Of a DNA stretch of 48,453 nucleotides, positions 1 through 48,453 are shown piece after piece; the stretch's first letter is position 1; every line of letters starts with the position of its first letter. The notes beneath the pieces were generated by a model that searched no databases, was not told the origin of the DNA, and worked only from the letters and a program-made list of their open reading frames with translations. The position numbers and the translations under genes are program-made. This DNA is from a virus. The DNA lies in IMG/VR virus record IMGVR_UViG_3300037628_000183, positions 1-48,453 of that record; one strand, given 5' to 3'.

Positions 1-1517
1 TAGGCAACCAGGATATTATTTGTGAACGAGGCGGTATGGTTAAATGAGAGCGAGCCGCTAGATGCCGTGAGGCTCTGCGTGCTGTCCAGTAGGCCCGTGA
101 CCCAATCGAATACGTATAGCGTATACGGGCCGTCTGTGAGATTGTTCACCGTGACTGTCTTACTGCCGCCGCTGACAAAATCTATCATCATCACTACATG
201 CCCACCGTCACCCCAGGCGACGTGGCGCGTCACTCCAGAAGATGCGACGTAACTCGTAAAATCCTCATCGGCGTCATCATCCCAGTTGCTCCACTCGGCA
301 TAGTCGCAAAATACCTTTGACACTCCGGAGATGCTGTGTAGATTGAGATCGGCATAGCCGCCGGTAGCCCATACGTTTACGGCAGTTTCCCTGATGCCCG
401 GCCAGCGCACCGGCCCAACGAGGCCCGGTGAGCCACAGACCAGCGTCCATTCATATTGCTTTGAGACTAAATACGGTGAGCCTTCTTCGGATGGCACTTC
501 GCCATGCGCGAACGGCCAATATTGCTCAACGTAAACCGGCGTGCTGAACTTCTCCTGGCACAGGCGCAGCGCCTCAATAATGTCGTCCAGGTCGCCGCCA
601 AAGTACCAGTTCATCAAGACGAAATCTATACCGTCTACCTGGTGAATCTCATTGACGGCGTTATAAAGATTGTTTGGATTAGGATCCCAGGCTGCCAATG
701 GTGAAGGCAGGCGCGCCTGGCCGCTTGCGACCGGCGCAGCGCTGTTGCTTTGAATATATCCTGCGATTTCCTCGCACCACGGAGACATCTCGTCTCGGAT
801 GTGCGCGCGCATCTCTGAGCCCCACGCCTCCTCGTCCCAAAAATCTTTGTCGCTACAGATGTACGTCAGTTCGGCGAACATCTCCCAGTAGGCGATGACG
901 CCGTAGGGTTCTACGGTGTCGATCAGGAATTGGATACGGGCCTTGGCGTACTGGATGGCGGTCGAGTCGGTGAACATCTCACGGGCGCTTGTGAGGAAGC
1001 CCTGGTCTTGCACCTCACAGGGAGTACCGTCAAAATACTGATTCGCCTCATTCCACGGATGCTGGGGCCAGTCGCTCTTGATTTCCTGACGCTCAAACGG
1101 CACCAGCGCAAATTTGATGCCGTGGCTTTGAGCAGCGACGCACAGCTTGCCGAGGTTGCTGGCCGCCCAGGTCGCACCGTTGACGGGATGCGTGACCTGG
1201 TCGGAGCGGTACGTCGCGAGGCTGGATGGGTCAAGTGCCGAATGCCAGATGTTGAAAGTGCCGTAGGGGGGAGGCTCGAGGCCGGCGGATCCGACGTTAG
1301 AGTCCTTACAGCGCCCCGTCATTTTAAGACGTACCAGGTTACAGCCTGCGTCCTCTAGCGACGTGCACCACTCCTCGTAGGTCTGCTCAGTTTCAGCATC
1401 CCCTTTTGTAGTGTACAGGTTTTTTGGGTAGAAAAACTCGCCACGGTCATAGACGGCCGTCATCATGGCCGCTTCGCCGGCGTGGTGTCCTCGGAGTTGT
1501 GAGATTGGCGTAGCCAT
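1..1517 (-). CDS. Glycoside hydrolase-like tail protein (partial at window edge)
   Basis: A protein of at least 505 residues, open at the window edge; joining base 1 to base 48453 adds two residues and a TAG stop. The sequence suggests a clan GH-A (GH5-like) TIM barrel: Glu212 and Glu216 lie in a W-E-M-F-A-E-L segment like the acid/base region after strand 4, and Glu331 lies in P-V-Y-V-E-Q-Y-W, like the nucleophile after strand 7. The last ~100 residues look like a beta-sandwich. It lies between a lectin-tipped fibre and the Gp37-like tail protein, so it may be a virion enzyme acting on surface glycans, or a fold reused only for binding. The start is ATG at 1517. No signal peptide is seen. 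Family assignment is by motif only. Confidence 0.5.
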   Translation of the reverse strand, partial: MATPISQLRGHHAGEAAMMTAVYDRGEFFYPKNLYTTKGDAETEQTYEEWCTSLEDAGCNLVRLKMTGRCKDSNVGSAGLEPPPYGTFNIWHSALDPSSLATYRSDQVTHPVNGATWAASNLGKLCVAAQSHGIKFALVPFERQEIKSDWPQHPWNEANQYFDGTPCEVQDQGFLTSAREMFTDSTAIQYAKARIQFLIDTVEPYGVIAYWEMFAELTYICSDKDFWDEEAWGSEMRAHIRDEMSPWCEEIAGYIQSNSAAPVASGQARLPSPLAAWDPNPNNLYNAVNEIHQVDGIDFVLMNWYFGGDLDDIIEALRLCQEKFSTPVYVEQYWPFAHGEVPSEEGSPYLVSKQYEWTLVCGSPGLVGPVRWPGIRETAVNVWATGGYADLNLHSISGVSKVFCDYAEWSNWDDDADEDFTSYVASSGVTRHVAWGDGGHVVMMIDFVSGGSKTVTVNNLTDGPYTLYVFDWVTGLLDSTQSLTASSGSLSFNHTASFTNNILVA

Positions 1518-1520
1518 AGT

Positions 1521-1622
1521 CTATCGGACTTCCAGCGGTATCCGCAGCGGTACAGCCGTCCCGCGCTTGCGGCGGAACAGGGAGAGTAGCCAGCGCCAGA
1601 GGCGGCGGAGCAGGACTATCAT
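1521..1622 (-). CDS. Small basic hydrophobic peptide
   Basis: A 33-codon ORF whose ATG overlaps the TGA of the upstream fibre gene (ATGA), a usual sign of translational coupling, and which fills the gap to the next gene. The N-terminal half alternates Leu/Ile/Trp with Arg (MIVLLRRLWRW...) and could form an amphipathic or membrane-associated helix. The second half is basic. I do not recognise a family. It may be a lysis accessory, or merely a chance ORF. Confidence 0.35.
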   Translation of the reverse strand: MIVLLRRLWRWLLSLFRRKRGTAVPLRIPLEVR

Positions 1623-2776
1623 TCTGGGCCTATAGCTAGCCAGGCAAAGTCTATGGTGGTTTCCGTCTGGCTGGCTGCCCAATAGATAGTTGCGTTTGTC
1701 GTCGTGGATGAGTATGTTATGACAATGCCTAGAATCATCGCGCCAGTACAATTGATGAACATCAACGGCGTGGCACTGAAAGCAACGGGGAAGGTCACGA
1801 CTACGCTACCTATCTGCGCTGCGCCACCAGTCCATTGCTTGACACCGCCCTGCATTCTCACGGCGGTTGGTGTATAAGTAGTATTTCCTACTACATTCCA
1901 ATTTGTAGCGTGTCCGCCCTGCCGCCGATAGAACTGTGGTACGCGGTTGCCTGCCTTTGTGTCATCTACGATGTCGTTAGCAAGCTCAGCTGTCGTAGAT
2001 ACTCCGCCACTTGCGATTTTCCCGGCAATCACGCAGTCGGGTGCAAGAATGTTGCTATCAATAGACAAATGTACATAATGCTCTGAATCAACGACGTCAT
2101 CTGCAATCTTTGTACCGTCCACCGAATCGGCGGCTAGATGCTCTGTGTCAACCGCTGCATCCTCAATCTTTGTCCCGTCTATGATGTCGGCTTCCAGGTG
2201 CACGCGGTCAATCGAAGCGTTCACGTACTGGTCACTGTCCACCGAATTGTCGGCCATCTTTGCCACAGTCACGGCATCGTCGTCCAGCATGATGGTCTCT
2301 ACCCGAATATTTGGATGCATGTATTCCCGGCCCATCGTTACGGTGATAGTGCCACCGGTCGTGATTGAACATTGCGCCAGGGGAATATCCCAGGTCGTGC
2401 CATCTGCCTGCACCAAGGCTGGCGGTGTGCCGCTGCCCTCTGTGCCTGCAATGCGCGTGATGCGCACTGTCTGCGCCGACCAGTTAGCACGTAGCACAAC
2501 GCGGTCAATGCGCGTGTTGCCGGAGGGTGTAGGGATAGCAACGTCAACGCTGGTAGTATTCCAGTATGGAAATCCGTAGACGCAAGCCGCGCCCGTATCT
2601 ACTGCTACCGGTGAGGATGTACCGGTTACTTCCAGATTGTTCAAATAGTATAGTACGCCCTCATTTGCATCATTGAGGAAAAATTGGCGTTGCCAGCGGA
2701 TAATCTGCGCCTGGGTATATGCTGTAGCGCCATCACCGGTCGCGCCGGTAGTCCATAAGAGTGATTTCTCTGCCAA
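1619..2776 (-). CDS. Tail fibre or baseplate protein with C-terminal H-type-lectin-like domain
   Basis: 385 residues. The first ~150 form a beta-rich attachment-like domain of a type common in siphophage and prophage structural proteins. Residues ~160-265 hold degenerate repeats rich in D-S-V-D-x-x-H-L and D-G-T-K-I, typical of a trimeric fibre shaft. The last ~65 residues resemble H-type lectin: G-S-V-V-V-T-F, then F-S-A-T-P, ending in F-A-W-L-A-I-G. The gene follows the distal tail gene in the usual order, so the product is probably receptor-binding. It starts after a spaced GGAGGA site and overlaps the next small ORF by ATGA. The lectin assignment is from pattern only. Confidence 0.6.
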   Translation of the reverse strand: MAEKSLLWTTGATGDGATAYTQAQIIRWQRQFFLNDANEGVLYYLNNLEVTGTSSPVAVDTGAACVYGFPYWNTTSVDVAIPTPSGNTRIDRVVLRANWSAQTVRITRIAGTEGSGTPPALVQADGTTWDIPLAQCSITTGGTITVTMGREYMHPNIRVETIMLDDDAVTVAKMADNSVDSDQYVNASIDRVHLEADIIDGTKIEDAAVDTEHLAADSVDGTKIADDVVDSEHYVHLSIDSNILAPDCVIAGKIASGGVSTTAELANDIVDDTKAGNRVPQFYRRQGGHATNWNVVGNTTYTPTAVRMQGGVKQWTGGAAQIGSVVVTFPVAFSATPLMFINCTGAMILGIVITYSSTTTNATIYWAASQTETTIDFAWLAIGPE

Positions 2777-2813
2777 TTGCTAATCCTCCTCGTCCATATC
2801 ATGCATGGACACT

Positions 2814-3698
2814 CTATATCCCCACGAACTTGTCGAGCCATTGAATGTAAACCTCAGTCGCTGCTGTTACGGATGAACCTGTCACCCGGATACTGTTTAG
2901 CCCGTCTGCAATGTCTGGATCGGACGCTAGGTGCCAAGTTGCCAGATCGCTGTCGGTCGTCAAGTCGGCAATCTTATTTGTATCTTCGTCGTCTACCACG
3001 GTTTTCTCAGAGTAGCGGCAGTCTATATCGTAATAATGACCGGCATCAATGGTCACACCGTCAAAGTCTAGCTTTTCATCTATCGCCAAGTTGGTTATAC
3101 AGGCGTCAGTGATGGGGCCGACGATGCGTATGCGATATGGTAGCGCCAACCAACTACCATCATAACTAATAGTCACGGCCTGATTCAATGCACTAGCGCC
3201 AATGTTCAACGGTATTGCCATCGGTACCGCAAAGGCTGCCGAACCGCCACCCAGCGCGAATACCACGCTCTTGCCAGTCGGGTCGTAGAATGCAGGATCG
3301 GCGGCGCTTAGCGTCACGCCTACGGCGTGGGTGTAGCGCATCTTCCCTTGGCTACCCAGGCTCATATCGTCTTCATACTCACAATCCAACTGGCGCACAT
3401 CACCGTTGTCTAGTATGAAGCGCAAGCCAAGTGGATTATCCGATGGCTTGAACAGATTCAGCAATGCACTGCGCCGCGTCCAATAGTCGCTTATTGACGT
3501 ACCCTCTATGAGTAACGCCAATTGAACGGTGCGCGGATCACCACGGAAGCCCAGGTCGGTTGCGCCATGTTGCATTGGCCCGCGCTGCCTGAGCCGGTGC
3601 GAGGGCATCATGCCTGTGCCGTTGTGGCCCAGGTGCCGACAGTAGGTGCCGTCGTCTAGACTGTGAGCTACGCCGTTGATAATGACGTCTAGGTCCAT
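2814..3698 (-). CDS. Distal tail protein (Dit-like)
   Basis: 294 residues. In siphophages Dit forms a ring at the tail tip and connects the tube to fibres. Support is the position straight after the tape measure gene, the length, and the N-terminal 'tail protein' pattern of beta strands with R-G-D-P-R-T and a domain ending in a V-T-L-S-A-A-D-P-A-F-Y-D-P motif (residues ~130-142), characteristic of the phage tail family PF05709. The second half (~150-294) is a beta-sandwich extension that may carry a carbohydrate-binding module. The start overlaps the end of the tape measure gene by a few bases. Confidence 0.7.
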   Translation of the reverse strand: MDLDVIINGVAHSLDDGTYCRHLGHNGTGMMPSHRLRQRGPMQHGATDLGFRGDPRTVQLALLIEGTSISDYWTRRSALLNLFKPSDNPLGLRFILDNGDVRQLDCEYEDDMSLGSQGKMRYTHAVGVTLSAADPAFYDPTGKSVVFALGGGSAAFAVPMAIPLNIGASALNQAVTISYDGSWLALPYRIRIVGPITDACITNLAIDEKLDFDGVTIDAGHYYDIDCRYSEKTVVDDEDTNKIADLTTDSDLATWHLASDPDIADGLNSIRVTGSSVTAATEVYIQWLDKFVGI

Positions 3699-5932
3699 AA
3701 TAGTTGCATCATTCTCACATCATCGCGCAGGCTGCGCTCTGGCTGGTGAGCGTAGTTGGCGGTTAAGTTAATATTCATATCACCGGCCCGGTACTGCGCT
3801 GCTACTGGCTCAGGTAGAACTGCCTCGCCCCTGTGCAGGTAGGCCCAGCCGGTACGCGGTACGTAGTCTGTGCCGTGCTGGTAGCCTGCCTCACCGGTAG
3901 CCTCCCCGCGACTGGGCCCTGGCCCGGCCAGCCAGGGCGGCGTGCCAGTGTGTGAATATTTCGTGACGACGTCGATGCTCGTTGGTACGCCTGCAATTGC
4001 CGCGCTCACCTTGTCAAAGGCAGCAACGCCTCTTGCGCCACTAGTCTCCAGGCTCCCGCCAATACTCGTACCGGTCTCAGCAGCCACCGGCCCCAGGCCA
4101 GTAATCTCCTCACCTATGCCCAGGATTGAGTTGATCGTGTTGTCTACCGACTCGCCCTCGGCGAAACTGTCCAGCGCGGCGTTCATGCTTGTCGCCGCTT
4201 CCCAGGTCTCCTCGTCTATGATACCCATCGCTCGCGCCGTCTCAATCGCTAATTCAGTCTCAGCGCTTGTCCAGCCTTCCGTTGCTAGGCGGGCCATCAT
4301 CATATCGTAGACGACCTGGTTCATCACGGCACGGTGCTGGGCATCGAGGCTCACCAGTTCGCCTTCCAGGCTTACCAGCGTTGCCTCTGTCTCTGCTATC
4401 TCACTGTCATAATCGCCGTGCTGAGCACCTAGTTCTTTCAGGCGCTTCCTGGCCTCAATCAGTTCGCGGCTTATTCTTACTTGCTGCGCCGTGTAATCTT
4501 CATTGGCCTTAGAGACCGGCCCCTCCAGCGCCTCGCTGAGCATTTCCATCTCATTAGTATAGATTGAGACATTGGCGGTGGCTTTCTCCACTCGCTCGCC
4601 CAGTTCACCCAATGGCTGGCTTGCTAATTCAAGGCTGGTGGCCCAGCCGTCGGTCAGTTTTCTTGCTCTGGTCAATTCAGGATGAGATGCTTGCCAGCCA
4701 TCAGATAGATCGCTCACCGCCGCGCCCGTGCTCGCCGCGCTACTGGCGAGCCGCCACTCCGCCTCTGTCAGTATGTCCGCCTCACGCCCGGCATAGGCCA
4801 TGTTCGTGGCGTAGGCGTGGTAACTCTCTGTGGTCGCGATGATATTGTCGATGTGAGGCTGGTACGCGCTGTCCAGTGCTACCATCGCGGCATACATTGC
4901 CGCCAGAGGTAGCAGCGTAGCCGCTGCCGATGCCGTGAACCCGGCCAGGCCCAACCCCGCTGTGTTGGAGCCAGCAGCCAGAAGTTGCATCGCAAAGGCA
5001 GTACTGGAGGCGAACCCCGTCAGCGCGGCCAGCGAACCTCCCATTGCGATAAGCTTCGGTATGAGGAGAATCGCGCTTCCAGCAAAGCCTGTCACTGCCG
5101 TACCCAGGGCCAGGAAGGTTGCGATGTTCTTCTGCGTGCCCGCGTCCAGTTCGGTGAACCAGGCCAGCGCGTCGCGGGTGGCGTCCACGGCGCTTTCCAT
5201 TGCTGGCAAGTAAGATTTGCCCAGCGCGTTGGCGGCGTCCTGGATGTCGCCCTTGACACTGCCCAGTTTCTTGCCCACGTCACCCATCGCGTCTTCGTAG
5301 ACACCGGCGATAGCCTCACCTCTGCTCATCACCTCGTTGACGCGGGCTTGCATCTTCTCGTTAGTCGATAATTCCGCCGTAGTGATGTCAAGTTGCGCCG
5401 CCATCTTCTTGTAAGCGCCCTGGAAGTCTACGGTTATACCCATCGTGCGCAGGAGGATAGGCTGGCCGCGCTGTATGCCGGTGATCAGGCGCTCGTAAGC
5501 CTCAGAGGAGTTGATATTGGCGATAACCGCCGCGTCCTGTGCCAGGCGTGCGAGGTCTGTTGCGTGGGATAGGTCTATTTCGGCCTGCACCATTTGGATG
5601 AGGCCCTGGCGAGAAGCGCCAGCAGTAATACCTACACCCATGAGACCGACCTCAAAAGCTGCTAACTCTTCCCTCGAATAGTCAGCGTTCCCACCGACTG
5701 TCTCGAGGACTGTACCAAGTACCTGAACGCGCGCTGCTGTCATTGCCGCCGTGCCAATGAGCGCAGCGCCAGTGGCAGACAAAGCCGCCAGCCCAGCGCC
5801 AAGCGGCCGCAAGGATTGCGCGGTGCTGCTCGCTTCTTGTCCCAGCGCACCCAGGGACTTGCCGACGGCCTGGAACTTGCTGCTCGCCTGGTCTATGGCT
5901 TTGATGATGATGTCGAGACTATAGGTCGTCAC
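3689..5932 (-). CDS. Tail tape measure protein
   Basis: 747 residues, among the longest genes. It is Ala/Gly-rich and mostly helical, with long hydrophobic stretches around residues 265-350 and a charged coiled-coil region around 455-540. This composition, and its place between the frameshifted tail chaperones and Dit, define a tape measure. It sets tail length and is ejected with the DNA. At about 0.15 nm per residue, the known rule, the tail would be near 110 nm. The start is GTG at 5932, with GAGG seven bases upstream; an ATG is not available there. The start overlaps the end of the chaperone frame. Confidence 0.88.
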   Translation of the reverse strand: MTTYSLDIIIKAIDQASSKFQAVGKSLGALGQEASSTAQSLRPLGAGLAALSATGAALIGTAAMTAARVQVLGTVLETVGGNADYSREELAAFEVGLMGVGITAGASRQGLIQMVQAEIDLSHATDLARLAQDAAVIANINSSEAYERLITGIQRGQPILLRTMGITVDFQGAYKKMAAQLDITTAELSTNEKMQARVNEVMSRGEAIAGVYEDAMGDVGKKLGSVKGDIQDAANALGKSYLPAMESAVDATRDALAWFTELDAGTQKNIATFLALGTAVTGFAGSAILLIPKLIAMGGSLAALTGFASSTAFAMQLLAAGSNTAGLGLAGFTASAAATLLPLAAMYAAMVALDSAYQPHIDNIIATTESYHAYATNMAYAGREADILTEAEWRLASSAASTGAAVSDLSDGWQASHPELTRARKLTDGWATSLELASQPLGELGERVEKATANVSIYTNEMEMLSEALEGPVSKANEDYTAQQVRISRELIEARKRLKELGAQHGDYDSEIAETEATLVSLEGELVSLDAQHRAVMNQVVYDMMMARLATEGWTSAETELAIETARAMGIIDEETWEAATSMNAALDSFAEGESVDNTINSILGIGEEITGLGPVAAETGTSIGGSLETSGARGVAAFDKVSAAIAGVPTSIDVVTKYSHTGTPPWLAGPGPSRGEATGEAGYQHGTDYVPRTGWAYLHRGEAVLPEPVAAQYRAGDMNINLTANYAHQPERSLRDDVRMMQLLWT

Positions 5933-6562
5933 GTTTCAACCTCATCCACCCTTGCGTGATGCGCCAATAGTGTCGATGGGTACGCTGCCACTTACCGACG
6001 CTGCCACCTATGCCATCGTAGAACATTCTGTGCCAAGAAAAAACGGCGTCGTAAACTGTCTCCGCCGCCTCCATTCGCTCGATGTCACCCGCCAGCTGGT
6101 CGCGCATCCCGCCGGACTCTGGCAACGCGCGGTATCGGTTACAGCGCCAGGCGTCGATCAACTCCCTCGGCGGCGGGCAGTCGTCATCCGTAGCACAGTC
6201 ACCCGCCGCGAGGATTAGTTTTTTGGGATGTAGAGTTTGGCGAGTACGTAGACGTTGACCTGGCTGCCGACCCATATCACGATCTGGAGCGCCTGCCCGT
6301 GCGTGTCGTCCAGGTCGGCGGGTGAGAGCTTGCGAGGATCGGGCAATGCTTCACAGTCCCAATCCTCGACTATCTCCATTGCTCCCACCCAGTTGACGGA
6401 CGGCGGGAACTGCGCGCCAGTTGCCTTTGCCTTGTCTCGCCCTGCCTCATATCGCTCAACGTGGCGCAGGCGGAACGGCTCAGGCAACGTGAAACGACAA
6501 CCCAGCGCCTCGTTGTAGAACTCGCCTGGCTTTGGTTCCTTTGGCTTTGCCTTGTCGGACAC
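5919..6562 (-). CDS. Tail assembly chaperone, long form made by -1 frameshift (GT-like)
   Basis: The long chaperone shares its first ~115 residues with the short form and continues in the -1 frame for 99 codons to TAG at 5919-5921. The switch is at A AAA AAC (6224 to 6218), set in the zero frame exactly as a slippery heptamer and lying directly before the zero-frame stop TAA. The downstream frame has no well-placed start or ribosome-binding site of its own after the slip. Known family behaviour (lambda G/GT) is to bind the tape measure through the extension and recruit tube subunits. The predicted fusion is about 214 residues. Confidence 0.75.
6215..6562 (-). CDS. Tail assembly chaperone, short form (G-like)
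   Basis: 115 residues, acidic/basic mixed and soluble, starting M-S-D-K-A-K-P-K-E-P-K and ending K-L-Y-I-P-K-N just after the slippery heptamer. It lies between the tail tube gene and the tape measure gene, the normal position of the chaperone pair. It is not a virion component in studied phages; it coats the tape measure before tube assembly. The start ATG at 6562 overlaps the stop of the tail tube gene. Confidence 0.72.
   Translation of the reverse strand: MSDKAKPKEPKPGEFYNEALGCRFTLPEPFRLRHVERYEAGRDKAKATGAQFPPSVNWVGAMEIVEDWDCEALPDPRKLSPADLDDTHGQALQIVIWVGSQVNVYVLAKLYIPKN
6218..6224 (-). other. Programmed -1 ribosomal frameshift site
   Basis: On the minus strand the bases read A AAA AAC followed by TAA. 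In the zero frame the codons are CCA AAA AAC TAA, so both tRNAs can re-pair after a one-base slip and reading continues CTA ATC CTC. This puts the ribosome in the frame of the 99-codon extension. Confidence 0.75.
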
Positions 6563-7011
6563 TACGCCACCGCCGACTTGGTTATCTTCGGCGTCTCCAG
6601 CACGATGTCAACCATCACCGGATCGCCGCTCTCTGCCTCGCCACCTGGATACAGGGGATTCTTGACGACACCTGCATCTGTAGTGAATAGGAACTCAGCC
6701 TGATCGCCACCCTTCGGAGACCAACGCAGGTAGTAATCGCTGCCCGCCTCATAGATAGCGCGGATAACCTCGGTTGGCCCGGCTGCGCCCTCGGTATATA
6801 CAATGTTCACGGTAACCGTCAATGGCCCGCGCTTGGCGCTGCGCAGGATAGCAACGTCGCCGTCGAAGGTGTACTTTACACCGGTTGCCCGCTCGCCGCC
6901 GTCTGCTGTGATAGAAGAGGCAAAGCCGGAAAAATCCGCCCAGTTAGAATTGTCAGGCGAACCCTCGAACTTGCAGTCTTTCCAACTAATTCCTGCTGTA
7001 GTCTGTGCCAT
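6562..7011 (-). CDS. Major tail (tube) protein
   Basis: 149 residues, predicted all-beta, with the G-V-K-Y-T-F-D-G-D and V-T-V-N-I-V-Y-T strand pattern and balanced composition of siphophage tube subunits. It is placed between the head-tail completion genes and the chaperones. I take the ATG at 7011 (M-A-Q-T-T-A) because AGGAGG lies seven bases upstream; a longer frame reaching 7041 would overlap the previous gene and lacks a site. The product would stack as hexamer rings around the tape measure. Confidence 0.7.
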   Translation of the reverse strand: MAQTTAGISWKDCKFEGSPDNSNWADFSGFASSITADGGERATGVKYTFDGDVAILRSAKRGPLTVTVNIVYTEGAAGPTEVIRAIYEAGSDYYLRWSPKGGDQAEFLFTTDAGVVKNPLYPGGEAESGDPVMVDIVLETPKITKSAVA

Positions 7012-7021
7012 ATCTTGCCTC

Positions 7022-7351
7022 CTAGAGTTTGAATACGCCAACCGTCAGATCGGCGTACGCGCTGTATGTCATGACCACCCGGCCCGTGCTCGCATTGAAT
7101 ATCGCAGGATCAAATGTCCCGATGCGCTTGACGCCGGTCGTGGCTGCCACCGCAACAGTGATCTCGGCGATATCGATACCTTCGATCTTGGCTGGTGTCT
7201 CTATCGTGACGGTGATCTCACCACCGGAAACGTTAATGACCTCCACGTAGCAATCGCCGGTATTGAGAAACTCATCACCGCCCTCTGCCGCTGACGCCCA
7301 GCTCGGAGTAATCCCGGCTAGGCTAGTATTCTGTACTGTCAATGTCGCCAT
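7022..7351 (-). CDS. Small beta-rich structural protein
   Basis: 109 residues, without cysteine clusters or membrane segments, made of short strands (T-L-T-V-Q-N, I-T-V-T-I-E, R-V-V-M-T-Y-S). Small proteins of this kind, starting M-A-T-L-T-V-Q-N and ending V-x-V-F-K-L, sit between connector and tube genes in many siphophages; their role is unsettled and may be a tube or head decoration. A clear GGGAGG site precedes the ATG. Confident as a gene, not in function. Confidence 0.55.
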   Translation of the reverse strand: MATLTVQNTSLAGITPSWASAAEGGDEFLNTGDCYVEVINVSGGEITVTIETPAKIEGIDIAEITVAVAATTGVKRIGTFDPAIFNASTGRVVMTYSAYADLTVGVFKL

Positions 7352-7526
7352 GCTGTTTTACCTCCCGTTTCTTGCGCTTGGTTTCTACTGGCTCAATCAC
7401 GCCTGCTGCAATGAGCCGTTCGATTTGAAAGTCTGCCAGGTGGGTCATCGTTACACTCTTGCCCGCCTCGTAATAGCACTCGTCACCGGTATGCCAGATA
7501 CGCACCTTCACCGTGTATTTATCCAC
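7323..7526 (-). CDS. Small conserved-type protein of the connector region
   Basis: 67 residues, with a hydrophilic basic tail (K-R-K-K-R-E-V-K). The centre resembles short head-tail region proteins with Y-x-A-G-x-x-V-x-L and a helix ending A-A-G-V-I-E-P. It overlaps both neighbours by short stretches, as expected in a translationally coupled operon. No catalytic motif is seen and the function is unknown. Confidence 0.5.
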   Translation of the reverse strand: MDKYTVKVRIWHTGDECYYEAGKSVTMTHLADFQIERLIAAGVIEPVETKRKKREVKQHGDIDSTEY

Positions 7527-7944
7527 TACTCATCACCTCCATCGCTAAGCCCGTCACCTCCATCCAGTAGGGAACGCCGCCGATGTCTACGGGCAGCGCC
7601 GTGCTGGGCTCTGAGTAGGCCAGGCTCTGCCAGATAGCGTTACAGTCGTTTGCCTCTACAGCCTCATAGAGTTGGTGCGCTACTTCATCCAGCGTGTCCT
7701 CTGCTGTAGCCTCTGTGATGCCCGTCCCTGAGCGCCGGACGTAGACTATGATGTCAAAGTTGTAGGTTGCCCGGTTGCCTTGGAAGCTCAGCGCCACCGA
7801 CATTGTACTCAGACTGTGGATGCACAGTACGGGTGATTTGCCCCCTGGGTCGGATTTGAAATAAGCATTGACTTCCTCGCAGGCTGTCATTGCCGGTATC
7901 AATACCGCTACCAGTGTCTCCCGTGCTGCCTTGCGCGTCGCCAT
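7519..7944 (-). CDS. Tail completion / terminator-like protein
   Basis: 141 residues. A helical start (A-R-E-T-L-V-A-V-L-I-P-A-M) is followed by strands and a helix with A-E-D-T-L-D-E-V-A-H-Q-L-Y-E-A-V, resembling tail terminator proteins (lambda U / SPP1 gp17 type). The position, after the HK97 gp10-like gene and before the tube, agrees. It would cap the tube and join it to the head. Its start touches the stop of the upstream gene. Confidence 0.5.
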   Translation of the reverse strand: MATRKAARETLVAVLIPAMTACEEVNAYFKSDPGGKSPVLCIHSLSTMSVALSFQGNRATYNFDIIVYVRRSGTGITEATAEDTLDEVAHQLYEAVEANDCNAIWQSLAYSEPSTALPVDIGGVPYWMEVTGLAMEVMSSG

Positions 7945-8342
7945 CAGGGCAACTCCCTCTTGAACTCACGAATCGCGCCTTTTGCCACTTTCGCGCCGTA
8001 GGTCTGGACGCTGTAGGCATAGAACGCCCTGACGCCGCTGCGCAAGCCTGGTATCATACCGTGGCCGTGCAAGCGCGCGCCGTAGACCGCCGGGCGCTCG
8101 TTGCGCCGTGGGGCGCGTGCGCCTGGGTCGATGTAGATACGAGCCTGTAACGGCTTATTCTCTACTCGATGCGCGGCCCTCAGGGCACCGTACTGGTGCG
8201 GCGTGCTGGGTACTACGTGGCGGTGCATTGCCAGGCCCGCGTACTGGATGGCCCGGCCCAGTGCGCCGCTGGGCTTCATCGCCCGTATCATCTGGAGATT
8301 GGCCTTCTGCGCCGCTTGCAAGCCCTTTATGGATAGTTCCAT
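7944..8342 (-). CDS. HK97 gp10-like head-tail joining protein
   Basis: 132 residues, basic, with the gp10-type pattern: an N-terminal helix pair with L-G-R-A-I-Q-Y-A-G-L-A-M-H-R-H, then P-H-Q-Y-G-A-L-R-A-A-H-R, a beta segment (A-R-I-Y-I-D-P-G) and a C-terminal helix with A-K-V-A-K-G-A-I-R-E-F. The family works at the neck or in tail completion. Gene order supports it. The start shares bases with the preceding gene's stop. Confidence 0.58.
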   Translation of the reverse strand: MELSIKGLQAAQKANLQMIRAMKPSGALGRAIQYAGLAMHRHVVPSTPHQYGALRAAHRVENKPLQARIYIDPGARAPRRNERPAVYGARLHGHGMIPGLRSGVRAFYAYSVQTYGAKVAKGAIREFKRELP

Positions 8343-8686
8343 TACAGTGTTTGCACTCCCTCCACGATGACGTGCAACCGATTGCCCCCCGGCCCGCGCC
8401 AGGGATAGGAATTGACACCTACGACTAGATAGTCTGTGCTATCTATCACCAGCACATCACCAGCCAGGATGTCCACGCCGTCCTGTATGAAAGTCTCATA
8501 GACCAGGCTGGCCGTTTTCGTGGCGAACCGCTCCACCAGCGCCGGATCGCGCAACTGTACCAGCGGATAGCATTTGAGGCTGGCTACGTTCTCAGTTGCC
8601 GCACCCACCTTGCCGCCTGATAGTGTCGGTGAACGCTTGGTGCTGGCGGTGGTCGTGGCCCGCAGCGTAAACGATGCGCTGGTCAT
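8342..8686 (-). CDS. Head closure / stopper-like protein
   Basis: 114 residues from the ATG at 8686, which overlaps the upstream stop as ATGA; an open frame extending to 8830 lies wholly inside the previous gene and is set aside. The C-terminal part (D-I-L-A-G-D-V-L-V-I, then Y-L-V-V-G-V, then V-I-V-E-G-V) matches the small beta-barrel of stopper proteins (SPP1 gp16 / HK97 type) that close the portal after packaging. Confidence 0.55.
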   Translation of the reverse strand: MTSASFTLRATTTASTKRSPTLSGGKVGAATENVASLKCYPLVQLRDPALVERFATKTASLVYETFIQDGVDILAGDVLVIDSTDYLVVGVNSYPWRGPGGNRLHVIVEGVQTL

Positions 8687-9111
8687 TCTCTCACCCGCAC
8701 GTACTCCCATACGATGCCGTATTCTGAGGACGTATCTACGTCGTCGCTGGTGATATCGTCTGAGTAGCCGTCTACCTTGATGATACCAGCTACCCGTGCG
8801 GGTGTCACCGAGCCGCTGCGAGCGCGCCATAGCGCTGCACTCTTGCGGTGACCTTCGGCAATCTGTGAAAGCGTCTCTTTGTGCGGCCCCTCGCCCAGGT
8901 CGGCATATTGTGTCCAGATAGCGGCCAGTGCCTCAAATCCAGCAGCGACGGCCCTCTGCCACTCGCCCTCGAGTGTGACCAAGCCACTTAACTCATTATC
9001 TGAAAAGTTGCCATTCCCAGGCTTAGGGCCGCTGTCTATTTCCGTATCCTGCAAGGCAAAGCGCACCCGGTCGCGATCGGCGGTGAGCGCATCGTCGTAG
9101 GTGAAAGCCAT
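8683..9111 (-). CDS. Head-tail adaptor (connector) protein
   Basis: 142 residues, mostly helical: D-R-D-R-V-R-F-A-L-Q-D-T-E, then N-F-S-D-N-E-L, a helix-rich centre with A-A-G-F-E-A-L-A-A-I-W-T-Q-Y-A, and a polar tail. The opening 'R-x-x-V-R-x-x-L-x-D-T' plus 'S-D-x-E-L' is typical of gp6/gp15-type adaptors that dock under the portal. Its ATG overlaps the TAA of the small zinc protein (TAATG). Confidence 0.6.
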   Translation of the reverse strand: MAFTYDDALTADRDRVRFALQDTEIDSGPKPGNGNFSDNELSGLVTLEGEWQRAVAAGFEALAAIWTQYADLGEGPHKETLSQIAEGHRKSAALWRARSGSVTPARVAGIIKVDGYSDDITSDDVDTSSEYGIVWEYVRVRE

Positions 9112-9263
9112 TACTTGCTCGCTGGCTTACGTACTCGCTTTGACCTTGGCTTGGGCGGCTTGGGCAGCTCGACGGGCAACAGCGCCCAGCACGATGTACA
9201 GCGCAAGCCGCGCTCGTTGTGGTCTCGACCCTTCGTCTCTTCGCCACAGGTTGGACACTTCAT
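9111..9263 (-). CDS. Very small zinc-ribbon protein
   Basis: 50 residues. C-P-T-C-G-E near the start and C-T-S-C-W around residue 25 form a four-cysteine knuckle; the rest is Lys/Arg/Pro-rich and probably binds nucleic acid or stays disordered. AGGGGG lies six bases before the ATG and the stop TAA overlaps the adaptor start, so it is translated within the head operon. Function unknown. Confidence 0.5.
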   Translation of the reverse strand: MKCPTCGEETKGRDHNERGLRCTSCWALLPVELPKPPKPRSKRVRKPASK

Positions 9264-9273
9264 AGTCTGCCCC

Positions 9274-9921
9274 CTAATTGTCGTTGTATCCGATGCACAG
9301 CCAGTCGAGGCCGTCCCATAGCAGGTAGAGTGAATCGCCCTGCCCGCCGGTCAAAACCTTATCCCCCCCGCAACGCACGTTAGCCTCGTCTACGATGGTG
9401 ATTGCGTCACTTGCGTTTTCATTGACCAGGATAAGCAGTTCGCCCGCAGTCGTGCCCGACATAATCGCGGTAACGAGACTGGTTGAAACTGCCGCTGCTG
9501 AGGTTAAGGGTTGATATGTTCCCGTGGGCGTGATATACGCTTGTACTGTGACGCTAACGGCAGCCTGCTCAGTGAGAATCAGGAAGTTTGAATTTACCAG
9601 GTCTCCCACCATGTCACCAGTCAAGTCACCGGTTACATTGCCTACGACATTTCCAGTCACGTCCCCAACCACTCCGCCGCTGGCCGTCAGCGCACCCGCT
9701 ATAGTCGCTTCGTGATCTACGAGGATTGTACGGAAGCGGGTAGGGCCGACGGCCTGTAATCCAATGTCGCCGATGCCCAGATGCGCCTCTAGCATCTCTA
9801 GTCTGCTTTCTACGTCCTCCGGCATCTCTGGCAGCGGATAGCGTATGCCGAAATAGCCCGCTACCAGGATGACTGCTACCAGCAAGGCATACCTCAGCCA
9901 TTCTTTGTCTCTGTTGCTCAT
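9274..9921 (-). CDS. Membrane-anchored repeat protein of the capsid cluster
   Basis: 215 residues. A hydrophobic segment at residues ~11-27 (Y-A-L-L-V-A-V-I-L-V-A-G-Y-F-G) follows a charged start; next come a short coiled coil (~34-50), a run of V-T-G-N-V / V-T-G-D-L / V-G-D repeats (~85-108), and a beta-rich C-terminal domain. Such G-D-V-T-G repeats usually build beta-stacked fibre shafts. A transmembrane start is unexpected for a virion protein placed just after the major capsid gene. It may be a head fibre whose N-terminus inserts in membrane, or a non-virion protein. A strong GGAGGT site supports the start. Confidence 0.55.
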   Translation of the reverse strand: MSNRDKEWLRYALLVAVILVAGYFGIRYPLPEMPEDVESRLEMLEAHLGIGDIGLQAVGPTRFRTILVDHEATIAGALTASGGVVGDVTGNVVGNVTGDLTGDMVGDLVNSNFLILTEQAAVSVTVQAYITPTGTYQPLTSAAAVSTSLVTAIMSGTTAGELLILVNENASDAITIVDEANVRCGGDKVLTGGQGDSLYLLWDGLDWLCIGYNDN

Positions 9922-9970
9922 GTTTTACCTCCAGTTAAGCGGGGTGAGGTTGCCCCCGCCCCGGCTTGTG

Positions 9971-11065
9971 TTAGGTTGCTGTGCCATCGGCCCAGGTAGC
10001 GTTATTGACATACCTGGCCGTGCCGTTGGTGCGGTCTGCCACGCCCACGCCGAACTCGACATACGTCATCAAGTTCTGGAGTGGGACGATCCTGCTACCC
10101 GCGTTCGGGTGCGGCATCGCCAGTACGCGGAAGGCGCTCTCGCCTTTGTGGAGACGGATCCGCAGAGGATTGGCAGCACTCAGGCGGCCAAAGGTCTTAT
10201 AGCCAAACCCGTAATACTGAGGACACCCTCTGACTTCTCTGATCATAAAGTGGGAGATGGTGCCAATGTAGTCTGAAGGAACCCGCGCCCTATCCTGGGT
10301 TGCGCCGTAGAGGATGAGGTTGTCGGCGGAGGCGGTGAAGTTGGTTAGCGCTTCGACAGCGGCCCGGTCGCTGGGGCCAATCAGGAAGTCGAAGGGCGGC
10401 TCGAGGCCGTGCTCCCGCAACTCGTCGTAGGCGTCAGTAAAGACGGCGTTGGTGAATACGCCACCGGAGATACCGATGTAGTGTTCGTGCGTGTTTGTGA
10501 ACACGGTGCCAGCATTGGCGGGCGGCACAAAGTCTACATTGGTTGAGCCTGCGGTCGTAGCGAACCCCGCCGAGTAGCCGCCCGTGCCCAGCTTGAGCGA
10601 GGCCCCACTGTCGTCGCCACGCTTGAGTACGCGGCGCAAGATGCGCTGGCGGCGGATATCCCGCGCTGCCTTGACGGCGGCACGAATGTCGGCGTCGATC
10701 TGGCTCATGCGCGCATCGCGCATGTAGTCGTATGTCCAGCCGAGCATGTAATCACGCTGCTTTAGCGGTAACATATGGCCTTCGGTCTCGGCGCGTTCCG
10801 CGTCGGGCAGGCCGTATTCAGTGTGATCTTCCATCGCATTGCTAGCGCCTACGCGGTACTCCAGGTCTGGCCGGTCGTCGACCGAGTAGAGCCCAGTCAT
10901 CCAGTCACCCGCGAACTCGGCATTGAGTCCCGCTAGCGCAGCATTGAGTTGCGCCGCGACGGTAGCATAGGTCGTACCGTCTAGCAGCTTGAATTCTTGT
11001 AACGCTGTTGCATCCCAGCCCGTTAGCATAATTAGGCTGGTTGTATCCCTTCGTCCTATAGTCAT
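9971..11065 (-). CDS. Major capsid protein (HK97-fold)
   Basis: About 364 residues. It lies directly after scaffold-like and decoration-like genes and before connectors. Strand-helix alternation, a long charged helix (residues ~125-150, A-A-V-K-A-A-R-D-I-R-R-Q-R-I-L-R-R-V-L-K-R-G) and a C-terminal region with P-L-R-I-R-L-H-K-G and M-T-Y-V-E-F-G-V-G-V fit HK97-type capsid proteins of this size. I choose the third-codon ATG (11065) because AGGGGG then lies seven bases upstream; the ATG at 11071 is almost on the site. No N-terminal delta domain is evident, which agrees with a separate scaffold. Confidence 0.72.
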   Translation of the reverse strand: MTIGRRDTTSLIMLTGWDATALQEFKLLDGTTYATVAAQLNAALAGLNAEFAGDWMTGLYSVDDRPDLEYRVGASNAMEDHTEYGLPDAERAETEGHMLPLKQRDYMLGWTYDYMRDARMSQIDADIRAAVKAARDIRRQRILRRVLKRGDDSGASLKLGTGGYSAGFATTAGSTNVDFVPPANAGTVFTNTHEHYIGISGGVFTNAVFTDAYDELREHGLEPPFDFLIGPSDRAAVEALTNFTASADNLILYGATQDRARVPSDYIGTISHFMIREVRGCPQYYGFGYKTFGRLSAANPLRIRLHKGESAFRVLAMPHPNAGSRIVPLQNLMTYVEFGVGVADRTNGTARYVNNATWADGTAT

Positions 11066-11076
11066 TGTCATACCCC

Positions 11077-11454
11077 CTAACTGAAGTCAATTATCTGCGG
11101 TAGAACAAACAAGACCGTGGCGGTCTCGGCGTAGCCGATGGCCAGGTCTTTTGTTCCTACCGCGTCATCATAAGCCCCGGCGGTATCGCTGCCGTAGACC
11201 AATGAACCGATGGTTGCCCCGCTGAGGCACTGAATAGGCCCGTAGTGCACCAGGTCTACCCGATCGCCCACTACCCCACCCTCGACGGCCACGGCAACGG
11301 TCAACTGCGCCGTGCTGGTATCGGTGTGATCCCAATACCCATCGGATTGGAGCGTGACCGGGTGGCCTTTCGTAACGGTATTCCCCAACGTGCCCCGGCG
11401 GATGATAGCCCCCTGGAGGGGCTTGATGTCTGTGCCGATCGTGATTGCGCTCAT
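11077..11454 (-). CDS. Capsid decoration-like protein, copy 2
   Basis: 125 residues, all-beta, close paralogue of the next gene upstream (11467-11844): both open with M-S-A-I-x-I-G-T-D-I-K-P-L-Q-G-A and share G-P-I-Q-C-L-S-G-A-T-I-G-S-L-V-Y-G and the ending P-Q-I-I-D-F-S. The position between scaffold and capsid genes and the small beta-barrel style recall DUF2190-type cement proteins. The start follows AGGGGG by five bases. Two copies may let the two proteins occupy different lattice positions. Confidence 0.55.
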   Translation of the reverse strand: MSAITIGTDIKPLQGAIIRRGTLGNTVTKGHPVTLQSDGYWDHTDTSTAQLTVAVAVEGGVVGDRVDLVHYGPIQCLSGATIGSLVYGSDTAGAYDDAVGTKDLAIGYAETATVLFVLPQIIDFS

Positions 11455-11466
11455 TGTTACCCCCTA

Positions 11467-11844
11467 CTAACTGAAGTCGATGATCTGCGGCTTGACGAAT
11501 AGCACCGTAGCGCTTTCGGCATAGCCGATGACCGTGTCCTTGGCTCCCACAGCGGTATCGTAGCCGGTGGCGTCCGCACCGTAGACCAGCGAGCCAATGG
11601 TTGCCCCGCTGAGGCACTGAATAGGCCCATAACGCACCAGATCTACTCGGTCACCCTCACTGCCGCCCTGAACGGCTACGGCAATGGTCAACTGCGCATT
11701 CGTGGTGGTGTTGGTGGGATCCCAGTAGCCGTCTGACTGGAGTGTCACGGGATAGCCCTTCGTAACGCTCGCTCCTAGCGTACCGCGTCGGATAATAGCC
11801 CCTTGGAGAGGCTTTATATCCGTCCCGATTGAGATTGCACTCAT
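11467..11844 (-). CDS. Capsid decoration-like protein, copy 1
   Basis: 125 residues, paralogue of 11077-11454. Differences cluster in two loops (after G-Y-W-D-P and after V-Y-G-A-D), with framework strands kept, as expected when both copies still fold and are used. It has the same AGGGGG leader. The predicted role is capsid stabilisation; direct evidence is lacking. Confidence 0.55.
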   Translation of the reverse strand: MSAISIGTDIKPLQGAIIRRGTLGASVTKGYPVTLQSDGYWDPTNTTTNAQLTIAVAVQGGSEGDRVDLVRYGPIQCLSGATIGSLVYGADATGYDTAVGAKDTVIGYAESATVLFVKPQIIDFS

Positions 11845-11857
11845 ATCTACCCCCTAA

Positions 11858-12511
11858 TTACATAGCTTGTGCCACCAGTGTCGGGTCAAGATACTTTTTG
11901 TCTATCCCCACTCTGGCAGCGTATTCGATTAGCTGATCTTCTGTGGCCTTGCCTGTGCCGCCGCCGGTGTCAGTAGCGTTGACGTTCGCCGCTGCCTGCG
12001 CCGTGCCGAATAGGTGCGGGTGGCTCTTGGTGAGCGCCTTGACCGCTGCGTCCATCCCGGTCATTCCGTCTTCATCTGTCACTACACCCGACGTATCGGC
12101 TAGCGTGAAAGCGTCCTTTTTGGCCTGCGCGTTGACGAATGAGAGTTTCTGTACGTCGGCCTCATCATAGAACGCTTGGCGCATCTGCGCCGCATCCAGT
12201 TCTGTGGTGAGCGTTTTGTGTTTCTCTTTCCATTCCTGCGCCGCTGCCTGCGCCTTCTCCACCTCTGACAGTTCGGCCTTTTCGCGTTCGGCCTCTGCTT
12301 TGTCGTGCGCCTCCAACTGCTTGCGCCGCTTGGCGCTCTCAGCGTTGACGCGTTTCAGCGCGGCCTGCGCACCGACTAGTTCGGCCTGCAAGGCTTCCCG
12401 TGTCGGTTCTCCCGACTGTTCCGTGGTCGTCTCAACCGCCTGCGTCTCGCTGGCGTCGCTCTCTGTGGTCGTCTCGACCGTCCCCGTCTCTGTTCCCTGT
12501 TCGTCTGGCAT
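11858..12511 (-). CDS. Scaffold-like protein
   Basis: 217 residues from the ATG at 12511, chosen because GGGAGG lies upstream and because the longer frame would run into the terminator. The first ~40 residues are Thr/Glu-rich and disordered, ~45-125 form a highly charged coiled coil (Lys/Glu/Ala heptads), and the last ~90 are helical with a short Gly-rich linker. This composition and its place before the capsid genes are characteristic of phage scaffolding proteins, which fill the procapsid and leave before packaging. A protease domain is not seen. Confidence 0.65.
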   Translation of the reverse strand: MPDEQGTETGTVETTTESDASETQAVETTTEQSGEPTREALQAELVGAQAALKRVNAESAKRRKQLEAHDKAEAEREKAELSEVEKAQAAAQEWKEKHKTLTTELDAAQMRQAFYDEADVQKLSFVNAQAKKDAFTLADTSGVVTDEDGMTGMDAAVKALTKSHPHLFGTAQAAANVNATDTGGGTGKATEDQLIEYAARVGIDKKYLDPTLVAQAM

Positions 12512-12564
12512 CTCGCCATACCTCCCGTTACTTGTGTGGCCCATCCTGGCCCGTATCCCTAAAC

Positions 12565-12617
12565 GCAAAAAGCGGCACACTTAGACCGGTATTATGCTGG
12601 TCTGAAAGTGTGCCGCT
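12565..12617 (-). terminator. Rho-independent terminator before the capsid operon
   Basis: Arms at 12571-12587 and 12599-12617 pair over 17 bp with one two-base bulge (outer arm AGCGGCACACTT). On the minus strand the stem is followed by a run of five T (12571-12567). It separates the small genes at 12.6-13.0 kb from the scaffold gene, so capsid transcription must read through it or start nearby. Confidence 0.7.
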
Positions 12618-12647
12618 GGTTGCCCGGTGGCTATTTAGTTATGTCTT

Positions 12648-12890
12648 CTAAACTATCAAATTCAATCCGTGTTTCTCGTTGGTATATTCTATATCGCGCT
12701 TGAACTGTTCCCAGCTGTCAGCGGGCATTGGCATGGCCTCTTGCATTACCACTATGGCATTGATCATAAGTTGTAGCTGCCTGCCAGTATTCCTGACGGC
12801 GGCTAGCATAAACTCAAACGTCTCCTCTGCTTGATACTTGTCGCTTGCTGCCCTTGCCAAGGACTTTAACGTTTCCTCATTCTTAGCCAT
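12648..12890 (-). CDS. Small helical protein, unknown function
   Basis: 80 residues, helical throughout, without cysteines or a membrane span: L-K-S-L-A-R-A-A-S-D-K-Y, then L-Q-L-M-I-N-A-I-V-V-M-Q-E-A-M-P-M. It ends 31 bases before the terminator and its start overlaps the preceding 33-codon ORF. It would be the main product of the internal promoter at 13.01-13.04 kb if the terminator works. Confidence 0.45.
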   Translation of the reverse strand: MAKNEETLKSLARAASDKYQAEETFEFMLAAVRNTGRQLQLMINAIVVMQEAMPMPADSWEQFKRDIEYTNEKHGLNLIV

Positions 12891-12984
12891 TATTCTGTCT
12901 GTGCTTCGGCGGTATACTCCTGGTCATCTCCATATAATCTTCAAGCGCGCCCAGTGCAATGATGAGCGCCTGGCGAATTGACAT
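12883..12984 (-). CDS. Very small helical peptide
   Basis: 33 residues (M-S-I-R-Q-A-L-I-I-A-L-G-A-L-E-D-Y ...). AAGGA stands eight bases before the ATG at 12984. A longer frame from an ATG at 13011 is possible, but that ATG lies inside the -10 box of the internal promoter. The stop overlaps the next gene's start (AATGGCTAA). Function unknown. Confidence 0.35.
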   Translation of the reverse strand: MSIRQALIIALGALEDYMEMTRSIPPKHRQNNG

Positions 12985-13009
12985 TAGCAATGTCCTTACT
13001 CTAGCGTCC

Positions 13010-13039
13010 ATTATACCACATTCTGAGGTGGGTTGTCAA
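13010..13039 (-). promoter_or_regulatory. Consensus sigma-70 promoter inside the late block
   Basis: On the minus strand TTGACA (13039-13034) and TATAAT (13015-13010) both match the consensus and are 18 bp apart, with a TGTGG stretch before the -10. The -35 overlaps the stop codon of the gene at 13036. Transcription would start near 13003 and run towards the scaffold and capsid genes. Confidence 0.7.
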
Positions 13040-13332
13040 GCCACTGAGCCACTGGCTATTTGCGCGGCTGTAATACAGTCACCCGGAAAGTCCAAGGCAA
13101 TCATAAAATCTTCGTGCATTTGTAAATCAGGCAATCGGGGATCGCCACTATAAACTGGCTTGCCATTGAATGACCCAACAAAATCATCGCGAGTGATCCT
13201 TGCTAGCCTGCTCTGTAATCGAGTAGCACCGCATCCTCGTACTTCGCCATCGCCGCAATGTTCCTGTCTCACCCTATTTGTGCTGCCGCAATATGCGCAT
13301 TTCCAGTTTTTCACCCTATCCTCCTTGGGCAT
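13036..13332 (-). CDS. Small zinc-finger protein
   Basis: 98 residues. C-A-Y-C-G-S-T-N near residue 12 and later C-G-D-G-E-V-R-G-C-G-A form a likely four-cysteine zinc site; the rest is mixed. The ATG at 13332 is preferred (GAGGGG upstream); a GTG at 13338 is possible. It overlaps the end of the minor head gene. Function unknown; small zinc ribbons of this sort often bind RNA or DNA. Confidence 0.5.
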   Translation of the reverse strand: MPKEDRVKNWKCAYCGSTNRVRQEHCGDGEVRGCGATRLQSRLARITRDDFVGSFNGKPVYSGDPRLPDLQMHEDFMIALDFPGDCITAAQIASGSVA

Positions 13333-14305
13333 ACCCACCCCTCTGCCTCAACGCCAATAACTCCTCGCGCAGTTCAGTTATTGCCTTCGTGTCGTCGGCT
13401 CGCCTGCGCGCATCGGGTATCGCCTTCTTGCCCACCAGCGCTTCTCGTATCTCGGCGATGCGCAGCCTTGCGTCCCGCCGCTTCTTTTGCTCGCCCGCCG
13501 ATTGCTCCAGCAGCATCGCGGTTAGGTCGTCGTCAGTCTCATCCATTGGGACCATCCCCACGGACGTTCGGCAATTCCAGTGAAACGGTGTCCAATCCTG
13601 GTAATCGGCCCAGGCTGGCGTGCCGGTCGTGTGAAACTGTCTCTTCTCTGGCACTACCTGGCCATGCACCCTCAAACAGCATTCAGTGGTCACGGCATCA
13701 ATGGCGGCTATCGCCTGTTTGCCCCATGCGCGGCCCGACGCCTGCATTGCCGGTTGCAGTGCGCCAATGAGTGCCAGCCCTGCCGCCGTTGCCAGCCAGC
13801 GTGCCCCTTCCCGCGTCACGATGTCTGGCCTGAGCAGGCCCACGGTGGTATCACTGCCCAGGATGAGCGCCGGATCTGCGCCAGTTGCCAGCGTCGCTAG
13901 TATGCCACGCTCTTGCTGCTCAACTATGCCGATTATGGCGTCAAGCATTGGCATAGTGTCAATGTGTTGCAACTGCGGCTCTATATTCCATACGCGGCCC
14001 TCAATAATAGCTTGCTTCCATCCAAGCGCCCAGGCGCTGTCAAGCGTGGTATTCACTACTGTGCGCACGCTGTCCTTGAGCCCGGCCATCACTTCTTGCG
14101 TTTCGTGATATGCACCCAGCCAGGCCCCCATCGCAATTGCAGGAGTACGTTGTCTCAGCACATCCCTGAGTGCCCGTCGTGCGTTGCGGTATGCCACCAG
14201 CACCTTGCCGCGCGGATGTTCAGCAGTGCCCAACTTGGCGAATAGTTTGCCCAGTTCGCGGTTGGTGCGCAGAGCGGCCTTGATGGAGGGGCGGCGGTTA
14301 GGCAT
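13316..14305 (-). CDS. Minor head protein (SPP1 gp7 / Mu gpF-like)
   Basis: 329 residues. The C-terminal part carries the family signature: C-C-L-R-V-H-G-Q (residues ~208-215), then a W-A-D-Y-Q-D-W-T-P segment and F-H-W-N-C-R-T-S-V (~242-250), like the P-P-x-H-x-N-C-R core of the head morphogenesis domain. The N-terminal half is helical. The family binds the portal and helps head assembly or early DNA ejection; SPP1 also places it after the portal. A charged coiled tail (last ~70 residues) may be the capsid interior anchor. Confidence 0.72.
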   Translation of the reverse strand: MPNRRPSIKAALRTNRELGKLFAKLGTAEHPRGKVLVAYRNARRALRDVLRQRTPAIAMGAWLGAYHETQEVMAGLKDSVRTVVNTTLDSAWALGWKQAIIEGRVWNIEPQLQHIDTMPMLDAIIGIVEQQERGILATLATGADPALILGSDTTVGLLRPDIVTREGARWLATAAGLALIGALQPAMQASGRAWGKQAIAAIDAVTTECCLRVHGQVVPEKRQFHTTGTPAWADYQDWTPFHWNCRTSVGMVPMDETDDDLTAMLLEQSAGEQKKRRDARLRIAEIREALVGKKAIPDARRRADDTKAITELREELLALRQRGGYAQGG

Positions 14306-14311
14306 TGCCCT

Positions 14312-14611
14312 CTATTCCGATTCTGCCAGCCACGGATTGTCCTCCACCACTTGCATCAGGCCATACGCTAACGAATCAACGAGCCTTTCCTTCCTGCTGT
14401 CCTTCCTGCGCCCGGCCTGGAACAGAATCAAGTGAACAATCTCGTGCCACACGGTTTGCCGTTTCTGCACCGCCGCGTTTTTTGCGGCCACTAAAATCTT
14501 GGCTTCCACATGGTCAACCTGCCCCCACAGGGTTTTTCCCTTCCCGGTGCGTAGATCCTCGGCCTCTTCCACGCTGTAGGTTATCGGCCCGATCTTGACC
14601 TGATTATTCAC
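14312..14611 (-). CDS. Zincin-like metallopeptidase-fold protein
   Basis: 99 residues from the GTG at 14611. H-E-I-V-H (56-60) is an HExxH zinc motif, and Glu75 in R-K-E-R-L-V-D could be the third ligand. The opening (K-I-G-P-I-T-Y-S-V) and L-W-G-Q-V-D before the motif match a known group of small phage proteins with an ImmA/IrrE-like zincin core. I prefer the GTG because GAGG is six bases upstream and the family begins there; an ATG at 14665 would add 18 residues. Substrate unknown. Its place between the minor head gene and portal-side genes is unusual for a regulator. Confidence 0.6.
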   Translation of the reverse strand: MNNQVKIGPITYSVEEAEDLRTGKGKTLWGQVDHVEAKILVAAKNAAVQKRQTVWHEIVHLILFQAGRRKDSRKERLVDSLAYGLMQVVEDNPWLAESE

Positions 14612-14674
14612 TGTCCTCCTCTGACTTGTGTTGCCCTTTTTCTGCCAAAGACCCAGCGTAGCCACCTTGTAATG

Positions 14675-14917
14675 TTAGGCAATTCTGAGCTCCTCTCCAT
14701 CTGTAACTACAACAGCCTCGTATATGCCCGGCACTGCTGACTCTCGTATCTCCAGTATCTCAATCTTGCCCATTACATCCAGGGCGTAGACTTGCAACCG
14801 CACCGCCTCGCCCCGCCGCGCATCTATCGTGACGCGGTTAATGGCATCTCCCTCGTCTTCATCCAATTTGAGCACGTCTGTTATCACACGCTTAATCCAC
14901 TTATCACCGCTCTTCAT
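14675..14917 (-). CDS. Small protein, unknown function
   Basis: 80 residues, acidic middle (L-D-E-D-E-G-D-A) and a beta-rich second half (R-L-Q-V-Y-A-L-D-V, E-A-V-V-V-T-D-G). No cysteine motif or membrane segment. It overlaps the end of the zinc-ribbon gene upstream. I do not recognise a family. Confidence 0.45.
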   Translation of the reverse strand: MKSGDKWIKRVITDVLKLDEDEGDAINRVTIDARRGEAVRLQVYALDVMGKIEILEIRESAVPGIYEAVVVTDGEELRIA

Positions 14918-15134
14918 TGTCCCCCTCTACCTTTGGATCAAATACCACGCCAATATCAGCCCCTACAGGCAATACAGAGATTTTACCCTCCCAACCCATG
15001 ACAAACTCTCCACAGTGTGGACACATGCCACTGATTGCAAGTAGAATGTACTCGCCTTGCCCGCTTTGAGCAGCGGCAGCGCGACCACTAAAACTCCTTT
15101 TGCAGTCAGTGCAATAGCATGTAATTTTATTCAC
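14904..15134 (-). CDS. Small zinc-ribbon protein
   Basis: 76 residues from a GTG at 15134, with GGGGGAGG directly upstream and a small overlap with the portal gene's stop; the longer frame inside the portal gene is discarded. C-Y-C-T-D-C (residues 6-11) and C-P-H-C-G (~39-43) form a zinc ribbon, with acidic residues at the end. Function unknown. Confidence 0.5.
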   Translation of the reverse strand: MNKITCYCTDCKRSFSGRAAAAQSGQGEYILLAISGMCPHCGEFVMGWEGKISVLPVGADIGVVFDPKVEGDNEER

Positions 15135-16569
15135 TTTCCTCCCCCTCTGGCTCCTGCCCAAACATCGCCGCTGCCTGCCTCTGCATATTCAACCGCGCCT
15201 GGTACTCTTCGGTCATCTTCATCTTATTGATTTCCTCTTGTGAGTATCCCGCCTCAGACCACAAGAATTCAAGCGGGACATTCAGTTTGTCACGCTTGAG
15301 GCCCAGCGTCTCGATGTGTTCCTTCTCATCACGAGTGGCGGCGGGCACCCACTCCACCTCGAGCATGGCCTCTTCGTTCAGTCCCCCACTGGCGAAGGTA
15401 TTCACCAGGCGGCGGGCCATATATAGCGTATCCTCCCAGGAGTTGCCAAAGCGGACCTGCCTTACGCGTACCTTGGACAACAGCACGGCCTCTTGCTGTT
15501 TCAATGTGCCCTCGGCAGCTACCAGCCGGGTAACCTGGAAGCGACTAATAGGAGTATCTGTCACCTGCGCTAATTTGACAATCCAACTGTCTAGCGCGGC
15601 GATTAACGGCGTTAGGTCTGTGCCTTCCAGCAGCGTGGCCGTAGCATCTTTCGGTATCTCAATCCAGCAGCCCGGCGTCAATTCCAGGTAGTTGCCGCCA
15701 TCGCTTGCAGGTGGCTTTCCATCTGTGGTAGCGGAGAACCCCTGTGCAATACGGATCGGGAACCCAGCAGCATCGGCGGCGGCCAGGATGTCGATTGCCG
15801 TCTTGTTGATTGCATCCTGTGGCGGGATGGCATCCCATATCTCACTCTTGCTATCGGGATTGCGCCAGTGAATAACGGGTATGCCAAGCGGCTTGCCTAC
15901 CGTGTCCACCCACGGAATGGGCCAGGTAGTATCACCCTCATCCAGGTGCTCCGTCCAGCCGCTCTCACCCGAGCGTGCGGCCTGGCGGTACTTCTCTATT
16001 CTCTCAGGATAGTACATCGTGAGGCGCTGGCGTGTCTGCCGCTTGCCGTCCTCTACCACTGTCTCTGTCCACCTCTTGCTGGCAAACTCCATCGGCAGTG
16101 AGGTCAGGTCGTCGGGATAATGCGCCTTGCAGCCAAAGCCAGTACCGCCGCTGAGCGGATCGGTATAGCGCAGATGCGGCGTGAAACGCGGCTGTAGTTC
16201 ATCGTCCAGGTCTACGATGACAAAGTACTCGCCGTCCCGAACTGCGCCACGATGCACGCCGTCTTGCTTCTCGTCCATCCTGTTGTGCTGCCACCACTGC
16301 CAGGCAATCTCAGAGAATGCCTTGTCCTTTGATGCCGCCAGCGCCGCCACTATTAGCCGCTCCCACACTGCATTGACCACGGTAGCGCAGTAGTTGATCG
16401 CAAAGCGCCCGCCCTCGACAAAGCCCAGGGTTTCCCTTTGCCTCTTGGTGAGCGGTACGTGCTGGTCACCGTCGTAGTAATCGCGCACCAGCACGATGTT
16501 CTTTTGCCGCGTGTGCTCCTCTTCTGTCTGCCAGCCTGCGAAGGCCAGTTCAGCTATGTCAGTTGCCAT
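15127..16569 (-). CDS. Portal protein (SPP1 gp6-like)
   Basis: 480 residues. It follows the large terminase with one small gene between. An N-terminal segment with V-R-D-Y-Y-D-G-D-Q-H (residues ~28-37) is typical of gp6-type portals, as are the central wing region, the long helical stem region (~340-395) and the Gln/Glu-rich C-terminus. The portal forms the dodecameric ring through which DNA is packaged and ejected. SPP1-like portals go with headful packaging, which would give circularly permuted genomes and fits assembly as a circle. Confidence 0.78.
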   Translation of the reverse strand: MATDIAELAFAGWQTEEEHTRQKNIVLVRDYYDGDQHVPLTKRQRETLGFVEGGRFAINYCATVVNAVWERLIVAALAASKDKAFSEIAWQWWQHNRMDEKQDGVHRGAVRDGEYFVIVDLDDELQPRFTPHLRYTDPLSGGTGFGCKAHYPDDLTSLPMEFASKRWTETVVEDGKRQTRQRLTMYYPERIEKYRQAARSGESGWTEHLDEGDTTWPIPWVDTVGKPLGIPVIHWRNPDSKSEIWDAIPPQDAINKTAIDILAAADAAGFPIRIAQGFSATTDGKPPASDGGNYLELTPGCWIEIPKDATATLLEGTDLTPLIAALDSWIVKLAQVTDTPISRFQVTRLVAAEGTLKQQEAVLLSKVRVRQVRFGNSWEDTLYMARRLVNTFASGGLNEEAMLEVEWVPAATRDEKEHIETLGLKRDKLNVPLEFLWSEAGYSQEEINKMKMTEEYQARLNMQRQAAAMFGQEPEGEESE

Positions 16570-16578
16570 TAGTTGCTC

Positions 16579-16776
16579 CTAATATAACTCAATGACCTCT
16601 CTGCCACTGGCAAGTATTGCCCCACAATCTGGGCAACGTGCATTGGCTTGGACTACAATCCGATGAAAGGGTGTAGTCAGTACAAGCCGTTCAGGCCATA
16701 CAGAGGCGTGGCATTCAACATCTCTTTCGCAGTTCTGACAATAATATGGGATTGTCTCTTTTTCATCCATTGCCAT
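16579..16776 (-). CDS. Small zinc-ribbon protein
   Basis: 65 residues. C-Q-N-C (13-16) and C-P-D-C-G (~48-52) are the zinc ligands, framing a beta hairpin. It lies between the terminase and portal genes, overlapping neither, and has two in-frame ATGs at the start (M-A-M-D). Function unknown. Confidence 0.5.
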   Translation of the reverse strand: MAMDEKETIPYYCQNCERDVECHASVWPERLVLTTPFHRIVVQANARCPDCGAILASGREVIELY

Positions 16777-16777
16777 A

Positions 16778-18163
16778 TCAGTATATCCTCGCCCGGCGTT
16801 TCGCCAGGTTATCCAGTTCCATCAGGCCGTAGCGGGTGCAATCATAGGCATCGTCACCGCCCAGCCCTTCCTCGTCAGCGTCCATTTTCAGCACGTCCTC
16901 TGGCCTGCGCGGGTCGTGCTGCATTGCCGGTATGCACTCAATCAACTGAGCGCAGCGGTTGAATATCTTGAGCCGTGGCGCTTGCCCGGCGTCTACGTCT
17001 CCGAGCAAGTCGAGCATCTGTGCCGCGCCGTTGATGCGGTCCATATTGGCAGGCTCCAGTTTCAAGCCCTGCGCCTCATACTGTTGCGCTATGCTGGTCT
17101 CTGAGTTGCCCTTGCGGGCGAACACGTCACCGCCTGCCACGAACCGCTCCAGCCTGCCGTAGTGCACGTCGTTGCGCCCAAGCATTGCCTCGATAGCCTC
17201 TGCCTGCCGCTTCACCAGCCAGCCAGCCTGATAATGCTCATCCACGATGTAGGTCATCCCGTCACCGTCCCTGGCGAACAGGTGTACCACGGTTGGGTGC
17301 ACGAAACCGTAGTCCATCGAGGCCCACCACGTCCAGTCCAGCGGTGCACGGAACGGCTCAATAACGTGCACCTCATGCCGCCAGGTAGTGAAGTATTCCC
17401 CAGAGGCAATGTCAAAGTCGCCCTTACGCCAAGCTTTATAAAGCCAGCCCTTAAGCGTATCCAGGTACTTGACGTACTCAGGATTGAGAAAGGCATTGTC
17501 CTCTGGCAGTGAAAAGAAGAACCGAGTATCTGTTTCATTGCCGTTACGCCACGGCTTCACGAATAACTTTTTAAGGTATGAGTGCCCAATCCCAACAGGG
17601 TTGAAAGTAATGTAAGAACGTGGTCGCCAATCTGGCTTGGATGTTCTAAGCGAGCCGTCGATTAACCTGTGTCTCTCTGCTGAGATTAGGTGCGCATCGT
17701 CCTTAACAATGCCATCGTATTCCAGTCCAACGTACTTCTCAATATCACGATCAGTGCGGAAGCCGCCGAGTAATATCCGGCTACCGTTTGGCAAGGCCAG
17801 CAGTGAGCGCGAAGGGATATAATATTTGAGCAACCCTGGCAACGCTTTCGTCAACAGGTCTTGAAACGATTCACGTGCTGATGCACCTACACTGCGCAGG
17901 TAGAGCCATTTTAGACCGGGATAACGCATGCAGTCGTCAAGTGCTACCTGGCAGACTACAGTATGACTCTTCGCTCCGCCCCTTGCGCCCCCTATCCCTA
18001 TCTGCGTCGGCCCACCCTCAATATCGGCCAGCCTGGCCGCCGCGTGAAAGCGCAACTGTTTGGCCTGGGCGCAATACTCGCCCTTGCGAAAGTTGACTAT
18101 CTGGTCACTCGGGCAGTTCGCCTTCGCTGCTGTTGTCAGATACCTGTCCAGTGCCGTTATCAT
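16778..18163 (-). CDS. Terminase large subunit
   Basis: 461 residues. ATPase part: Walker A G-G-A-R-G-G-A-K-S (58-66), Walker B ending V-K-D-D-A (153-157) and motif III Y-I-T-F-N-P (184-189). Nuclease part (RNase H fold): Asp284 in S-M-D-Y-G-F, Asp346 in A-G-G-D-V-F and Asp437/438 in G-G-D-D-A-Y-D, the expected metal ligands. It pumps DNA into the procapsid and cuts it. Walker B reads D-D where D-E is usual, so the catalytic Glu may be replaced by Asp or supplied elsewhere. It overlaps the small subunit by 59 bases. Confidence 0.9.
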   Translation of the reverse strand: MITALDRYLTTAAKANCPSDQIVNFRKGEYCAQAKQLRFHAAARLADIEGGPTQIGIGGARGGAKSHTVVCQVALDDCMRYPGLKWLYLRSVGASARESFQDLLTKALPGLLKYYIPSRSLLALPNGSRILLGGFRTDRDIEKYVGLEYDGIVKDDAHLISAERHRLIDGSLRTSKPDWRPRSYITFNPVGIGHSYLKKLFVKPWRNGNETDTRFFFSLPEDNAFLNPEYVKYLDTLKGWLYKAWRKGDFDIASGEYFTTWRHEVHVIEPFRAPLDWTWWASMDYGFVHPTVVHLFARDGDGMTYIVDEHYQAGWLVKRQAEAIEAMLGRNDVHYGRLERFVAGGDVFARKGNSETSIAQQYEAQGLKLEPANMDRINGAAQMLDLLGDVDAGQAPRLKIFNRCAQLIECIPAMQHDPRRPEDVLKMDADEEGLGGDDAYDCTRYGLMELDNLAKRRARIY

Positions 18164-18560
18164 TCTTGTATGCTCGTTTTAGCGCCTGATCAAAATAGTG
18201 AGTAATGCCCAGCGGCTTGTCATCCTTCGTGCTAAGTTCAACCTGCCTGCTATCTGTCCACCCCGGCTCACCCGGCCGCTCGCGCCCTGGGCCGTAGCGT
18301 AGCCAGGCCAGCGGAGTTCCGCTAAAAACCTTGTTTTCAGCCACGACGCGGGCCTCGGCCCCTGCGCCCTGTACCTTGTCCCATAATTCCCGGTAAGTCT
18401 TATTCCCCTTGCGCCCGCTTGCCATCCAACGATACCAGGTAGACTTAGGAATACCGCAAGCCTGCGCTGCAATGTACGGGAAGGAACCGGCGCGGATGTA
18501 CTGAATCAGCCGATCAATTATCTCTGGTGGCAAGTCTTTCAAATACGTTACGCGACCCAT
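18105..18560 (-). CDS. Terminase small subunit
   Basis: 151 residues. An N-terminal helix-turn-helix (residues ~14-48; I-R-A-G-S-F-P-Y-I-A-A-Q-A-C-G-I-P-K-S-T) is followed by helices (~60-90) likely used for oligomerisation, and an acidic tail that would contact the large subunit. It lies just before the large terminase gene. The role is recognition of the viral DNA and regulation of the motor. GGAG stands six bases before the ATG. Confidence 0.7.
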   Translation of the reverse strand: MGRVTYLKDLPPEIIDRLIQYIRAGSFPYIAAQACGIPKSTWYRWMASGRKGNKTYRELWDKVQGAGAEARVVAENKVFSGTPLAWLRYGPGRERPGEPGWTDSRQVELSTKDDKPLGITHYFDQALKRAYKNDNGTGQVSDNSSEGELPE

Positions 18561-18563
18561 CTC

Positions 18564-19739
18564 TCACTCCACCCGCCTCGGCTCCAGGCCCATCTGGGAC
18601 AGGCGCTCCAATGTCACCGCGCAGTAGGACGGATGTATCTCAATTCCAAAACAGCGGCGGTGAAGTTGCTCGCAGGCTACGGCGGTTGTGCCGGAACCGA
18701 GGAAGGGGTCAAGAACAATACTAGCGGGAGGGGCACTGTTGCGCATCGCGCGAACAACTAATTCAACCGGCTTCTGAGTCGGGTGGAATTCATTAGCCAT
18801 CGCCCTGTCTATATCCCAAACTGTGACTTCGTTACTTGGCCCAAACCAATACGGCGCTTCCCCCTTCTTGAAACAATAGGCAATTGGCTCATGCTTCTGC
18901 TTATACTGACTTCCCATCGCCCCAAACTGAGCAAGGTTCTTATTCCAAATAATGAGAGCCCGCTGAATAAATCCGTTGTCCGCCAACGAGTTATACACCG
19001 ACCTAGCGTTCGCGTCCGCGAACGCTAGGTATAGAGTCGCCTTGTCCTCTGTAAAACGATCAATCAATGGAAGAGAAGCCGCGTACATATTAACCTCGTC
19101 GTCGTTCTCCAGCATAGCCCACTTCTTGGTTCCGCCTGTATATTTCACGCCATACGGCGGATCGGTGAAACAGAAGGACGCCTTCTCCCCACCCATCACC
19201 CGCTCCACCACAGCCCCGTCGGTGCAATCCCCACAAACCAGCCGATGCGCTCCAATCTCCCACAGCTCGCCCGTTTCAACCCGCCACTTCTCTTGCAACT
19301 CCGCCGCCTTGTCAACCTGCGCCCCAGGATCGGCTACTGGCTCCCCCAGGCTCAGGCCCTCATCCTGCGCCAGCCTCTCCAGCAGCGCCTTTACCGCCTC
19401 GCTCTCAGTCTCTACCGTCTTGAGCAAGGCATCGAGCGCATCAGATTCGGCTTCTGCGAGGGCGGCTATGGGGTCGAGGGTTGCCAATATCAGGCGCTCC
19501 TGCGCCTCTGTCCACTTGCCTACCAGCACCGGCACTGGCCCATCGTGGCTGATCTCTTGGCGCAGGTGGCCATCTATGAGCCTGCCGGTGGTCTCGTTGT
19601 AAAGCAGCGCCCCGGCCCAGCCCACTTCGCCGATGACCGCCTCCAGCGCGTCCTTCTGCGCCTTCGGGTGGCGTCGCCAGTTCGCCGGGTTGGGCGTGAG
19701 GGTCTTAGGATCAATCCATTCCAGCCGTAGATTGCCCAC
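18564..19739 (-). CDS. ParB-like domain fused to a DNA methyltransferase
   Basis: 391 residues. Residues ~1-135 form a ParB/Srx-type domain (I-D-G-H-L-R at 55-60). The rest is an amino-methyltransferase of the beta order: motif IV D-P-P-Y-G (193-197), H-P-T-Q-K-P (319-324) and motif I D-P-F-L-G-S-G-T-T (344-352). It would methylate adenine N6 or cytosine N4, probably to protect phage DNA from restriction or to mark sites for packaging. The fusion is known in phages. No partner endonuclease lies beside it, so it is an orphan enzyme; target sequence unknown. Confidence 0.82.
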   Translation of the reverse strand: MGNLRLEWIDPKTLTPNPANWRRHPKAQKDALEAVIGEVGWAGALLYNETTGRLIDGHLRQEISHDGPVPVLVGKWTEAQERLILATLDPIAALAEAESDALDALLKTVETESEAVKALLERLAQDEGLSLGEPVADPGAQVDKAAELQEKWRVETGELWEIGAHRLVCGDCTDGAVVERVMGGEKASFCFTDPPYGVKYTGGTKKWAMLENDDEVNMYAASLPLIDRFTEDKATLYLAFADANARSVYNSLADNGFIQRALIIWNKNLAQFGAMGSQYKQKHEPIAYCFKKGEAPYWFGPSNEVTVWDIDRAMANEFHPTQKPVELVVRAMRNSAPPASIVLDPFLGSGTTAVACEQLHRRCFGIEIHPSYCAVTLERLSQMGLEPRRVE

Positions 19740-19742
19740 GCC

Positions 19743-20057
19743 TTACGCCTCCCCGCGCATATCGCCCCATGCCTCTTCGACATTGCCACCGCTCACTGTG
19801 AATTTAACCTCCAGGCGGTATTGAGCCTCGGCGACCAAGTCCAGGATCGTCGGTGTAGTGATGACAGCACCCGACACACTGGCGCTGCCACTGGTATAAT
19901 CACCCGTCACGTCCTCGCCGTCGGCGTCTTTGATGGTCACAGATGGCGAGGAGGGGTCAGCGCCCCACGACGTCGGGACAGTCAGGGTATAGGCAAGTTT
20001 CTCATCTTCACCCTGATGGATTGGCGACTCTACTATGCGCCTACTGTCTGCGTCCAT
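19743..20057 (-). CDS. Small beta-sandwich virion-like protein
   Basis: 104 residues from the ATG at 20057, which overlaps the upstream TAA (TAATG). It contains strands such as L-A-Y-T-L-T-V and V-T-I-K-D-A-D-G-E-D-V-T-G with an Ig-like look. No catalytic residues. It sits between fibre genes and the methyltransferase, and is probably a small structural or accessory fibre protein. Confidence 0.42.
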   Translation of the reverse strand: MDADSRRIVESPIHQGEDEKLAYTLTVPTSWGADPSSPSVTIKDADGEDVTGDYTSGSASVSGAVITTPTILDLVAEAQYRLEVKFTVSGGNVEEAWGDMRGEA

Positions 20058-20266
20058 TATCGTGGCTCCAATGTCAAATCTATCGGGCGATCGCATAGCG
20101 TCAAGTCGGTCGTCCGGGGCAGCAACGTCAAGGCCACCGTGCGATCTCGCAGTGTCAGGTCTACGACGCCAGTTATCTCACTGATGTCCAGCCCTAACAG
20201 CAGGAAATATTTAATATTTCCAGGTGTAGCGCCGATGCCCAGCGTGATGATGTTTTTGATAGCCAT
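20057..20266 (-). CDS. Small protein with LTL repeats
   Basis: 69 residues. After a ~35-residue start with G-A-T-P-G-N-I-K-Y-F-L-L-L-G-L, the C-terminal half has four near-repeats of eight to nine residues built on D-L-T-L-x-x-R (V-D-L-T-L-R-D-R, V-A-L-T-L-L-P-R, T-D-L-T-L-C-D-R, I-D-L-T-L-E-P-R). Such regular short repeats can stack as beta strands. Probably a small fibre-associated structural protein. Confidence 0.42.
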   Translation of the reverse strand: MAIKNIITLGIGATPGNIKYFLLLGLDISEITGVVDLTLRDRTVALTLLPRTTDLTLCDRPIDLTLEPR

Positions 20267-23130
20267 TATGTAGCTCGAGTGATGCTGGTAGGATCTGTGC
20301 CGTCGTCGAGCGTCAGCGTCAGCAGCGAGGTTGAGCCGTCCGCCTTCTTCACCGTCACTGTCGTTCCCGACACCGCTCGCTCGTAAAGGAACTGCGTGAT
20401 CATATACAGCGCCTGCTCAATAGTCGGCAGCGTGCCATCGGCGGGTATGCTGTCCGGTATCTGGCGCTGCGTGATGTCGGTTACGGCGATGTCGTTGAGC
20501 GCGGCAATCAGGCCAGGCACGTCGTCAGTTTGCAACTCGTTCGTATCGGCGACGATGGCAGCTAGCTGGGTACTGTTGCTGTCTATCTCCGTGCGAATAA
20601 TTACCGCATTTTCTTGCTGCGTATGAATGTGATTGGGAATAATGATGTAATTCGATGCAGTTGTCGGATTCGTGGCCCAATTGTGCGTGACGGTCGCAGC
20701 CTTTGTCGTACCGTCATAGTCAGAAATGAGACGAACCTGATCTTCACCAACTCCCGCACGAATAAAGACAAGTTGCCCATTATACGCATCGTCAATGGCA
20801 CTCCCCAACGTATTGAGCGTAATCGTATTTGCTGTACCGCCCCTGGCTATTCCCTCGTTGACGTGCTCCCTACCAGGGTGAGCATAAACAATATACTCAC
20901 TCGTATCATCCGGCGTTATCTTCCAATCACGATCTACCGCCGCCGTCCGAGTTCCACCTGCATATTCCAAAATCAGACGAGATTGTCCCGCGCCCGTACC
21001 ATCAACGATGGCAATAAGCGCCGGATCATATGCTCCATCTGTGGCGCTTGCAGTTGCACCAAGCACAACAGTGCTTACCGTACTCCCCGCTTGGCAGGTA
21101 TTTGCCGTGATGATCAGGCCCCCAATCTCTCGCAGCCTACGTCCCGCGGAGGTTGATACATTGTGTGTCACACCCGTTAATGCCTCATCCCATACCGCAT
21201 CGGTAATGCTGGCAGCAGTAGGATCGTTGAGACCGGCGATTGCACCGGGAATATCGTCTGTCTGGAGTTCATTGGTGTCGGCGACTATGGCCGCCAGTTG
21301 CGTGCTATTAGAGTCAATCTCAGTGCGAATAGCCGCCGCCGTAGGATCATTTAGACCACTGATTGCACCGGGGATGTCATCTGTTTGCAATTCATTGGTA
21401 TCGGCCAGGATCGCGTCGATATCAGTCGGTAAGTTGGCGGCAGCTAGTTCGGCCAAGCGCGCCTCAGTGCAAACCGAGGCCAGGGCCGCGCTATTGGTAC
21501 CAACCATATCGGTATTTGTCGTAGTAGTGGCGACCAGCGTAACGTCTGCCACAGCGTCGGCGGCTGGGTCGAAGTACGAGGCGGCCACCAGCGTCCGCGC
21601 CTCCATTTCGGCATTCGTCGGGCCATCGTAATCTGTGAGCGCGGTGTCTGCCTGCGTGTTGACGTAGGCCCCACTGAGTGCCGCGTCGCGGGAGAGATTG
21701 TTCATTCCTGCCGTGTTATCCGTGATGGTCATGTTGCCTCGCAGGGCGACATCGGCATTTACGTTACAATCTGCGTTAAAGATAACCTGGCCGTCCGTTT
21801 CGCACGAGACATTATGCGACGCGCTCAGTGCTTTGAACTCAATACCGCCGCTATAGTGCCGGAATACCGCCGTCCCCGCCGCGCCTGTCGCTATAATAAC
21901 CGGAGCCGCTGCGCCTGCGACGCCGCTAAAGCACTGATCAAATACGTTATCATTTGAGGTGTCTAGCTCAAAGTCACCGGTGAACATCGTGGCACAGGCG
22001 AAGACGTGCAGGGTCGTCGCGCCCGCGCCCGGGTCATTGATAGCCCCGCCGCGAACGATGATACGCTCCGTGCCGCCCTGTATGCCGACTACCTCCAGGT
22101 TGACGAATCCAGAGCGGTCTACGTCCTGTGAGCCCAGGTTGATCCTGTTAGACGTAGGTTCGCCTAGGCCGATAAAATGCCAGTCTTCGTGAGTAGCCGC
22201 TATGGTGAGTGATATACCGCCGAGTAAATAATACGTCTTGTACCCCAGCGCGTCCGCTATCGTCCGCGCAGCGGTCAACGTCGAGACGGGATTTGAGTGG
22301 ATGCCATCGACGCCGCTGACGGTATTCGTGTTCGCCCCGGCATCTATCCACACTCCCGGCCCGGCAAGCCCACCATAGAGATCGTCAAATTTGACAGGCT
22401 GGCCCAGGCTCTCCCTGACGTTGACGTGAAAACCGGTTGGGTCTGCCTGCGATTGCGTTTCCCATTCGTTCACGACTTCTGCGGCGGTCGGGATGGCTGC
22501 GATGTCGGTCGGCAGATTTGCCGCCGCCAGTTCATCCAGGTAGCCCGCCCTCGCCGCTGTCAGTCTGCTCTCCAGGTCATCCACGAAGTTGTCGATCGTC
22601 ACCAGGTCGGCGGCGATGCTAGCGCCCGCGGGTGCACCCAGGCGGGCGTAACTGTCACCGGTCTGGACGGTATGTCCGGTGAGGGCCGAAACTGTAGGGA
22701 TGACGTTATTCGTGCCAGCGTATCCCGTGCCGTCGAAGAAGGCTTCGGCGTTATTGGCGGCAGTGGCGTCCTCGGAGATCTCAGCTACGTTGATATGCAG
22801 ATAGTCAGCGCCAAAGAAGCTATCCCATACGTTGGCCGGCACAACCATAAACTCATGCCAGACCAGGAGCGCGCCGCCTTCGTGTACCCACAGTTGCAAG
22901 CGACCCAGGGTATCGGTGTCGGTCGTGCCCAGGGGGCAACCGTAGATAGCCAATTCATCGTGGGTGCAAGAGGTAGCCTCTGCCTTCTGCGCGATATTGC
23001 CGCCATTCTTACTCAGGCGCACGTCGGCCTGGGCGATAGTGAGCCCAGTCTCTTCGGTATCGCCATCCGTACTATCGAGAAACGGGCCAATCTTGACAGT
23101 AGCCGCTGTTGACTGTTTGAGCCATTGCAT
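20266..23130 (-). CDS. Large fibre-like virion protein with internal repeats
   Basis: 954 residues from the ATG at 23130 (GAGG seven bases upstream). The N-terminal ~110 residues (V-K-I-G-P-F-L-D-S-T-D-G ...) are a beta domain often found at the start of phage structural proteins. Residues ~300-480 look like a beta-helix-type region. Three copies of an E-L-Q-T-D-D-I-P-G ... I-R-T-E-I-D-S-N-S-T-Q-L-A-A-I unit lie in the second half, with two beta repeats of the G-T-G-A-G-Q-S-R ... Y-x-G-x-T type between them. A trimeric fibre or spike is likely. Its location upstream of the terminase genes, far from the tail module, is unusual. Confidence 0.6.
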   Translation of the reverse strand: MQWLKQSTAATVKIGPFLDSTDGDTEETGLTIAQADVRLSKNGGNIAQKAEATSCTHDELAIYGCPLGTTDTDTLGRLQLWVHEGGALLVWHEFMVVPANVWDSFFGADYLHINVAEISEDATAANNAEAFFDGTGYAGTNNVIPTVSALTGHTVQTGDSYARLGAPAGASIAADLVTIDNFVDDLESRLTAARAGYLDELAAANLPTDIAAIPTAAEVVNEWETQSQADPTGFHVNVRESLGQPVKFDDLYGGLAGPGVWIDAGANTNTVSGVDGIHSNPVSTLTAARTIADALGYKTYYLLGGISLTIAATHEDWHFIGLGEPTSNRINLGSQDVDRSGFVNLEVVGIQGGTERIIVRGGAINDPGAGATTLHVFACATMFTGDFELDTSNDNVFDQCFSGVAGAAAPVIIATGAAGTAVFRHYSGGIEFKALSASHNVSCETDGQVIFNADCNVNADVALRGNMTITDNTAGMNNLSRDAALSGAYVNTQADTALTDYDGPTNAEMEARTLVAASYFDPAADAVADVTLVATTTTNTDMVGTNSAALASVCTEARLAELAAANLPTDIDAILADTNELQTDDIPGAISGLNDPTAAAIRTEIDSNSTQLAAIVADTNELQTDDIPGAIAGLNDPTAASITDAVWDEALTGVTHNVSTSAGRRLREIGGLIITANTCQAGSTVSTVVLGATASATDGAYDPALIAIVDGTGAGQSRLILEYAGGTRTAAVDRDWKITPDDTSEYIVYAHPGREHVNEGIARGGTANTITLNTLGSAIDDAYNGQLVFIRAGVGEDQVRLISDYDGTTKAATVTHNWATNPTTASNYIIIPNHIHTQQENAVIIRTEIDSNSTQLAAIVADTNELQTDDVPGLIAALNDIAVTDITQRQIPDSIPADGTLPTIEQALYMITQFLYERAVSGTTVTVKKADGSTSLLTLTLDDGTDPTSITRAT
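20493..20600 (-). repeat. Internal repeat unit in fibre gene (third copy)
   Basis: Encodes T-E-I-D-S-N-S-T-Q-L-A-A-I-V-A-D-T-N-E-L followed by Q-T-D-D-V-P-G. It matches the unit at 21221-21410 at protein level, with many synonymous base changes, so the copies are old or under selection for protein sequence. Confidence 0.7.
21221..21410 (-). repeat. Internal repeat units in fibre gene (first and second copies)
   Basis: Two head-to-tail copies of the same ~35-codon unit (E-L-Q-T-D-D-I-P-G ... L-N-D-P-T-A-A). Base differences are mainly at third codon positions. Confidence 0.7.
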
Positions 23131-23131
23131 A

Positions 23132-23914
23132 TTAAAGCCTCGCAGAACGATAGTGGTGCATGGCGATTGGCACGATAGCGGAGGGCGGCGGTGCGGCTGC
23201 AATGTGGACGGTATAGGGCCGCGATGGGTAAATCATCGGCGGATGTGCCGTGATGGACGGTGTATTAACTGGCGTCATGTCATAGCCGCCGACTATGTCC
23301 TGGTCTTCGTCTCTGAGGAGTCGGTGGTAGGCTGCCAGCCCCAGCGGGAAAAACGACGGCGCGTATCCCAGCGCAAGCGCGGGAACGGCGACGCGCACAA
23401 ACTCGGCCGCTTTATCGGCAGCGGTTGCGCCGGGCCAGGCGGACAAGTCCCAAATGCCCGCCTCGGCAATGTCGCCGTTCATATGGCCGCCGCCGCCGCC
23501 CGCAGAGTATATTGCTCCGATAGCGGTTGCATTGGACGTGGCGATGGCACCGGTGTCAGTAGTATTAGTGCCAGAGTTTGCTCCATCATAGTATACAGCG
23601 CGGCTGGTGCTGGAGATAAATATGGCGAGTCCGTGATGCCAGGCGCCAGCCGTGAATTTAATGCTGGCCTGGGCAGTGCCAATTGCTCCGCCTGCCTTAG
23701 TGCGGGCACTCAGTTTATCCGTAGCGCCAAAGCCGTCGGCTAGCAGTTGGTGGTAGTGAAAATTGGTGTTGCCCTGATTTAATGCCATCAGGGTGTAGGG
23801 ATCATCTAAGTCATCCGCCCAGAACATGCAGCCCATCGCGATGGGCAGCGCGGTCAGGACGGCACTGCCTACAGTCAGATATTCACTACTACCGGCGGCA
23901 AAAGAGCGCGCCAA
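23132..23914 (-). CDS. LamG/concanavalin-like virion protein
   Basis: 260 residues. S-E-Y-L-T-V-G-S near the start, then A-G-A-W-H-H-G-L-A-I-F and N-G-D-I-A-E-A-G-I-W-D follow the pattern of LamG-type jelly-roll domains (residues ~1-190), which bind sugars or act as fibre decorations. The last ~70 residues are Pro-rich. Its stop and the next gene's start are almost adjacent. Probably a fibre-tip or head-surface lectin. Confidence 0.55.
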   Translation of the reverse strand: MARSFAAGSSEYLTVGSAVLTALPIAMGCMFWADDLDDPYTLMALNQGNTNFHYHQLLADGFGATDKLSARTKAGGAIGTAQASIKFTAGAWHHGLAIFISSTSRAVYYDGANSGTNTTDTGAIATSNATAIGAIYSAGGGGGHMNGDIAEAGIWDLSAWPGATAADKAAEFVRVAVPALALGYAPSFFPLGLAAYHRLLRDEDQDIVGGYDMTPVNTPSITAHPPMIYPSRPYTVHIAAAPPPSAIVPIAMHHYRSARL

Positions 23915-24409
23915 TTACGTCTCCCTGATCTCTACAAACCGAAGTTCAGCATCACCCGCCGCGTCGTCGCTAGTGGCATCCCGCGTCACCTTGAGCCGGA
24001 AGCCCTCGCCAACGGCCACGCTGTCCATATCTGCACCGTCAGTGAACGTGACGTTTACGATGTCCACCAGGCCAGATGTACCGGGTACAGTTGTATTGTC
24101 TACACTGTTGACAGCGGCGAACCCGTCGCTGTCCAGGTCTTGCTGCTGGTCGCCAATGCGCTCAAACGCCACGTCCCAGTCCACGGTGTCCGCCTCAGCG
24201 CTGCTCATTGCATAGTGGATGTAAACCGTCACGCCAGTTGTGCCCGCGTAGTTGCTCGGCATGACGTCAGAGAAGACGGTAGACTCATTTGTGGTAGCAT
24301 CAAAGTCGAGTACGGGATGGCTACCGCGACGATCAGGGGTAGCCGGGTTGGACAGGGGCGGCTCATTGTGCTGTGGCGTAAATCTGGACAGTGTATCTCC
24401 GCTAGCCAT
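23915..24409 (-). CDS. Beta-sandwich virion protein
   Basis: 164 residues, acidic. P-V-L-D-F-D-A-T-T-N-E-S, then G-V-T-V-Y-I-H-Y-A-M-S-S and L-R-F-V-E-I-R-E-T outline a single jelly-roll domain similar to small surface proteins beside fibre genes. No enzyme motif. It begins within TAATG of the preceding gene after a GGAGG site. Confidence 0.5.
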   Translation of the reverse strand: MASGDTLSRFTPQHNEPPLSNPATPDRRGSHPVLDFDATTNESTVFSDVMPSNYAGTTGVTVYIHYAMSSAEADTVDWDVAFERIGDQQQDLDSDGFAAVNSVDNTTVPGTSGLVDIVNVTFTDGADMDSVAVGEGFRLKVTRDATSDDAAGDAELRFVEIRET

Positions 24410-24672
24410 TACAGCACCTCCCGTCGTTTTGTCAGAATGTCGATCATGAGACGACGCCCTAGGCCGGGATGATCAACGAGCCAGGTTCTACCGTCACCCG
24501 CTGGGAGCGCCTGGATGATGTCTACCTCGGCACCCTCGAGCTGTTGGTCAATTAACATTAGTAATGTCCGCAACTGTGGCTGGCTGATCGGGATGAGCGT
24601 GCGCAGCGAACTTAACTCACTCGTAGTAGCAGTCCATACCTGGTCTATATTTTCACCTGGCAGTTGTGCCAT
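24409..24672 (-). CDS. Small protein ahead of the fibre genes
   Basis: 87 residues with helix-rich ends. GGAGGTGAC directly precedes the ATG. The sequence (L-R-T-L-L-M-L-I-D-Q-Q-L-E-G-A ...) gives no family. It heads the fibre gene set after a 162-bp gap. Confidence 0.42.
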   Translation of the reverse strand: MAQLPGENIDQVWTATTSELSSLRTLIPISQPQLRTLLMLIDQQLEGAEVDIIQALPAGDGRTWLVDHPGLGRRLMIDILTKRREVL

Positions 24673-24732
24673 GTCACCTCCGCAATAGATTATAGCCTAT
24701 CCCTGCCGCGCAGGGCTCACAGCGGGCAACCA

Positions 24733-24767
24733 GGGCGCTGGAGAGGAGAGTATAAACTCCAGCGCCC
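24733..24767. other. Strong intergenic hairpin without U-tract
   Basis: GGGCGCTGGAG (24733-24743) and CTCCAGCGCCC (24757-24767) are a perfect 11-bp inverted repeat with a 13-base loop, inside the 162-bp gap 24673-24834. Neither strand shows a following T run, so it may be an mRNA processing or stability element. A second small hairpin (CCCTGC/GCAGGG) lies nearer the start of the gene at 24672, and a lone TATAAT (minus strand, 24694-24689) has no good -35. Confidence 0.5.
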
Positions 24768-24834
24768 GGCATCCACTCGGCAACCGGTCTGCGGCTGCCT
24801 GGTACGCGGGTAAGGAGGACAAGGAACCCCGCGC

Positions 24835-25116
24835 TTACTTGAACCCATCAAACAAATCGTTCAGCAAGTTCGCCCCGCCACCCGCTACCAGCGCCGTCAA
24901 TACCTGGCCGATGACCGGGTAGACGAAGACACCGGGAAACAGGTTGATGCCGGTGGCGAACACCAGCGCCGCGCCGATGACCCAGGCAACGTACATGAGC
25001 CAGAACTTGTCCCACTTGAACTTGTCAAAAACCGGCTTGATGAGTCCTTCGACCAGCCGGTTGGTGACGGTGGCTAAGAATGCCGCCATCGCTAACAGTC
25101 CTGCGTTTACAGACAT
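24835..25116 (-). CDS. Small membrane protein, holin-like
   Basis: 93 residues. Two clear transmembrane stretches (residues ~41-58, W-L-M-Y-V-A-W-V-I-G-A-A-L-V-F, and ~62-82) follow a first moderately hydrophobic helix (~5-18). A charged stretch F-K-W-D-K-F separates them and the C-terminus is acidic. Size and topology are like class I or II holins, but the gene is at the head of the late block, far from the amidase, so another membrane role is possible. AGGAGG lies five bases before the ATG. Confidence 0.45.
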   Translation of the reverse strand: MSVNAGLLAMAAFLATVTNRLVEGLIKPVFDKFKWDKFWLMYVAWVIGAALVFATGINLFPGVFVYPVIGQVLTALVAGGGANLLNDLFDGFK

Positions 25117-25135
25117 TTGAGCCTCCTATCGAATA

Positions 25136-25354
25136 TTAAACTTGACGAAACTTCTCGTATTCCCCAAATAGCGCCGCGTCAAGACACCGGGCGCAAACGT
25201 ACTCGCCGTCGTAGATGCTGCCGTAGGGAAGACGAACTAGGAACGTAGTAGAATTGCAACGCAGACAACGAGAGCCGAGTATCGGCGTCAGTACAAAAAT
25301 TTCATCGACCTGGCTGGCAGCATCCGTACTATCACATCCTACCCAGTCTGCCAC
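25136..25354 (-). CDS. Small zinc-binding protein, first gene of the late block
   Basis: 72 residues from the GTG at 25354, with GGGAGG five bases upstream. A longer frame reaching 25441 cannot be translated from the promoter here, because it begins at the -35 box. C-L-R-C (30-33) and C-A-R-C (54-57) form the zinc site; the tail is acidic. As the first late gene it may be regulatory, but this is only inferred from position. Confidence 0.5.
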   Translation of the reverse strand: MADWVGCDSTDAASQVDEIFVLTPILGSRCLRCNSTTFLVRLPYGSIYDGEYVCARCLDAALFGEYEKFRQV

Positions 25355-25411
25355 TATGGCCTCCCGAATATTAGTTTTGCGTAGCGATACAACGAGATCC
25401 TTGGCACCCTC

Positions 25412-25441
25412 ATTATAGCACAGAATAGGCTTGTTTGTCAA
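25412..25441 (-). promoter_or_regulatory. Late-block consensus promoter
   Basis: Minus-strand TTGACA (25441-25436), 18-bp spacer and TATAAT (25417-25412), with TGC before the -10 (extended -10). The 16 bases covering the -10 are identical to those of the promoter at 40839. Transcription would start near 25405, about 50 bases before the GTG. Confidence 0.75.
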
Positions 25442-25455
25442 GAAGGAATTGCCTA

Positions 25456-25483
25456 TTGACTTTTCTCCAAAAAGTAGTATAAT
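25456..25483 (+). promoter_or_regulatory. Early-block divergent promoter
   Basis: TTGACT (25456-25461), 16-bp spacer, TATAAT (25478-25483). It is back-to-back with the late promoter; the two -35 boxes are only 14 bp apart, so the promoters probably compete or share control. The -10 context GTAGTATAAT also occurs in the operator-bearing promoter at 30125. Confidence 0.7.
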
Positions 25484-25489
25484 ATAGTT

Positions 25490-25706
25490 GGATAGACCGC
25501 CCGCGGAAGTATTACGGAGGCTATCCCCCCTAGCCCTGGTTAGTCCCAGGGCTACTTAAAAACTCAATGGCTCTCACCAGGGCGCAATAGCAGCAAACAA
25601 ACGCAAGACCATGATTTTCTCATAGGTCGGCGAGTCGCGCAAAGTGTTTGCGTTTGTTCGCTTGCCCGACCTGGTGGCCGGCCTATGAGAAAGTGATGGT
25701 CTTTTT
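25490..25706 (+). ncRNA. Structured leader or small RNA ending in a long terminator
   Basis: This is the transcribed part of the 372-bp gene-free stretch 25355-25726. From the 5' end: hairpin GGATAG/CTATCC (25490-25527), then a perfect 9-bp hairpin TAGCCCTGG/CCAGGGCTA (around 25530-25554), then an ~95-base irregular terminator (25607-25706). An upstream segment GCAAACAAACGCAA (25593-25606) is almost fully complementary to 25648-25661 inside that terminator, so an alternative anti-terminator fold is possible. It could be a free small RNA or an attenuator for the HNH gene. Confidence 0.55.
25607..25706 (+). terminator. Long terminator hairpin before the HNH gene
   Basis: Stems: GACCAT/ATGGTC (25607-25612 with 25696-25701), TTTCTCATAGG/CCTATGAGAAA, an inner TCGG-CGAG/CTTG-CCCGA stem, and CGCAAA/TTTGCG at the tip. 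The base is followed by five T (25702-25706). The HNH ribosome-binding site is just beyond. Confidence 0.65.
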
Positions 25707-25726
25707 GCTTAAGGAGATTCTCCATT

Positions 25727-26464
25727 ATGTCACAATCACTGGGTAAACGCTTCTGGAGTAAGGTAAGAATAGGCACTCTAGATAATTGCTGGGAATGGCA
25801 GGCCGGCGACGACGGATCAGGTTATGGGCTTTTCCATTTTCAAGGAAAACAGCGCCGAGCACACCGCGTGTCTTGGATGCTGTGGCATGGCAAAGTCCCC
25901 AATGGAATGTTTGTATGCCACCACTGCGATAACCCCAGTTGTGTTAATCCAAGACACCTGTTTCTAGGTACTGCTGCCGACAACTCAATCGACAAGATGC
26001 GAAAAGGACGCCATAAATCACCGTGGCCCTGCCGTTTTAATTCATCGCAGATCGCTGAGATTAGAAAGACGTACACTGAAAAACAAGTAACACAAGAGCA
26101 ACTAGCACAGAAATATAGCGTGTCTGTATCTACCATCAACCGGATTGTACGCGGCAAGGGATATGCCTGGGTAGGCGACTTCACCAAAGGAAAACAACTG
26201 CGATTGCCAGGACAATTAGCCAGGAGAAAACTCACATCTTCACAAGTAGTTGAACTTAGACAAGTTTATGCCACGGAGCAAGTACACCAGAAGGAACTAG
26301 CCAAAAGATACAATGTAAGTCCAACTACAATTGGTGAGATTATAAGAGGTGAAAAATACGCTGAAGTTGATGGTCCAATAACATATAAAGGCAAGGGCAA
26401 TTACTCACCTCGCCCGCTCCCCGGCCTGACGCTGGAGATGCAGGCGGCGCTTGAATTAGAATAA
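25727..26464 (+). CDS. HNH homing endonuclease with two helix-turn-helix repeats
   Basis: 245 residues. The HNH_3-type core spans ~45-90: R-A-H-R-V-S-W, then V-C-H-H-C-D-N-P-S-C-V-N-P-R-H-L-F-L-G-T with Cys/His zinc ligands and Asn74/His77, then G-R-H. Two similar DNA-binding repeats follow (~105-150 and ~165-210; S-S-Q-I-A-E-I-R and S-S-Q-V-V-E-L-R, each ending in an I-x-R-G-x-x-Y helix-turn-helix). It is probably a free-standing mobile nuclease. The middle is AT-richer than its neighbours. AAGGAG is ten bases before the ATG. Confidence 0.82.
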   Translation: MSQSLGKRFWSKVRIGTLDNCWEWQAGDDGSGYGLFHFQGKQRRAHRVSWMLWHGKVPNGMFVCHHCDNPSCVNPRHLFLGTAADNSIDKMRKGRHKSPWPCRFNSSQIAEIRKTYTEKQVTQEQLAQKYSVSVSTINRIVRGKGYAWVGDFTKGKQLRLPGQLARRKLTSSQVVELRQVYATEQVHQKELAKRYNVSPTTIGEIIRGEKYAEVDGPITYKGKGNYSPRPLPGLTLEMQAALELE

Positions 26465-26490
26465 ACTAAGAATGAAAGGAGAGTAGATAA

Positions 26491-26754
26491 ATGGTAACAA
26501 TGGATGAAATCTGGCAGTTGATCGTAGCAGAGCGCCAGCGCCAGATTGCTAAGTGGGGAAAACAAGTGCATGCGAATGGCACCTGGCTTCTGATTCTCAC
26601 TGAAGAGCTGGGCGAAGCGAGTAAGTCCCTGCTCGAAGAAGACCGTCTTTCTGGTGCAGAAGAGTTAATACAAGCCGCCGCCGTGATCGTGGCGTGGCTT
26701 GAGGACATGCTGGGAACGCAGGCGGCGCTGGGACTGGACAATCTAACAGAATGA
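26491..26754 (+). CDS. MazG-like nucleotide pyrophosphohydrolase
   Basis: 87 residues. The start I-V-A-E-R-Q-R-Q-I-A-K-W-G and the pair L-T-E-E-L-G-E-A-S-K and E-E-L-I-Q-A-A-A-V-I-V-A-W match the all-alpha NTP-PPase superfamily (DUF550-like branch), with metal-binding Glu in E-E-L-G-E. Such enzymes remove nucleotides that signal starvation or stress, or clean the dNTP pool. The last position, usually Asp, reads Gln, so activity is not certain. Confidence 0.65.
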   Translation: MVTMDEIWQLIVAERQRQIAKWGKQVHANGTWLLILTEELGEASKSLLEEDRLSGAEELIQAAAVIVAWLEDMLGTQAALGLDNLTE

Positions 26755-26764
26755 AAGGAGACGA

Positions 26765-26977
26765 ATGAACATAGGCGATCATGTAATCTGCCCCGGTTGC
26801 GGGTGGACTGGCAATGTTGATGGATTGACGCTTGGCGCTTGCCCTCAGTGCAAGTATGAAAATAATATGCCGCCAAACAGGTTGCTCACGCTGAGCGAGA
26901 TGCGAAAGGACGATGTAGAATATTATGAGGTCAGGCTGGGCTTGTTTTTGGAAGCGTATATTGCACTGCTACAATGA
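26765..26977 (+). CDS. Zinc-ribbon protein
   Basis: 70 residues. C-P-G-C-G-W-T-G (9-16) and C-P-Q-C-K (26-30) make a rubredoxin-type knuckle. The helical tail is acidic then hydrophobic. The leader 'GAAAGGAGACGAATGAAC' is identical to that of the next gene. Confidence 0.5.
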   Translation: MNIGDHVICPGCGWTGNVDGLTLGACPQCKYENNMPPNRLLTLSEMRKDDVEYYEVRLGLFLEAYIALLQ

Positions 26978-26987
26978 AAGGAGACGA

Positions 26988-27374
26988 ATGAACCAAACTG
27001 AACCGTTTGACACCGAGCAATCCAAGTGCATCACAGAACTGGAGCGGCAGATTGACGGCCTGTGGATTATCGTCGGCGGACGGGACAAGCGCATCGAGCA
27101 ACTGGAGACCTGCGCCATAATCACCGCTGAAACCATCGGGCAAGTCGAGTTATTGAAAGTTACCTTGGTGGAGCAGGGCATACGCATCGAGAAACTGGAG
27201 CAGGAGGTGGCCCTGAGCAAGGAGCAACGGTTGCAAGTCGTTGCGAACGTAGCCGTAATCACTAAGCAGTCCAGGCGTATCGAGAAACTGGAGACGGCGC
27301 TGGAGACTTGGCTGATAACGGTGAACTACGATACCGCCGCCACGCCGCCGATGAACGAAATGGACATGGGGTAG
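26988..27374 (+). CDS. Coiled-coil protein
   Basis: 128 residues. Long heptad helices with three R-I-E-K/Q-L-E-like repeats (R-I-E-Q-L-E, R-I-E-K-L-E, R-I-E-K-L-E). No zinc site or membrane span. It may form a parallel multimer. It ends just before a terminator, so it closes the first early operon. Confidence 0.45.
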   Translation: MNQTEPFDTEQSKCITELERQIDGLWIIVGGRDKRIEQLETCAIITAETIGQVELLKVTLVEQGIRIEKLEQEVALSKEQRLQVVANVAVITKQSRRIEKLETALETWLITVNYDTAATPPMNEMDMG

Positions 27375-27387
27375 GAGCATGCAGATG

Positions 27388-27420
27388 AGGCCCGGCGCTG
27401 AGAAGTGTCGGGCCTTTTTG
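27388..27420 (+). terminator. Rho-independent terminator
   Basis: AGGCCCG (27388-27394) pairs with CGGGCCT (27409-27415), a 7-bp stem with a 14-base loop, and is followed by five T. It closes the operon that began at the HNH gene. Confidence 0.82.
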
Positions 27421-27480
27421 TTTCAAAGGAATTTGTCCGAAACTTTCACTAAAATAAGACCTTTTTCTTACCTAACCCTA

Positions 27481-27509
27481 TTGACAATACTCGCATAATA
27501 TGGTATTAT
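27481..27509 (+). promoter_or_regulatory. Sigma-70 promoter of the second early operon
   Basis: TTGACA (27481-27486), 17-bp spacer, TATTAT (27504-27509), preceded by TGG. It follows the terminator at 27388 and lies 33 bp before the start of the next gene. Confidence 0.72.
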
Positions 27510-27541
27510 ATAGGTAGATTAAGTGAACAAAGGAGAGAGCA

Positions 27542-27670
27542 ATGTCCAAAGGCACAGTAGTCATCAAGGAAACACTGAGAGGTTACATCGGGGCAGGGTT
27601 AGTAAAGTTCACGGCCACCTGGCCCAGCGGTAAGACTTTTGAAAGGCAGGTCATGCCGGTGACGCCGTGA
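27542..27670 (+). CDS. Small basic protein, first gene of the operon
   Basis: 42 residues (M-S-K-G-T-V-V-I-K-E-T-L ...), all-beta looking and basic. AAAGGAGAG is at the right distance before the ATG. The stop overlaps the next start as GTGA. Being the first gene after a strong promoter, it may be an abundant early protein, perhaps acting on host functions; that is inference. Confidence 0.42.
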   Translation: MSKGTVVIKETLRGYIGAGLVKFTATWPSGKTFERQVMPVTP

Positions 27671-27744
27671 ACGAGCGGATCCGCCAAGCACGGTTTGCAG
27701 AAGAGCGTGGCTACGAAGTCGAGTGGGATGAGAATATAAACTAA
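27667..27744 (+). CDS. Very small peptide coupled to the preceding gene
   Basis: 25 residues from GTG in a GTGA overlap; hydrophilic (V-N-E-R-I-R-Q-A-R-F-A-E-E ...). A common phage layout, but so short that the gene call is uncertain. Confidence 0.28.
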   Translation: MNERIRQARFAEERGYEVEWDENIN

Positions 27745-27751
27745 ATTACAC

Positions 27752-27885
27752 CAGTTAGCGCGTCTGGCAAAAACGCGTAGGCAGCGGCCCCCCGGCCCCT
27801 GCTGATTGCTGGCCCAACTGAGTTAAAAAACGGGAGCAAGGAAGGTATCGCAGTATCCTTCCCGGCAATCAGGAGTGGCCGACGG
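27752..27885 (+). ncRNA. Chain of hairpins in a 171-bp gap
   Basis: Between 27745 and 27915: CGCGT/ACGCG (27759-27763/27773-27777), a GC hairpin GCAG ... CTGC (27781-27802), and an 11-bp stem CTGATTGCTGG/CCGGCAATCAG (27802-27812/27862-27872, one G-U pair) enclosing GGAAGG/CCTTCC. The region then ends AAACCAAG and an A-rich Shine-Dalgarno site, like two other gaps downstream. Probably a structured leader of the next gene. Confidence 0.45.
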
Positions 27886-27915
27886 TAAACCAAGCAATTC
27901 AAAAAGGAGAAAACG

Positions 27916-28107
27916 ATGACCTTCAATAAAATGGTTCAACTGGCAGAGTCTGGGCAGGAGATAACCTGTCAATCATTCGCAGCAGGTTATACTGCTATCT
28001 GGTATGAACATAACGACGTACAATACCAAGTGCGATATGACTCAGCAACCAGAAAGGCGGAGTCTGTCCAGATTGTGGGGACGCAGGACGTCCTTCACAG
28101 TGACTAG
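27916..28107 (+). CDS. Small protein, unknown function
   Basis: 63 residues. M-T-F-N-K-M-V-Q-L-A-E-S-G, then a mixed sheet (Y-T-A-I-W-Y-E-H, V-Q-Y-Q-V-R-Y). AAAAAGGAG precedes the ATG. No family recognised. Confidence 0.45.
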   Translation: MTFNKMVQLAESGQEITCQSFAAGYTAIWYEHNDVQYQVRYDSATRKAESVQIVGTQDVLHSD

Positions 28108-28213
28108 ACAGTCATAACCAGCGCGGCCCCGTGCGACCCGCCACGCCTGCCACGAGTACTCGCGGTGGAGTCTGCGCGGCAGGAACGGGAGCGCAAGAGT
28201 AAAGGAGGGAGTG
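28108..28213 (+). other. GC-rich structured gap
   Basis: CCTGCC (28146-28151) pairs with GGCAGG (28178-28183), and a perfect 10-base palindrome CGAGTACTCG (28153-28162) lies inside. The stretch CCACGCCTGC ... GGTGGAG is shared with the domain at 33161. No ORF fits. Probably one member of the intergenic element family. Confidence 0.4.
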
Positions 28214-28429
28214 ATGGATGTGAGAGAAGCACAACTACACGTTGCCAGAGTCATTGATAGGATGATCAAGCATGAGCAAGAACGATATGAAGAGGCCATT
28301 GACACTGAAGATTGGAGCCTCGCGGCAACCCGTCGCTCCTACCGCAACGGCTTGCACCAGGCGCTATTCATCATGTGCCTGCGCTTTGGCATCACAACAG
28401 AGGAACTAGTGGAGGCCAACAATGAGTGA
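28214..28429 (+). CDS. Small helical protein
   Basis: 71 residues from the ATG at 28214 (AGGAGG five bases upstream; a GTG at 28211 is possible). Mostly helical (A-Q-L-H-V-A-R-V-I-D-R-M-I-K-H-E-Q-E). No zinc site or membrane segment. Confidence 0.45.
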   Translation: MDVREAQLHVARVIDRMIKHEQERYEEAIDTEDWSLAATRRSYRNGLHQALFIMCLRFGITTEELVEANNE

Positions 28430-28841
28430 AATAGCAACGCTCGAAAACGCCGAACTGGCCTACGACGCCATCGAGTACGAAGGCACCCAAGCCCAGCTCG
28501 CAGGCAGGCTCAAGTCCGCCTGCTGCCGCCAGTGCGGAGGCGTGGACGGCATGGACTCAGTGCATCGGGAAACGTTGGTGCAGCTGACCGCGCATCACAT
28601 CGCGCTGCTAGCGCCGTGGTATAGACAACCCGGAAACAGTGAGTACCTATTCCGCGCTTGCGACAGATGCAACCGGCGAGGCGTTATGCCGATTGGCTAT
28701 GAGCGGGTGCGGATAATCGACATACCGGGCTGGCTTGGTGATACTGATATAATGCAACCCGATTACGAGGCCCTGGCCGTCGAGCAGGTGGCAGCGACGG
28801 CGGGAGAGGACTCGCGCGCAAGCGCGGGATTGGAGGGATGA
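28422..28841 (+). CDS. Zinc-binding protein
   Basis: 139 residues. C-C-R-Q-C-G-G (34-40) and C-D-R-C-N-R-R-G (80-87) provide zinc ligands, with His residues between that could add to an HNH-like or treble-clef fold. The N-terminal part is helical and acidic. It overlaps both neighbouring genes slightly. Function unknown. Confidence 0.5.
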   Translation: MSEIATLENAELAYDAIEYEGTQAQLAGRLKSACCRQCGGVDGMDSVHRETLVQLTAHHIALLAPWYRQPGNSEYLFRACDRCNRRGVMPIGYERVRIIDIPGWLGDTDIMQPDYEALAVEQVAATAGEDSRASAGLEG

Positions 28842-28842
28842 G

Positions 28843-29001
28843 ATGGCAATTTCCGGTTCAGCACTGGTAGGCCTGTTCCTTCTAGGTGTGTTAATTGGCC
28901 GCGCGGCTCAGAACTGGTGTAACCGCACCGGTGAGGCGGAGCGGCTGGCATACCGCGCGGGCTACCAGGATGGAGAAGATGGACGAGAGCCTGAGATGTA
29001 A
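28843..29001 (+). CDS. Small single-span membrane protein
   Basis: 52 residues. A hydrophobic span covers about residues 4-19 (S-G-S-A-L-V-G-L-F-L-L-G-V-L-I-G), followed by a basic/acidic tail ending G-E-D-G-R-E-P-E-M. No signal-peptidase site. The start sits two bases after the preceding stop. Function unknown. Confidence 0.42.
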   Translation: MAISGSALVGLFLLGVLIGRAAQNWCNRTGEAERLAYRAGYQDGEDGREPEM

Positions 29002-29088
29002 CAGCCCCCGCCCCGGTGCGCCTGCCTGCCACGGGGCTCGCAGCAGCTTTCGCCGCGCTGGGGCGGGATACCTAACAAGGAGGAAAAG
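29002..29088 (+). other. GC-rich structured gap
   Basis: CCCGCCCC (29007-29014) pairs perfectly with GGGGCGGG (29060-29067) over 45 bases; an alternative CCCCG/CGGGG pairing exists inside. No ORF. The gap is followed by an AAGGAGG site. Confidence 0.4.
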
Positions 29089-29289
29089 ATGGTAGACCAC
29101 TTGAAGGAAGCCAAGTTTTTTGCTCAAGCCGTAGACGAGTCGACACGCCTGCCCCTCCGAGACTGGGGGCGCATTGCTGTACTAACAATTGGATATGCAT
29201 TGATTGCAATAGCCGAGCGCCTGCCACCGGCCGCTGAAACGGCGAGCGAGTGCCAGGCGCGACTCAAGGAGGAGCAAGGTGGAGTTTGA
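29089..29289 (+). CDS. Small helical protein
   Basis: 66 residues with a hydrophobic helix (I-A-V-L-T-I-G-Y-A-L-I-A-I-A-E-R-L) that could be an amphipathic core rather than a membrane span because of flanking charges. AAGGAGG lies upstream. No family recognised. Confidence 0.4.
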   Translation: MVDHLKEAKFFAQAVDESTRLPLRDWGRIAVLTIGYALIAIAERLPPAAETASECQARLKEEQGGV

Positions 29290-29656
29290 AACGGTAGAAC
29301 GGTGTGGGCGCGTCTATGTCGTCAAGAATGGCGTAGAGAGCGAGGGCTTTGCCCAGCAAGTACCAGGTGGTCGCTGGGTTATTATGATACCACAGGCAGA
29401 ATACACTACCAGCACTTGCGCCATTGCGCTGGACCTCATCGCCGAAGGCATGGACACCTGGTACACCGCCGCCGAAGCCGCCGAGCGCCTGGTGGAGATA
29501 GGCGTCTTCGACAAGGTGACGGCGCACGACGTGTGCCGGTGGGCGCGTGATGGCCTGCTGCCCAGTTCAGTGAAGGTGCCGAAGCCGGGCCAGGGCGGCA
29601 GTTGGCGGATCCCTGCGAGGGCGCTCGAGGCGCTGGCGGAAAGGAGGGGGCGATGA
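29279..29656 (+). CDS. Excisionase/MerR-type helix-turn-helix protein
   Basis: 125 residues from GTG. Residues ~62-115 hold a winged-helix pattern: W-Y-T-A-A-E-A-A-E-R-L, then V-C-R-W-A-R-D-G-L-L-P, then G-S-W-R-I-P-A-R-A-L-E-A-L, as in small excisionase-like domains. The first ~60 residues are a beta sheet. It may bind DNA in gene control or recombination. No integrase is seen, so a true excisionase is not implied. Confidence 0.6.
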   Translation: MEFETVERCGRVYVVKNGVESEGFAQQVPGGRWVIMIPQAEYTTSTCAIALDLIAEGMDTWYTAAEAAERLVEIGVFDKVTAHDVCRWARDGLLPSSVKVPKPGQGGSWRIPARALEALAERRGR

Positions 29657-29949
29657 CTTGGAGTGTCTATTCGGCAGATGGGAAATTCCACTGGCTTCGT
29701 GACGGCGATGGCCATGTTATTGCGGCTAGCGAAGATGAGCGGCGGATCCGGCTTCTTGGCGCTGCGCCGCTGATGCTAGAGGCGCTGGAGGCTATCGCAG
29801 AGTTAGATCCCGCCTTCTGGTGCGAAGTACCGGAAGAGGGCATAGTAGCCGTATGCGATCAATGCAAGGAGATTGCCCGCGCCGCCATAGCGGCGGTGAA
29901 AGGAGAAAGCGATGAAGATGTCGAGAATCATAACGATGAACTGGCTTGA
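29653..29949 (+). CDS. Small protein, unknown function
   Basis: 98 residues, starting M-T-W-S-V-Y-S-A-D-G-K-F. It overlaps the previous stop as ATGA. A central helix A-A-P-L-M-L-E-A-L-E-A-I-A-E is followed by C-D-Q-C. An acidic end. Small phage proteins with this 'L-x-x-A-P-x-M-L-E-A-L' helix are common but unassigned. Confidence 0.45.
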   Translation: MTWSVYSADGKFHWLRDGDGHVIAASEDERRIRLLGAAPLMLEALEAIAELDPAFWCEVPEEGIVAVCDQCKEIARAAIAAVKGESDEDVENHNDELA

Positions 29950-30115
29950 ACGGATGATAGAAGGATTCGGCGGCGGCCAGAAGGGCGCAAGGCGTGCCGC
30001 CGGTGCAAGCAAACACGGGCGTGCCAAGAGCCCACAGCGCAACTGGCGTACTGCCAAGCGCAAGGAGCACAAGCGCCAGAAGTTGGCGCGGCGGGCGCAG
30101 AGGGGGAAGCGGTAA
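29912..30115 (+). CDS. Small highly basic protein
   Basis: 67 residues, very rich in Lys and Arg in the second half (A-K-S-P-Q-R-N-W-R-T-A-K-R-K-E-H-K-R). Likely to bind nucleic acid or be structurally disordered. AAGGAG before the ATG. It overlaps the preceding gene by 38 bases in another frame. Confidence 0.4.
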   Translation: MKMSRIITMNWLERMIEGFGGGQKGARRAAGASKHGRAKSPQRNWRTAKRKEHKRQKLARRAQRGKR

Positions 30116-30124
30116 AACTGGGGC

Positions 30125-30153
30125 TTGACAATTCCAGGAAGGTGTAGTATAAT
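30125..30153 (+). promoter_or_regulatory. Consensus promoter of the RHH regulator
   Basis: TTGACA (30125-30130), 17-bp spacer, TATAAT (30148-30153). The expected start of transcription (about 30160) is only a few bases before the ATG at 30163, giving an almost leaderless message. Confidence 0.82.
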
Positions 30154-30160
30154 TACTACA
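30143..30160. promoter_or_regulatory. Operator-like inverted repeat over the -10 box
   Basis: TGTAGTA (30143-30149), four-base centre TAAT, TACTACA (30154-30160). It covers the -10 and the start point of the promoter. RHH proteins bind short inverted repeats, so autorepression by the gene just downstream is the simple explanation. Confidence 0.65.
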
Positions 30161-30162
30161 CT

Positions 30163-30327
30163 ATGAAAAGCAAACATCGAACGATAAGAATATGGACAAA
30201 GACTTGGCGCAAGCTCAAAATATTGGCTGCGCTAACAGAAAGTACAATGGTAAGAACGCTAGATATTCTCATTGATAAAGCATTGAAAAGGCAACGGGAT
30301 GTAGACGAAATCAAAGAGGAAGTCTAG
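30163..30327 (+). CDS. Ribbon-helix-helix (CopG/Arc-type) regulator
   Basis: 54 residues. A short basic strand (H-R-T-I-R-I-W) is followed by two helices: T-W-R-K-L-K-I-L-A-A-L-T-E-S-T-M and R-T-L-D-I-L-I-D-K-A-L. This is the RHH pattern: the strand pair inserts in the major groove and the protein works as a dimer. No Shine-Dalgarno site precedes the ATG. Likely represses its own promoter and possibly others with the GTAGTATAAT half-site (25478). Confidence 0.65.
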   Translation: MKSKHRTIRIWTKTWRKLKILAALTESTMVRTLDILIDKALKRQRDVDEIKEEV

Positions 30328-30328
30328 C

Positions 30329-30820
30329 ATGACAACAACAAGAGAACAACAAAGAAGGTATGGGCGTAGTGAAAAAGGACGCATAGTAAATAAAAGGAAG
30401 ACTGCCAAGTATCGCAAAACAGAAGGATACAGGAGATGGTTAGTTGGGTATAATAAAAAGCGCAGGCTGAGGCAAAGAGATACCCAAAAAACAAAGGCCC
30501 GTGGACAGATAGCCTACAAGATTAAGAAGGGCGAGATTGTGCGCCCTAATCATTGTACAGAATGCGGTACTGAATGCAAGCCCTACGCTCACCATGATGA
30601 TTACGAAAAGCCTCTTGACATTCGCTGGCTTTGCCAATCTTGTGACAGCGCCGCACATAAGAAGCAAAAGGAGGCCACGGCCATAATGCAAACCCAACCA
30701 GTAACGACCGGGAACCAGGAATACGTTCGGTACGTTACGCAGGCACAGCGGCAGGGCTGGCTCCCCGGCGGCTGCGCCAATATCACAAAGCGCGGGCGGC
30801 GTGGCTGGATGACACGCTAA
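30329..30820 (+). CDS. HNH-like zinc domain protein with added C-terminal region
   Basis: 163 residues. The N-terminal ~80 are very basic and helical. C-T-E-C-G-T-E-C (75-82), A-H-H-D-D-Y (~85-90) and C-Q-S-C-D-S-A-A-H (~101-109) match the small phage HNH-like proteins with a zinc core; this part usually ends near residue 112. The rest, ending in G-W-M-T-R, may be a later addition. It follows the RHH gene with one base between and may share its promoter. The first two thirds are AT-rich, suggesting transfer. Confidence 0.55.
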   Translation: MTTTREQQRRYGRSEKGRIVNKRKTAKYRKTEGYRRWLVGYNKKRRLRQRDTQKTKARGQIAYKIKKGEIVRPNHCTECGTECKPYAHHDDYEKPLDIRWLCQSCDSAAHKKQKEATAIMQTQPVTTGNQEYVRYVTQAQRQGWLPGGCANITKRGRRGWMTR

Positions 30821-30930
30821 TGAGCTTAAGGCAATCCGTTGAGACAAAAGCGAAGGCAATCACGAAGACCTGAATTAAGCATACGGTAGCCTGGCCGGAT
30901 CGAGACCGGCCCCGCGCAACCAAGTATAAA
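30790..30930 (+). repeat. Copy A of intergenic element, partly inside a coding end
   Basis: The 16-mer GCGCGGGCGGCGTGGC at 30790-30805 recurs exactly at 33161-33176. Its first seven bases are complementary to CCCGCGC at 30911-30917. A hairpin GGCCGG/CCGGCC (30893-30898/30906-30911, 7-base loop) lies before that, and AACCAAG follows, as at 33221. The first part overlaps the end of the gene at 30329; the 123-bp gap 30821-30943 has no ORF. Confidence 0.5.
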
Positions 30931-30943
30931 AGGAGAGTAAGAA

Positions 30944-31948
30944 ATGAGCAAGGCATTGATAGTTCGTAACGACATGGACGTGATGAGCCTGGGTGAAGTG
31001 CTAGCAAAATCAGGCTATTTTCAGGACGCCCAGGGCGCAGCGCAGGCCGTCGTGAAAATTTTAGCAGGTCAGGAAATGGGATTTGGGCCAATCGCCTCAA
31101 TGACCGGCATCAATATCATCAAGGGCAAGGTTGCGCCATCCGCCAATATCCTGGCCGCCGCCGTCAAGCGTAGTGAGAAATATGATTACACCATCACCTC
31201 GCACGGTGACGAAGTGTGTGTCATAAAGTTCTGGCAGCGCGGACCAAGCGGTGATATGGTAGAGATCGGCGAATCGTCCTTCACAAAGGCCGATGCGCAG
31301 GCCGCCGGGCTACAGGGCGGCAATTGGGTTAAGTACCCACGCAACATGATGTTCGCCCGCGCAATGTCTAACGGTGCACGCTGGTACTGCCCAGATATTC
31401 TCGGAGGCCCTGTCTACACCCCTGATGAATTAGGTGCAATCGTGGATGGCGAGACCGGCGAGATTATAGACGCTGAGGCAGTCGAAGTCAAAGACCCGCC
31501 CGCCGCCACCAACGGCCCCCGCCCCTACGGCCCTGCCCAAACTCGCCGCCGCCTCCGCAATAACGGCGGTTGGGTGAAGGGCAAGACTGAGGACTTCTCG
31601 AAGTTGCGACGTCCGCCCGACGACCAGCAAGAGCCGCCCGACGAGCGCCTGGTCCAGCGTATCGCCGCGATGATGGGCAAGGCGCTGGCGCGGCCCGAAG
31701 GTGGCGATACCGACCTGGAGCGCCACCTGGTATTGTCCTGGTGCTTTGGCGTAGAGGGCACTGGCCTATTGACGGCGAAGGAAGCCCAGGCCACGGCAAA
31801 GTGGCTAGAGGCTCCCGCCGATGAAGACGGTAAGCCTGCCTGGATACCCTCTGGCGTTGCTTCCGAAGAGTGCCGGTTGATGCTCCATCAGGCGATGAAG
31901 GATTGCGGGCAGCAAGAGCTAGACTTGGGAGGTGATGAAGATGCGTAA
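30944..31948 (+). CDS. RecT-like single-strand annealing protein
   Basis: 334 residues. The N-terminal ~165 follow a known phage recombination pattern: L-A-K-S-G-Y-F, A-Q-A-V-V-K-I-L-A-G-Q-E-M-G, P-S-A-N-I-L-A-A-A-V-K-R-S, Y-P-R-N-M-M-F-A-R-A-M-S-N-G-A-R-W-Y-C-P-D-I and G-G-P-V-Y-T-P-D-E-L-G, as in RecT/Bet-type annealers. The rest is a variable, Pro-rich and acidic region with a helical end. It would anneal single strands for recombination-linked replication. No exonuclease partner is next to it. The exact family needs a profile search. Confidence 0.6.
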   Translation: MSKALIVRNDMDVMSLGEVLAKSGYFQDAQGAAQAVVKILAGQEMGFGPIASMTGINIIKGKVAPSANILAAAVKRSEKYDYTITSHGDEVCVIKFWQRGPSGDMVEIGESSFTKADAQAAGLQGGNWVKYPRNMMFARAMSNGARWYCPDILGGPVYTPDELGAIVDGETGEIIDAEAVEVKDPPAATNGPRPYGPAQTRRRLRNNGGWVKGKTEDFSKLRRPPDDQQEPPDERLVQRIAAMMGKALARPEGGDTDLERHLVLSWCFGVEGTGLLTAKEAQATAKWLEAPADEDGKPAWIPSGVASEECRLMLHQAMKDCGQQELDLGGDEDA

Positions 31949-32072
31949 AGTAGACTGGTCTGAAGTGGACTGGGCGATGTGGACCGGGGTAGCCATTACC
32001 ATAATCCTGGTCGTTATCTTTACCCTCGTACCATTTGCCCTGGCGCGCATAGCGCCGGTGGCCTGCCTGTGA
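31941..32072 (+). CDS. Small single-span membrane protein
   Basis: 43 residues with a strong membrane span (W-T-G-V-A-I-T-I-I-L-V-V-I-F-T-L-V-P-F). Its ATG is inside the end of the RecT-like gene, so the two are coupled. Function unknown. Confidence 0.42.
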   Translation: MRKVDWSEVDWAMWTGVAITIILVVIFTLVPFALARIAPVACL

Positions 32073-32103
32073 GTACACGCAGACAGGCGTAGCCAGGCCG
32101 GGA

Positions 32104-32120
32104 GGCTCGGAAAGGAGATT
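32104..32120 (+). repeat. Repeated leader, first copy (17 bp)
   Basis: GGCTCGGAAAGGAGATT, identical to 32349-32365. It includes the Shine-Dalgarno site of the gene starting at 32125, so part of the identity may be functional. The preceding GCCTGCC ... GACAGGC forms a hairpin. Confidence 0.65.
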
Positions 32121-32124
32121 GCGA

Positions 32125-32331
32125 ATGTTTGAGAAACGACTAATCACAGCATTGCTCGATCAGGCTGCTATTCTGTCAGTTGCAGTAGAGGCACTCGTGG
32201 CTGGTGTAAAGCGATACGATCAGGGCTATGAGATCGAGAGCTTACTCTCACAGGCAGAGGCGGGCCTGTTACAAGCCTGTAGCAGCCTGAGCGAGTTAGA
32301 GCGTCTTTTAGCCGCTGAGGAGCAGGACTAA
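32125..32331 (+). CDS. Small helical protein
   Basis: 68 residues from the ATG at 32125 (AAAGGAG eight bases upstream). Helices L-I-T-A-L-L-D-Q-A-A-I-L and S-E-L-E-R-L-L-A-A-E-E. No zinc site or membrane span. Not recognised. Confidence 0.42.
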   Translation: MFEKRLITALLDQAAILSVAVEALVAGVKRYDQGYEIESLLSQAEAGLLQACSSLSELERLLAAEEQD

Positions 32332-32337
32332 CAGCAC

Positions 32338-32355
32338 CCGGGCCGCTGGGCTCGG
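32338..32355 (+). repeat. Hairpin element CCGGGC-CGCTGG-GCTCGG
   Basis: Six-base arms with one G-U pair; the hairpin lies directly before the Shine-Dalgarno site of the next gene. The same CCGGGCCGCTGG start and GCTCGG end flank a 27-base insertion at 32605-32649. Confidence 0.55.
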
Positions 32356-32365
32356 AAAGGAGATT
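32349..32365 (+). repeat. Repeated leader, second copy (17 bp)
   Basis: Identical to 32104-32120 and again placed at the Shine-Dalgarno site, here for the gene at 32369. Confidence 0.65.
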
Positions 32366-32368
32366 ACA

Positions 32369-32593
32369 ATGTTACAAATTGGAGATTTATTCCTGAGAAA
32401 AGATAGCCCTGGACACTACATACACCCCGTTGTCACTATAGCCGAACAAGGAACGGGGACAACGATATACGAGATTGCGGGGTGTGGCTATTATACTGAG
32501 GCTCAGATTTATGATGAGTTTGAGCCTGTCACTATACTGGAAGAGGCGGAGAAGGCACCATGCCCGGAAGCCCTGCCAAGTTCAAAGTCCTAA
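32369..32593 (+). CDS. Small beta-rich protein
   Basis: 74 residues, acidic, with strands L-Q-I-G-D-L-F-L-R and T-T-I-Y-E-I-A-G-C-G-Y-Y-T-E, resembling short SH3-like phage proteins. AAAGGAG before the ATG. Function unknown. Confidence 0.42.
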   Translation: MLQIGDLFLRKDSPGHYIHPVVTIAEQGTGTTIYEIAGCGYYTEAQIYDEFEPVTILEEAEKAPCPEALPSSKS

Positions 32594-32604
32594 GCGCATA
32601 GCAT

Positions 32605-32649
32605 CCGGGCCGCTGGCTCCACCGCGCAGCGAGCGCGTCGGCGGCTCGG
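32605..32649 (+). repeat. Expanded copy of the CCGGGCCGCTGG-GCTCGG element
   Basis: The same ends as 32338-32355, with 27 extra GC-rich bases between them that can also self-pair (CGCGC/GCGCG). It is preceded by GCATAGCAT, which also occurs at 33151. Confidence 0.5.
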
Positions 32650-32663
32650 ACTTAACAATCGCA
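32647..32663 (+). repeat. 17-bp exact repeat, first copy
   Basis: CGGACTTAACAATCGCA. The second copy is at 33137-33153, after the next gene. Both lie in gene-free sequence. Confidence 0.7.
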
Positions 32664-32681
32664 AATCAGAAAAGGAGACCT

Positions 32682-33128
32682 ATGGAATACGAATTGAAAC
32701 ATGAGGTTGTGACGCTGGCGTGCGCCAGAAGCGTTGCGGCAGAATGCAAGGCTGAGGTTGATGCGGCCCGGGCCTTTCTGGAGGCAAGTTTTGCATGGGA
32801 AAACCTGGAGCAACAGCGGGAACTACTGAAAACAGCAAAGGATCACGTAGCCATTGCGGAAACGGCAACGCGCGAGGCGGCTATGGGTATCTTTGCAGAG
32901 ACAGGTAATAGTGTCCCCCACCCTGCCGTCAAGGTCAAGATGTACGCGGTACTGGAATACAAAGACGAGGACGCCATAAGTTACGCCCGCGAACACTTGC
33001 CAGGGGCGCTAAAATTAGACAAGCGCGTTTTCAAGAGGGCCGCGCAAGCAGTTGCAATGGACTTTGTAGCCATCCTGCAAGAGCCACGCGCAACCATCGC
33101 CCGCGACCTGAGCAAGTATCTGCCATAG
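32682..33128 (+). CDS. Conserved-type protein near the recombination gene
   Basis: 148 residues. A helical N-terminal ~75 with A-E-T-A-T-R-E-A-A is followed by V-K-V-K-M-Y-A-V-L-E-Y-K and a C-terminal part with A-L-K-L-D-K-R-V-F-K-R-A-A and P-R-A-T-I-A-R-D-L-S-K-Y-L. Small proteins with this end are seen beside recombination genes in other phages, function unassigned. A Gam-like role is possible but not shown. AAAAGGAG upstream. Confidence 0.45.
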   Translation: MEYELKHEVVTLACARSVAAECKAEVDAARAFLEASFAWENLEQQRELLKTAKDHVAIAETATREAAMGIFAETGNSVPHPAVKVKMYAVLEYKDEDAISYAREHLPGALKLDKRVFKRAAQAVAMDFVAILQEPRATIARDLSKYLP

Positions 33129-33136
33129 GACTAGCA

Positions 33137-33153
33137 CGGACTTAACAATCGCA
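33137..33153 (+). repeat. 17-bp exact repeat, second copy
   Basis: Identical to 32647-32663. It leads directly into GCATAGCAT and the structured domain at 33161. Confidence 0.7.
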
Positions 33154-33160
33154 TAGCATA

Positions 33161-33272
33161 GCGCGGGCGGCGTGGCGGTAGCGAAATACCACGCCTGCGG
33201 GTGGAGAGACCCTACCGCACAACCAAGCGGTCTTAGTGCTATGACCGTGGCGGTGAGAAACCGTCCCCGCGC
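33161..33272 (+). ncRNA. Multi-branched RNA domain closed by a 7-bp stem
   Basis: The 214-bp gap 33129-33342 has no convincing ORF. GCGCGGG (33161-33167) and CCCGCGC (33266-33272) close a domain containing four hairpins in a row: GGCGTGG/CCACGCC (33169-33175/33189-33195), TGCGG/CCGCA (33196-33200/33215-33219), CGGTC/GACCG (33228-33232/33243-33247) and CGGT/ACCG (33251-33254/33260-33263). This five-way layout is cloverleaf-like but lacks tRNA consensus bases. It is followed 71 bp later by the next gene's ATG. Either a leader or a separate RNA. Confidence 0.5.
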
Positions 33273-33342
33273 ATGCACCAGCACCGGCGGCGCACCTGCT
33301 GCGAATCTGCGTGGCAGTCCCGTCGCCGATGAAAGGAGAACT

Positions 33343-33549
33343 ATGCAACCTCAAATGGAAGATGAAGTATACTTGCTCTACCTCGATGATGTGCGCGAGT
33401 CTGGCCTAGTCAATATGTCAGGTGCTGCGCTCTACCTTCAAGAGGAGTTTCCAGAGCTATCACGCACTCAGGCTAGAGAGATACGCACTCACTGGATGCA
33501 AACATTTAGCGCCCGCCATACTAAGGAAGAGCAATGCCCAGCGGACTAG
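33343..33549 (+). CDS. Small acidic helical protein
   Basis: 68 residues from the ATG at 33343 (AAAGGAG upstream); the frame is open much further up, but that part is the structured gap. It has a helix with V-Y-L-L-Y-L-D-D-V-R-E-S and a second with R-T-Q-A-R-E-I-R-T-H-W. A helix-turn-helix is possible. Not recognised. Confidence 0.42.
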   Translation: MQPQMEDEVYLLYLDDVRESGLVNMSGAALYLQEEFPELSRTQAREIRTHWMQTFSARHTKEEQCPAD

Positions 33550-33641
33550 CAACCTTCGCCTTCCTCGTCGCGCTGCTGTTCCCAGGCTTCGCGGCGCTGG
33601 CGCTGTGGAACTGGTGGCACTGGAGGAGCAATGGACTTTGA
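33534..33641 (+). CDS. Very small membrane peptide
   Basis: 35 residues with a hydrophobic span (A-T-F-A-F-L-V-A-L-L-F-P-G-F-A-A-L-A-L) and a Trp/Arg-rich end. It overlaps both neighbours, as usual in this operon. Function unknown. Confidence 0.38.
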   Translation: MPSGLATFAFLVALLFPGFAALALWNWWHWRSNGL

Positions 33642-34146
33642 AACCGCTGCCGTCACAGTAAAGGAAGATCGGATCCGGTTGTTCCGCCGTGAGTGCATGC
33701 TCGCATCGGTGGCCGTAGCGAACAATGCCGCTGCGTGGCTGGCGCACCTGTGGGGCTCGGACGTGAGTACTCAGCAGATAAACCGCCGGGCGCTGGCCTG
33801 GGACACGTTCCCACTGGAGAATATCCTGCCTGACATCTCACTGGCGCTGTACGGTGCGGCGCTGGACGCGGCGCGCAAAGAGGATGGCACAGAGGATGGC
33901 GTATTGAGCCCTGCCCTTGCCTTGGCGTGGCTAGAGAAGGCAATCGAGGAAAAGTGGTCGCCGCGTGAATTGAGAGATGCCGCCGACATCCTCAAGGGCA
34001 AGCACCTCTCCAGTACCGCGTTCCGTGGCCGCGCCCAGGTGACAAGATGGGTCGTGGCGACGGGCGCTCTAGCAGTCGAGGGATTGCCGCTTTCGGGTGC
34101 TGCGCCAGAGGTGATTGACATAGTGGTGCGTGAGGTACTAGGGTGA
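33631..34146 (+). CDS. Hypothetical helical protein
   Basis: 171 residues, helical and without cysteine clusters. A-L-A-W-L-E-K-A-I-E-E-K-W-S-P-R-E-L-R-D near residues 97-116 is a helix with a 'W-S-x-R-E-L' pattern that occurs in some replication or DNA-binding phage proteins; the end T-R-W-V-V-A-T-G-A-L-A-V is moderately hydrophobic. GGAGGAG upstream of the ATG. Function unknown. Confidence 0.45.
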   Translation: MDFETAAVTVKEDRIRLFRRECMLASVAVANNAAAWLAHLWGSDVSTQQINRRALAWDTFPLENILPDISLALYGAALDAARKEDGTEDGVLSPALALAWLEKAIEEKWSPRELRDAADILKGKHLSSTAFRGRAQVTRWVVATGALAVEGLPLSGAAPEVIDIVVREVLG

Positions 34147-34235
34147 GCCATCCGCTTACGGCTTTTAAGGCGGCGCAAAACTGTGGGTATTCCTGGCCCG
34201 CGCCGCTGAGGTTTGGCCGAAGTGGTTTGTGCTAA
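34143..34235 (+). CDS. Possible very small peptide
   Basis: 30 residues from a GTG in a GTGA overlap with the preceding stop (V-S-H-P-L-T-A-F-K-A-A-Q-N-C ...). The pattern is common for such peptides, but no own ribosome site or homology is visible; it may be chance. It covers part of the 145-bp gap before 34292. Confidence 0.2.
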   Translation: MSHPLTAFKAAQNCGYSWPAPLRFGRSGLC

Positions 34236-34236
34236 A

Positions 34237-34276
34237 GCCAGGGCAAGAGGGTTCGCTAACTCAACCTTGCCCTGGC
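34237..34276 (+). other. Strong hairpin before the next gene
   Basis: GCCAGGGCAAG (34237-34247) and CTTGCCCTGGC (34266-34276) form a perfect 11-bp stem with an 18-base loop. No T run follows on either strand, so it is more like an mRNA-stabilising or processing hairpin than a terminator. Confidence 0.5.
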
Positions 34277-34291
34277 CCAATAAAGAAGGAA

Positions 34292-34468
34292 ATGATGAAT
34301 CAACAAACAGTCAAGGCACTACTAGCTGAAACAAATCAACTGTGGCTCATAGAGGCCAAGGCGCGACGGACGGCTGCTGCAAAAGAGAAAGAATATCGGG
34401 CGGCATTGTTAAAGTGGTGGGATGAAGAGACAAGGAGGAGACAGGGTGAGCGACAAGGGGACAATTGA
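34292..34468 (+). CDS. Small charged helical protein
   Basis: 58 residues with a single charged helix (E-A-K-A-R-R-T-A-A-A-K-E-K-E-Y-R) and an Arg-rich end. It overlaps the next gene. Function unknown. Confidence 0.38.
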   Translation: MMNQQTVKALLAETNQLWLIEAKARRTAAAKEKEYRAALLKWWDEETRRRQGERQGDN

Positions 34469-35309
34469 GCAACTGCGCGCTGAACTGGCGCAGACGCAGG
34501 AGGAACTGACCGCTGTAGATAACGGCTTAGCTGAGTTCTATTCATTCTATGATGATCATGGCGTTTGCGTAATGCGTCGAGAGTTGGAACGGTTGCAAAG
34601 CAAGCTCACCGACGCCTGCGCCGCACGGGATGCGCTGGCGGCTGAACTAGCCGACGCACAGCGCGTAGCATTATCATATCTCCGCATGGCAACGGAGCGC
34701 AAAGCTGAGCTGGCGCAGGCCCGCGCCGAACTGAAAGACCTGCATGAGACAGATCACAAGTTCGGGCGGCTGACAATCTTGCGCAACCGTGACTATTGGT
34801 ATGACAAGGCAGTGGCTGCTGAGTGCGAAAGCGATGAGTGGCGCAAAAAGGCGCAGGCGCACTTGGCAACCCTGGACGCCGCCGAGGCTGCCACTATCGA
34901 GGCTGCCGAGGCGCTGCTACATGCGCGCCGCATTGCGCAGCCGTGGTTTCGCAGGGCACAGGAAGCCGAACTCGCCGCCGCTGTTTTGAAAAAGTTGGTG
35001 AAGGAACTCGCCGAAGAGCATGACCAGCTAGTTGACCGCATCGAAGACGCAATGAGACAAATTGAAAAGTATGATGAACACATAGCCGAAAATCACATTC
35101 AGTATGCCGTTGAGGATATACTGGAGAGGCTGAGGGAAGCTGAGCAACGCGCCACCCGCGCCGAGGCACTGGCGCAACTGGTGACGCCGGGGCTGGCACA
35201 ATTGCTAGAGCGGTTGGCACACCATGCGCATTTTCACGACGGCGATGCCGGGGCTACCTACGCCCTCGCAGCACAGATCAGGAAGGCGCTAGATGACAAC
35301 AAAACGTGA
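34446..35309 (+). CDS. Long coiled-coil protein
   Basis: 287 residues from the GTG at 34446 (AGGAGG upstream). Heptads run almost from end to end (Q-L-R-A-E-L-A-Q-T-Q-E-E-L, A-T-R-A-E-A-L-A-Q-L, A-E-E-H-D-Q-L), with one break near ~105-125. No zinc or catalytic motif. Such proteins in early phage regions may organise host or phage complexes. The C-terminal ~45 residues resemble the end of the next gene (L-L-E-R-L ... A-R-I-R-E-A-L / A-A-Q-I-R-K-A-L). Confidence 0.48.
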   Translation: MSDKGTIEQLRAELAQTQEELTAVDNGLAEFYSFYDDHGVCVMRRELERLQSKLTDACAARDALAAELADAQRVALSYLRMATERKAELAQARAELKDLHETDHKFGRLTILRNRDYWYDKAVAAECESDEWRKKAQAHLATLDAAEAATIEAAEALLHARRIAQPWFRRAQEAELAAAVLKKLVKELAEEHDQLVDRIEDAMRQIEKYDEHIAENHIQYAVEDILERLREAEQRATRAEALAQLVTPGLAQLLERLAHHAHFHDGDAGATYALAAQIRKALDDNKT

Positions 35310-35712
35310 TTGCTCAGGAAGGGCATACGAGGTTACTGGCTCCCACCGTTGCTTCCGCAATGCCACGGTACAGCGTGACGGCCAGTGGTGGTGTTGGCAG
35401 CACGACCCTGAGCGCGTGGAGGCCAACAAGAAGAAGCGCCGGGCAGCTGACAAGGCAAAGATGGACAGGTATACCGCCAGATGGGAGCGCCGCGCCAGCA
35501 ACTCAAGGCTGGCCGCGCTGGTGACAGAGGAGACGGTGGCGCTGCTGGAGCGGTTGGGCAAGGAAGCCAATCTGTCATACGAAGAAGCTGGGGAGGCTGG
35601 AGACTCTAACACGGATTGGGCAATTCAACTTCACGCCGATGACAAGGCTGCCCGCGCCCTCGCTGCCCGCATCAGGGAGGCGCTGGCGCTGGAGGCCAAC
35701 AATGAAGATTAA
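35293..35712 (+). CDS. Zinc-finger protein with basic coiled region
   Basis: 139 residues. C-S-G (7), C-F-R-N (20) and W-W-C-W-Q-H (33-38) arrange ligands as C...C...C-x2-H, a treble-clef-like zinc site typical of small phage 'R-C-x-x-x-x-x ... W-C-x-x-H' proteins. It continues as a Lys/Arg-rich helix and a C-terminal domain like that of the preceding gene. Possibly DNA binding. Confidence 0.48.
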   Translation: MTTKRDCSGRAYEVTGSHRCFRNATVQRDGQWWCWQHDPERVEANKKKRRAADKAKMDRYTARWERRASNSRLAALVTEETVALLERLGKEANLSYEEAGEAGDSNTDWAIQLHADDKAARALAARIREALALEANNED

Positions 35713-35914
35713 CATAATCAGGCTGCAAGGTGATCGTCTCAGCCACGAGGTGCTGGACACTACTCTACTACTCAATATTGAGTTTATGCTGGATGACGAG
35801 CGCAGTGTTTGTGCCATGATTGAAAACGGCACGTTGTATATCAGCAGTTCATCTGGCAGACTTAGGATCACGCCGCATGTATCTAATGCTGTCTCAATTG
35901 AGGTAACAGAATGA
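35702..35914 (+). CDS. Small beta-rich protein
   Basis: 70 residues (M-K-I-N-I-I-R-L-Q-G-D ...), mostly strands, with S-S-S-S-G in a loop. It overlaps the preceding gene by 11 bases. Function unknown. Confidence 0.42.
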   Translation: MKINIIRLQGDRLSHEVLDTTLLLNIEFMLDDERSVCAMIENGTLYISSSSGRLRITPHVSNAVSIEVTE

Positions 35915-36132
35915 CACTGGAGATCATACACACTGACAGAGCCTACGTAGTCACAGACCGCAATAGAGAACTAGCGCAGGCACAGCACGTGAACCGCGTC
36001 AGGGGGGAGTGCCTGGAGATAGCGATGAAGGCGCTGGAGTGGTGCGCTAGCAATACAATGGAGTGCATCGCCGACAAAGCCCTGATACAAATTGGACAAC
36101 GCCTGGCCCAACTAGAGGAGAAAGCGGAATGA
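35911..36132 (+). CDS. Small helical protein, paralogue 1
   Basis: 73 residues. G-E-C-L-E-I-A-M-K-A-L-E-W near the centre and Q-R-L-A-Q-L-E-E-K-A at the end are matched in the next gene (Y-E-C-L-E-I-A-T-Q-A-L-E-Y; Q-R-L-A-Q-L-E-E-E-A). The N-terminal part differs. It overlaps both neighbours by four bases (ATGA). Function unknown. Confidence 0.45.
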   Translation: MTLEIIHTDRAYVVTDRNRELAQAQHVNRVRGECLEIAMKALEWCASNTMECIADKALIQIGQRLAQLEEKAE

Positions 36133-36392
36133 CAATAGAGACATATTTTACAATGAATGCCAGGATCACGGCAATCTTGCGCCAAGGCAATGATCCGATG
36201 GCGCTCTACGCCGCACAGCGCATCGAGGAACTGGAGCGAATATCTGGCATTAGATATGAGTGCCTGGAGATTGCAACGCAGGCACTGGAATACATCAAAG
36301 ATGCGGCGTTGCCGGGGACTGTGGAAATGGCTATATCCGCGCTAGACAGTATCGAGCAGCGCCTGGCCCAACTGGAGGAGGAGGCAAGATGA
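36129..36392 (+). CDS. Small helical protein, paralogue 2
   Basis: 87 residues, related to the preceding gene over its last ~50 residues. A helix A-Q-R-I-E-E-L-E-R-I comes before the shared part. The pair probably arose by tandem duplication. Function unknown. Confidence 0.45.
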   Translation: MTIETYFTMNARITAILRQGNDPMALYAAQRIEELERISGIRYECLEIATQALEYIKDAALPGTVEMAISALDSIEQRLAQLEEEAR

Positions 36393-36583
36393 GAATTGAG
36401 CACGTAGTATGCGACTTGTGCCAAATGGGTGGATACACCAAAACAGCAGTGGCAACGTACCGTGATGTCGAGGAAGAGGAATGGGATGTTTGTCTGAAAC
36501 ATTTGAGGCACGCCAAAGAGGCCGGGCTGGAATATCAAATGCTCGCCCAGGCCCAACCGGAGTCAGAGGAGACGGCGGAATGA
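36389..36583 (+). CDS. Zinc-binding small protein
   Basis: 64 residues. C-D-L-C-Q (8-12) and C-L-K-H-L-R-H (35-41) supply ligands for a CCCH-type site. A-K-E-A-G-L-E-Y follows. It overlaps both neighbours by four bases. Confidence 0.45.
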   Translation: MRIEHVVCDLCQMGGYTKTAVATYRDVEEEEWDVCLKHLRHAKEAGLEYQMLAQAQPESEETAE

Positions 36584-36711
36584 CAATCAGCCAACTATGC
36601 TGCGCCGCCGCCGGCCTGGGCCTCGTCGGGCTACTGTTATTGATATGGCTCTGGGCAATGTGCATCGTCGCGGCGCTGGATAGGAGGATAGATGGCAATG
36701 AAATATCTTAG
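36580..36711 (+). CDS. Small single-span membrane protein
   Basis: 43 residues, mainly one span (A-G-L-G-L-V-G-L-L-L-L-I-W-L-W-A-M-C-I-V), short acidic/basic tail. It overlaps the next gene by 20 bases. Function unknown. Confidence 0.42.
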   Translation: MTISQLCCAAAGLGLVGLLLLIWLWAMCIVAALDRRIDGNEIS

Positions 36712-37174
36712 CGTCCGAATGCCTGCTGAGTTGCTGGCTGACATAGATGCCGCTGCCAATGAGCGAGACCTGAACCGCTCTGAATTTGTGCGGTTAGTGT
36801 GGAGCCGCGTGTTGTCAGTTGCGCCATATACCTATGAGCCGCCCACCCTCCCCAACTGGCAAACAGAATCGTGGACCCTGCTCTTGCGCGGCCTGTTCGG
36901 TGACGAGCGCCTGGTACTCGCTGCCGACGTCAAGGCACTGCTGGTGGAGGCCATCGCCGCGCTGGACAAGCGCCAGGCGCAGGTGCTGCGACTGCGGTTC
37001 GGGCTGGATGGGCCACGACACACGGGGGCAGAGGTAGCGGCGATAATGGGCTGGGCGGATCGCCAGCGCGTGCACCAGGTGGAGACTGAGGCACTGAGGC
37101 GCGTGCGGGGCTGGTGCCGGGTGCGGGGAATATGGGATTTGATTGGGACACAACTACTTGAGGAGAAAATATAA
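36692..37174 (+). CDS. Ribbon-helix-helix and sigma-70 region 4 fusion regulator
   Basis: 160 residues. Residues 3-42 fit an RHH domain (K-Y-L-S-V-R-M-P-A-E-L-L-A-D-I-D-A-A-A, then L-N-R-S-E-F-V-R-L). Residues ~87-142 fit sigma region 4: L-D-K-R-Q-A-Q-V-L-R-L-R-F-G-L, then H-T-G-A-E-V-A-A-I-M-G, then V-H-Q-V-E-T-E-A-L-R-R-V-R, the conserved C-terminal helix ending. No sigma region 2 is seen, so it is not a whole sigma factor. It may bind DNA with either domain and recruit or divert RNA polymerase, a reasonable middle-to-late switch candidate. AGGAGG is four bases before the first ATG; the third codon is also ATG. Confidence 0.62.
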   Translation: MAMKYLSVRMPAELLADIDAAANERDLNRSEFVRLVWSRVLSVAPYTYEPPTLPNWQTESWTLLLRGLFGDERLVLAADVKALLVEAIAALDKRQAQVLRLRFGLDGPRHTGAEVAAIMGWADRQRVHQVETEALRRVRGWCRVRGIWDLIGTQLLEEKI

Positions 37175-37431
37175 TGACTATACCGACAATAACTGAACTA
37201 AGGGAATCGCTTTTGACACAGCCATATCATGCGTGCTGTAGTAATGCTAAATATCTACGACCACCGACGCGGGGCACGGGCGACCAATTTGTAGATGTAC
37301 GCCCATACGGGCAGGTCATGATTGGCGCACGCAGCGAATGGATATTTGACTTGGGCGACGGGGAACAGGCACCCCCGGTGCGGTTCTGTCCATTTTGTGG
37401 GGAGCAATTGAACAAGGAGGAAGCACAGTGA
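37174..37431 (+). CDS. Zinc-binding protein
   Basis: 85 residues. C-C-S-N-A (21-25) and C-P-F-C-G-E-Q-L (70-77) are the likely ligands. The centre is beta-rich (V-D-V-R-P-Y-G-Q-V-M-I-G). It begins in a TAATG overlap with the preceding gene and may form an operon unit with it. Confidence 0.45.
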   Translation: MTIPTITELRESLLTQPYHACCSNAKYLRPPTRGTGDQFVDVRPYGQVMIGARSEWIFDLGDGEQAPPVRFCPFCGEQLNKEEAQ

Positions 37432-37562
37432 GCGAAAGGGAAACGCGAACCCTCGACGAACTATGGCAGGAACTTGAAAAGGCACGGGAAGCCAAGAGGA
37501 AGGAAGCCGAGCGCCTGGCGGCTGAAAAGCGGGCGCGAGATGAGGAAGTGAATAAGGAGTAA
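37428..37562 (+). CDS. Very small charged helical protein
   Basis: 44 residues from GTG in a GTGA overlap; a single Lys/Glu/Ala/Arg helix (E-A-K-R-K-E-A-E-R-L-A-A-E-K-R-A-R). Probably a real coupled gene, function unknown. Confidence 0.35.
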   Translation: MSERETRTLDELWQELEKAREAKRKEAERLAAEKRARDEEVNKE

Positions 37563-37566
37563 TATC

Positions 37567-37923
37567 ATGGGAACAGCAACGCAAGAGCAATTTGGCTTTA
37601 CTGAAAGACAGCGAATCGTTGGAGAGTGGCTCGAATCTCACCTGGGGGGATACATTAAAGCCGGCCCGATCACTTTATATGGTTTCAATGCTATGCACAT
37701 TGCGCTAAATATCAGAACGCGCAGGTGGGGATACATCTGCTTTCATCCCACAATCAAATTCTATGGTCGTAAGTGGCCGTGGTACTTCTACGTCTCGCGC
37801 AATGCAACCCCGTGGCTGGCAACTATAATCGTCGGGCCAGGGGTACATGAACGAGATAGGGTGAAAGCCAAGCGCAGGCGGCACTTACTCGAGGTGCTGG
37901 GGCCGGGCGGCAAAGGAAAATGA
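37567..37923 (+). CDS. Small mixed alpha/beta protein
   Basis: 118 residues. An N-terminal helix is followed by a beta-rich, aromatic middle (I-C-F-H-P-T-I-K-F-Y, W-P-W-Y-F-Y-V-S) and a basic end. No motif recognised. AAGGAG upstream. Confidence 0.45.
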   Translation: MGTATQEQFGFTERQRIVGEWLESHLGGYIKAGPITLYGFNAMHIALNIRTRRWGYICFHPTIKFYGRKWPWYFYVSRNATPWLATIIVGPGVHERDRVKAKRRRHLLEVLGPGGKGK

Positions 37924-37924
37924 G

Positions 37925-38152
37925 ATGATAGACATAATATTGGCGTCTTCGCTGGCATCATTACTGGTCGCGATATGGATACTGGCAATGGCGCTGGGCG
38001 TGATAGACGGCCTGGACTATAATGCAAGGCAGGTATTCACCAGTGCGGCAACCAGCATCATCGCTGGCACTGCAATGAGCACGCTGGCGGCATGGCGACT
38101 GTACAGAGACGGGACAGACGAAGATGGGCCGGGCGGCGAAACGGGGAGTTGA
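37925..38152 (+). CDS. Two-span membrane protein
   Basis: 75 residues with spans at ~4-24 (I-L-A-S-S-L-A-S-L-L-V-A-I-W-I-L) and ~38-57 (F-T-S-A-A-T-S-I-I-A-G-T-A-M-S). The C-terminus is acidic. Holin size, but early placement makes that unlikely. Function unknown. Confidence 0.42.
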   Translation: MIDIILASSLASLLVAIWILAMALGVIDGLDYNARQVFTSAATSIIAGTAMSTLAAWRLYRDGTDEDGPGGETGS

Positions 38153-38187
38153 CAAAACATCTAGCAAAATGACAGGAGGAAAGAACG

Positions 38188-38448
38188 GTGACACTAAATG
38201 AGGCACGCGAAGTCTTAGAGAGTGCAGTGTGGGCACATGAAACGCCGCTCGTCGCATTGTTTGATGAGCTTGTGAAACTGCGCGATGAGCCAGTCGCTGA
38301 CAGGGACACAGGGAGGGAGTATCCAAGCAAGATAACACGGGCATTCGCAGATTATATGCAGGCCCACGTCTCCAGCGGGCGCGTGGTGCAGTTGTTGATC
38401 AATCTGCGGCAGCAGAACGGGATGCCGCTGTATGCGTTGCAGAGTTGA
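38188..38448 (+). CDS. Small helical protein
   Basis: 86 residues from GTG (GAGG upstream). Helices L-N-E-A-R-E-V-L-E-S-A-V-W and F-D-E-L-V-K-L. The stop overlaps the -35 box of the next promoter. It closes this operon. Confidence 0.42.
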   Translation: MTLNEAREVLESAVWAHETPLVALFDELVKLRDEPVADRDTGREYPSKITRAFADYMQAHVSSGRVVQLLINLRQQNGMPLYALQS

Positions 38449-38473
38449 CAAATTCTACAAAGTAGTGTAAAAT
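38445..38473 (+). promoter_or_regulatory. Sigma-70 promoter
   Basis: TTGACA (38445-38450), 17-bp spacer, TAAAAT (38468-38473). The spacer contains the inverted repeat CTACAAAGTAG (38455-38465), which resembles half-sites of the operator at 30143. Confidence 0.75.
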
Positions 38474-38479
38474 ATGAGT

Positions 38480-38605
38480 GAAGGAAAAGCCTGTAGCGGG
38501 CTAGATAGTGGCATACAAGCAACCGTTTTTTGGGGTTGTCGCGTAGCCTCCCTGAGTGCCAGGGACGCTACGGGGCTACGAGATAACCCCAAAGGGCGGT
38601 TTTTG
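38480..38605 (+). ncRNA. Structured leader or small RNA with terminator
   Basis: Begins just after the promoter. Outer stem AACCG-TTT-TTT-GGGGTT with AACCCC-AAA-GGG-CGGTT (38521-38537 with 38585-38601; three G-U pairs) is followed by a T run (38600-38604), a terminator. Inside are CGTAGCC/GGCTACG and TCCCTG/CAGGGA. CGTAGC could pair with either of two GCTACG copies (38567-38572 or 38575-38580), so two folds are possible. The Shine-Dalgarno site of the next gene is only ten bases beyond. Confidence 0.55.
38521..38605 (+). terminator. Terminator ahead of the SWIM-domain gene
   Basis: A 17-bp stem with the T run TTTTTG at its base. It sits between a consensus promoter and the gene at 38621, so most transcripts may stop here unless the stem is disrupted. 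Confidence 0.6.
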
Positions 38606-38620
38606 TTTTGAAAGGAGATT

Positions 38621-38869
38621 ATGAGTAAAGACTGCTATGGAACCCAGAGAACTCGCCATCGTGCCCGTTGTATTCTCACAGCGCAGAAGATCATGCCTGA
38701 CACCTGGCTTGTGAGTGGTGGAGAGGGAGAGTATGGCGTTACCGTAATTGACGGTGCATATCAATGCGACTGTGGGAAACAAGAGACGGCAATAGACAAG
38801 ATGTGTTCGCATTGCCTGGCAGTATGGGCAGAGATTCACGGAAACACAGTTTTCTCAAAAGCACATTGA
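38621..38869 (+). CDS. SWIM zinc-finger protein
   Basis: 82 residues. The C-x-C ... C-x-H motif of SWIM domains is present: Y-Q-C-D-C-G-K-Q (46-53) and M-C-S-H-C-L-A-V-W (~63-71). Before this are strands (W-L-V-S-G-G-E-G-E-Y-G-V-T-V) as in other SWIM proteins. It may bind DNA or protein in replication or repair. AAAGGAG directly before the ATG. Expression depends on passing the terminator upstream. Confidence 0.62.
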   Translation: MSKDCYGTQRTRHRARCILTAQKIMPDTWLVSGGEGEYGVTVIDGAYQCDCGKQETAIDKMCSHCLAVWAEIHGNTVFSKAH

Positions 38870-38884
38870 CAAGGATAAACTACA

Positions 38885-39763
38885 ATGCCCAAATGGCGCA
38901 AGTTACATGTGAAGGCAACTGAGAGTTTAGACATAAACGAAATGCCAGATGACTTTCACCGCTTGCTGTGGGTCATGCTGCCCCTGGGCCTGGACAGGCG
39001 TGGACGCGGACTAGATACCCCTTCTTGGATTAAGTCAAAAGTGATGACCGTCCGAGAGGATGTAACGCCTGAGATGATAACGGCGGCTATGAATTGGTAT
39101 GCTGGTCACGGGATGATTGAACGCTATAACGCCAACGGCAGAGAATACTTCTGGATACCAACCTGGCACGGCTATCAAGGCGACACTTCTAAAGAGGCTG
39201 AGAGTAACTTCCCACCACCGTCAAACTATATTGATCCAAAAGATACCGACGGTCAAGAGGAAGTCGAGAATAAGTCAGGAGAAGGTCAAGAGGAAGTCCC
39301 GACTAAAGCGGGGTCAGATTCAGATGCATATGTAGATTCACATGCAGATTCAGATGCACTTAAAGAAACGCCTTCGGCGGCTGACACCCCTGCGCCCAAG
39401 CAAAAGCGCAAAGTTTCACCCAAACAGCAAGAGGCCCAAGAGATGTTCTCGGCACTAGCAGGCGTTTGTCAAATCAACTTGACTACGCTCACAGAGACTC
39501 AGCGTAAGCAACTTAATCAGTCCGAGAAGATATTGCGGGCAGATGGCGCAATACCCATTGACATGGGCGCGTTCGCTACCTGGTGGTACGCCAACGACTG
39601 GCGGGGCAAGAAGGGCGATGCGCCACGGCCTGCCCAGGTAAGGGAGACGTGGGGCCAGTTCAAGACGTGGAGAGAAGGAGGACAACAGCATGGAACCAAA
39701 TACCAATCAACAGATCCGAGAGCGCCCAACTACCGGCCGCCACTTCTCAGCCTCAACGCTTGA
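38885..39763 (+). CDS. Replication initiator-like protein
   Basis: 292 residues. The N-terminal ~110 (F-H-R-L-L-W-V-M-L-P-L-G-L-D, then W-I-K-S-K-V-M, W-Y-A-G-H-G-M-I-E-R-Y, F-W-I-P-T-W-H-G-Y-Q-G-D) resemble the winged-helix start of phage replication initiators. An acidic Ser/Asp-rich linker (~120-170) has a V-D-S-H-A-D-S-D-A repeat. The C-terminal ~100 (F-A-T-W-W-Y-A-N-D-W-R-G-K-K-G) fit a DnaD/initiator end. The next gene is a helicase loader, as expected. An origin may be inside or nearby; I could not define it. Confidence 0.6.
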   Translation: MPKWRKLHVKATESLDINEMPDDFHRLLWVMLPLGLDRRGRGLDTPSWIKSKVMTVREDVTPEMITAAMNWYAGHGMIERYNANGREYFWIPTWHGYQGDTSKEAESNFPPPSNYIDPKDTDGQEEVENKSGEGQEEVPTKAGSDSDAYVDSHADSDALKETPSAADTPAPKQKRKVSPKQQEAQEMFSALAGVCQINLTTLTETQRKQLNQSEKILRADGAIPIDMGAFATWWYANDWRGKKGDAPRPAQVRETWGQFKTWREGGQQHGTKYQSTDPRAPNYRPPLLSLNA

Positions 39764-40523
39764 CTTCTCGCAGTCCGTCAAGGCGCAGGAGGCGCTTCGG
39801 GCTGAGATGTACGGCGTACCGCAAGCATCAACCTGTCCTGCCTGTGGTGGCCTGGGCGTGGTGCGGACAGGCGTACAGCCTGGCGAACCAGAGTTCGGCA
39901 AGTTTACGCCCTGCGACGTTTGCGGCGAGAACCGCCACCTCCAATACATCACGGCGAACTGTGGACTGGCGGGCGCGGAACTGAACAACCGGTTGACAGT
40001 ATGGAGCACTAATGCCGGTGGACAGTTGAGCAAGCAACGGCTGGCGGCGAAGCGTGCAATTGAGGACGCGGTCTGCAACCGTTGCGGCTTCGTCTCATTC
40101 TACGGCGACTTTGGCGGCGGCAAGACACTGGCGCTACAGATCATCGTCAATGAGATGAGGCATAAGCAGGTCGAAGCATTCTATGCACCGTTCGCGTCGG
40201 TACTGGACCATCTGCGCTCGCTGTTTCGCAGCGATAGCAAGTCGTCCGGCTTCTGGCAGCGGCTGCTCGATATTCCCGTGCTGGCGCTGGACGAGGTTAC
40301 GCGGTTTCACGATACGGACTGGGCGCAAGAGCGGCTTTGGGTCTTGGCAGATACGCGGTATAGGCGGATCGGCTCGCATCTGACGGTGTTTGCCACGAAC
40401 GATGACCCGACTGTGAGCTTGCCAACTTCTGAGCCGGTTGGGTATTTGTATAGTAGGATGAGGCAGGGCTGCCTGGTAGAGTTACGCGGCGACATGAGAA
40501 ACCCGCCGCCCGTGAGCCTGTAG
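39690..40523 (+). CDS. DnaC/DnaI-like helicase loader with N-terminal zinc finger
   Basis: 277 residues. The zinc finger is C-P-A-C-G-G (49-54) and C-D-V-C-G-E (75-80). The AAA+ core has Walker A G-D-F-G-G-G-K-T (139-146), Walker B V-L-A-L-D-E-V (197-203) and a sensor-1-like V-F-A-T-N-D (233-238). It would load the host replicative helicase at the phage origin. The start overlaps the initiator gene by 74 bases, with AAGGAGG before the ATG. The gene order initiator-then-loader is typical of phages without their own polymerase. Confidence 0.78.
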   Translation: MEPNTNQQIRERPTTGRHFSASTLDFSQSVKAQEALRAEMYGVPQASTCPACGGLGVVRTGVQPGEPEFGKFTPCDVCGENRHLQYITANCGLAGAELNNRLTVWSTNAGGQLSKQRLAAKRAIEDAVCNRCGFVSFYGDFGGGKTLALQIIVNEMRHKQVEAFYAPFASVLDHLRSLFRSDSKSSGFWQRLLDIPVLALDEVTRFHDTDWAQERLWVLADTRYRRIGSHLTVFATNDDPTVSLPTSEPVGYLYSRMRQGCLVELRGDMRNPPPVSL

Positions 40524-40541
40524 CCGAAAGGAGAAAACAAG

Positions 40542-40784
40542 ATGGATGATGATGTGATACTTGCCAGGCAACTTCGACTTGCCGTCGTGACAAATGTTTT
40601 TGACCAGGGCTTGTTGGATGAGGGGGCCGTGAGAGGGTTGCTGGCCGGGCCGTTATCGCCTGGCGATGACAGCACGATCTATGATGATTCTGCCTTGCTC
40701 GGCGACCCTGACGGCCTGGAAAAGATAGCCAGTAGCACCCGTGAGCCTGTAGCCTGCTGCGGTTGCCGCGCAGACTCGCAATGA
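40542..40784 (+). CDS. Small protein, unknown function
   Basis: 80 residues, acidic. L-A-R-Q-L-R-L-A-V-V-T-N-V-F-D-Q-G-L-L is a helix; C-C-G-C near the end may bind metal. AAAGGAG before the ATG. It ends ~55 bases before the next promoter; a 17-codon ORF there is not counted as a gene. Confidence 0.42.
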   Translation: MDDDVILARQLRLAVVTNVFDQGLLDEGAVRGLLAGPLSPGDDSTIYDDSALLGDPDGLEKIASSTREPVACCGCRADSQ

Positions 40785-40838
40785 AGCGGAGCGTGGCAGC
40801 CGACGGCGCAGAGACAAAGGAGGAGACGAAGTAGCCGG

Positions 40839-40867
40839 TTGACATTGTTATGCTTCTGTGCTATAAT
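40839..40867 (+). promoter_or_regulatory. Consensus promoter of the HNH cassette
   Basis: TTGACA (40839-40844), 17-bp spacer, TATAAT (40862-40867), with TGC before the -10. TTCTGTGCTATAATGA (40854-40869) is identical to the late promoter on the other strand (25425-25410). Confidence 0.82.
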
Positions 40868-40874
40868 GAAAATA

Positions 40875-41020
40875 CCTAGGCAGATGAAAGCAGGGGCGTT
40901 TTGTTTTTATGCCACCAATGCTTCATCACTACGAAAAGTTTTCGTAGATAAAGCGCCTCTTGTGAGCGGGATTAGTCCCTGTCATCTGCCTAGGAAACGG
41001 TGGCAAACTCACAGGAGGCG
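40875..41020 (+). ncRNA. Riboswitch-like leader controlling the second HNH gene
   Basis: A perfect 13-bp stem CCTAGGCAGATGA/TCATCTGCCTAGG (40875-40887/40982-40994) encloses a 9-bp hairpin CTACGAAAA/TTTTCGTAG (40929-40947). A crossing 13-bp stem (one G-U pair) pairs 40954-40966 with 41008-41020 and covers the Shine-Dalgarno AGGAGG (41013-41018). GCCACC (40911-40916) can also pair with GGTGGC (40999-41004). Since the two long stems cross, they are either alternatives or a pseudoknot. In the form with the second stem the HNH gene should not be translated. Confidence 0.62.
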
Positions 41021-41027
41021 TTTTGTC

Positions 41028-41531
41028 ATGAAGATCAATGAAAGCAGGGAAGGAATCTGGAAAAGCATCCCAAGGCATGAAGATTACAAAGTGTCAAGTT
41101 TGGGATATATATGGTCATCAAAGACAGACAAGATTCTCAAACTAATATTGCAGGAAGGCTATGGACATGTCTTCTTATATGATGGAGAGGGGAATAGCGT
41201 AAAGATGCGCGTGCACCATGCCGTTCTATTGGCTTTCATTGGAGAGCCATTATCTGATCAGGAATGCAGGCACTTGAATGGAGATCGAAGTGATAACAGA
41301 TTAGAAAATTTGGCCTGGGGTACAAGGTTAGAAAACGTGCAAGACAGGCGAAGACATGGTAGAATGCCAATTCCACATGAGAGCAAATTTACAAGGCTAA
41401 TACCACAGGACATTCCTGTTATTCGGCGACTTCAGGGAGCATACTCATCGCGTACAGTTGCCTCAATGTTTAAGACCTCGCACACAACTATTCAGAAAAT
41501 CTGGCGTAGAGAACGCTGGAAAGGATACTAA
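41028..41531 (+). CDS. HNH endonuclease with NUMOD4 and HTH
   Basis: 167 residues from the ATG at 41028 (AGGAGG nine bases upstream); an open frame extending to 40839 is the leader RNA, not protein. N-terminal NUMOD4: I-W-K-S-I-P-R-H-E-D-Y-K-V-S-S-L-G (10-26). HNH_3 core: V-H-H-A-V-L-L-A-F (62-70), C-R-H-L-N-G-D-R-S-D-N-R-L-E-N-L-A-W-G-T (~79-98). C-terminal helix-turn-helix (S-S-R-T-V-A-S-M-F-K-T-S-H-T-T-I). A free-standing homing endonuclease, AT-rich relative to its neighbours, in a cassette with its own promoter. Confidence 0.82.
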   Translation: MKINESREGIWKSIPRHEDYKVSSLGYIWSSKTDKILKLILQEGYGHVFLYDGEGNSVKMRVHHAVLLAFIGEPLSDQECRHLNGDRSDNRLENLAWGTRLENVQDRRRHGRMPIPHESKFTRLIPQDIPVIRRLQGAYSSRTVASMFKTSHTTIQKIWRRERWKGY

Positions 41532-41532
41532 T

Positions 41533-42411
41533 ATGGGTAAAACGAAGATAGAATGGTCAGAGTTTTCCTGGTCTCCTATAACCGGATGCACGCCTTGCTC
41601 ACCAGGCTGTGCTCACTGCTTTGCCCAACGCATGGCCCGCAGGCTGGCCGGACGCTGCGGCTATCCCGAAGCGCCACATCACTTTGACGTGACGTTGCAC
41701 CCTGACAGGATAGATGTACCATTGAAACGCAAGAAGCCAACCATGTTTTTTGTGTGCTCAATGAGTGACTTATTCCACGAAGATGTACCGCCCAGTTACA
41801 TTGGTACTATTGTGAACATCATGAGGCGCAGTTCGCGGCATACTTTTCAAATTCTCACTAAGCGTCCTCGGCGGATGCTTAAGCTATCAAATTGGTTGAC
41901 GGATCGTGAAGGATGGCCCGACAACGTCTGGCTCGGCGTCAGCGTCGAGAACCAGGACGCGGCGGATGAGCGGCGCGAAGATCTGGAGCGATGCCCCGCT
42001 GCCATCAAGTTCGTTTCCTACGAGCCTGCGCTTGGGCCAATAGATTGGATGGGCTGGGAGTTCGTGTCACAAATTATATCTGGGGGAGAGTCGGGGCCAG
42101 GGGCCAGGCCATCGCATCCCGACTGGCACCGGGCAACGCGGGACTTTTGCCAGGCGAATGGGATCGCCTATTTTTTCAAAGCCTGGGGCGCGTGGGCACC
42201 GTTCGGTCAACGCGAATCTATGCGCCCTCTGAACAATGTGGCCAAATGTTGGTTGGACATACGAGGCCAATCAAGTCCAACCTACAGTGCAATGATGCAT
42301 GTACCATTGGCTCTCTTCAGGGTTGGCAAAAAAGCCGCCGGCCACCTGCTCGACGGTCGTGGGCATCATGAGTTCCCGGCCGACGGCGCGGGGACGGTAG
42401 ACAGAGAATGA
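41533..42411 (+). CDS. DUF5131 (Gp37/Gp68-type) radical-SAM-like protein
   Basis: 292 residues. Opening T-K-I-E-W-S-E-F-S-W-S-P-I-T-G-C (4-19) is typical of DUF5131. C-x3-C-x2-C with Cys22, Cys26 and Cys29 (P-C-S-P-G-C-A-H-C) would hold a [4Fe-4S] cluster, as in radical SAM enzymes; Cys19 is also present. S-D-L-F-H, L-T-K-R-P-R-R-M and W-L-G-V-S-V-E-N-Q follow the family pattern. The reaction is not known. The last ~60 residues look divergent. It overlaps the next gene by ATGA. Confidence 0.72.
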   Translation: MGKTKIEWSEFSWSPITGCTPCSPGCAHCFAQRMARRLAGRCGYPEAPHHFDVTLHPDRIDVPLKRKKPTMFFVCSMSDLFHEDVPPSYIGTIVNIMRRSSRHTFQILTKRPRRMLKLSNWLTDREGWPDNVWLGVSVENQDAADERREDLERCPAAIKFVSYEPALGPIDWMGWEFVSQIISGGESGPGARPSHPDWHRATRDFCQANGIAYFFKAWGAWAPFGQRESMRPLNNVAKCWLDIRGQSSPTYSAMMHVPLALFRVGKKAAGHLLDGRGHHEFPADGAGTVDRE

Positions 42412-42746
42412 ACTATGAACAATGGCGCGAACACCAGCGGAGAAGCCTGGGTATCACTGAGGAGCAATTGGATCGCATATTAGAAGTTGCCAGGGCAGCG
42501 GCGGTCGCAACTGGTGGAGCCGTGGGATACGAGGAATTGCTAACAGCAATAAGTAGTGTAGCGAGCTTGCCAGCAAGTAGGCTGGCCGAAATAGCACTGG
42601 ACAAGGGAGAGATCATGGGCAAACCGAAAATGCGAAACGTTGAAACCGGCTGCGGCAAGGCGCTGGTTATTCTCAGCGGCATAATCATCGCCGTCTGCGC
42701 TGTGGCGCTGGCGCTGTACCTGACGCGCATATTCGGGCTGTGGTAG
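42408..42746 (+). CDS. Helical protein with C-terminal membrane span
   Basis: 112 residues. The first ~70 are helical (Y-E-Q-W-R-E-H-Q-R-R-S-L-G). The last ~28 hold a span (L-V-I-L-S-G-I-I-I-A-V-C-A-V-A-L-A-L-Y-L). A second in-frame ATG (M-G-K-P-K-M) with a purine-rich site could give a 42-residue membrane peptide alone. Function unknown. Confidence 0.42.
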   Translation: MNYEQWREHQRRSLGITEEQLDRILEVARAAAVATGGAVGYEELLTAISSVASLPASRLAEIALDKGEIMGKPKMRNVETGCGKALVILSGIIIAVCAVALALYLTRIFGLW

Positions 42747-42760
42747 AGGAAAGGAGATAG

Positions 42761-43159
42761 ATGAGCGATAGAGAGCAATGCGTTTCTTGCGGATGCCATC
42801 TAATCAAATTTGAGACGGTGCGGGCTGGCGTCCGCGCAGTATGTGATAATTGCGGTTCTTGCGGGCCAGTCAGGCCAAGTGCGAAGGAGGCCGGAGACGG
42901 CTGGGATGAAGTTTGTGCAATGCAGGAGGCCGCTAGAGTAAATACTGACGCCTATGAAGACCTGCGCAATGCGACGCCAGAGGAACTGCTGGAGGCTGTG
43001 ATATGGTTCTATCGTCAAAGCAGTTTGCCGCCTGAGGATGTGAAGATCGCAATTTCGTTTATGCGCAGCGGCTTTCAACTGGCACAGCCCGGCGGCTGGG
43101 AGCGCGTCGCGCCGATGTGGCTGCGGGAGAGTAGGAAGATAGCGGCGCTGGATCAATGA
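42761..43159 (+). CDS. Zinc-ribbon protein with helical tail
   Basis: 132 residues. C-V-S-C-G-C (7-12) and C-D-N-C-G-S-C-G (28-35) bind zinc. It continues with acidic helices (E-E-L-L-E-A-V-I-W-F-Y). AAAGGAG upstream. Possibly nucleic-acid binding. It overlaps the next gene as ATGA. Confidence 0.5.
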   Translation: MSDREQCVSCGCHLIKFETVRAGVRAVCDNCGSCGPVRPSAKEAGDGWDEVCAMQEAARVNTDAYEDLRNATPEELLEAVIWFYRQSSLPPEDVKIAISFMRSGFQLAQPGGWERVAPMWLRESRKIAALDQ

Positions 43160-43500
43160 CCACCCCCACCCCCAACGCCACCCGCAAGCGCATCCTGCAA
43201 CTAGACATGCACGAACTCACCGCGCAGGAGATAGCAGACGTAACCGGCGTCAAGCGCGTGACAGTCGCGGCCATTCTCGCCCGCACGCGGGGCGTGCGCG
43301 AGAGTATGCACCGGGGCAAGGTGACGCTGTTACACGATCCGAGAAATATCTTTGAACCAGGCGCGCGATTCAACTTGCCCGACGTGCGATCGTGGATGAA
43401 GGTTGGTAAACTGGCAGACGGCACGACGTTTGAGTTTTTGAGGCGTGACGGCAGCACTGACCGCAAGACAGTGAGCGGCGGTGTGTTGGTAGCGATGTAG
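43156..43500 (+). CDS. Helix-turn-helix protein
   Basis: 114 residues. T-A-Q-E-I-A-D-V-T-G-V-K-R-V-T-V-A-A-I-L (~22-41) is a helix-turn-helix like those in small replication or terminase-type DNA binders. The rest is beta-rich, with F-N-L-P-D-V-R-S-W-M. A regulator is likely; target unknown. Confidence 0.5.
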   Translation: MTTPTPNATRKRILQLDMHELTAQEIADVTGVKRVTVAAILARTRGVRESMHRGKVTLLHDPRNIFEPGARFNLPDVRSWMKVGKLADGTTFEFLRRDGSTDRKTVSGGVLVAM

Positions 43501-43516
43501 ATCAAGGAGGTATGAC

Positions 43517-43636
43517 GTGGAGATAACAGGACTGGACGTAGTTTTAGCATTGCTCTTGGTGTCAATAGTAGTCTTGACAATCGTTTACAAATACGCTTTC
43601 CGCAAGGCGGGGCCAAGGGCGAGCGGCAATGACTGA
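43517..43636 (+). CDS. Very small membrane protein
   Basis: 39 residues from GTG (AAGGAGG upstream). One span (V-V-L-A-L-L-L-V-S-I-V-V-L-T-I-V-Y) and a basic end. It overlaps the nuclease gene start. Function unknown. Confidence 0.4.
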   Translation: MEITGLDVVLALLLVSIVVLTIVYKYAFRKAGPRASGND

Positions 43637-44024
43637 GGAACGAGCGAAATACGACGCTGGCAGGGATATACCTATGTCTAAGCTAGAGGCGTCCTTTCTT
43701 TTTCACTGGCGCGTACTGGCTCCTATTGCATTGAGACCAGCAAAAGAACACAAATTCTGCAATGAACGGAACTGGCACTTTGACTTTGCGTGGCCTGAGC
43801 AGATGGTAGCCGTAGAATGCGAAGGCGGAACGTGGAAGCAAACCAAGACTGGGCGCAGTGCTGGCCATGCCCACCCTGCCAGGTTTGAGAAGGATTGCAA
43901 GAAGTACAACCGCGCAACAGCCGACGGCTGGCGCGTGTTCCGTTGCACTGCCGGGATGCTGGAGCGAGATCCAGCGGCTTTCGTGGAGATGGTATTGGAG
44001 GCGATAAAGGAGGACACAAAATGA
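43629..44024 (+). CDS. Vsr-like / DUF559-type PD-(D/E)XK nuclease
   Basis: 131 residues. W-H-F-D-F-A-W-P (residues ~49-56), V-A-V-E-C-E-G-G-T-W (~60-69), G-H-A-H-P-A-R-F-E-K-D (~79-89) and W-R-V-F-R-C-T (~100-106) follow the pattern of small very-short-patch repair-like nucleases (Asp, Glu-x-Glu, His/Lys ligands). It would cut DNA in repair, recombination or branch resolution. It overlaps membrane genes at both ends. Confidence 0.68.
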   Translation: MTEERAKYDAGRDIPMSKLEASFLFHWRVLAPIALRPAKEHKFCNERNWHFDFAWPEQMVAVECEGGTWKQTKTGRSAGHAHPARFEKDCKKYNRATADGWRVFRCTAGMLERDPAAFVEMVLEAIKEDTK

Positions 44025-44161
44025 GTACATTTACGATCGTCATCATAGCACCAACCGTCGTGGCAGCACTAGTGCTGGTGGCGGCGCTGTTCAGAAACGC
44101 CGTCGTAGATGTCCGTTCGCGCGAAAGCGGCGGATATGAGATTGAGATGAGGGAGGATTAA
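44021..44161 (+). CDS. Very small membrane protein
   Basis: 46 residues with a span at about 4-24 (T-I-V-I-I-A-P-T-V-V-A-A-L-V-L-V-A-A-L-F) and a charged tail. AAAGGAGG upstream. Function unknown. Confidence 0.4.
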   Translation: MSTFTIVIIAPTVVAALVLVAALFRNAVVDVRSRESGGYEIEMRED

Positions 44162-44163
44162 CA

Positions 44164-44415
44164 ATGCCTTTTTTGACACCTGAACAAACTGGTGGCCCGC
44201 TGGTATTCTCTTTGCGCAGGCATAACCGCTACTTAGCAATCAAGGGGCGCTGGGATGCCAGTCAGTTTTGCTGTTTCAATATTGAGCAACTGGCGGAGGC
44301 GCTAGGCCAGGGCGCAGGTAGCACGTGGCAGGAGCACGCCAGTCTGATCCTGTTGGCGTGTTGCAAAGGAAGGCTATTTGAGTGGCTGGACAAGATAGGA
44401 GCTGAGGGATACTGA
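44164..44415 (+). CDS. Small protein, unknown function
   Basis: 83 residues, mixed (M-P-F-L-T-P-E-Q-T-G-G-P ...). C-C-F and C-C-K occur, but without a zinc spacing. AGGGAGG upstream. Not recognised. Confidence 0.42.
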   Translation: MPFLTPEQTGGPLVFSLRRHNRYLAIKGRWDASQFCCFNIEQLAEALGQGAGSTWQEHASLILLACCKGRLFEWLDKIGAEGY

Positions 44416-44435
44416 ACAGAGATGCCGGGAGTGAC

Positions 44436-44633
44436 GTGGCCGTATTATGCAGGGACGTTCTAACGCTCTGTGACGGTTACGGCTGCTCGCTCCTTGACAA
44501 TTGCGCCTGGTGCTGTACGCTGGCGAGGGGCCATGAAGGTCCGCACCGTGACGAGTTTGAACACGAGGGGAAGTCAGTTATCATTGCGTGGCACTCGGAG
44601 CCGTTCCGGGTAGCAGTTACAAAGGAGGATTGA
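44436..44633 (+). CDS. Small zinc-binding protein
   Basis: 65 residues from GTG. Cys residues in C-D-G-Y-G-C, C-A-W-C-C and C-x3-G-H-E-G-P-H-R could make a zinc site; the G-H-E-G-P-H pattern resembles a small phage family with 'C ... G-H-x-G-x-H'. Function unknown. Confidence 0.42.
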   Translation: MAVLCRDVLTLCDGYGCSLLDNCAWCCTLARGHEGPHRDEFEHEGKSVIIAWHSEPFRVAVTKED

Positions 44634-44635
44634 GA

Positions 44636-44890
44636 ATGTCAAATAAGTGGATACAACTATGGGTACAAGCGAAAGACAGGATTACAACAGATCCGATTGC
44701 CTTGATGAAACGGTGCGACTCAATGCTACAGCGATTTGGGGCGGTGCCTTGCGCACCGGACGGCGTGCCTGTCCGTTCTGCGGATGGCACTATTGAGGTG
44801 CGGGTATACTCAGAATCAATGGTTGGAATAGTCAAAGGCTATCTCTCCGATTCGGGCTTTGAGGTGGTTCGTGAACAAGTCAATGACTAA
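44636..44890 (+). CDS. Last gene of the early block, small protein
   Basis: 84 residues (M-S-N-K-W-I-Q-L-W-V-Q-A-K-D ...). A beta-alpha mix, R-C-D-S-M-L-Q-R-F and V-R-V-Y-S-E-S-M-V-G. AAGGAGG upstream. Its last 11 bases overlap the end of the converging late gene; no clear terminator is visible between the two arms. Confidence 0.42.
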   Translation: MSNKWIQLWVQAKDRITTDPIALMKRCDSMLQRFGAVPCAPDGVPVRSADGTIEVRVYSESMVGIVKGYLSDSGFEVVREQVND

Positions 44891-45350
44891 CGCCACTTAG
44901 TATACATGCCATAGCACCGTGGCGATTGCCGATAATGAGCGCCCGCCGCTCGCTCGCCAGGCCGTAGCGCCAGTGCAAAGTATAGTCAGAAAACGACCCC
45001 AAGTACGCACATTCGGGGATTGCGCCGCAGCCGCGCCCCAGTGCGTCCTCAATGGCTCCTAGATGTCTCTCACTCGGCTCCCTCCACCCGTGCCAGCGTC
45101 CGGGTTTGTCCTTCTCTGTGGGCCGCAACCGCCACGGGTGGTAGCCGCGCAGCGTCACGTCCTCCACGACCGCGCACGCTATCCACAGATTGCATTCCGC
45201 GCAGTTCGGTACTGTCTCGCCCGCCACTATCCCGGCGGCGTCGTGGATCCAGGCGTCGGTTGCCCAGGCGGGCAGGGGTGGCAATGCGGGCGGCGCGTAG
45301 CAGGGAACGGCCACCAGGCTCGTGGCGAGGCAAGCGTGGAGAGTAATCAC
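44880..45350 (-). CDS. Possible SleB-like cell-wall hydrolase
   Basis: 156 residues from GTG (45350) in a GTGA overlap with the holin-like gene; a longer frame lacks support. A weak hydrophobic start (L-H-A-C-L-A-T-S-L-V-A-V-P-C) may be a signal peptide. A-A-G-I-V-A-G-E-T-V-P-N-C then A-C-A-V-V-E-D-V-T-L-R-G-Y resembles the E-x-x-G ... A-x-V-x-x-N-R core of Hydrolase_2 enzymes, with Glu of G-E-T as the catalytic candidate. Pair with the amidase would fit lysis. Family uncertain. Confidence 0.42.
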   Translation of the reverse strand: MITLHACLATSLVAVPCYAPPALPPLPAWATDAWIHDAAGIVAGETVPNCAECNLWIACAVVEDVTLRGYHPWRLRPTEKDKPGRWHGWREPSERHLGAIEDALGRGCGAIPECAYLGSFSDYTLHWRYGLASERRALIIGNRHGAMACILSGVSH

Positions 45351-45574
45351 CGTATCAACTGAATCAGCAGCAGCGCCAGTACCGGAATGGCAGCACCTAT
45401 CGCGCCCCATGCTCCTGCCTTGACTTTGAGCGTTGCTATTTCGGTATGGATTTTACCGACTTCCTCTCGCAGCGCCTCATAATGCTCGTCTAGCCGCTCT
45501 AGTTTTTTGAGTACGTAGACGCCCCATTGATCCCAACTATCTTCGCTGGCTTGCAGTTTCGGTGTGGGTGTCAT
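45347..45574 (-). CDS. Holin-like membrane protein (XhlA-type)
   Basis: 75 residues. A coiled N-terminal region (L-K-K-L-E-R-L-D-E-H-Y-E-A-L-R-E-E-V) leads to a C-terminal membrane span (W-G-A-I-G-A-A-I-P-V-L-A-L-L-L-I-Q). XhlA-type holin partners have exactly this form. It lies between the amidase and the second hydrolase candidate, as in a lysis cassette, with short overlaps. Confidence 0.55.
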   Translation of the reverse strand: MTPTPKLQASEDSWDQWGVYVLKKLERLDEHYEALREEVGKIHTEIATLKVKAGAWGAIGAAIPVLALLLIQLIR

Positions 45575-46314
45575 AGCAGCGCCTCAATCATTTCGTAGAG
45601 TTTGGGCTTCCAGTTCCCCGATGCCGCCGAGTCCCAGCCTGGACACTGCGTTTTGCCCGCGTAGGCCCCCACGTCCATGTGGCCCCGCACTGTCTCTGGC
45701 GTGACGTTCATCCTGTCATCATGAATGACCCACGCTGCTACCCGCGCGGCGGCTTGCAGTTGCACGGTGGCGGGATGATACTTATGAAGTGTACCGGCAA
45801 GGCCGACGCACAAATTTCGACATTTGTGTCCAGTGTGATCATGCCAATTGCCTTCCGTCAGTGCATTACACAACAGCGCCTCGCCAGTCTGAGTAACCCA
45901 GATTGAATAACAAGTGCTCGGCCGGCCGCCGTCCTTTTTGACATACCAGGAGGCGAAAGCGTGTGGACTGTCCGAGCAGGTGTGGTGGAAAGTCAAGCCG
46001 GTGATCTGGCTCAACTCACGCTGCCACCAGCCATCCTTGAGCAGGCCAGGGCAGTTGTCGTTACGGGGCAGGTCGGCGATGATGTCTTTGTCCCAGGGCT
46101 CATCAAGAAGGAATCTACCGGAGAGTGTCTTCAGGTACGCAGTTCCTTCACGAGTTTCAAGCGCGATGTCAATCCCTAGATTGGCAAGGCGAGAGGCTTC
46201 GTCTCCTGTAGTGCCACCGACCCATGCGATGTGCGCCCTCAGTTCGTAGTGCGTCGTTATGAGACGTATTGGGCAGCCATTCAAGTCGCTGAATAGATCA
46301 CTCACTATTGTCAT
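45571..46314 (-). CDS. N-acetylmuramoyl-L-alanine amidase endolysin
   Basis: 247 residues. An Amidase_2 core in the C-terminal two thirds: F-H-H-T (109-112), the W-H-D-H region (157-160), and G-H-M-D-V (211-215) with T-Q-C-P-G (222-226) giving the zinc ligands His, His and Cys. The N-terminal ~95 residues are a separate domain, perhaps for wall binding. It cleaves the bond between muramic acid and the first L-alanine. AGGAGGGG stands five bases before the ATG. No signal peptide, so export depends on a holin. Confidence 0.82.
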   Translation of the reverse strand: MTIVSDLFSDLNGCPIRLITTHYELRAHIAWVGGTTGDEASRLANLGIDIALETREGTAYLKTLSGRFLLDEPWDKDIIADLPRNDNCPGLLKDGWWQRELSQITGLTFHHTCSDSPHAFASWYVKKDGGRPSTCYSIWVTQTGEALLCNALTEGNWHDHTGHKCRNLCVGLAGTLHKYHPATVQLQAAARVAAWVIHDDRMNVTPETVRGHMDVGAYAGKTQCPGWDSAASGNWKPKLYEMIEALL

Positions 46315-46352
46315 TCTAACCCCTCCTAGCCTTATTCTTACTTATTCCAACC

Positions 46353-47135
46353 TTACCCTAACCTTTGTACAAGTGGCAGGAATACTCTATGCGTCACGTC
46401 GTGCAACAGCGCATCGTCAAGGTAAAAGTCGGCGTGCTTTAGTGGATGGGACGCCTGTGACCACACAAATACTGTGATCGTTGTCCCTTGCGCCTTGACG
46501 CGCTCCACGACTAGCGGCCTGGCATATTGCCCGTAAATTTGCTTTCGCGTGCCCCATACGACATTTGGCCCCAACGGGTCAATGCCCCCTGTCGGGTCAA
46601 TCCCCACGCTGAGCCAGTCTTGCGCCCACAGGATTGGATCGTCAGTGTCGCAGTCGTAGTCCAGCGGCAGGCGGTAGTGCGGCTTGAGATCGCAATTTGA
46701 GAACCACGAATGGGCATAGAGGCTGAACGTGTAGGAGTGGTCTGCCTCGGCGGCTACCTGTTGATACAAGCCGCCGCTATGACAACCCCAAAACGTGAAC
46801 CACTGTACTGCCTGATTGTTACTGCGAACACGCGCGGCGTCGGGTATCGCTGAGATAACCCGCACCTCTGGCCGCCTGGTGAGCCAGCCAGCGGAGCAAG
46901 GAAAGCCCTCGTGCCACCAGGCTGTCCAGCCCGTCGGCGGCGTGATTTCCTGGTACTGGTTATGGAATGGCCCGCCGCCTGGCGTCCAGTAGGTCGTCGC
47001 TAGATGCCAGCTTTTCTCAAAACTTTCATTAGTGATCAGCGGGGGGGCAGGCGCTTGCACTTCTTGGCGGGAGATGCATCCAGACAATAAGACAAGCGCG
47101 ATTATGATAAACGCTCCTGTCTTATTCACTGGCAT
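46353..47135 (-). CDS. Phage-encoded lipoprotein with carbohydrate-binding-like domain
   Basis: 260 residues. A signal peptide with hydrophobic core (A-F-I-I-I-A-L-V-L-L) ends in the lipobox L-L-S-G-C (16-20), Cys20 being lipidated. Residues ~35-235 look like a CBM4/9-type jelly roll (N-E-S-F-E-K-S-W, P-T-G-W-T-A-W, Y-Q-Q-V-A, S-Y-T-F-S-L-Y-A). The end V-F-L-P-L-V-Q-R is like the tails of Chloroflexota secreted proteins. It is next to lysis genes, so it may serve lysis or act as superinfection exclusion on the infected cell. Probably acquired from the host. Confidence 0.62.
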   Translation of the reverse strand: MPVNKTGAFIIIALVLLSGCISRQEVQAPAPPLITNESFEKSWHLATTYWTPGGGPFHNQYQEITPPTGWTAWWHEGFPCSAGWLTRRPEVRVISAIPDAARVRSNNQAVQWFTFWGCHSGGLYQQVAAEADHSYTFSLYAHSWFSNCDLKPHYRLPLDYDCDTDDPILWAQDWLSVGIDPTGGIDPLGPNVVWGTRKQIYGQYARPLVVERVKAQGTTITVFVWSQASHPLKHADFYLDDALLHDVTHRVFLPLVQRLG

Positions 47136-47334
47136 AGATCCTAATATAGCCCGTATTCCCTCCCACGGTACACTCTACCCAGTCCTGTTGCGTCGCTCCG
47201 GCACTCCCAGCATCTACGAGCCCAAAGTCCTCAGTAGCAAGGCCCCACGTCAGCAACCGCTCGCGTGCCTCCAGCGTCTCAATGCGCTTCTCCAGGTCTC
47301 GTAGCAGCGCCATCATCTCCTCCAGCGGCTTCAT
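47122..47334 (-). CDS. Small coiled-coil/beta protein of the tail region
   Basis: 70 residues from the ATG at 47334 (GGAGA upstream). An N-terminal coiled coil (L-E-E-M-M-A-L-L-R-D-L-E-K-R-I-E-T-L-E) is followed by a short beta end (W-V-E-C-T-V-G-G-N-T-G-Y-I-R-I). It may be a trimerising fibre base or chaperone. It overlaps the lipoprotein gene by 14 bases. Confidence 0.45.
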   Translation of the reverse strand: MKPLEEMMALLRDLEKRIETLEARERLLTWGLATEDFGLVDAGSAGATQQDWVECTVGGNTGYIRIYASE

Positions 47335-47353
47335 TGCGAGTCTCCGTGGCAAT

Positions 47354-48436
47354 TCATTGCGCCTCCGTCTCTATATCAATCTGATCGCTACCGTCCTCAT
47401 TGAGCGTGACGGTAGAGGCAATGAGCTTGTATGTCCCCTCTACGCCGAAGGCCCTTGCCGTCACCAGGTCGCCCAATTCATAGTCAGCGCCATACAGGCA
47501 GGACGCTGTCTGCTCCACGTCGAAGCTGAACGCATCCCGTGCCCGCAGTTCATCCAGCCGCCTGTCGCCCGCCGCGTTCTGTGCTGCCGTGGTCTTGAGG
47601 TTGCCAGCGCCTACGAAGACTTCGATGTTGTTGCTGACACTATGGTAATCTGCCCCGGTGCGGAGGACGATGTCTCTATTGTCCTCCGCACCCGCGCCGC
47701 CCACGATCGCTACCGTCTTTTCAGCGATGCGACTGTGGCGGTAGTGCGGGTTTGACATATTGCCCCGGTCGAGTGAGAATATGACCGTCGCGCTTCTATC
47801 TGTCCCGCGCTGCCCGGTATACCAGCGAAATTGCCAGGCTTGCGCCGCCGTCTTGATGAGGTCAAAGTCACCGCCCGCTACCAGCGCCAGATCTTGCAGT
47901 TCGGTCAACAGCTTCTTGTATGCGCAACTCCAGTCCAGGGTATTCCCGTTCGCACCGTCGGCCTGAATGCTCAGACCTGTAACCGCGCCATCGCGCAAGC
48001 GGCTATTGCCGGTCGTAGCGTTGGCGCAGGCATTGTAATCTACCAGCGTTTTCATTATTGTCTCGGCAGGATCGCTGGTGAACGCCGTTCGATCCGCCGT
48101 CGCCGTGTACCAGGCTATGATACGGGTAGAGAGAAACCACATTTGACCTGGGCAATAGGCGGTGAATATATCCCGATCGGTATACTGATGCTCCTGGCTA
48201 AGATATAAGCCGCCAAAGTCACGATACCAATCTATCCCGCGTCGCTGATTGCGCCGCCATACCTCGATCTGGCTACGGTTGCTCAGTAGCGCCACAGCGG
48301 CGTGATCGCCGTGCATGTTAAACGTGAGCAGGCCGGGATAGTTGACGCGCTTAGCATAGCTCAGACGCCAGAAGTCACTCGTCTCCGCAACCAATACGCC
48401 AGCGGGTGAGTAGAAGCGTAGTTTGTAGGATGCCAA
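47354..48436 (-). CDS. Tail protein, ReqiPepy6 Gp37-like
   Basis: 360 residues as read from TTG at 48436. The frame remains open to the window edge, and a slightly longer start across the circular join is possible. The N-terminal half (S-Y-A-K-R-V-N-Y-P-G-L-L-T-F, then D-F-G-G-L-Y-L-S-Q-E, F-T-A-Y-C-P-G-Q-M-W-F-L) and the middle (W-S-C-A-Y-K-K-L-L-T-E-L-Q-D-L-A) match the Gp37-like tail family (PF14594) that sits at the siphophage tail tip. Its place after the glycosidase-like gene, when the ends are joined, fits a tail module. Confidence 0.7.
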   Translation of the reverse strand: MASYKLRFYSPAGVLVAETSDFWRLSYAKRVNYPGLLTFNMHGDHAAVALLSNRSQIEVWRRNQRRGIDWYRDFGGLYLSQEHQYTDRDIFTAYCPGQMWFLSTRIIAWYTATADRTAFTSDPAETIMKTLVDYNACANATTGNSRLRDGAVTGLSIQADGANGNTLDWSCAYKKLLTELQDLALVAGGDFDLIKTAAQAWQFRWYTGQRGTDRSATVIFSLDRGNMSNPHYRHSRIAEKTVAIVGGAGAEDNRDIVLRTGADYHSVSNNIEVFVGAGNLKTTAAQNAAGDRRLDELRARDAFSFDVEQTASCLYGADYELGDLVTARAFGVEGTYKLIASTVTLNEDGSDQIDIETEAQ

Positions 48437-48453
48437 GCCTAGTGCGCTAATTG

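What the first reader, a model, noticed from the sequence alone, without database searches (positions are those of the whole stretch)
40839..41531. HNH gene leader with two crossing 13-bp stems, one hiding the ribosome-binding site
A consensus promoter leads to an ~146-base RNA in which 40875-40887 pairs with 40982-40994 perfectly, while 40954-40966 pairs with 41008-41020 and covers AGGAGG. A third pairing, GCCACC/GGTGGC, is possible. The arms cross, as in a switch or pseudoknot. Known parallels are T4 homing endonucleases silenced by RNA structure; a ligand or timed switch has not, to my knowledge, been described for this layout.
Basis: partly seen in the sequence, partly recalled or inferred. 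Interest (0 to 1): 0.72.

Follow-up and report, generated by a model that had tools for sequence, protein, structure and literature searches.

The report
Phage leader RNA with crossing stems
A phage DNA-cutting-enzyme gene starts with a strongly folding RNA segment that can adopt two competing shapes, one of which hides the ribosome start site; the same layout recurs in front of other genes of this phage and its relatives, so it looks like a family of RNA on/off controls rather than a quirk of one gene.

Summary
After a 12/12 consensus promoter (40839-40867), stem A (40875-40887/40982-40994, 13 Watson-Crick pairs) crosses stem B. B is 20 bp (40947-40966/41008-41027) and buries AGGAGG (41013-41018) right up to the ATG at 41028. 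No shuffle in 2000 matched this crossing pair; the + strand folds at z -7.1. It is not an HNH-family trait: 54 relatives' leaders look ordinary. In this 48-kb phage the same plan (A5, B5, A3, B3; U-tract at the end of B; then RBS) recurs before a second HNH gene (25488-25726) and before the replication operon (38474-38620); the latter's ~100-nt core is 100% identical in a relative about 82% identical there. Further copies occur in three other phages. B loops are 40-45 nt in five of six layouts, which the search did not impose. Model phages and shuffled kin gave none. Best reading: a promoter-proximal attenuator. Stem A folds first; B then forms, looks terminator-like, and here also hides the RBS. 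A simultaneous pseudoknot or an RNase III site is not excluded. T4 homing-endonuclease hairpins share the outcome, not the layout. There is no ligand evidence and no close homologue of this leader, so covariation in it is untested.

The parts
40839..40867 (+). consensus promoter TTGACA-17-TATAAT
   Evidence: 12/12 match
40872..41027 (+). leader RNA 1 (HNH1 leader), start inferred near 40874
   Evidence: fold z -6.85; crossing stems 0/2000 shuffles
40875..40887 (+). arm A5, pairs with 40982-40994
   Evidence: perfect inverted repeat
40895..40904 (+). mimic B' of the RBS-side arm (GGCGTTTTGT); alternative partner of the anti-RBS arm
   Evidence: exact direct repeat of 41017-41026; modest pairing probability
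40910..40916 (+). arm C5 (TGCCACC), pairs with 40999-41005
   Evidence: shuffle p 0.019
40929..40947 (+). local hairpin D (CTACGAAAA/TTTTCGTAG)
40947..40966 (+). arm B5 (anti-RBS), pairs with 41008-41027
   Evidence: 20 bp
40968..40979 (+). small hairpin E (GGGA/UCCC)
40982..40994 (+). arm A3, lies in the loop of B
40999..41005 (+). arm C3 (GGTGGCA)
41008..41027 (+). arm B3, contains SD AGGAGG 41013-41018 and U-tract GCGTTTTG
41028..41531 (+). HNH endonuclease gene (HNH_3; NUMOD4 just below cut-off), 167 aa
   Evidence: Pfam
25456..25483 (+). promoter of leader 2 (TTGACT-16-TATAAT)
25488..25726 (+). leader 2: A 25596-25607/25647-25658, B 25605-25631/25677-25703, C 25574-25581/25670-25677; before second HNH gene 25727-26464
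38445..38473 (+). promoter of leader 3 (TTGACA-17-TAAAAT)
38474..38620 (+). leader 3: A 38490-38498/38566-38574, B 38521-38540/38582-38601; before the replication operon (genes 38621, 38885)

Best explanation
40872-41027 is a cis-acting RNA control leader of the attenuator type, one of several copies of a layout used at promoters of this phage group. Proposed steps. (1) RNA polymerase starts at about 40874, so the first nucleotides are arm A5 (inferred from the promoter). (2) When about 125 nt are out, A5 pairs with A3, closing a domain in which the anti-RBS arm B5 is held inside, in one fold by the RBS-mimic at 40895-40904 (predicted). (3) About 15-30 nt later B3 emerges; B then is the more stable fold: a 20-bp stem with a 41-nt loop ending in GGCGUUUUG. 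It can act as a weak intrinsic terminator and, if transcription passes, it buries AGGAGG and abuts the AUG, so little HNH enzyme is made (predicted). (4) Expression therefore depends on how long the early A/C fold survives against B; transcription speed, a pause, a bound ribosome or an unknown factor would set the balance (inferred). In the sister leaders the RBS lies just after the stem, so there B would act mainly as a terminator; the HNH1 copy has its RBS inside the stem and would be controlled twice.
For: Structure far beyond chance: z -6.85, crossing pair 0/2000 shuffles. Early fold significant on its own: -51 kcal/mol, z -4.3, 0/300. Prefix folding gives A as optimum for RNA ends 40991-41015 and B from 41021; the same order of events in leader 2, L085a and L046, transiently in L084. 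Fold strength biased to the transcribed strand in 5 of 6 leaders. Recurrence of promoter + crossing stems + U-tract: 6 leaders in 163 promoter-like sites of kin phages, 0/348 in lambda, HK022, P22 and part of T4, 1/530 in other loci, 0/1959 in shuffled kin (Fisher p 8e-5 and 2e-7). B-loop length, not imposed, is 41, 42, 41, 45, 40 and 32 nt. L1 and L085a match in every spacing, and only 1 of 300 shuffles reaches their alignment score. Leader 3 is identical over its core in G001 while the surrounding homologous stretch is about 82% identical; its three substitutions would all change the amino acid if it were read as an ORF, so the constraint is not on a protein.
Against: No homologue of leader 1 close enough to show compensatory changes within it. 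The detector was written after seeing three window leaders and L085a; only L084 and L046 came up unlooked-for. In L1 the U-tract is short (UUUU) and the 41-nt loop is long for an efficient intrinsic terminator. A and B could coexist in L1 (59-nt linker), in which case there is no switch. The mimic B' has only about 0.29 mean pairing probability in the early fold and none is seen in L084. In L084 the + strand fold is weak (z -1.3) and the A fold, not B, wins for the longest RNA tried. Prefix MFEs are not a kinetic simulation. No expression data exist.
Confidence: 0.55

Rival explanations
1. Static pseudoknot: A, B and perhaps C form together and keep the SD closed; there is no switch, only strong repression and a protected 5' end.
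For: Linkers in L1, L085a, L084 and L3 are long enough (59, 58, 33, 22 nt). C recurs with combined p 0.006. Helix energies A about -23 and B about -33 kcal/mol make coexistence energetically plausible.
Against: In leader 2 the A and B arms overlap by 3 nt, and in L046 they are adjacent, so full coexistence is not possible there. Early folds use B5 in other pairings.
Confidence: 0.22
2. T4-type translational silencer only: B simply hides the HNH ribosome site from read-through RNA; A is incidental.
For: SD and AUG lie in B; documented for I-TevI, segB and mobE (PMC2988022, PMC3014915).
Against: The promoter is upstream of all arms, so its RNA is silenced too; A is a perfect 13-mer (0/2000 shuffles for the crossing pair); non-endonuclease genes carry the layout.
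Confidence: 0.1
3. RNase III processing element: the 20-27-bp duplex B is cut to free or trim the mRNA, as in the lambda N leader (own knowledge).
For: B is 20 bp or more in L1, L2, L3, L085a and L046.
Against: L084 B is 14 bp; this does not explain the crossing A arm.
Confidence: 0.08
4. A DNA-level inverted-repeat element, or chance pairing in composition-biased DNA.
For: The minus strand also folds well.
Against: The + strand folds better in 5 of 6 leaders; stems carry G-U but no A-C mismatches; position always promoter-to-RBS; shuffles rule out chance.
Confidence: 0.05

Closest known systems
RBS-sequestering hairpins of phage homing endonucleases (I-TevI/II/III, segB, Aeh1 mobE; PMC2988022, PMC3014915)
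   Same: Endonuclease gene in a phage; SD buried in a stable RNA stem just before the AUG; low, timed expression expected.
   Different: There the late promoter removes the 5' arm; here the promoter precedes all arms, a second long stem crosses the first, and the same plan serves non-endonuclease genes.
MS2 maturation-gene leader and metastable SD-controlling structures (as discussed in PMC6733600)
   Same: A transient early fold leaves the RBS open until a more stable fold closes it; timing set by folding order.
   Different: MS2 is an RNA phage with a cloverleaf; here a DNA phage uses a 5'-terminal stem and a terminator-like stem. Kinetics here are only predicted.
Attenuator leaders (trp/bgl type; plasmid repR leaders such as pIP501, PMC4981023)
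   Same: Promoter-proximal alternative stems, the later one followed by a U-tract, upstream of the regulated (often replication) gene.
   Different: No leader peptide, antisense RNA or RNA-binding protein found; arms cross; loop of 40-45 nt; RBS inside the stem in the HNH1 copy.
H-type pseudoknot riboswitches that sequester the SD, such as preQ1 and SAM-II (own knowledge)
   Same: Crossing stems near the SD.
   Different: Stems are far longer, no conserved core sequence, no Rfam match reaching a family's gathering score.

Membership tests
T4-type homing-endonuclease hairpin | SD/AUG sequestered in a stable helix | tested here: met
   Stem B covers 41013-41018 and abuts the ATG
T4-type homing-endonuclease hairpin | promoter placed so that its RNA lacks the 5' arm | tested here: not met
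   The only consensus promoter nearby is upstream of all arms
T4-type homing-endonuclease hairpin | reduced translation shown experimentally | not testable with these tools
   no bench data
Transcription attenuator | two mutually exclusive folds in the leader | tested here: inconclusive
   Predicted early and late folds; exclusive in leader 2 by overlap of arms; coexistence possible in L1
Transcription attenuator | later fold is an intrinsic terminator (GC stem plus U-tract) | tested here: inconclusive
   U-tract at the end of B3 in all six layouts but 32-45-nt loops; L1 has only UUUU
Transcription attenuator | known signal (peptide, protein, antisense RNA, ligand) | tested here: inconclusive
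   No antisense promoter-like site in L1; frame 40884-41027 is in frame with HNH without stop or clear SD; proteins and ligands could not be tested
Known Rfam family / riboswitch | covariance-model match | tested here: not met
   No match at gathering score; only sub-threshold matches at loose setting
HNH-family-linked leader | structured leader present upstream of related HNH genes | tested here: not met
   54 relatives not enriched
Crossing-stem leader of this phage group (proposed here) | promoter, A5, B5, A3, B3 with U-tract, RBS, gene | tested here: met
Crossing-stem leader of this phage group (proposed here) | compensatory base changes between aligned homologues | tested here: inconclusive
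   L1 and L085a keep both stems with different sequence and the same spacing, but their alignment leans on the structure; the G001 copy of leader 3 is nearly identical

The most novel reading that the evidence does not exclude
An undescribed family of phage leader RNAs in which a 5' stem and a terminator-like stem cross with a nearly constant 40-45-nt loop but almost no conserved sequence. It would be a protein- and ligand-free folding-order timer placed on early replication operons and captured by homing endonuclease genes.
Probability: 0.3. Interest if true: 0.8.

Novelty: new variant of a known kind. Interest (0 to 1): 0.62.

Why it matters
If true, a phage uses one structural plan with free choice of sequence at several promoters, which sequence searches and single-family covariance searches would miss, and which could give early genes a built-in clock without a dedicated regulator. 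It also shows a mobile endonuclease gene sitting behind the same type of control element as the phage's replication genes, with its ribosome site inside the stem. It is directly testable with short reporter constructs.

Tried and rejected
Rfam (gathering and loose): nothing meaningful. DNA homologues of leader 1 in phages and plasmids, and of two of its segments in viral contigs: none. HNH relatives in viral and GTDB contigs: found, but the leaders are not unusually structured. T4-type explanation: promoter position wrong. In-frame upstream start at ATG 40884: open frame but no clear SD and not a consistent feature of the other leaders. Leader 3 as a 45-aa ORF: rejected, because all three substitutions between two phages would change the amino acid and its ATG abuts the -10. 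Antisense control: no promoter-like site in L1, L3 or L085a; weak ones near L2, L084 and L046. MAFFT alignment of four leaders was uninformative. Detector hit L094:8235 rejected: no U-tract. L085:3204 and L084:9227 are promoter-proximal hairpins, but not, or only weakly, of the crossing type.

Full report
Observation. The window is a 48,453-base virus record encoding tail, capsid, portal and terminase proteins on one strand and replication and recombination genes on the other. At 40839-40867 there is a 12/12 promoter. Downstream, 40875-40887 pairs perfectly with 40982-40994, and 40947-40966 pairs with 41008-41027 over 20 continuous pairs (3 G-U), covering AGGAGG at 41013-41018 and reaching the start codon at 41028. 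The third pairing is 7 bp, 40910-40916/40999-41005. The HNH gene is 41028-41531; Pfam HNH_3 passes its cut-off and NUMOD4 falls just below it.

Chance. The 169-nt leader folds at -68 kcal/mol, z -6.85. The best crossing pair scores 33; the best of 2000 dinucleotide shuffles scores 24; it ranks first of 2415 windows of the genome. The early part alone, lacking B3, is significant (z -4.3, 0/300), as is the late part (z -7.5). The transcribed strand folds better than the other (-7.11 versus -4.59).

Two folds. Folding growing 3' ends puts A (with B' pairs and hairpins D and E) as the optimum for ends 40991-41015, and B from 41021. On the whole leader B wins by about 17 kcal/mol, and a path search gives a barrier of about 25 kcal/mol from A to B, an upper bound. 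These are predictions from energies, not kinetics. The anti-RBS arm has two possible targets, since GGCGTTTTGT occurs at 40895 and 41017, although the upstream pairing has only modest probability. A and B can also be drawn together as a pseudoknot, because the linkers are long enough.

Not an HNH trait. Relatives of this HNH protein (best 56-57%) come with ordinary leaders: 54 loci (relatives of either HNH protein), mean z -0.39 versus -0.23 for 120 control genes. Relative phage G001 (83% identical helicase loader) gave no match to this HNH protein, and its only match to the second HNH protein is a distant one (33% identity).

A layout of the phage group. A fold scan of the whole window, made without regard to promoters, put three promoter-proximal leaders among its strongest outliers: this one, one before a second HNH gene (25488-25726) and one before the replication operon (38474-38620). 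All have arms in the order A5, B5, A3, B3, a U-tract at the end of B3, and an RBS (inside B3 here, just after it in the others). Leader 3 is 100% identical to G001 from 38515 to about 38617, where the surrounding homologous stretch averages about 82%. A search with the replication gene fetched three more distant phages. One, L085, has the layout directly before the replication initiator (promoter 160-186; A 193-206/305-317; B 265-287/330-352). L084 has it before an early operon (A 4576-4587/4639-4650; B 4621-4634/4667-4680). A further phage, L046, was a hit in the scans (A 4236-4244/4285-4293; B 4246-4272/4313-4339); it has the same order of arms as leader 2 and the same early-then-late folding.

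Statistics of recurrence. Requiring a promoter, crossing stems and a U-tract gives 6 distinct leaders among 163 promoter-like sites in kin phages, 0 of 348 in lambda, HK022, P22 and 50 kb of T4, 1 of 530 in other fetched loci, and 0 of 1959 in shuffled kin (Fisher p 8e-5 and 2e-7). The criteria were written after seeing four of the leaders, so these p-values are optimistic; L084 and L046 came up without being looked for. B-loop lengths of 41, 42, 41, 45, 40 and 32 nt were not imposed (limits about 25-85). L1 and L085a agree in all spacings (59/58 between A5 and B5, 13/12 between A3 and B3), and only 1 of 300 shuffles reaches their alignment score, so they are probably homologous although stem A differs at nearly every pair. 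Pairing C recurs with combined p 0.006, which is suggestive only.

Mechanism. The position directly after the promoter, the U-tract ends, the transcribed-strand bias and two competing folds are best explained by a promoter-proximal attenuator. In the sister leaders the RBS follows the stem, so B would mainly terminate. In the HNH1 leader the RBS lies inside B, so B would both terminate weakly and block translation. What sets the balance is unknown. The lack of shared sequence disfavours a common ligand or sequence-specific protein, and no antisense promoter is seen in L1, L3 or L085a. A timer set by folding order, as for the MS2 maturation gene (discussed in PMC6733600), is the simplest remaining idea. 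Shown here: the pairings, their significance and their recurrence. Inferred: the transcription start, termination, repression and timing.

Comparison. T4 homing endonucleases and mobE hide the SD in a hairpin, but their promoter removes the 5' arm (PMC2988022, PMC3014915); that feature was tested and not met. Aeromonas phage 25 seg43 has a hairpin just upstream of an open RBS (PMC2988022), which resembles leader 2. Plasmid repR attenuators (PMC4981023) resemble the replication-operon copies but need an antisense RNA. Rfam has no match.

Limits. Whether this is a switch or a static pseudoknot stays open.

Noticed in passing
window 25488-25726: Second HNH gene leader with 12-bp and 27-bp crossing stems, MFE -105 kcal/mol for 25488-25745, terminator-like U-tract before the SD.
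   Followed up: yes
window 38474-38620: Replication-operon leader, near-identical (100% core) in relative phage G001 although noncoding; strongest fold outlier of the genome scan.
   Followed up: yes
L085 193-363; L084 4576-4705; L046 4199-4350: Same crossing-stem layout in three other metagenomic phages, before a replication initiator, an early operon gene and (about 150 nt further on) a PAPS-reductase-like gene.
   Followed up: partly
L085 3204-3370: Promoter followed by a very stable nested hairpin ending in TTTTTGTTT before an RBS (z about -8 in the scan); an attenuator-like leader with only a short (7-bp) crossing arm.
   Followed up: partly
window 25410-25441 (-) and 40839-40870 (+): Two promoters of the phage share an exact 16-nt stretch around the -10 (TTCTGTGCTATAATGA), suggesting a common origin of the HNH1 promoter.
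   Followed up: no
window 40815-41545: Promoter, leader and HNH gene (GC about 0.44 versus about 0.57 around) sit between a good RBS (AAAGGAGGAGACGAAG) and the DUF5131 start codon at 41533, which now has an RBS-like AAAGGA inside the end of the HNH gene: looks like an insertion between RBS and gene.
   Followed up: partly
window 47641-47800 (-), 18901-19060 (+), 8881-9040 (-): Other strong fold outliers in the window scan, not near one of the consensus promoters found.
   Followed up: no
window 40518-40545, 40798-40835; L026 5830-5875, 6305-6340: Recurring intergenic spacer in this phage group, GTAGCCGACGGCGC...AGAGACAAAGGAGA, carrying the RBS between early genes.
   Followed up: no
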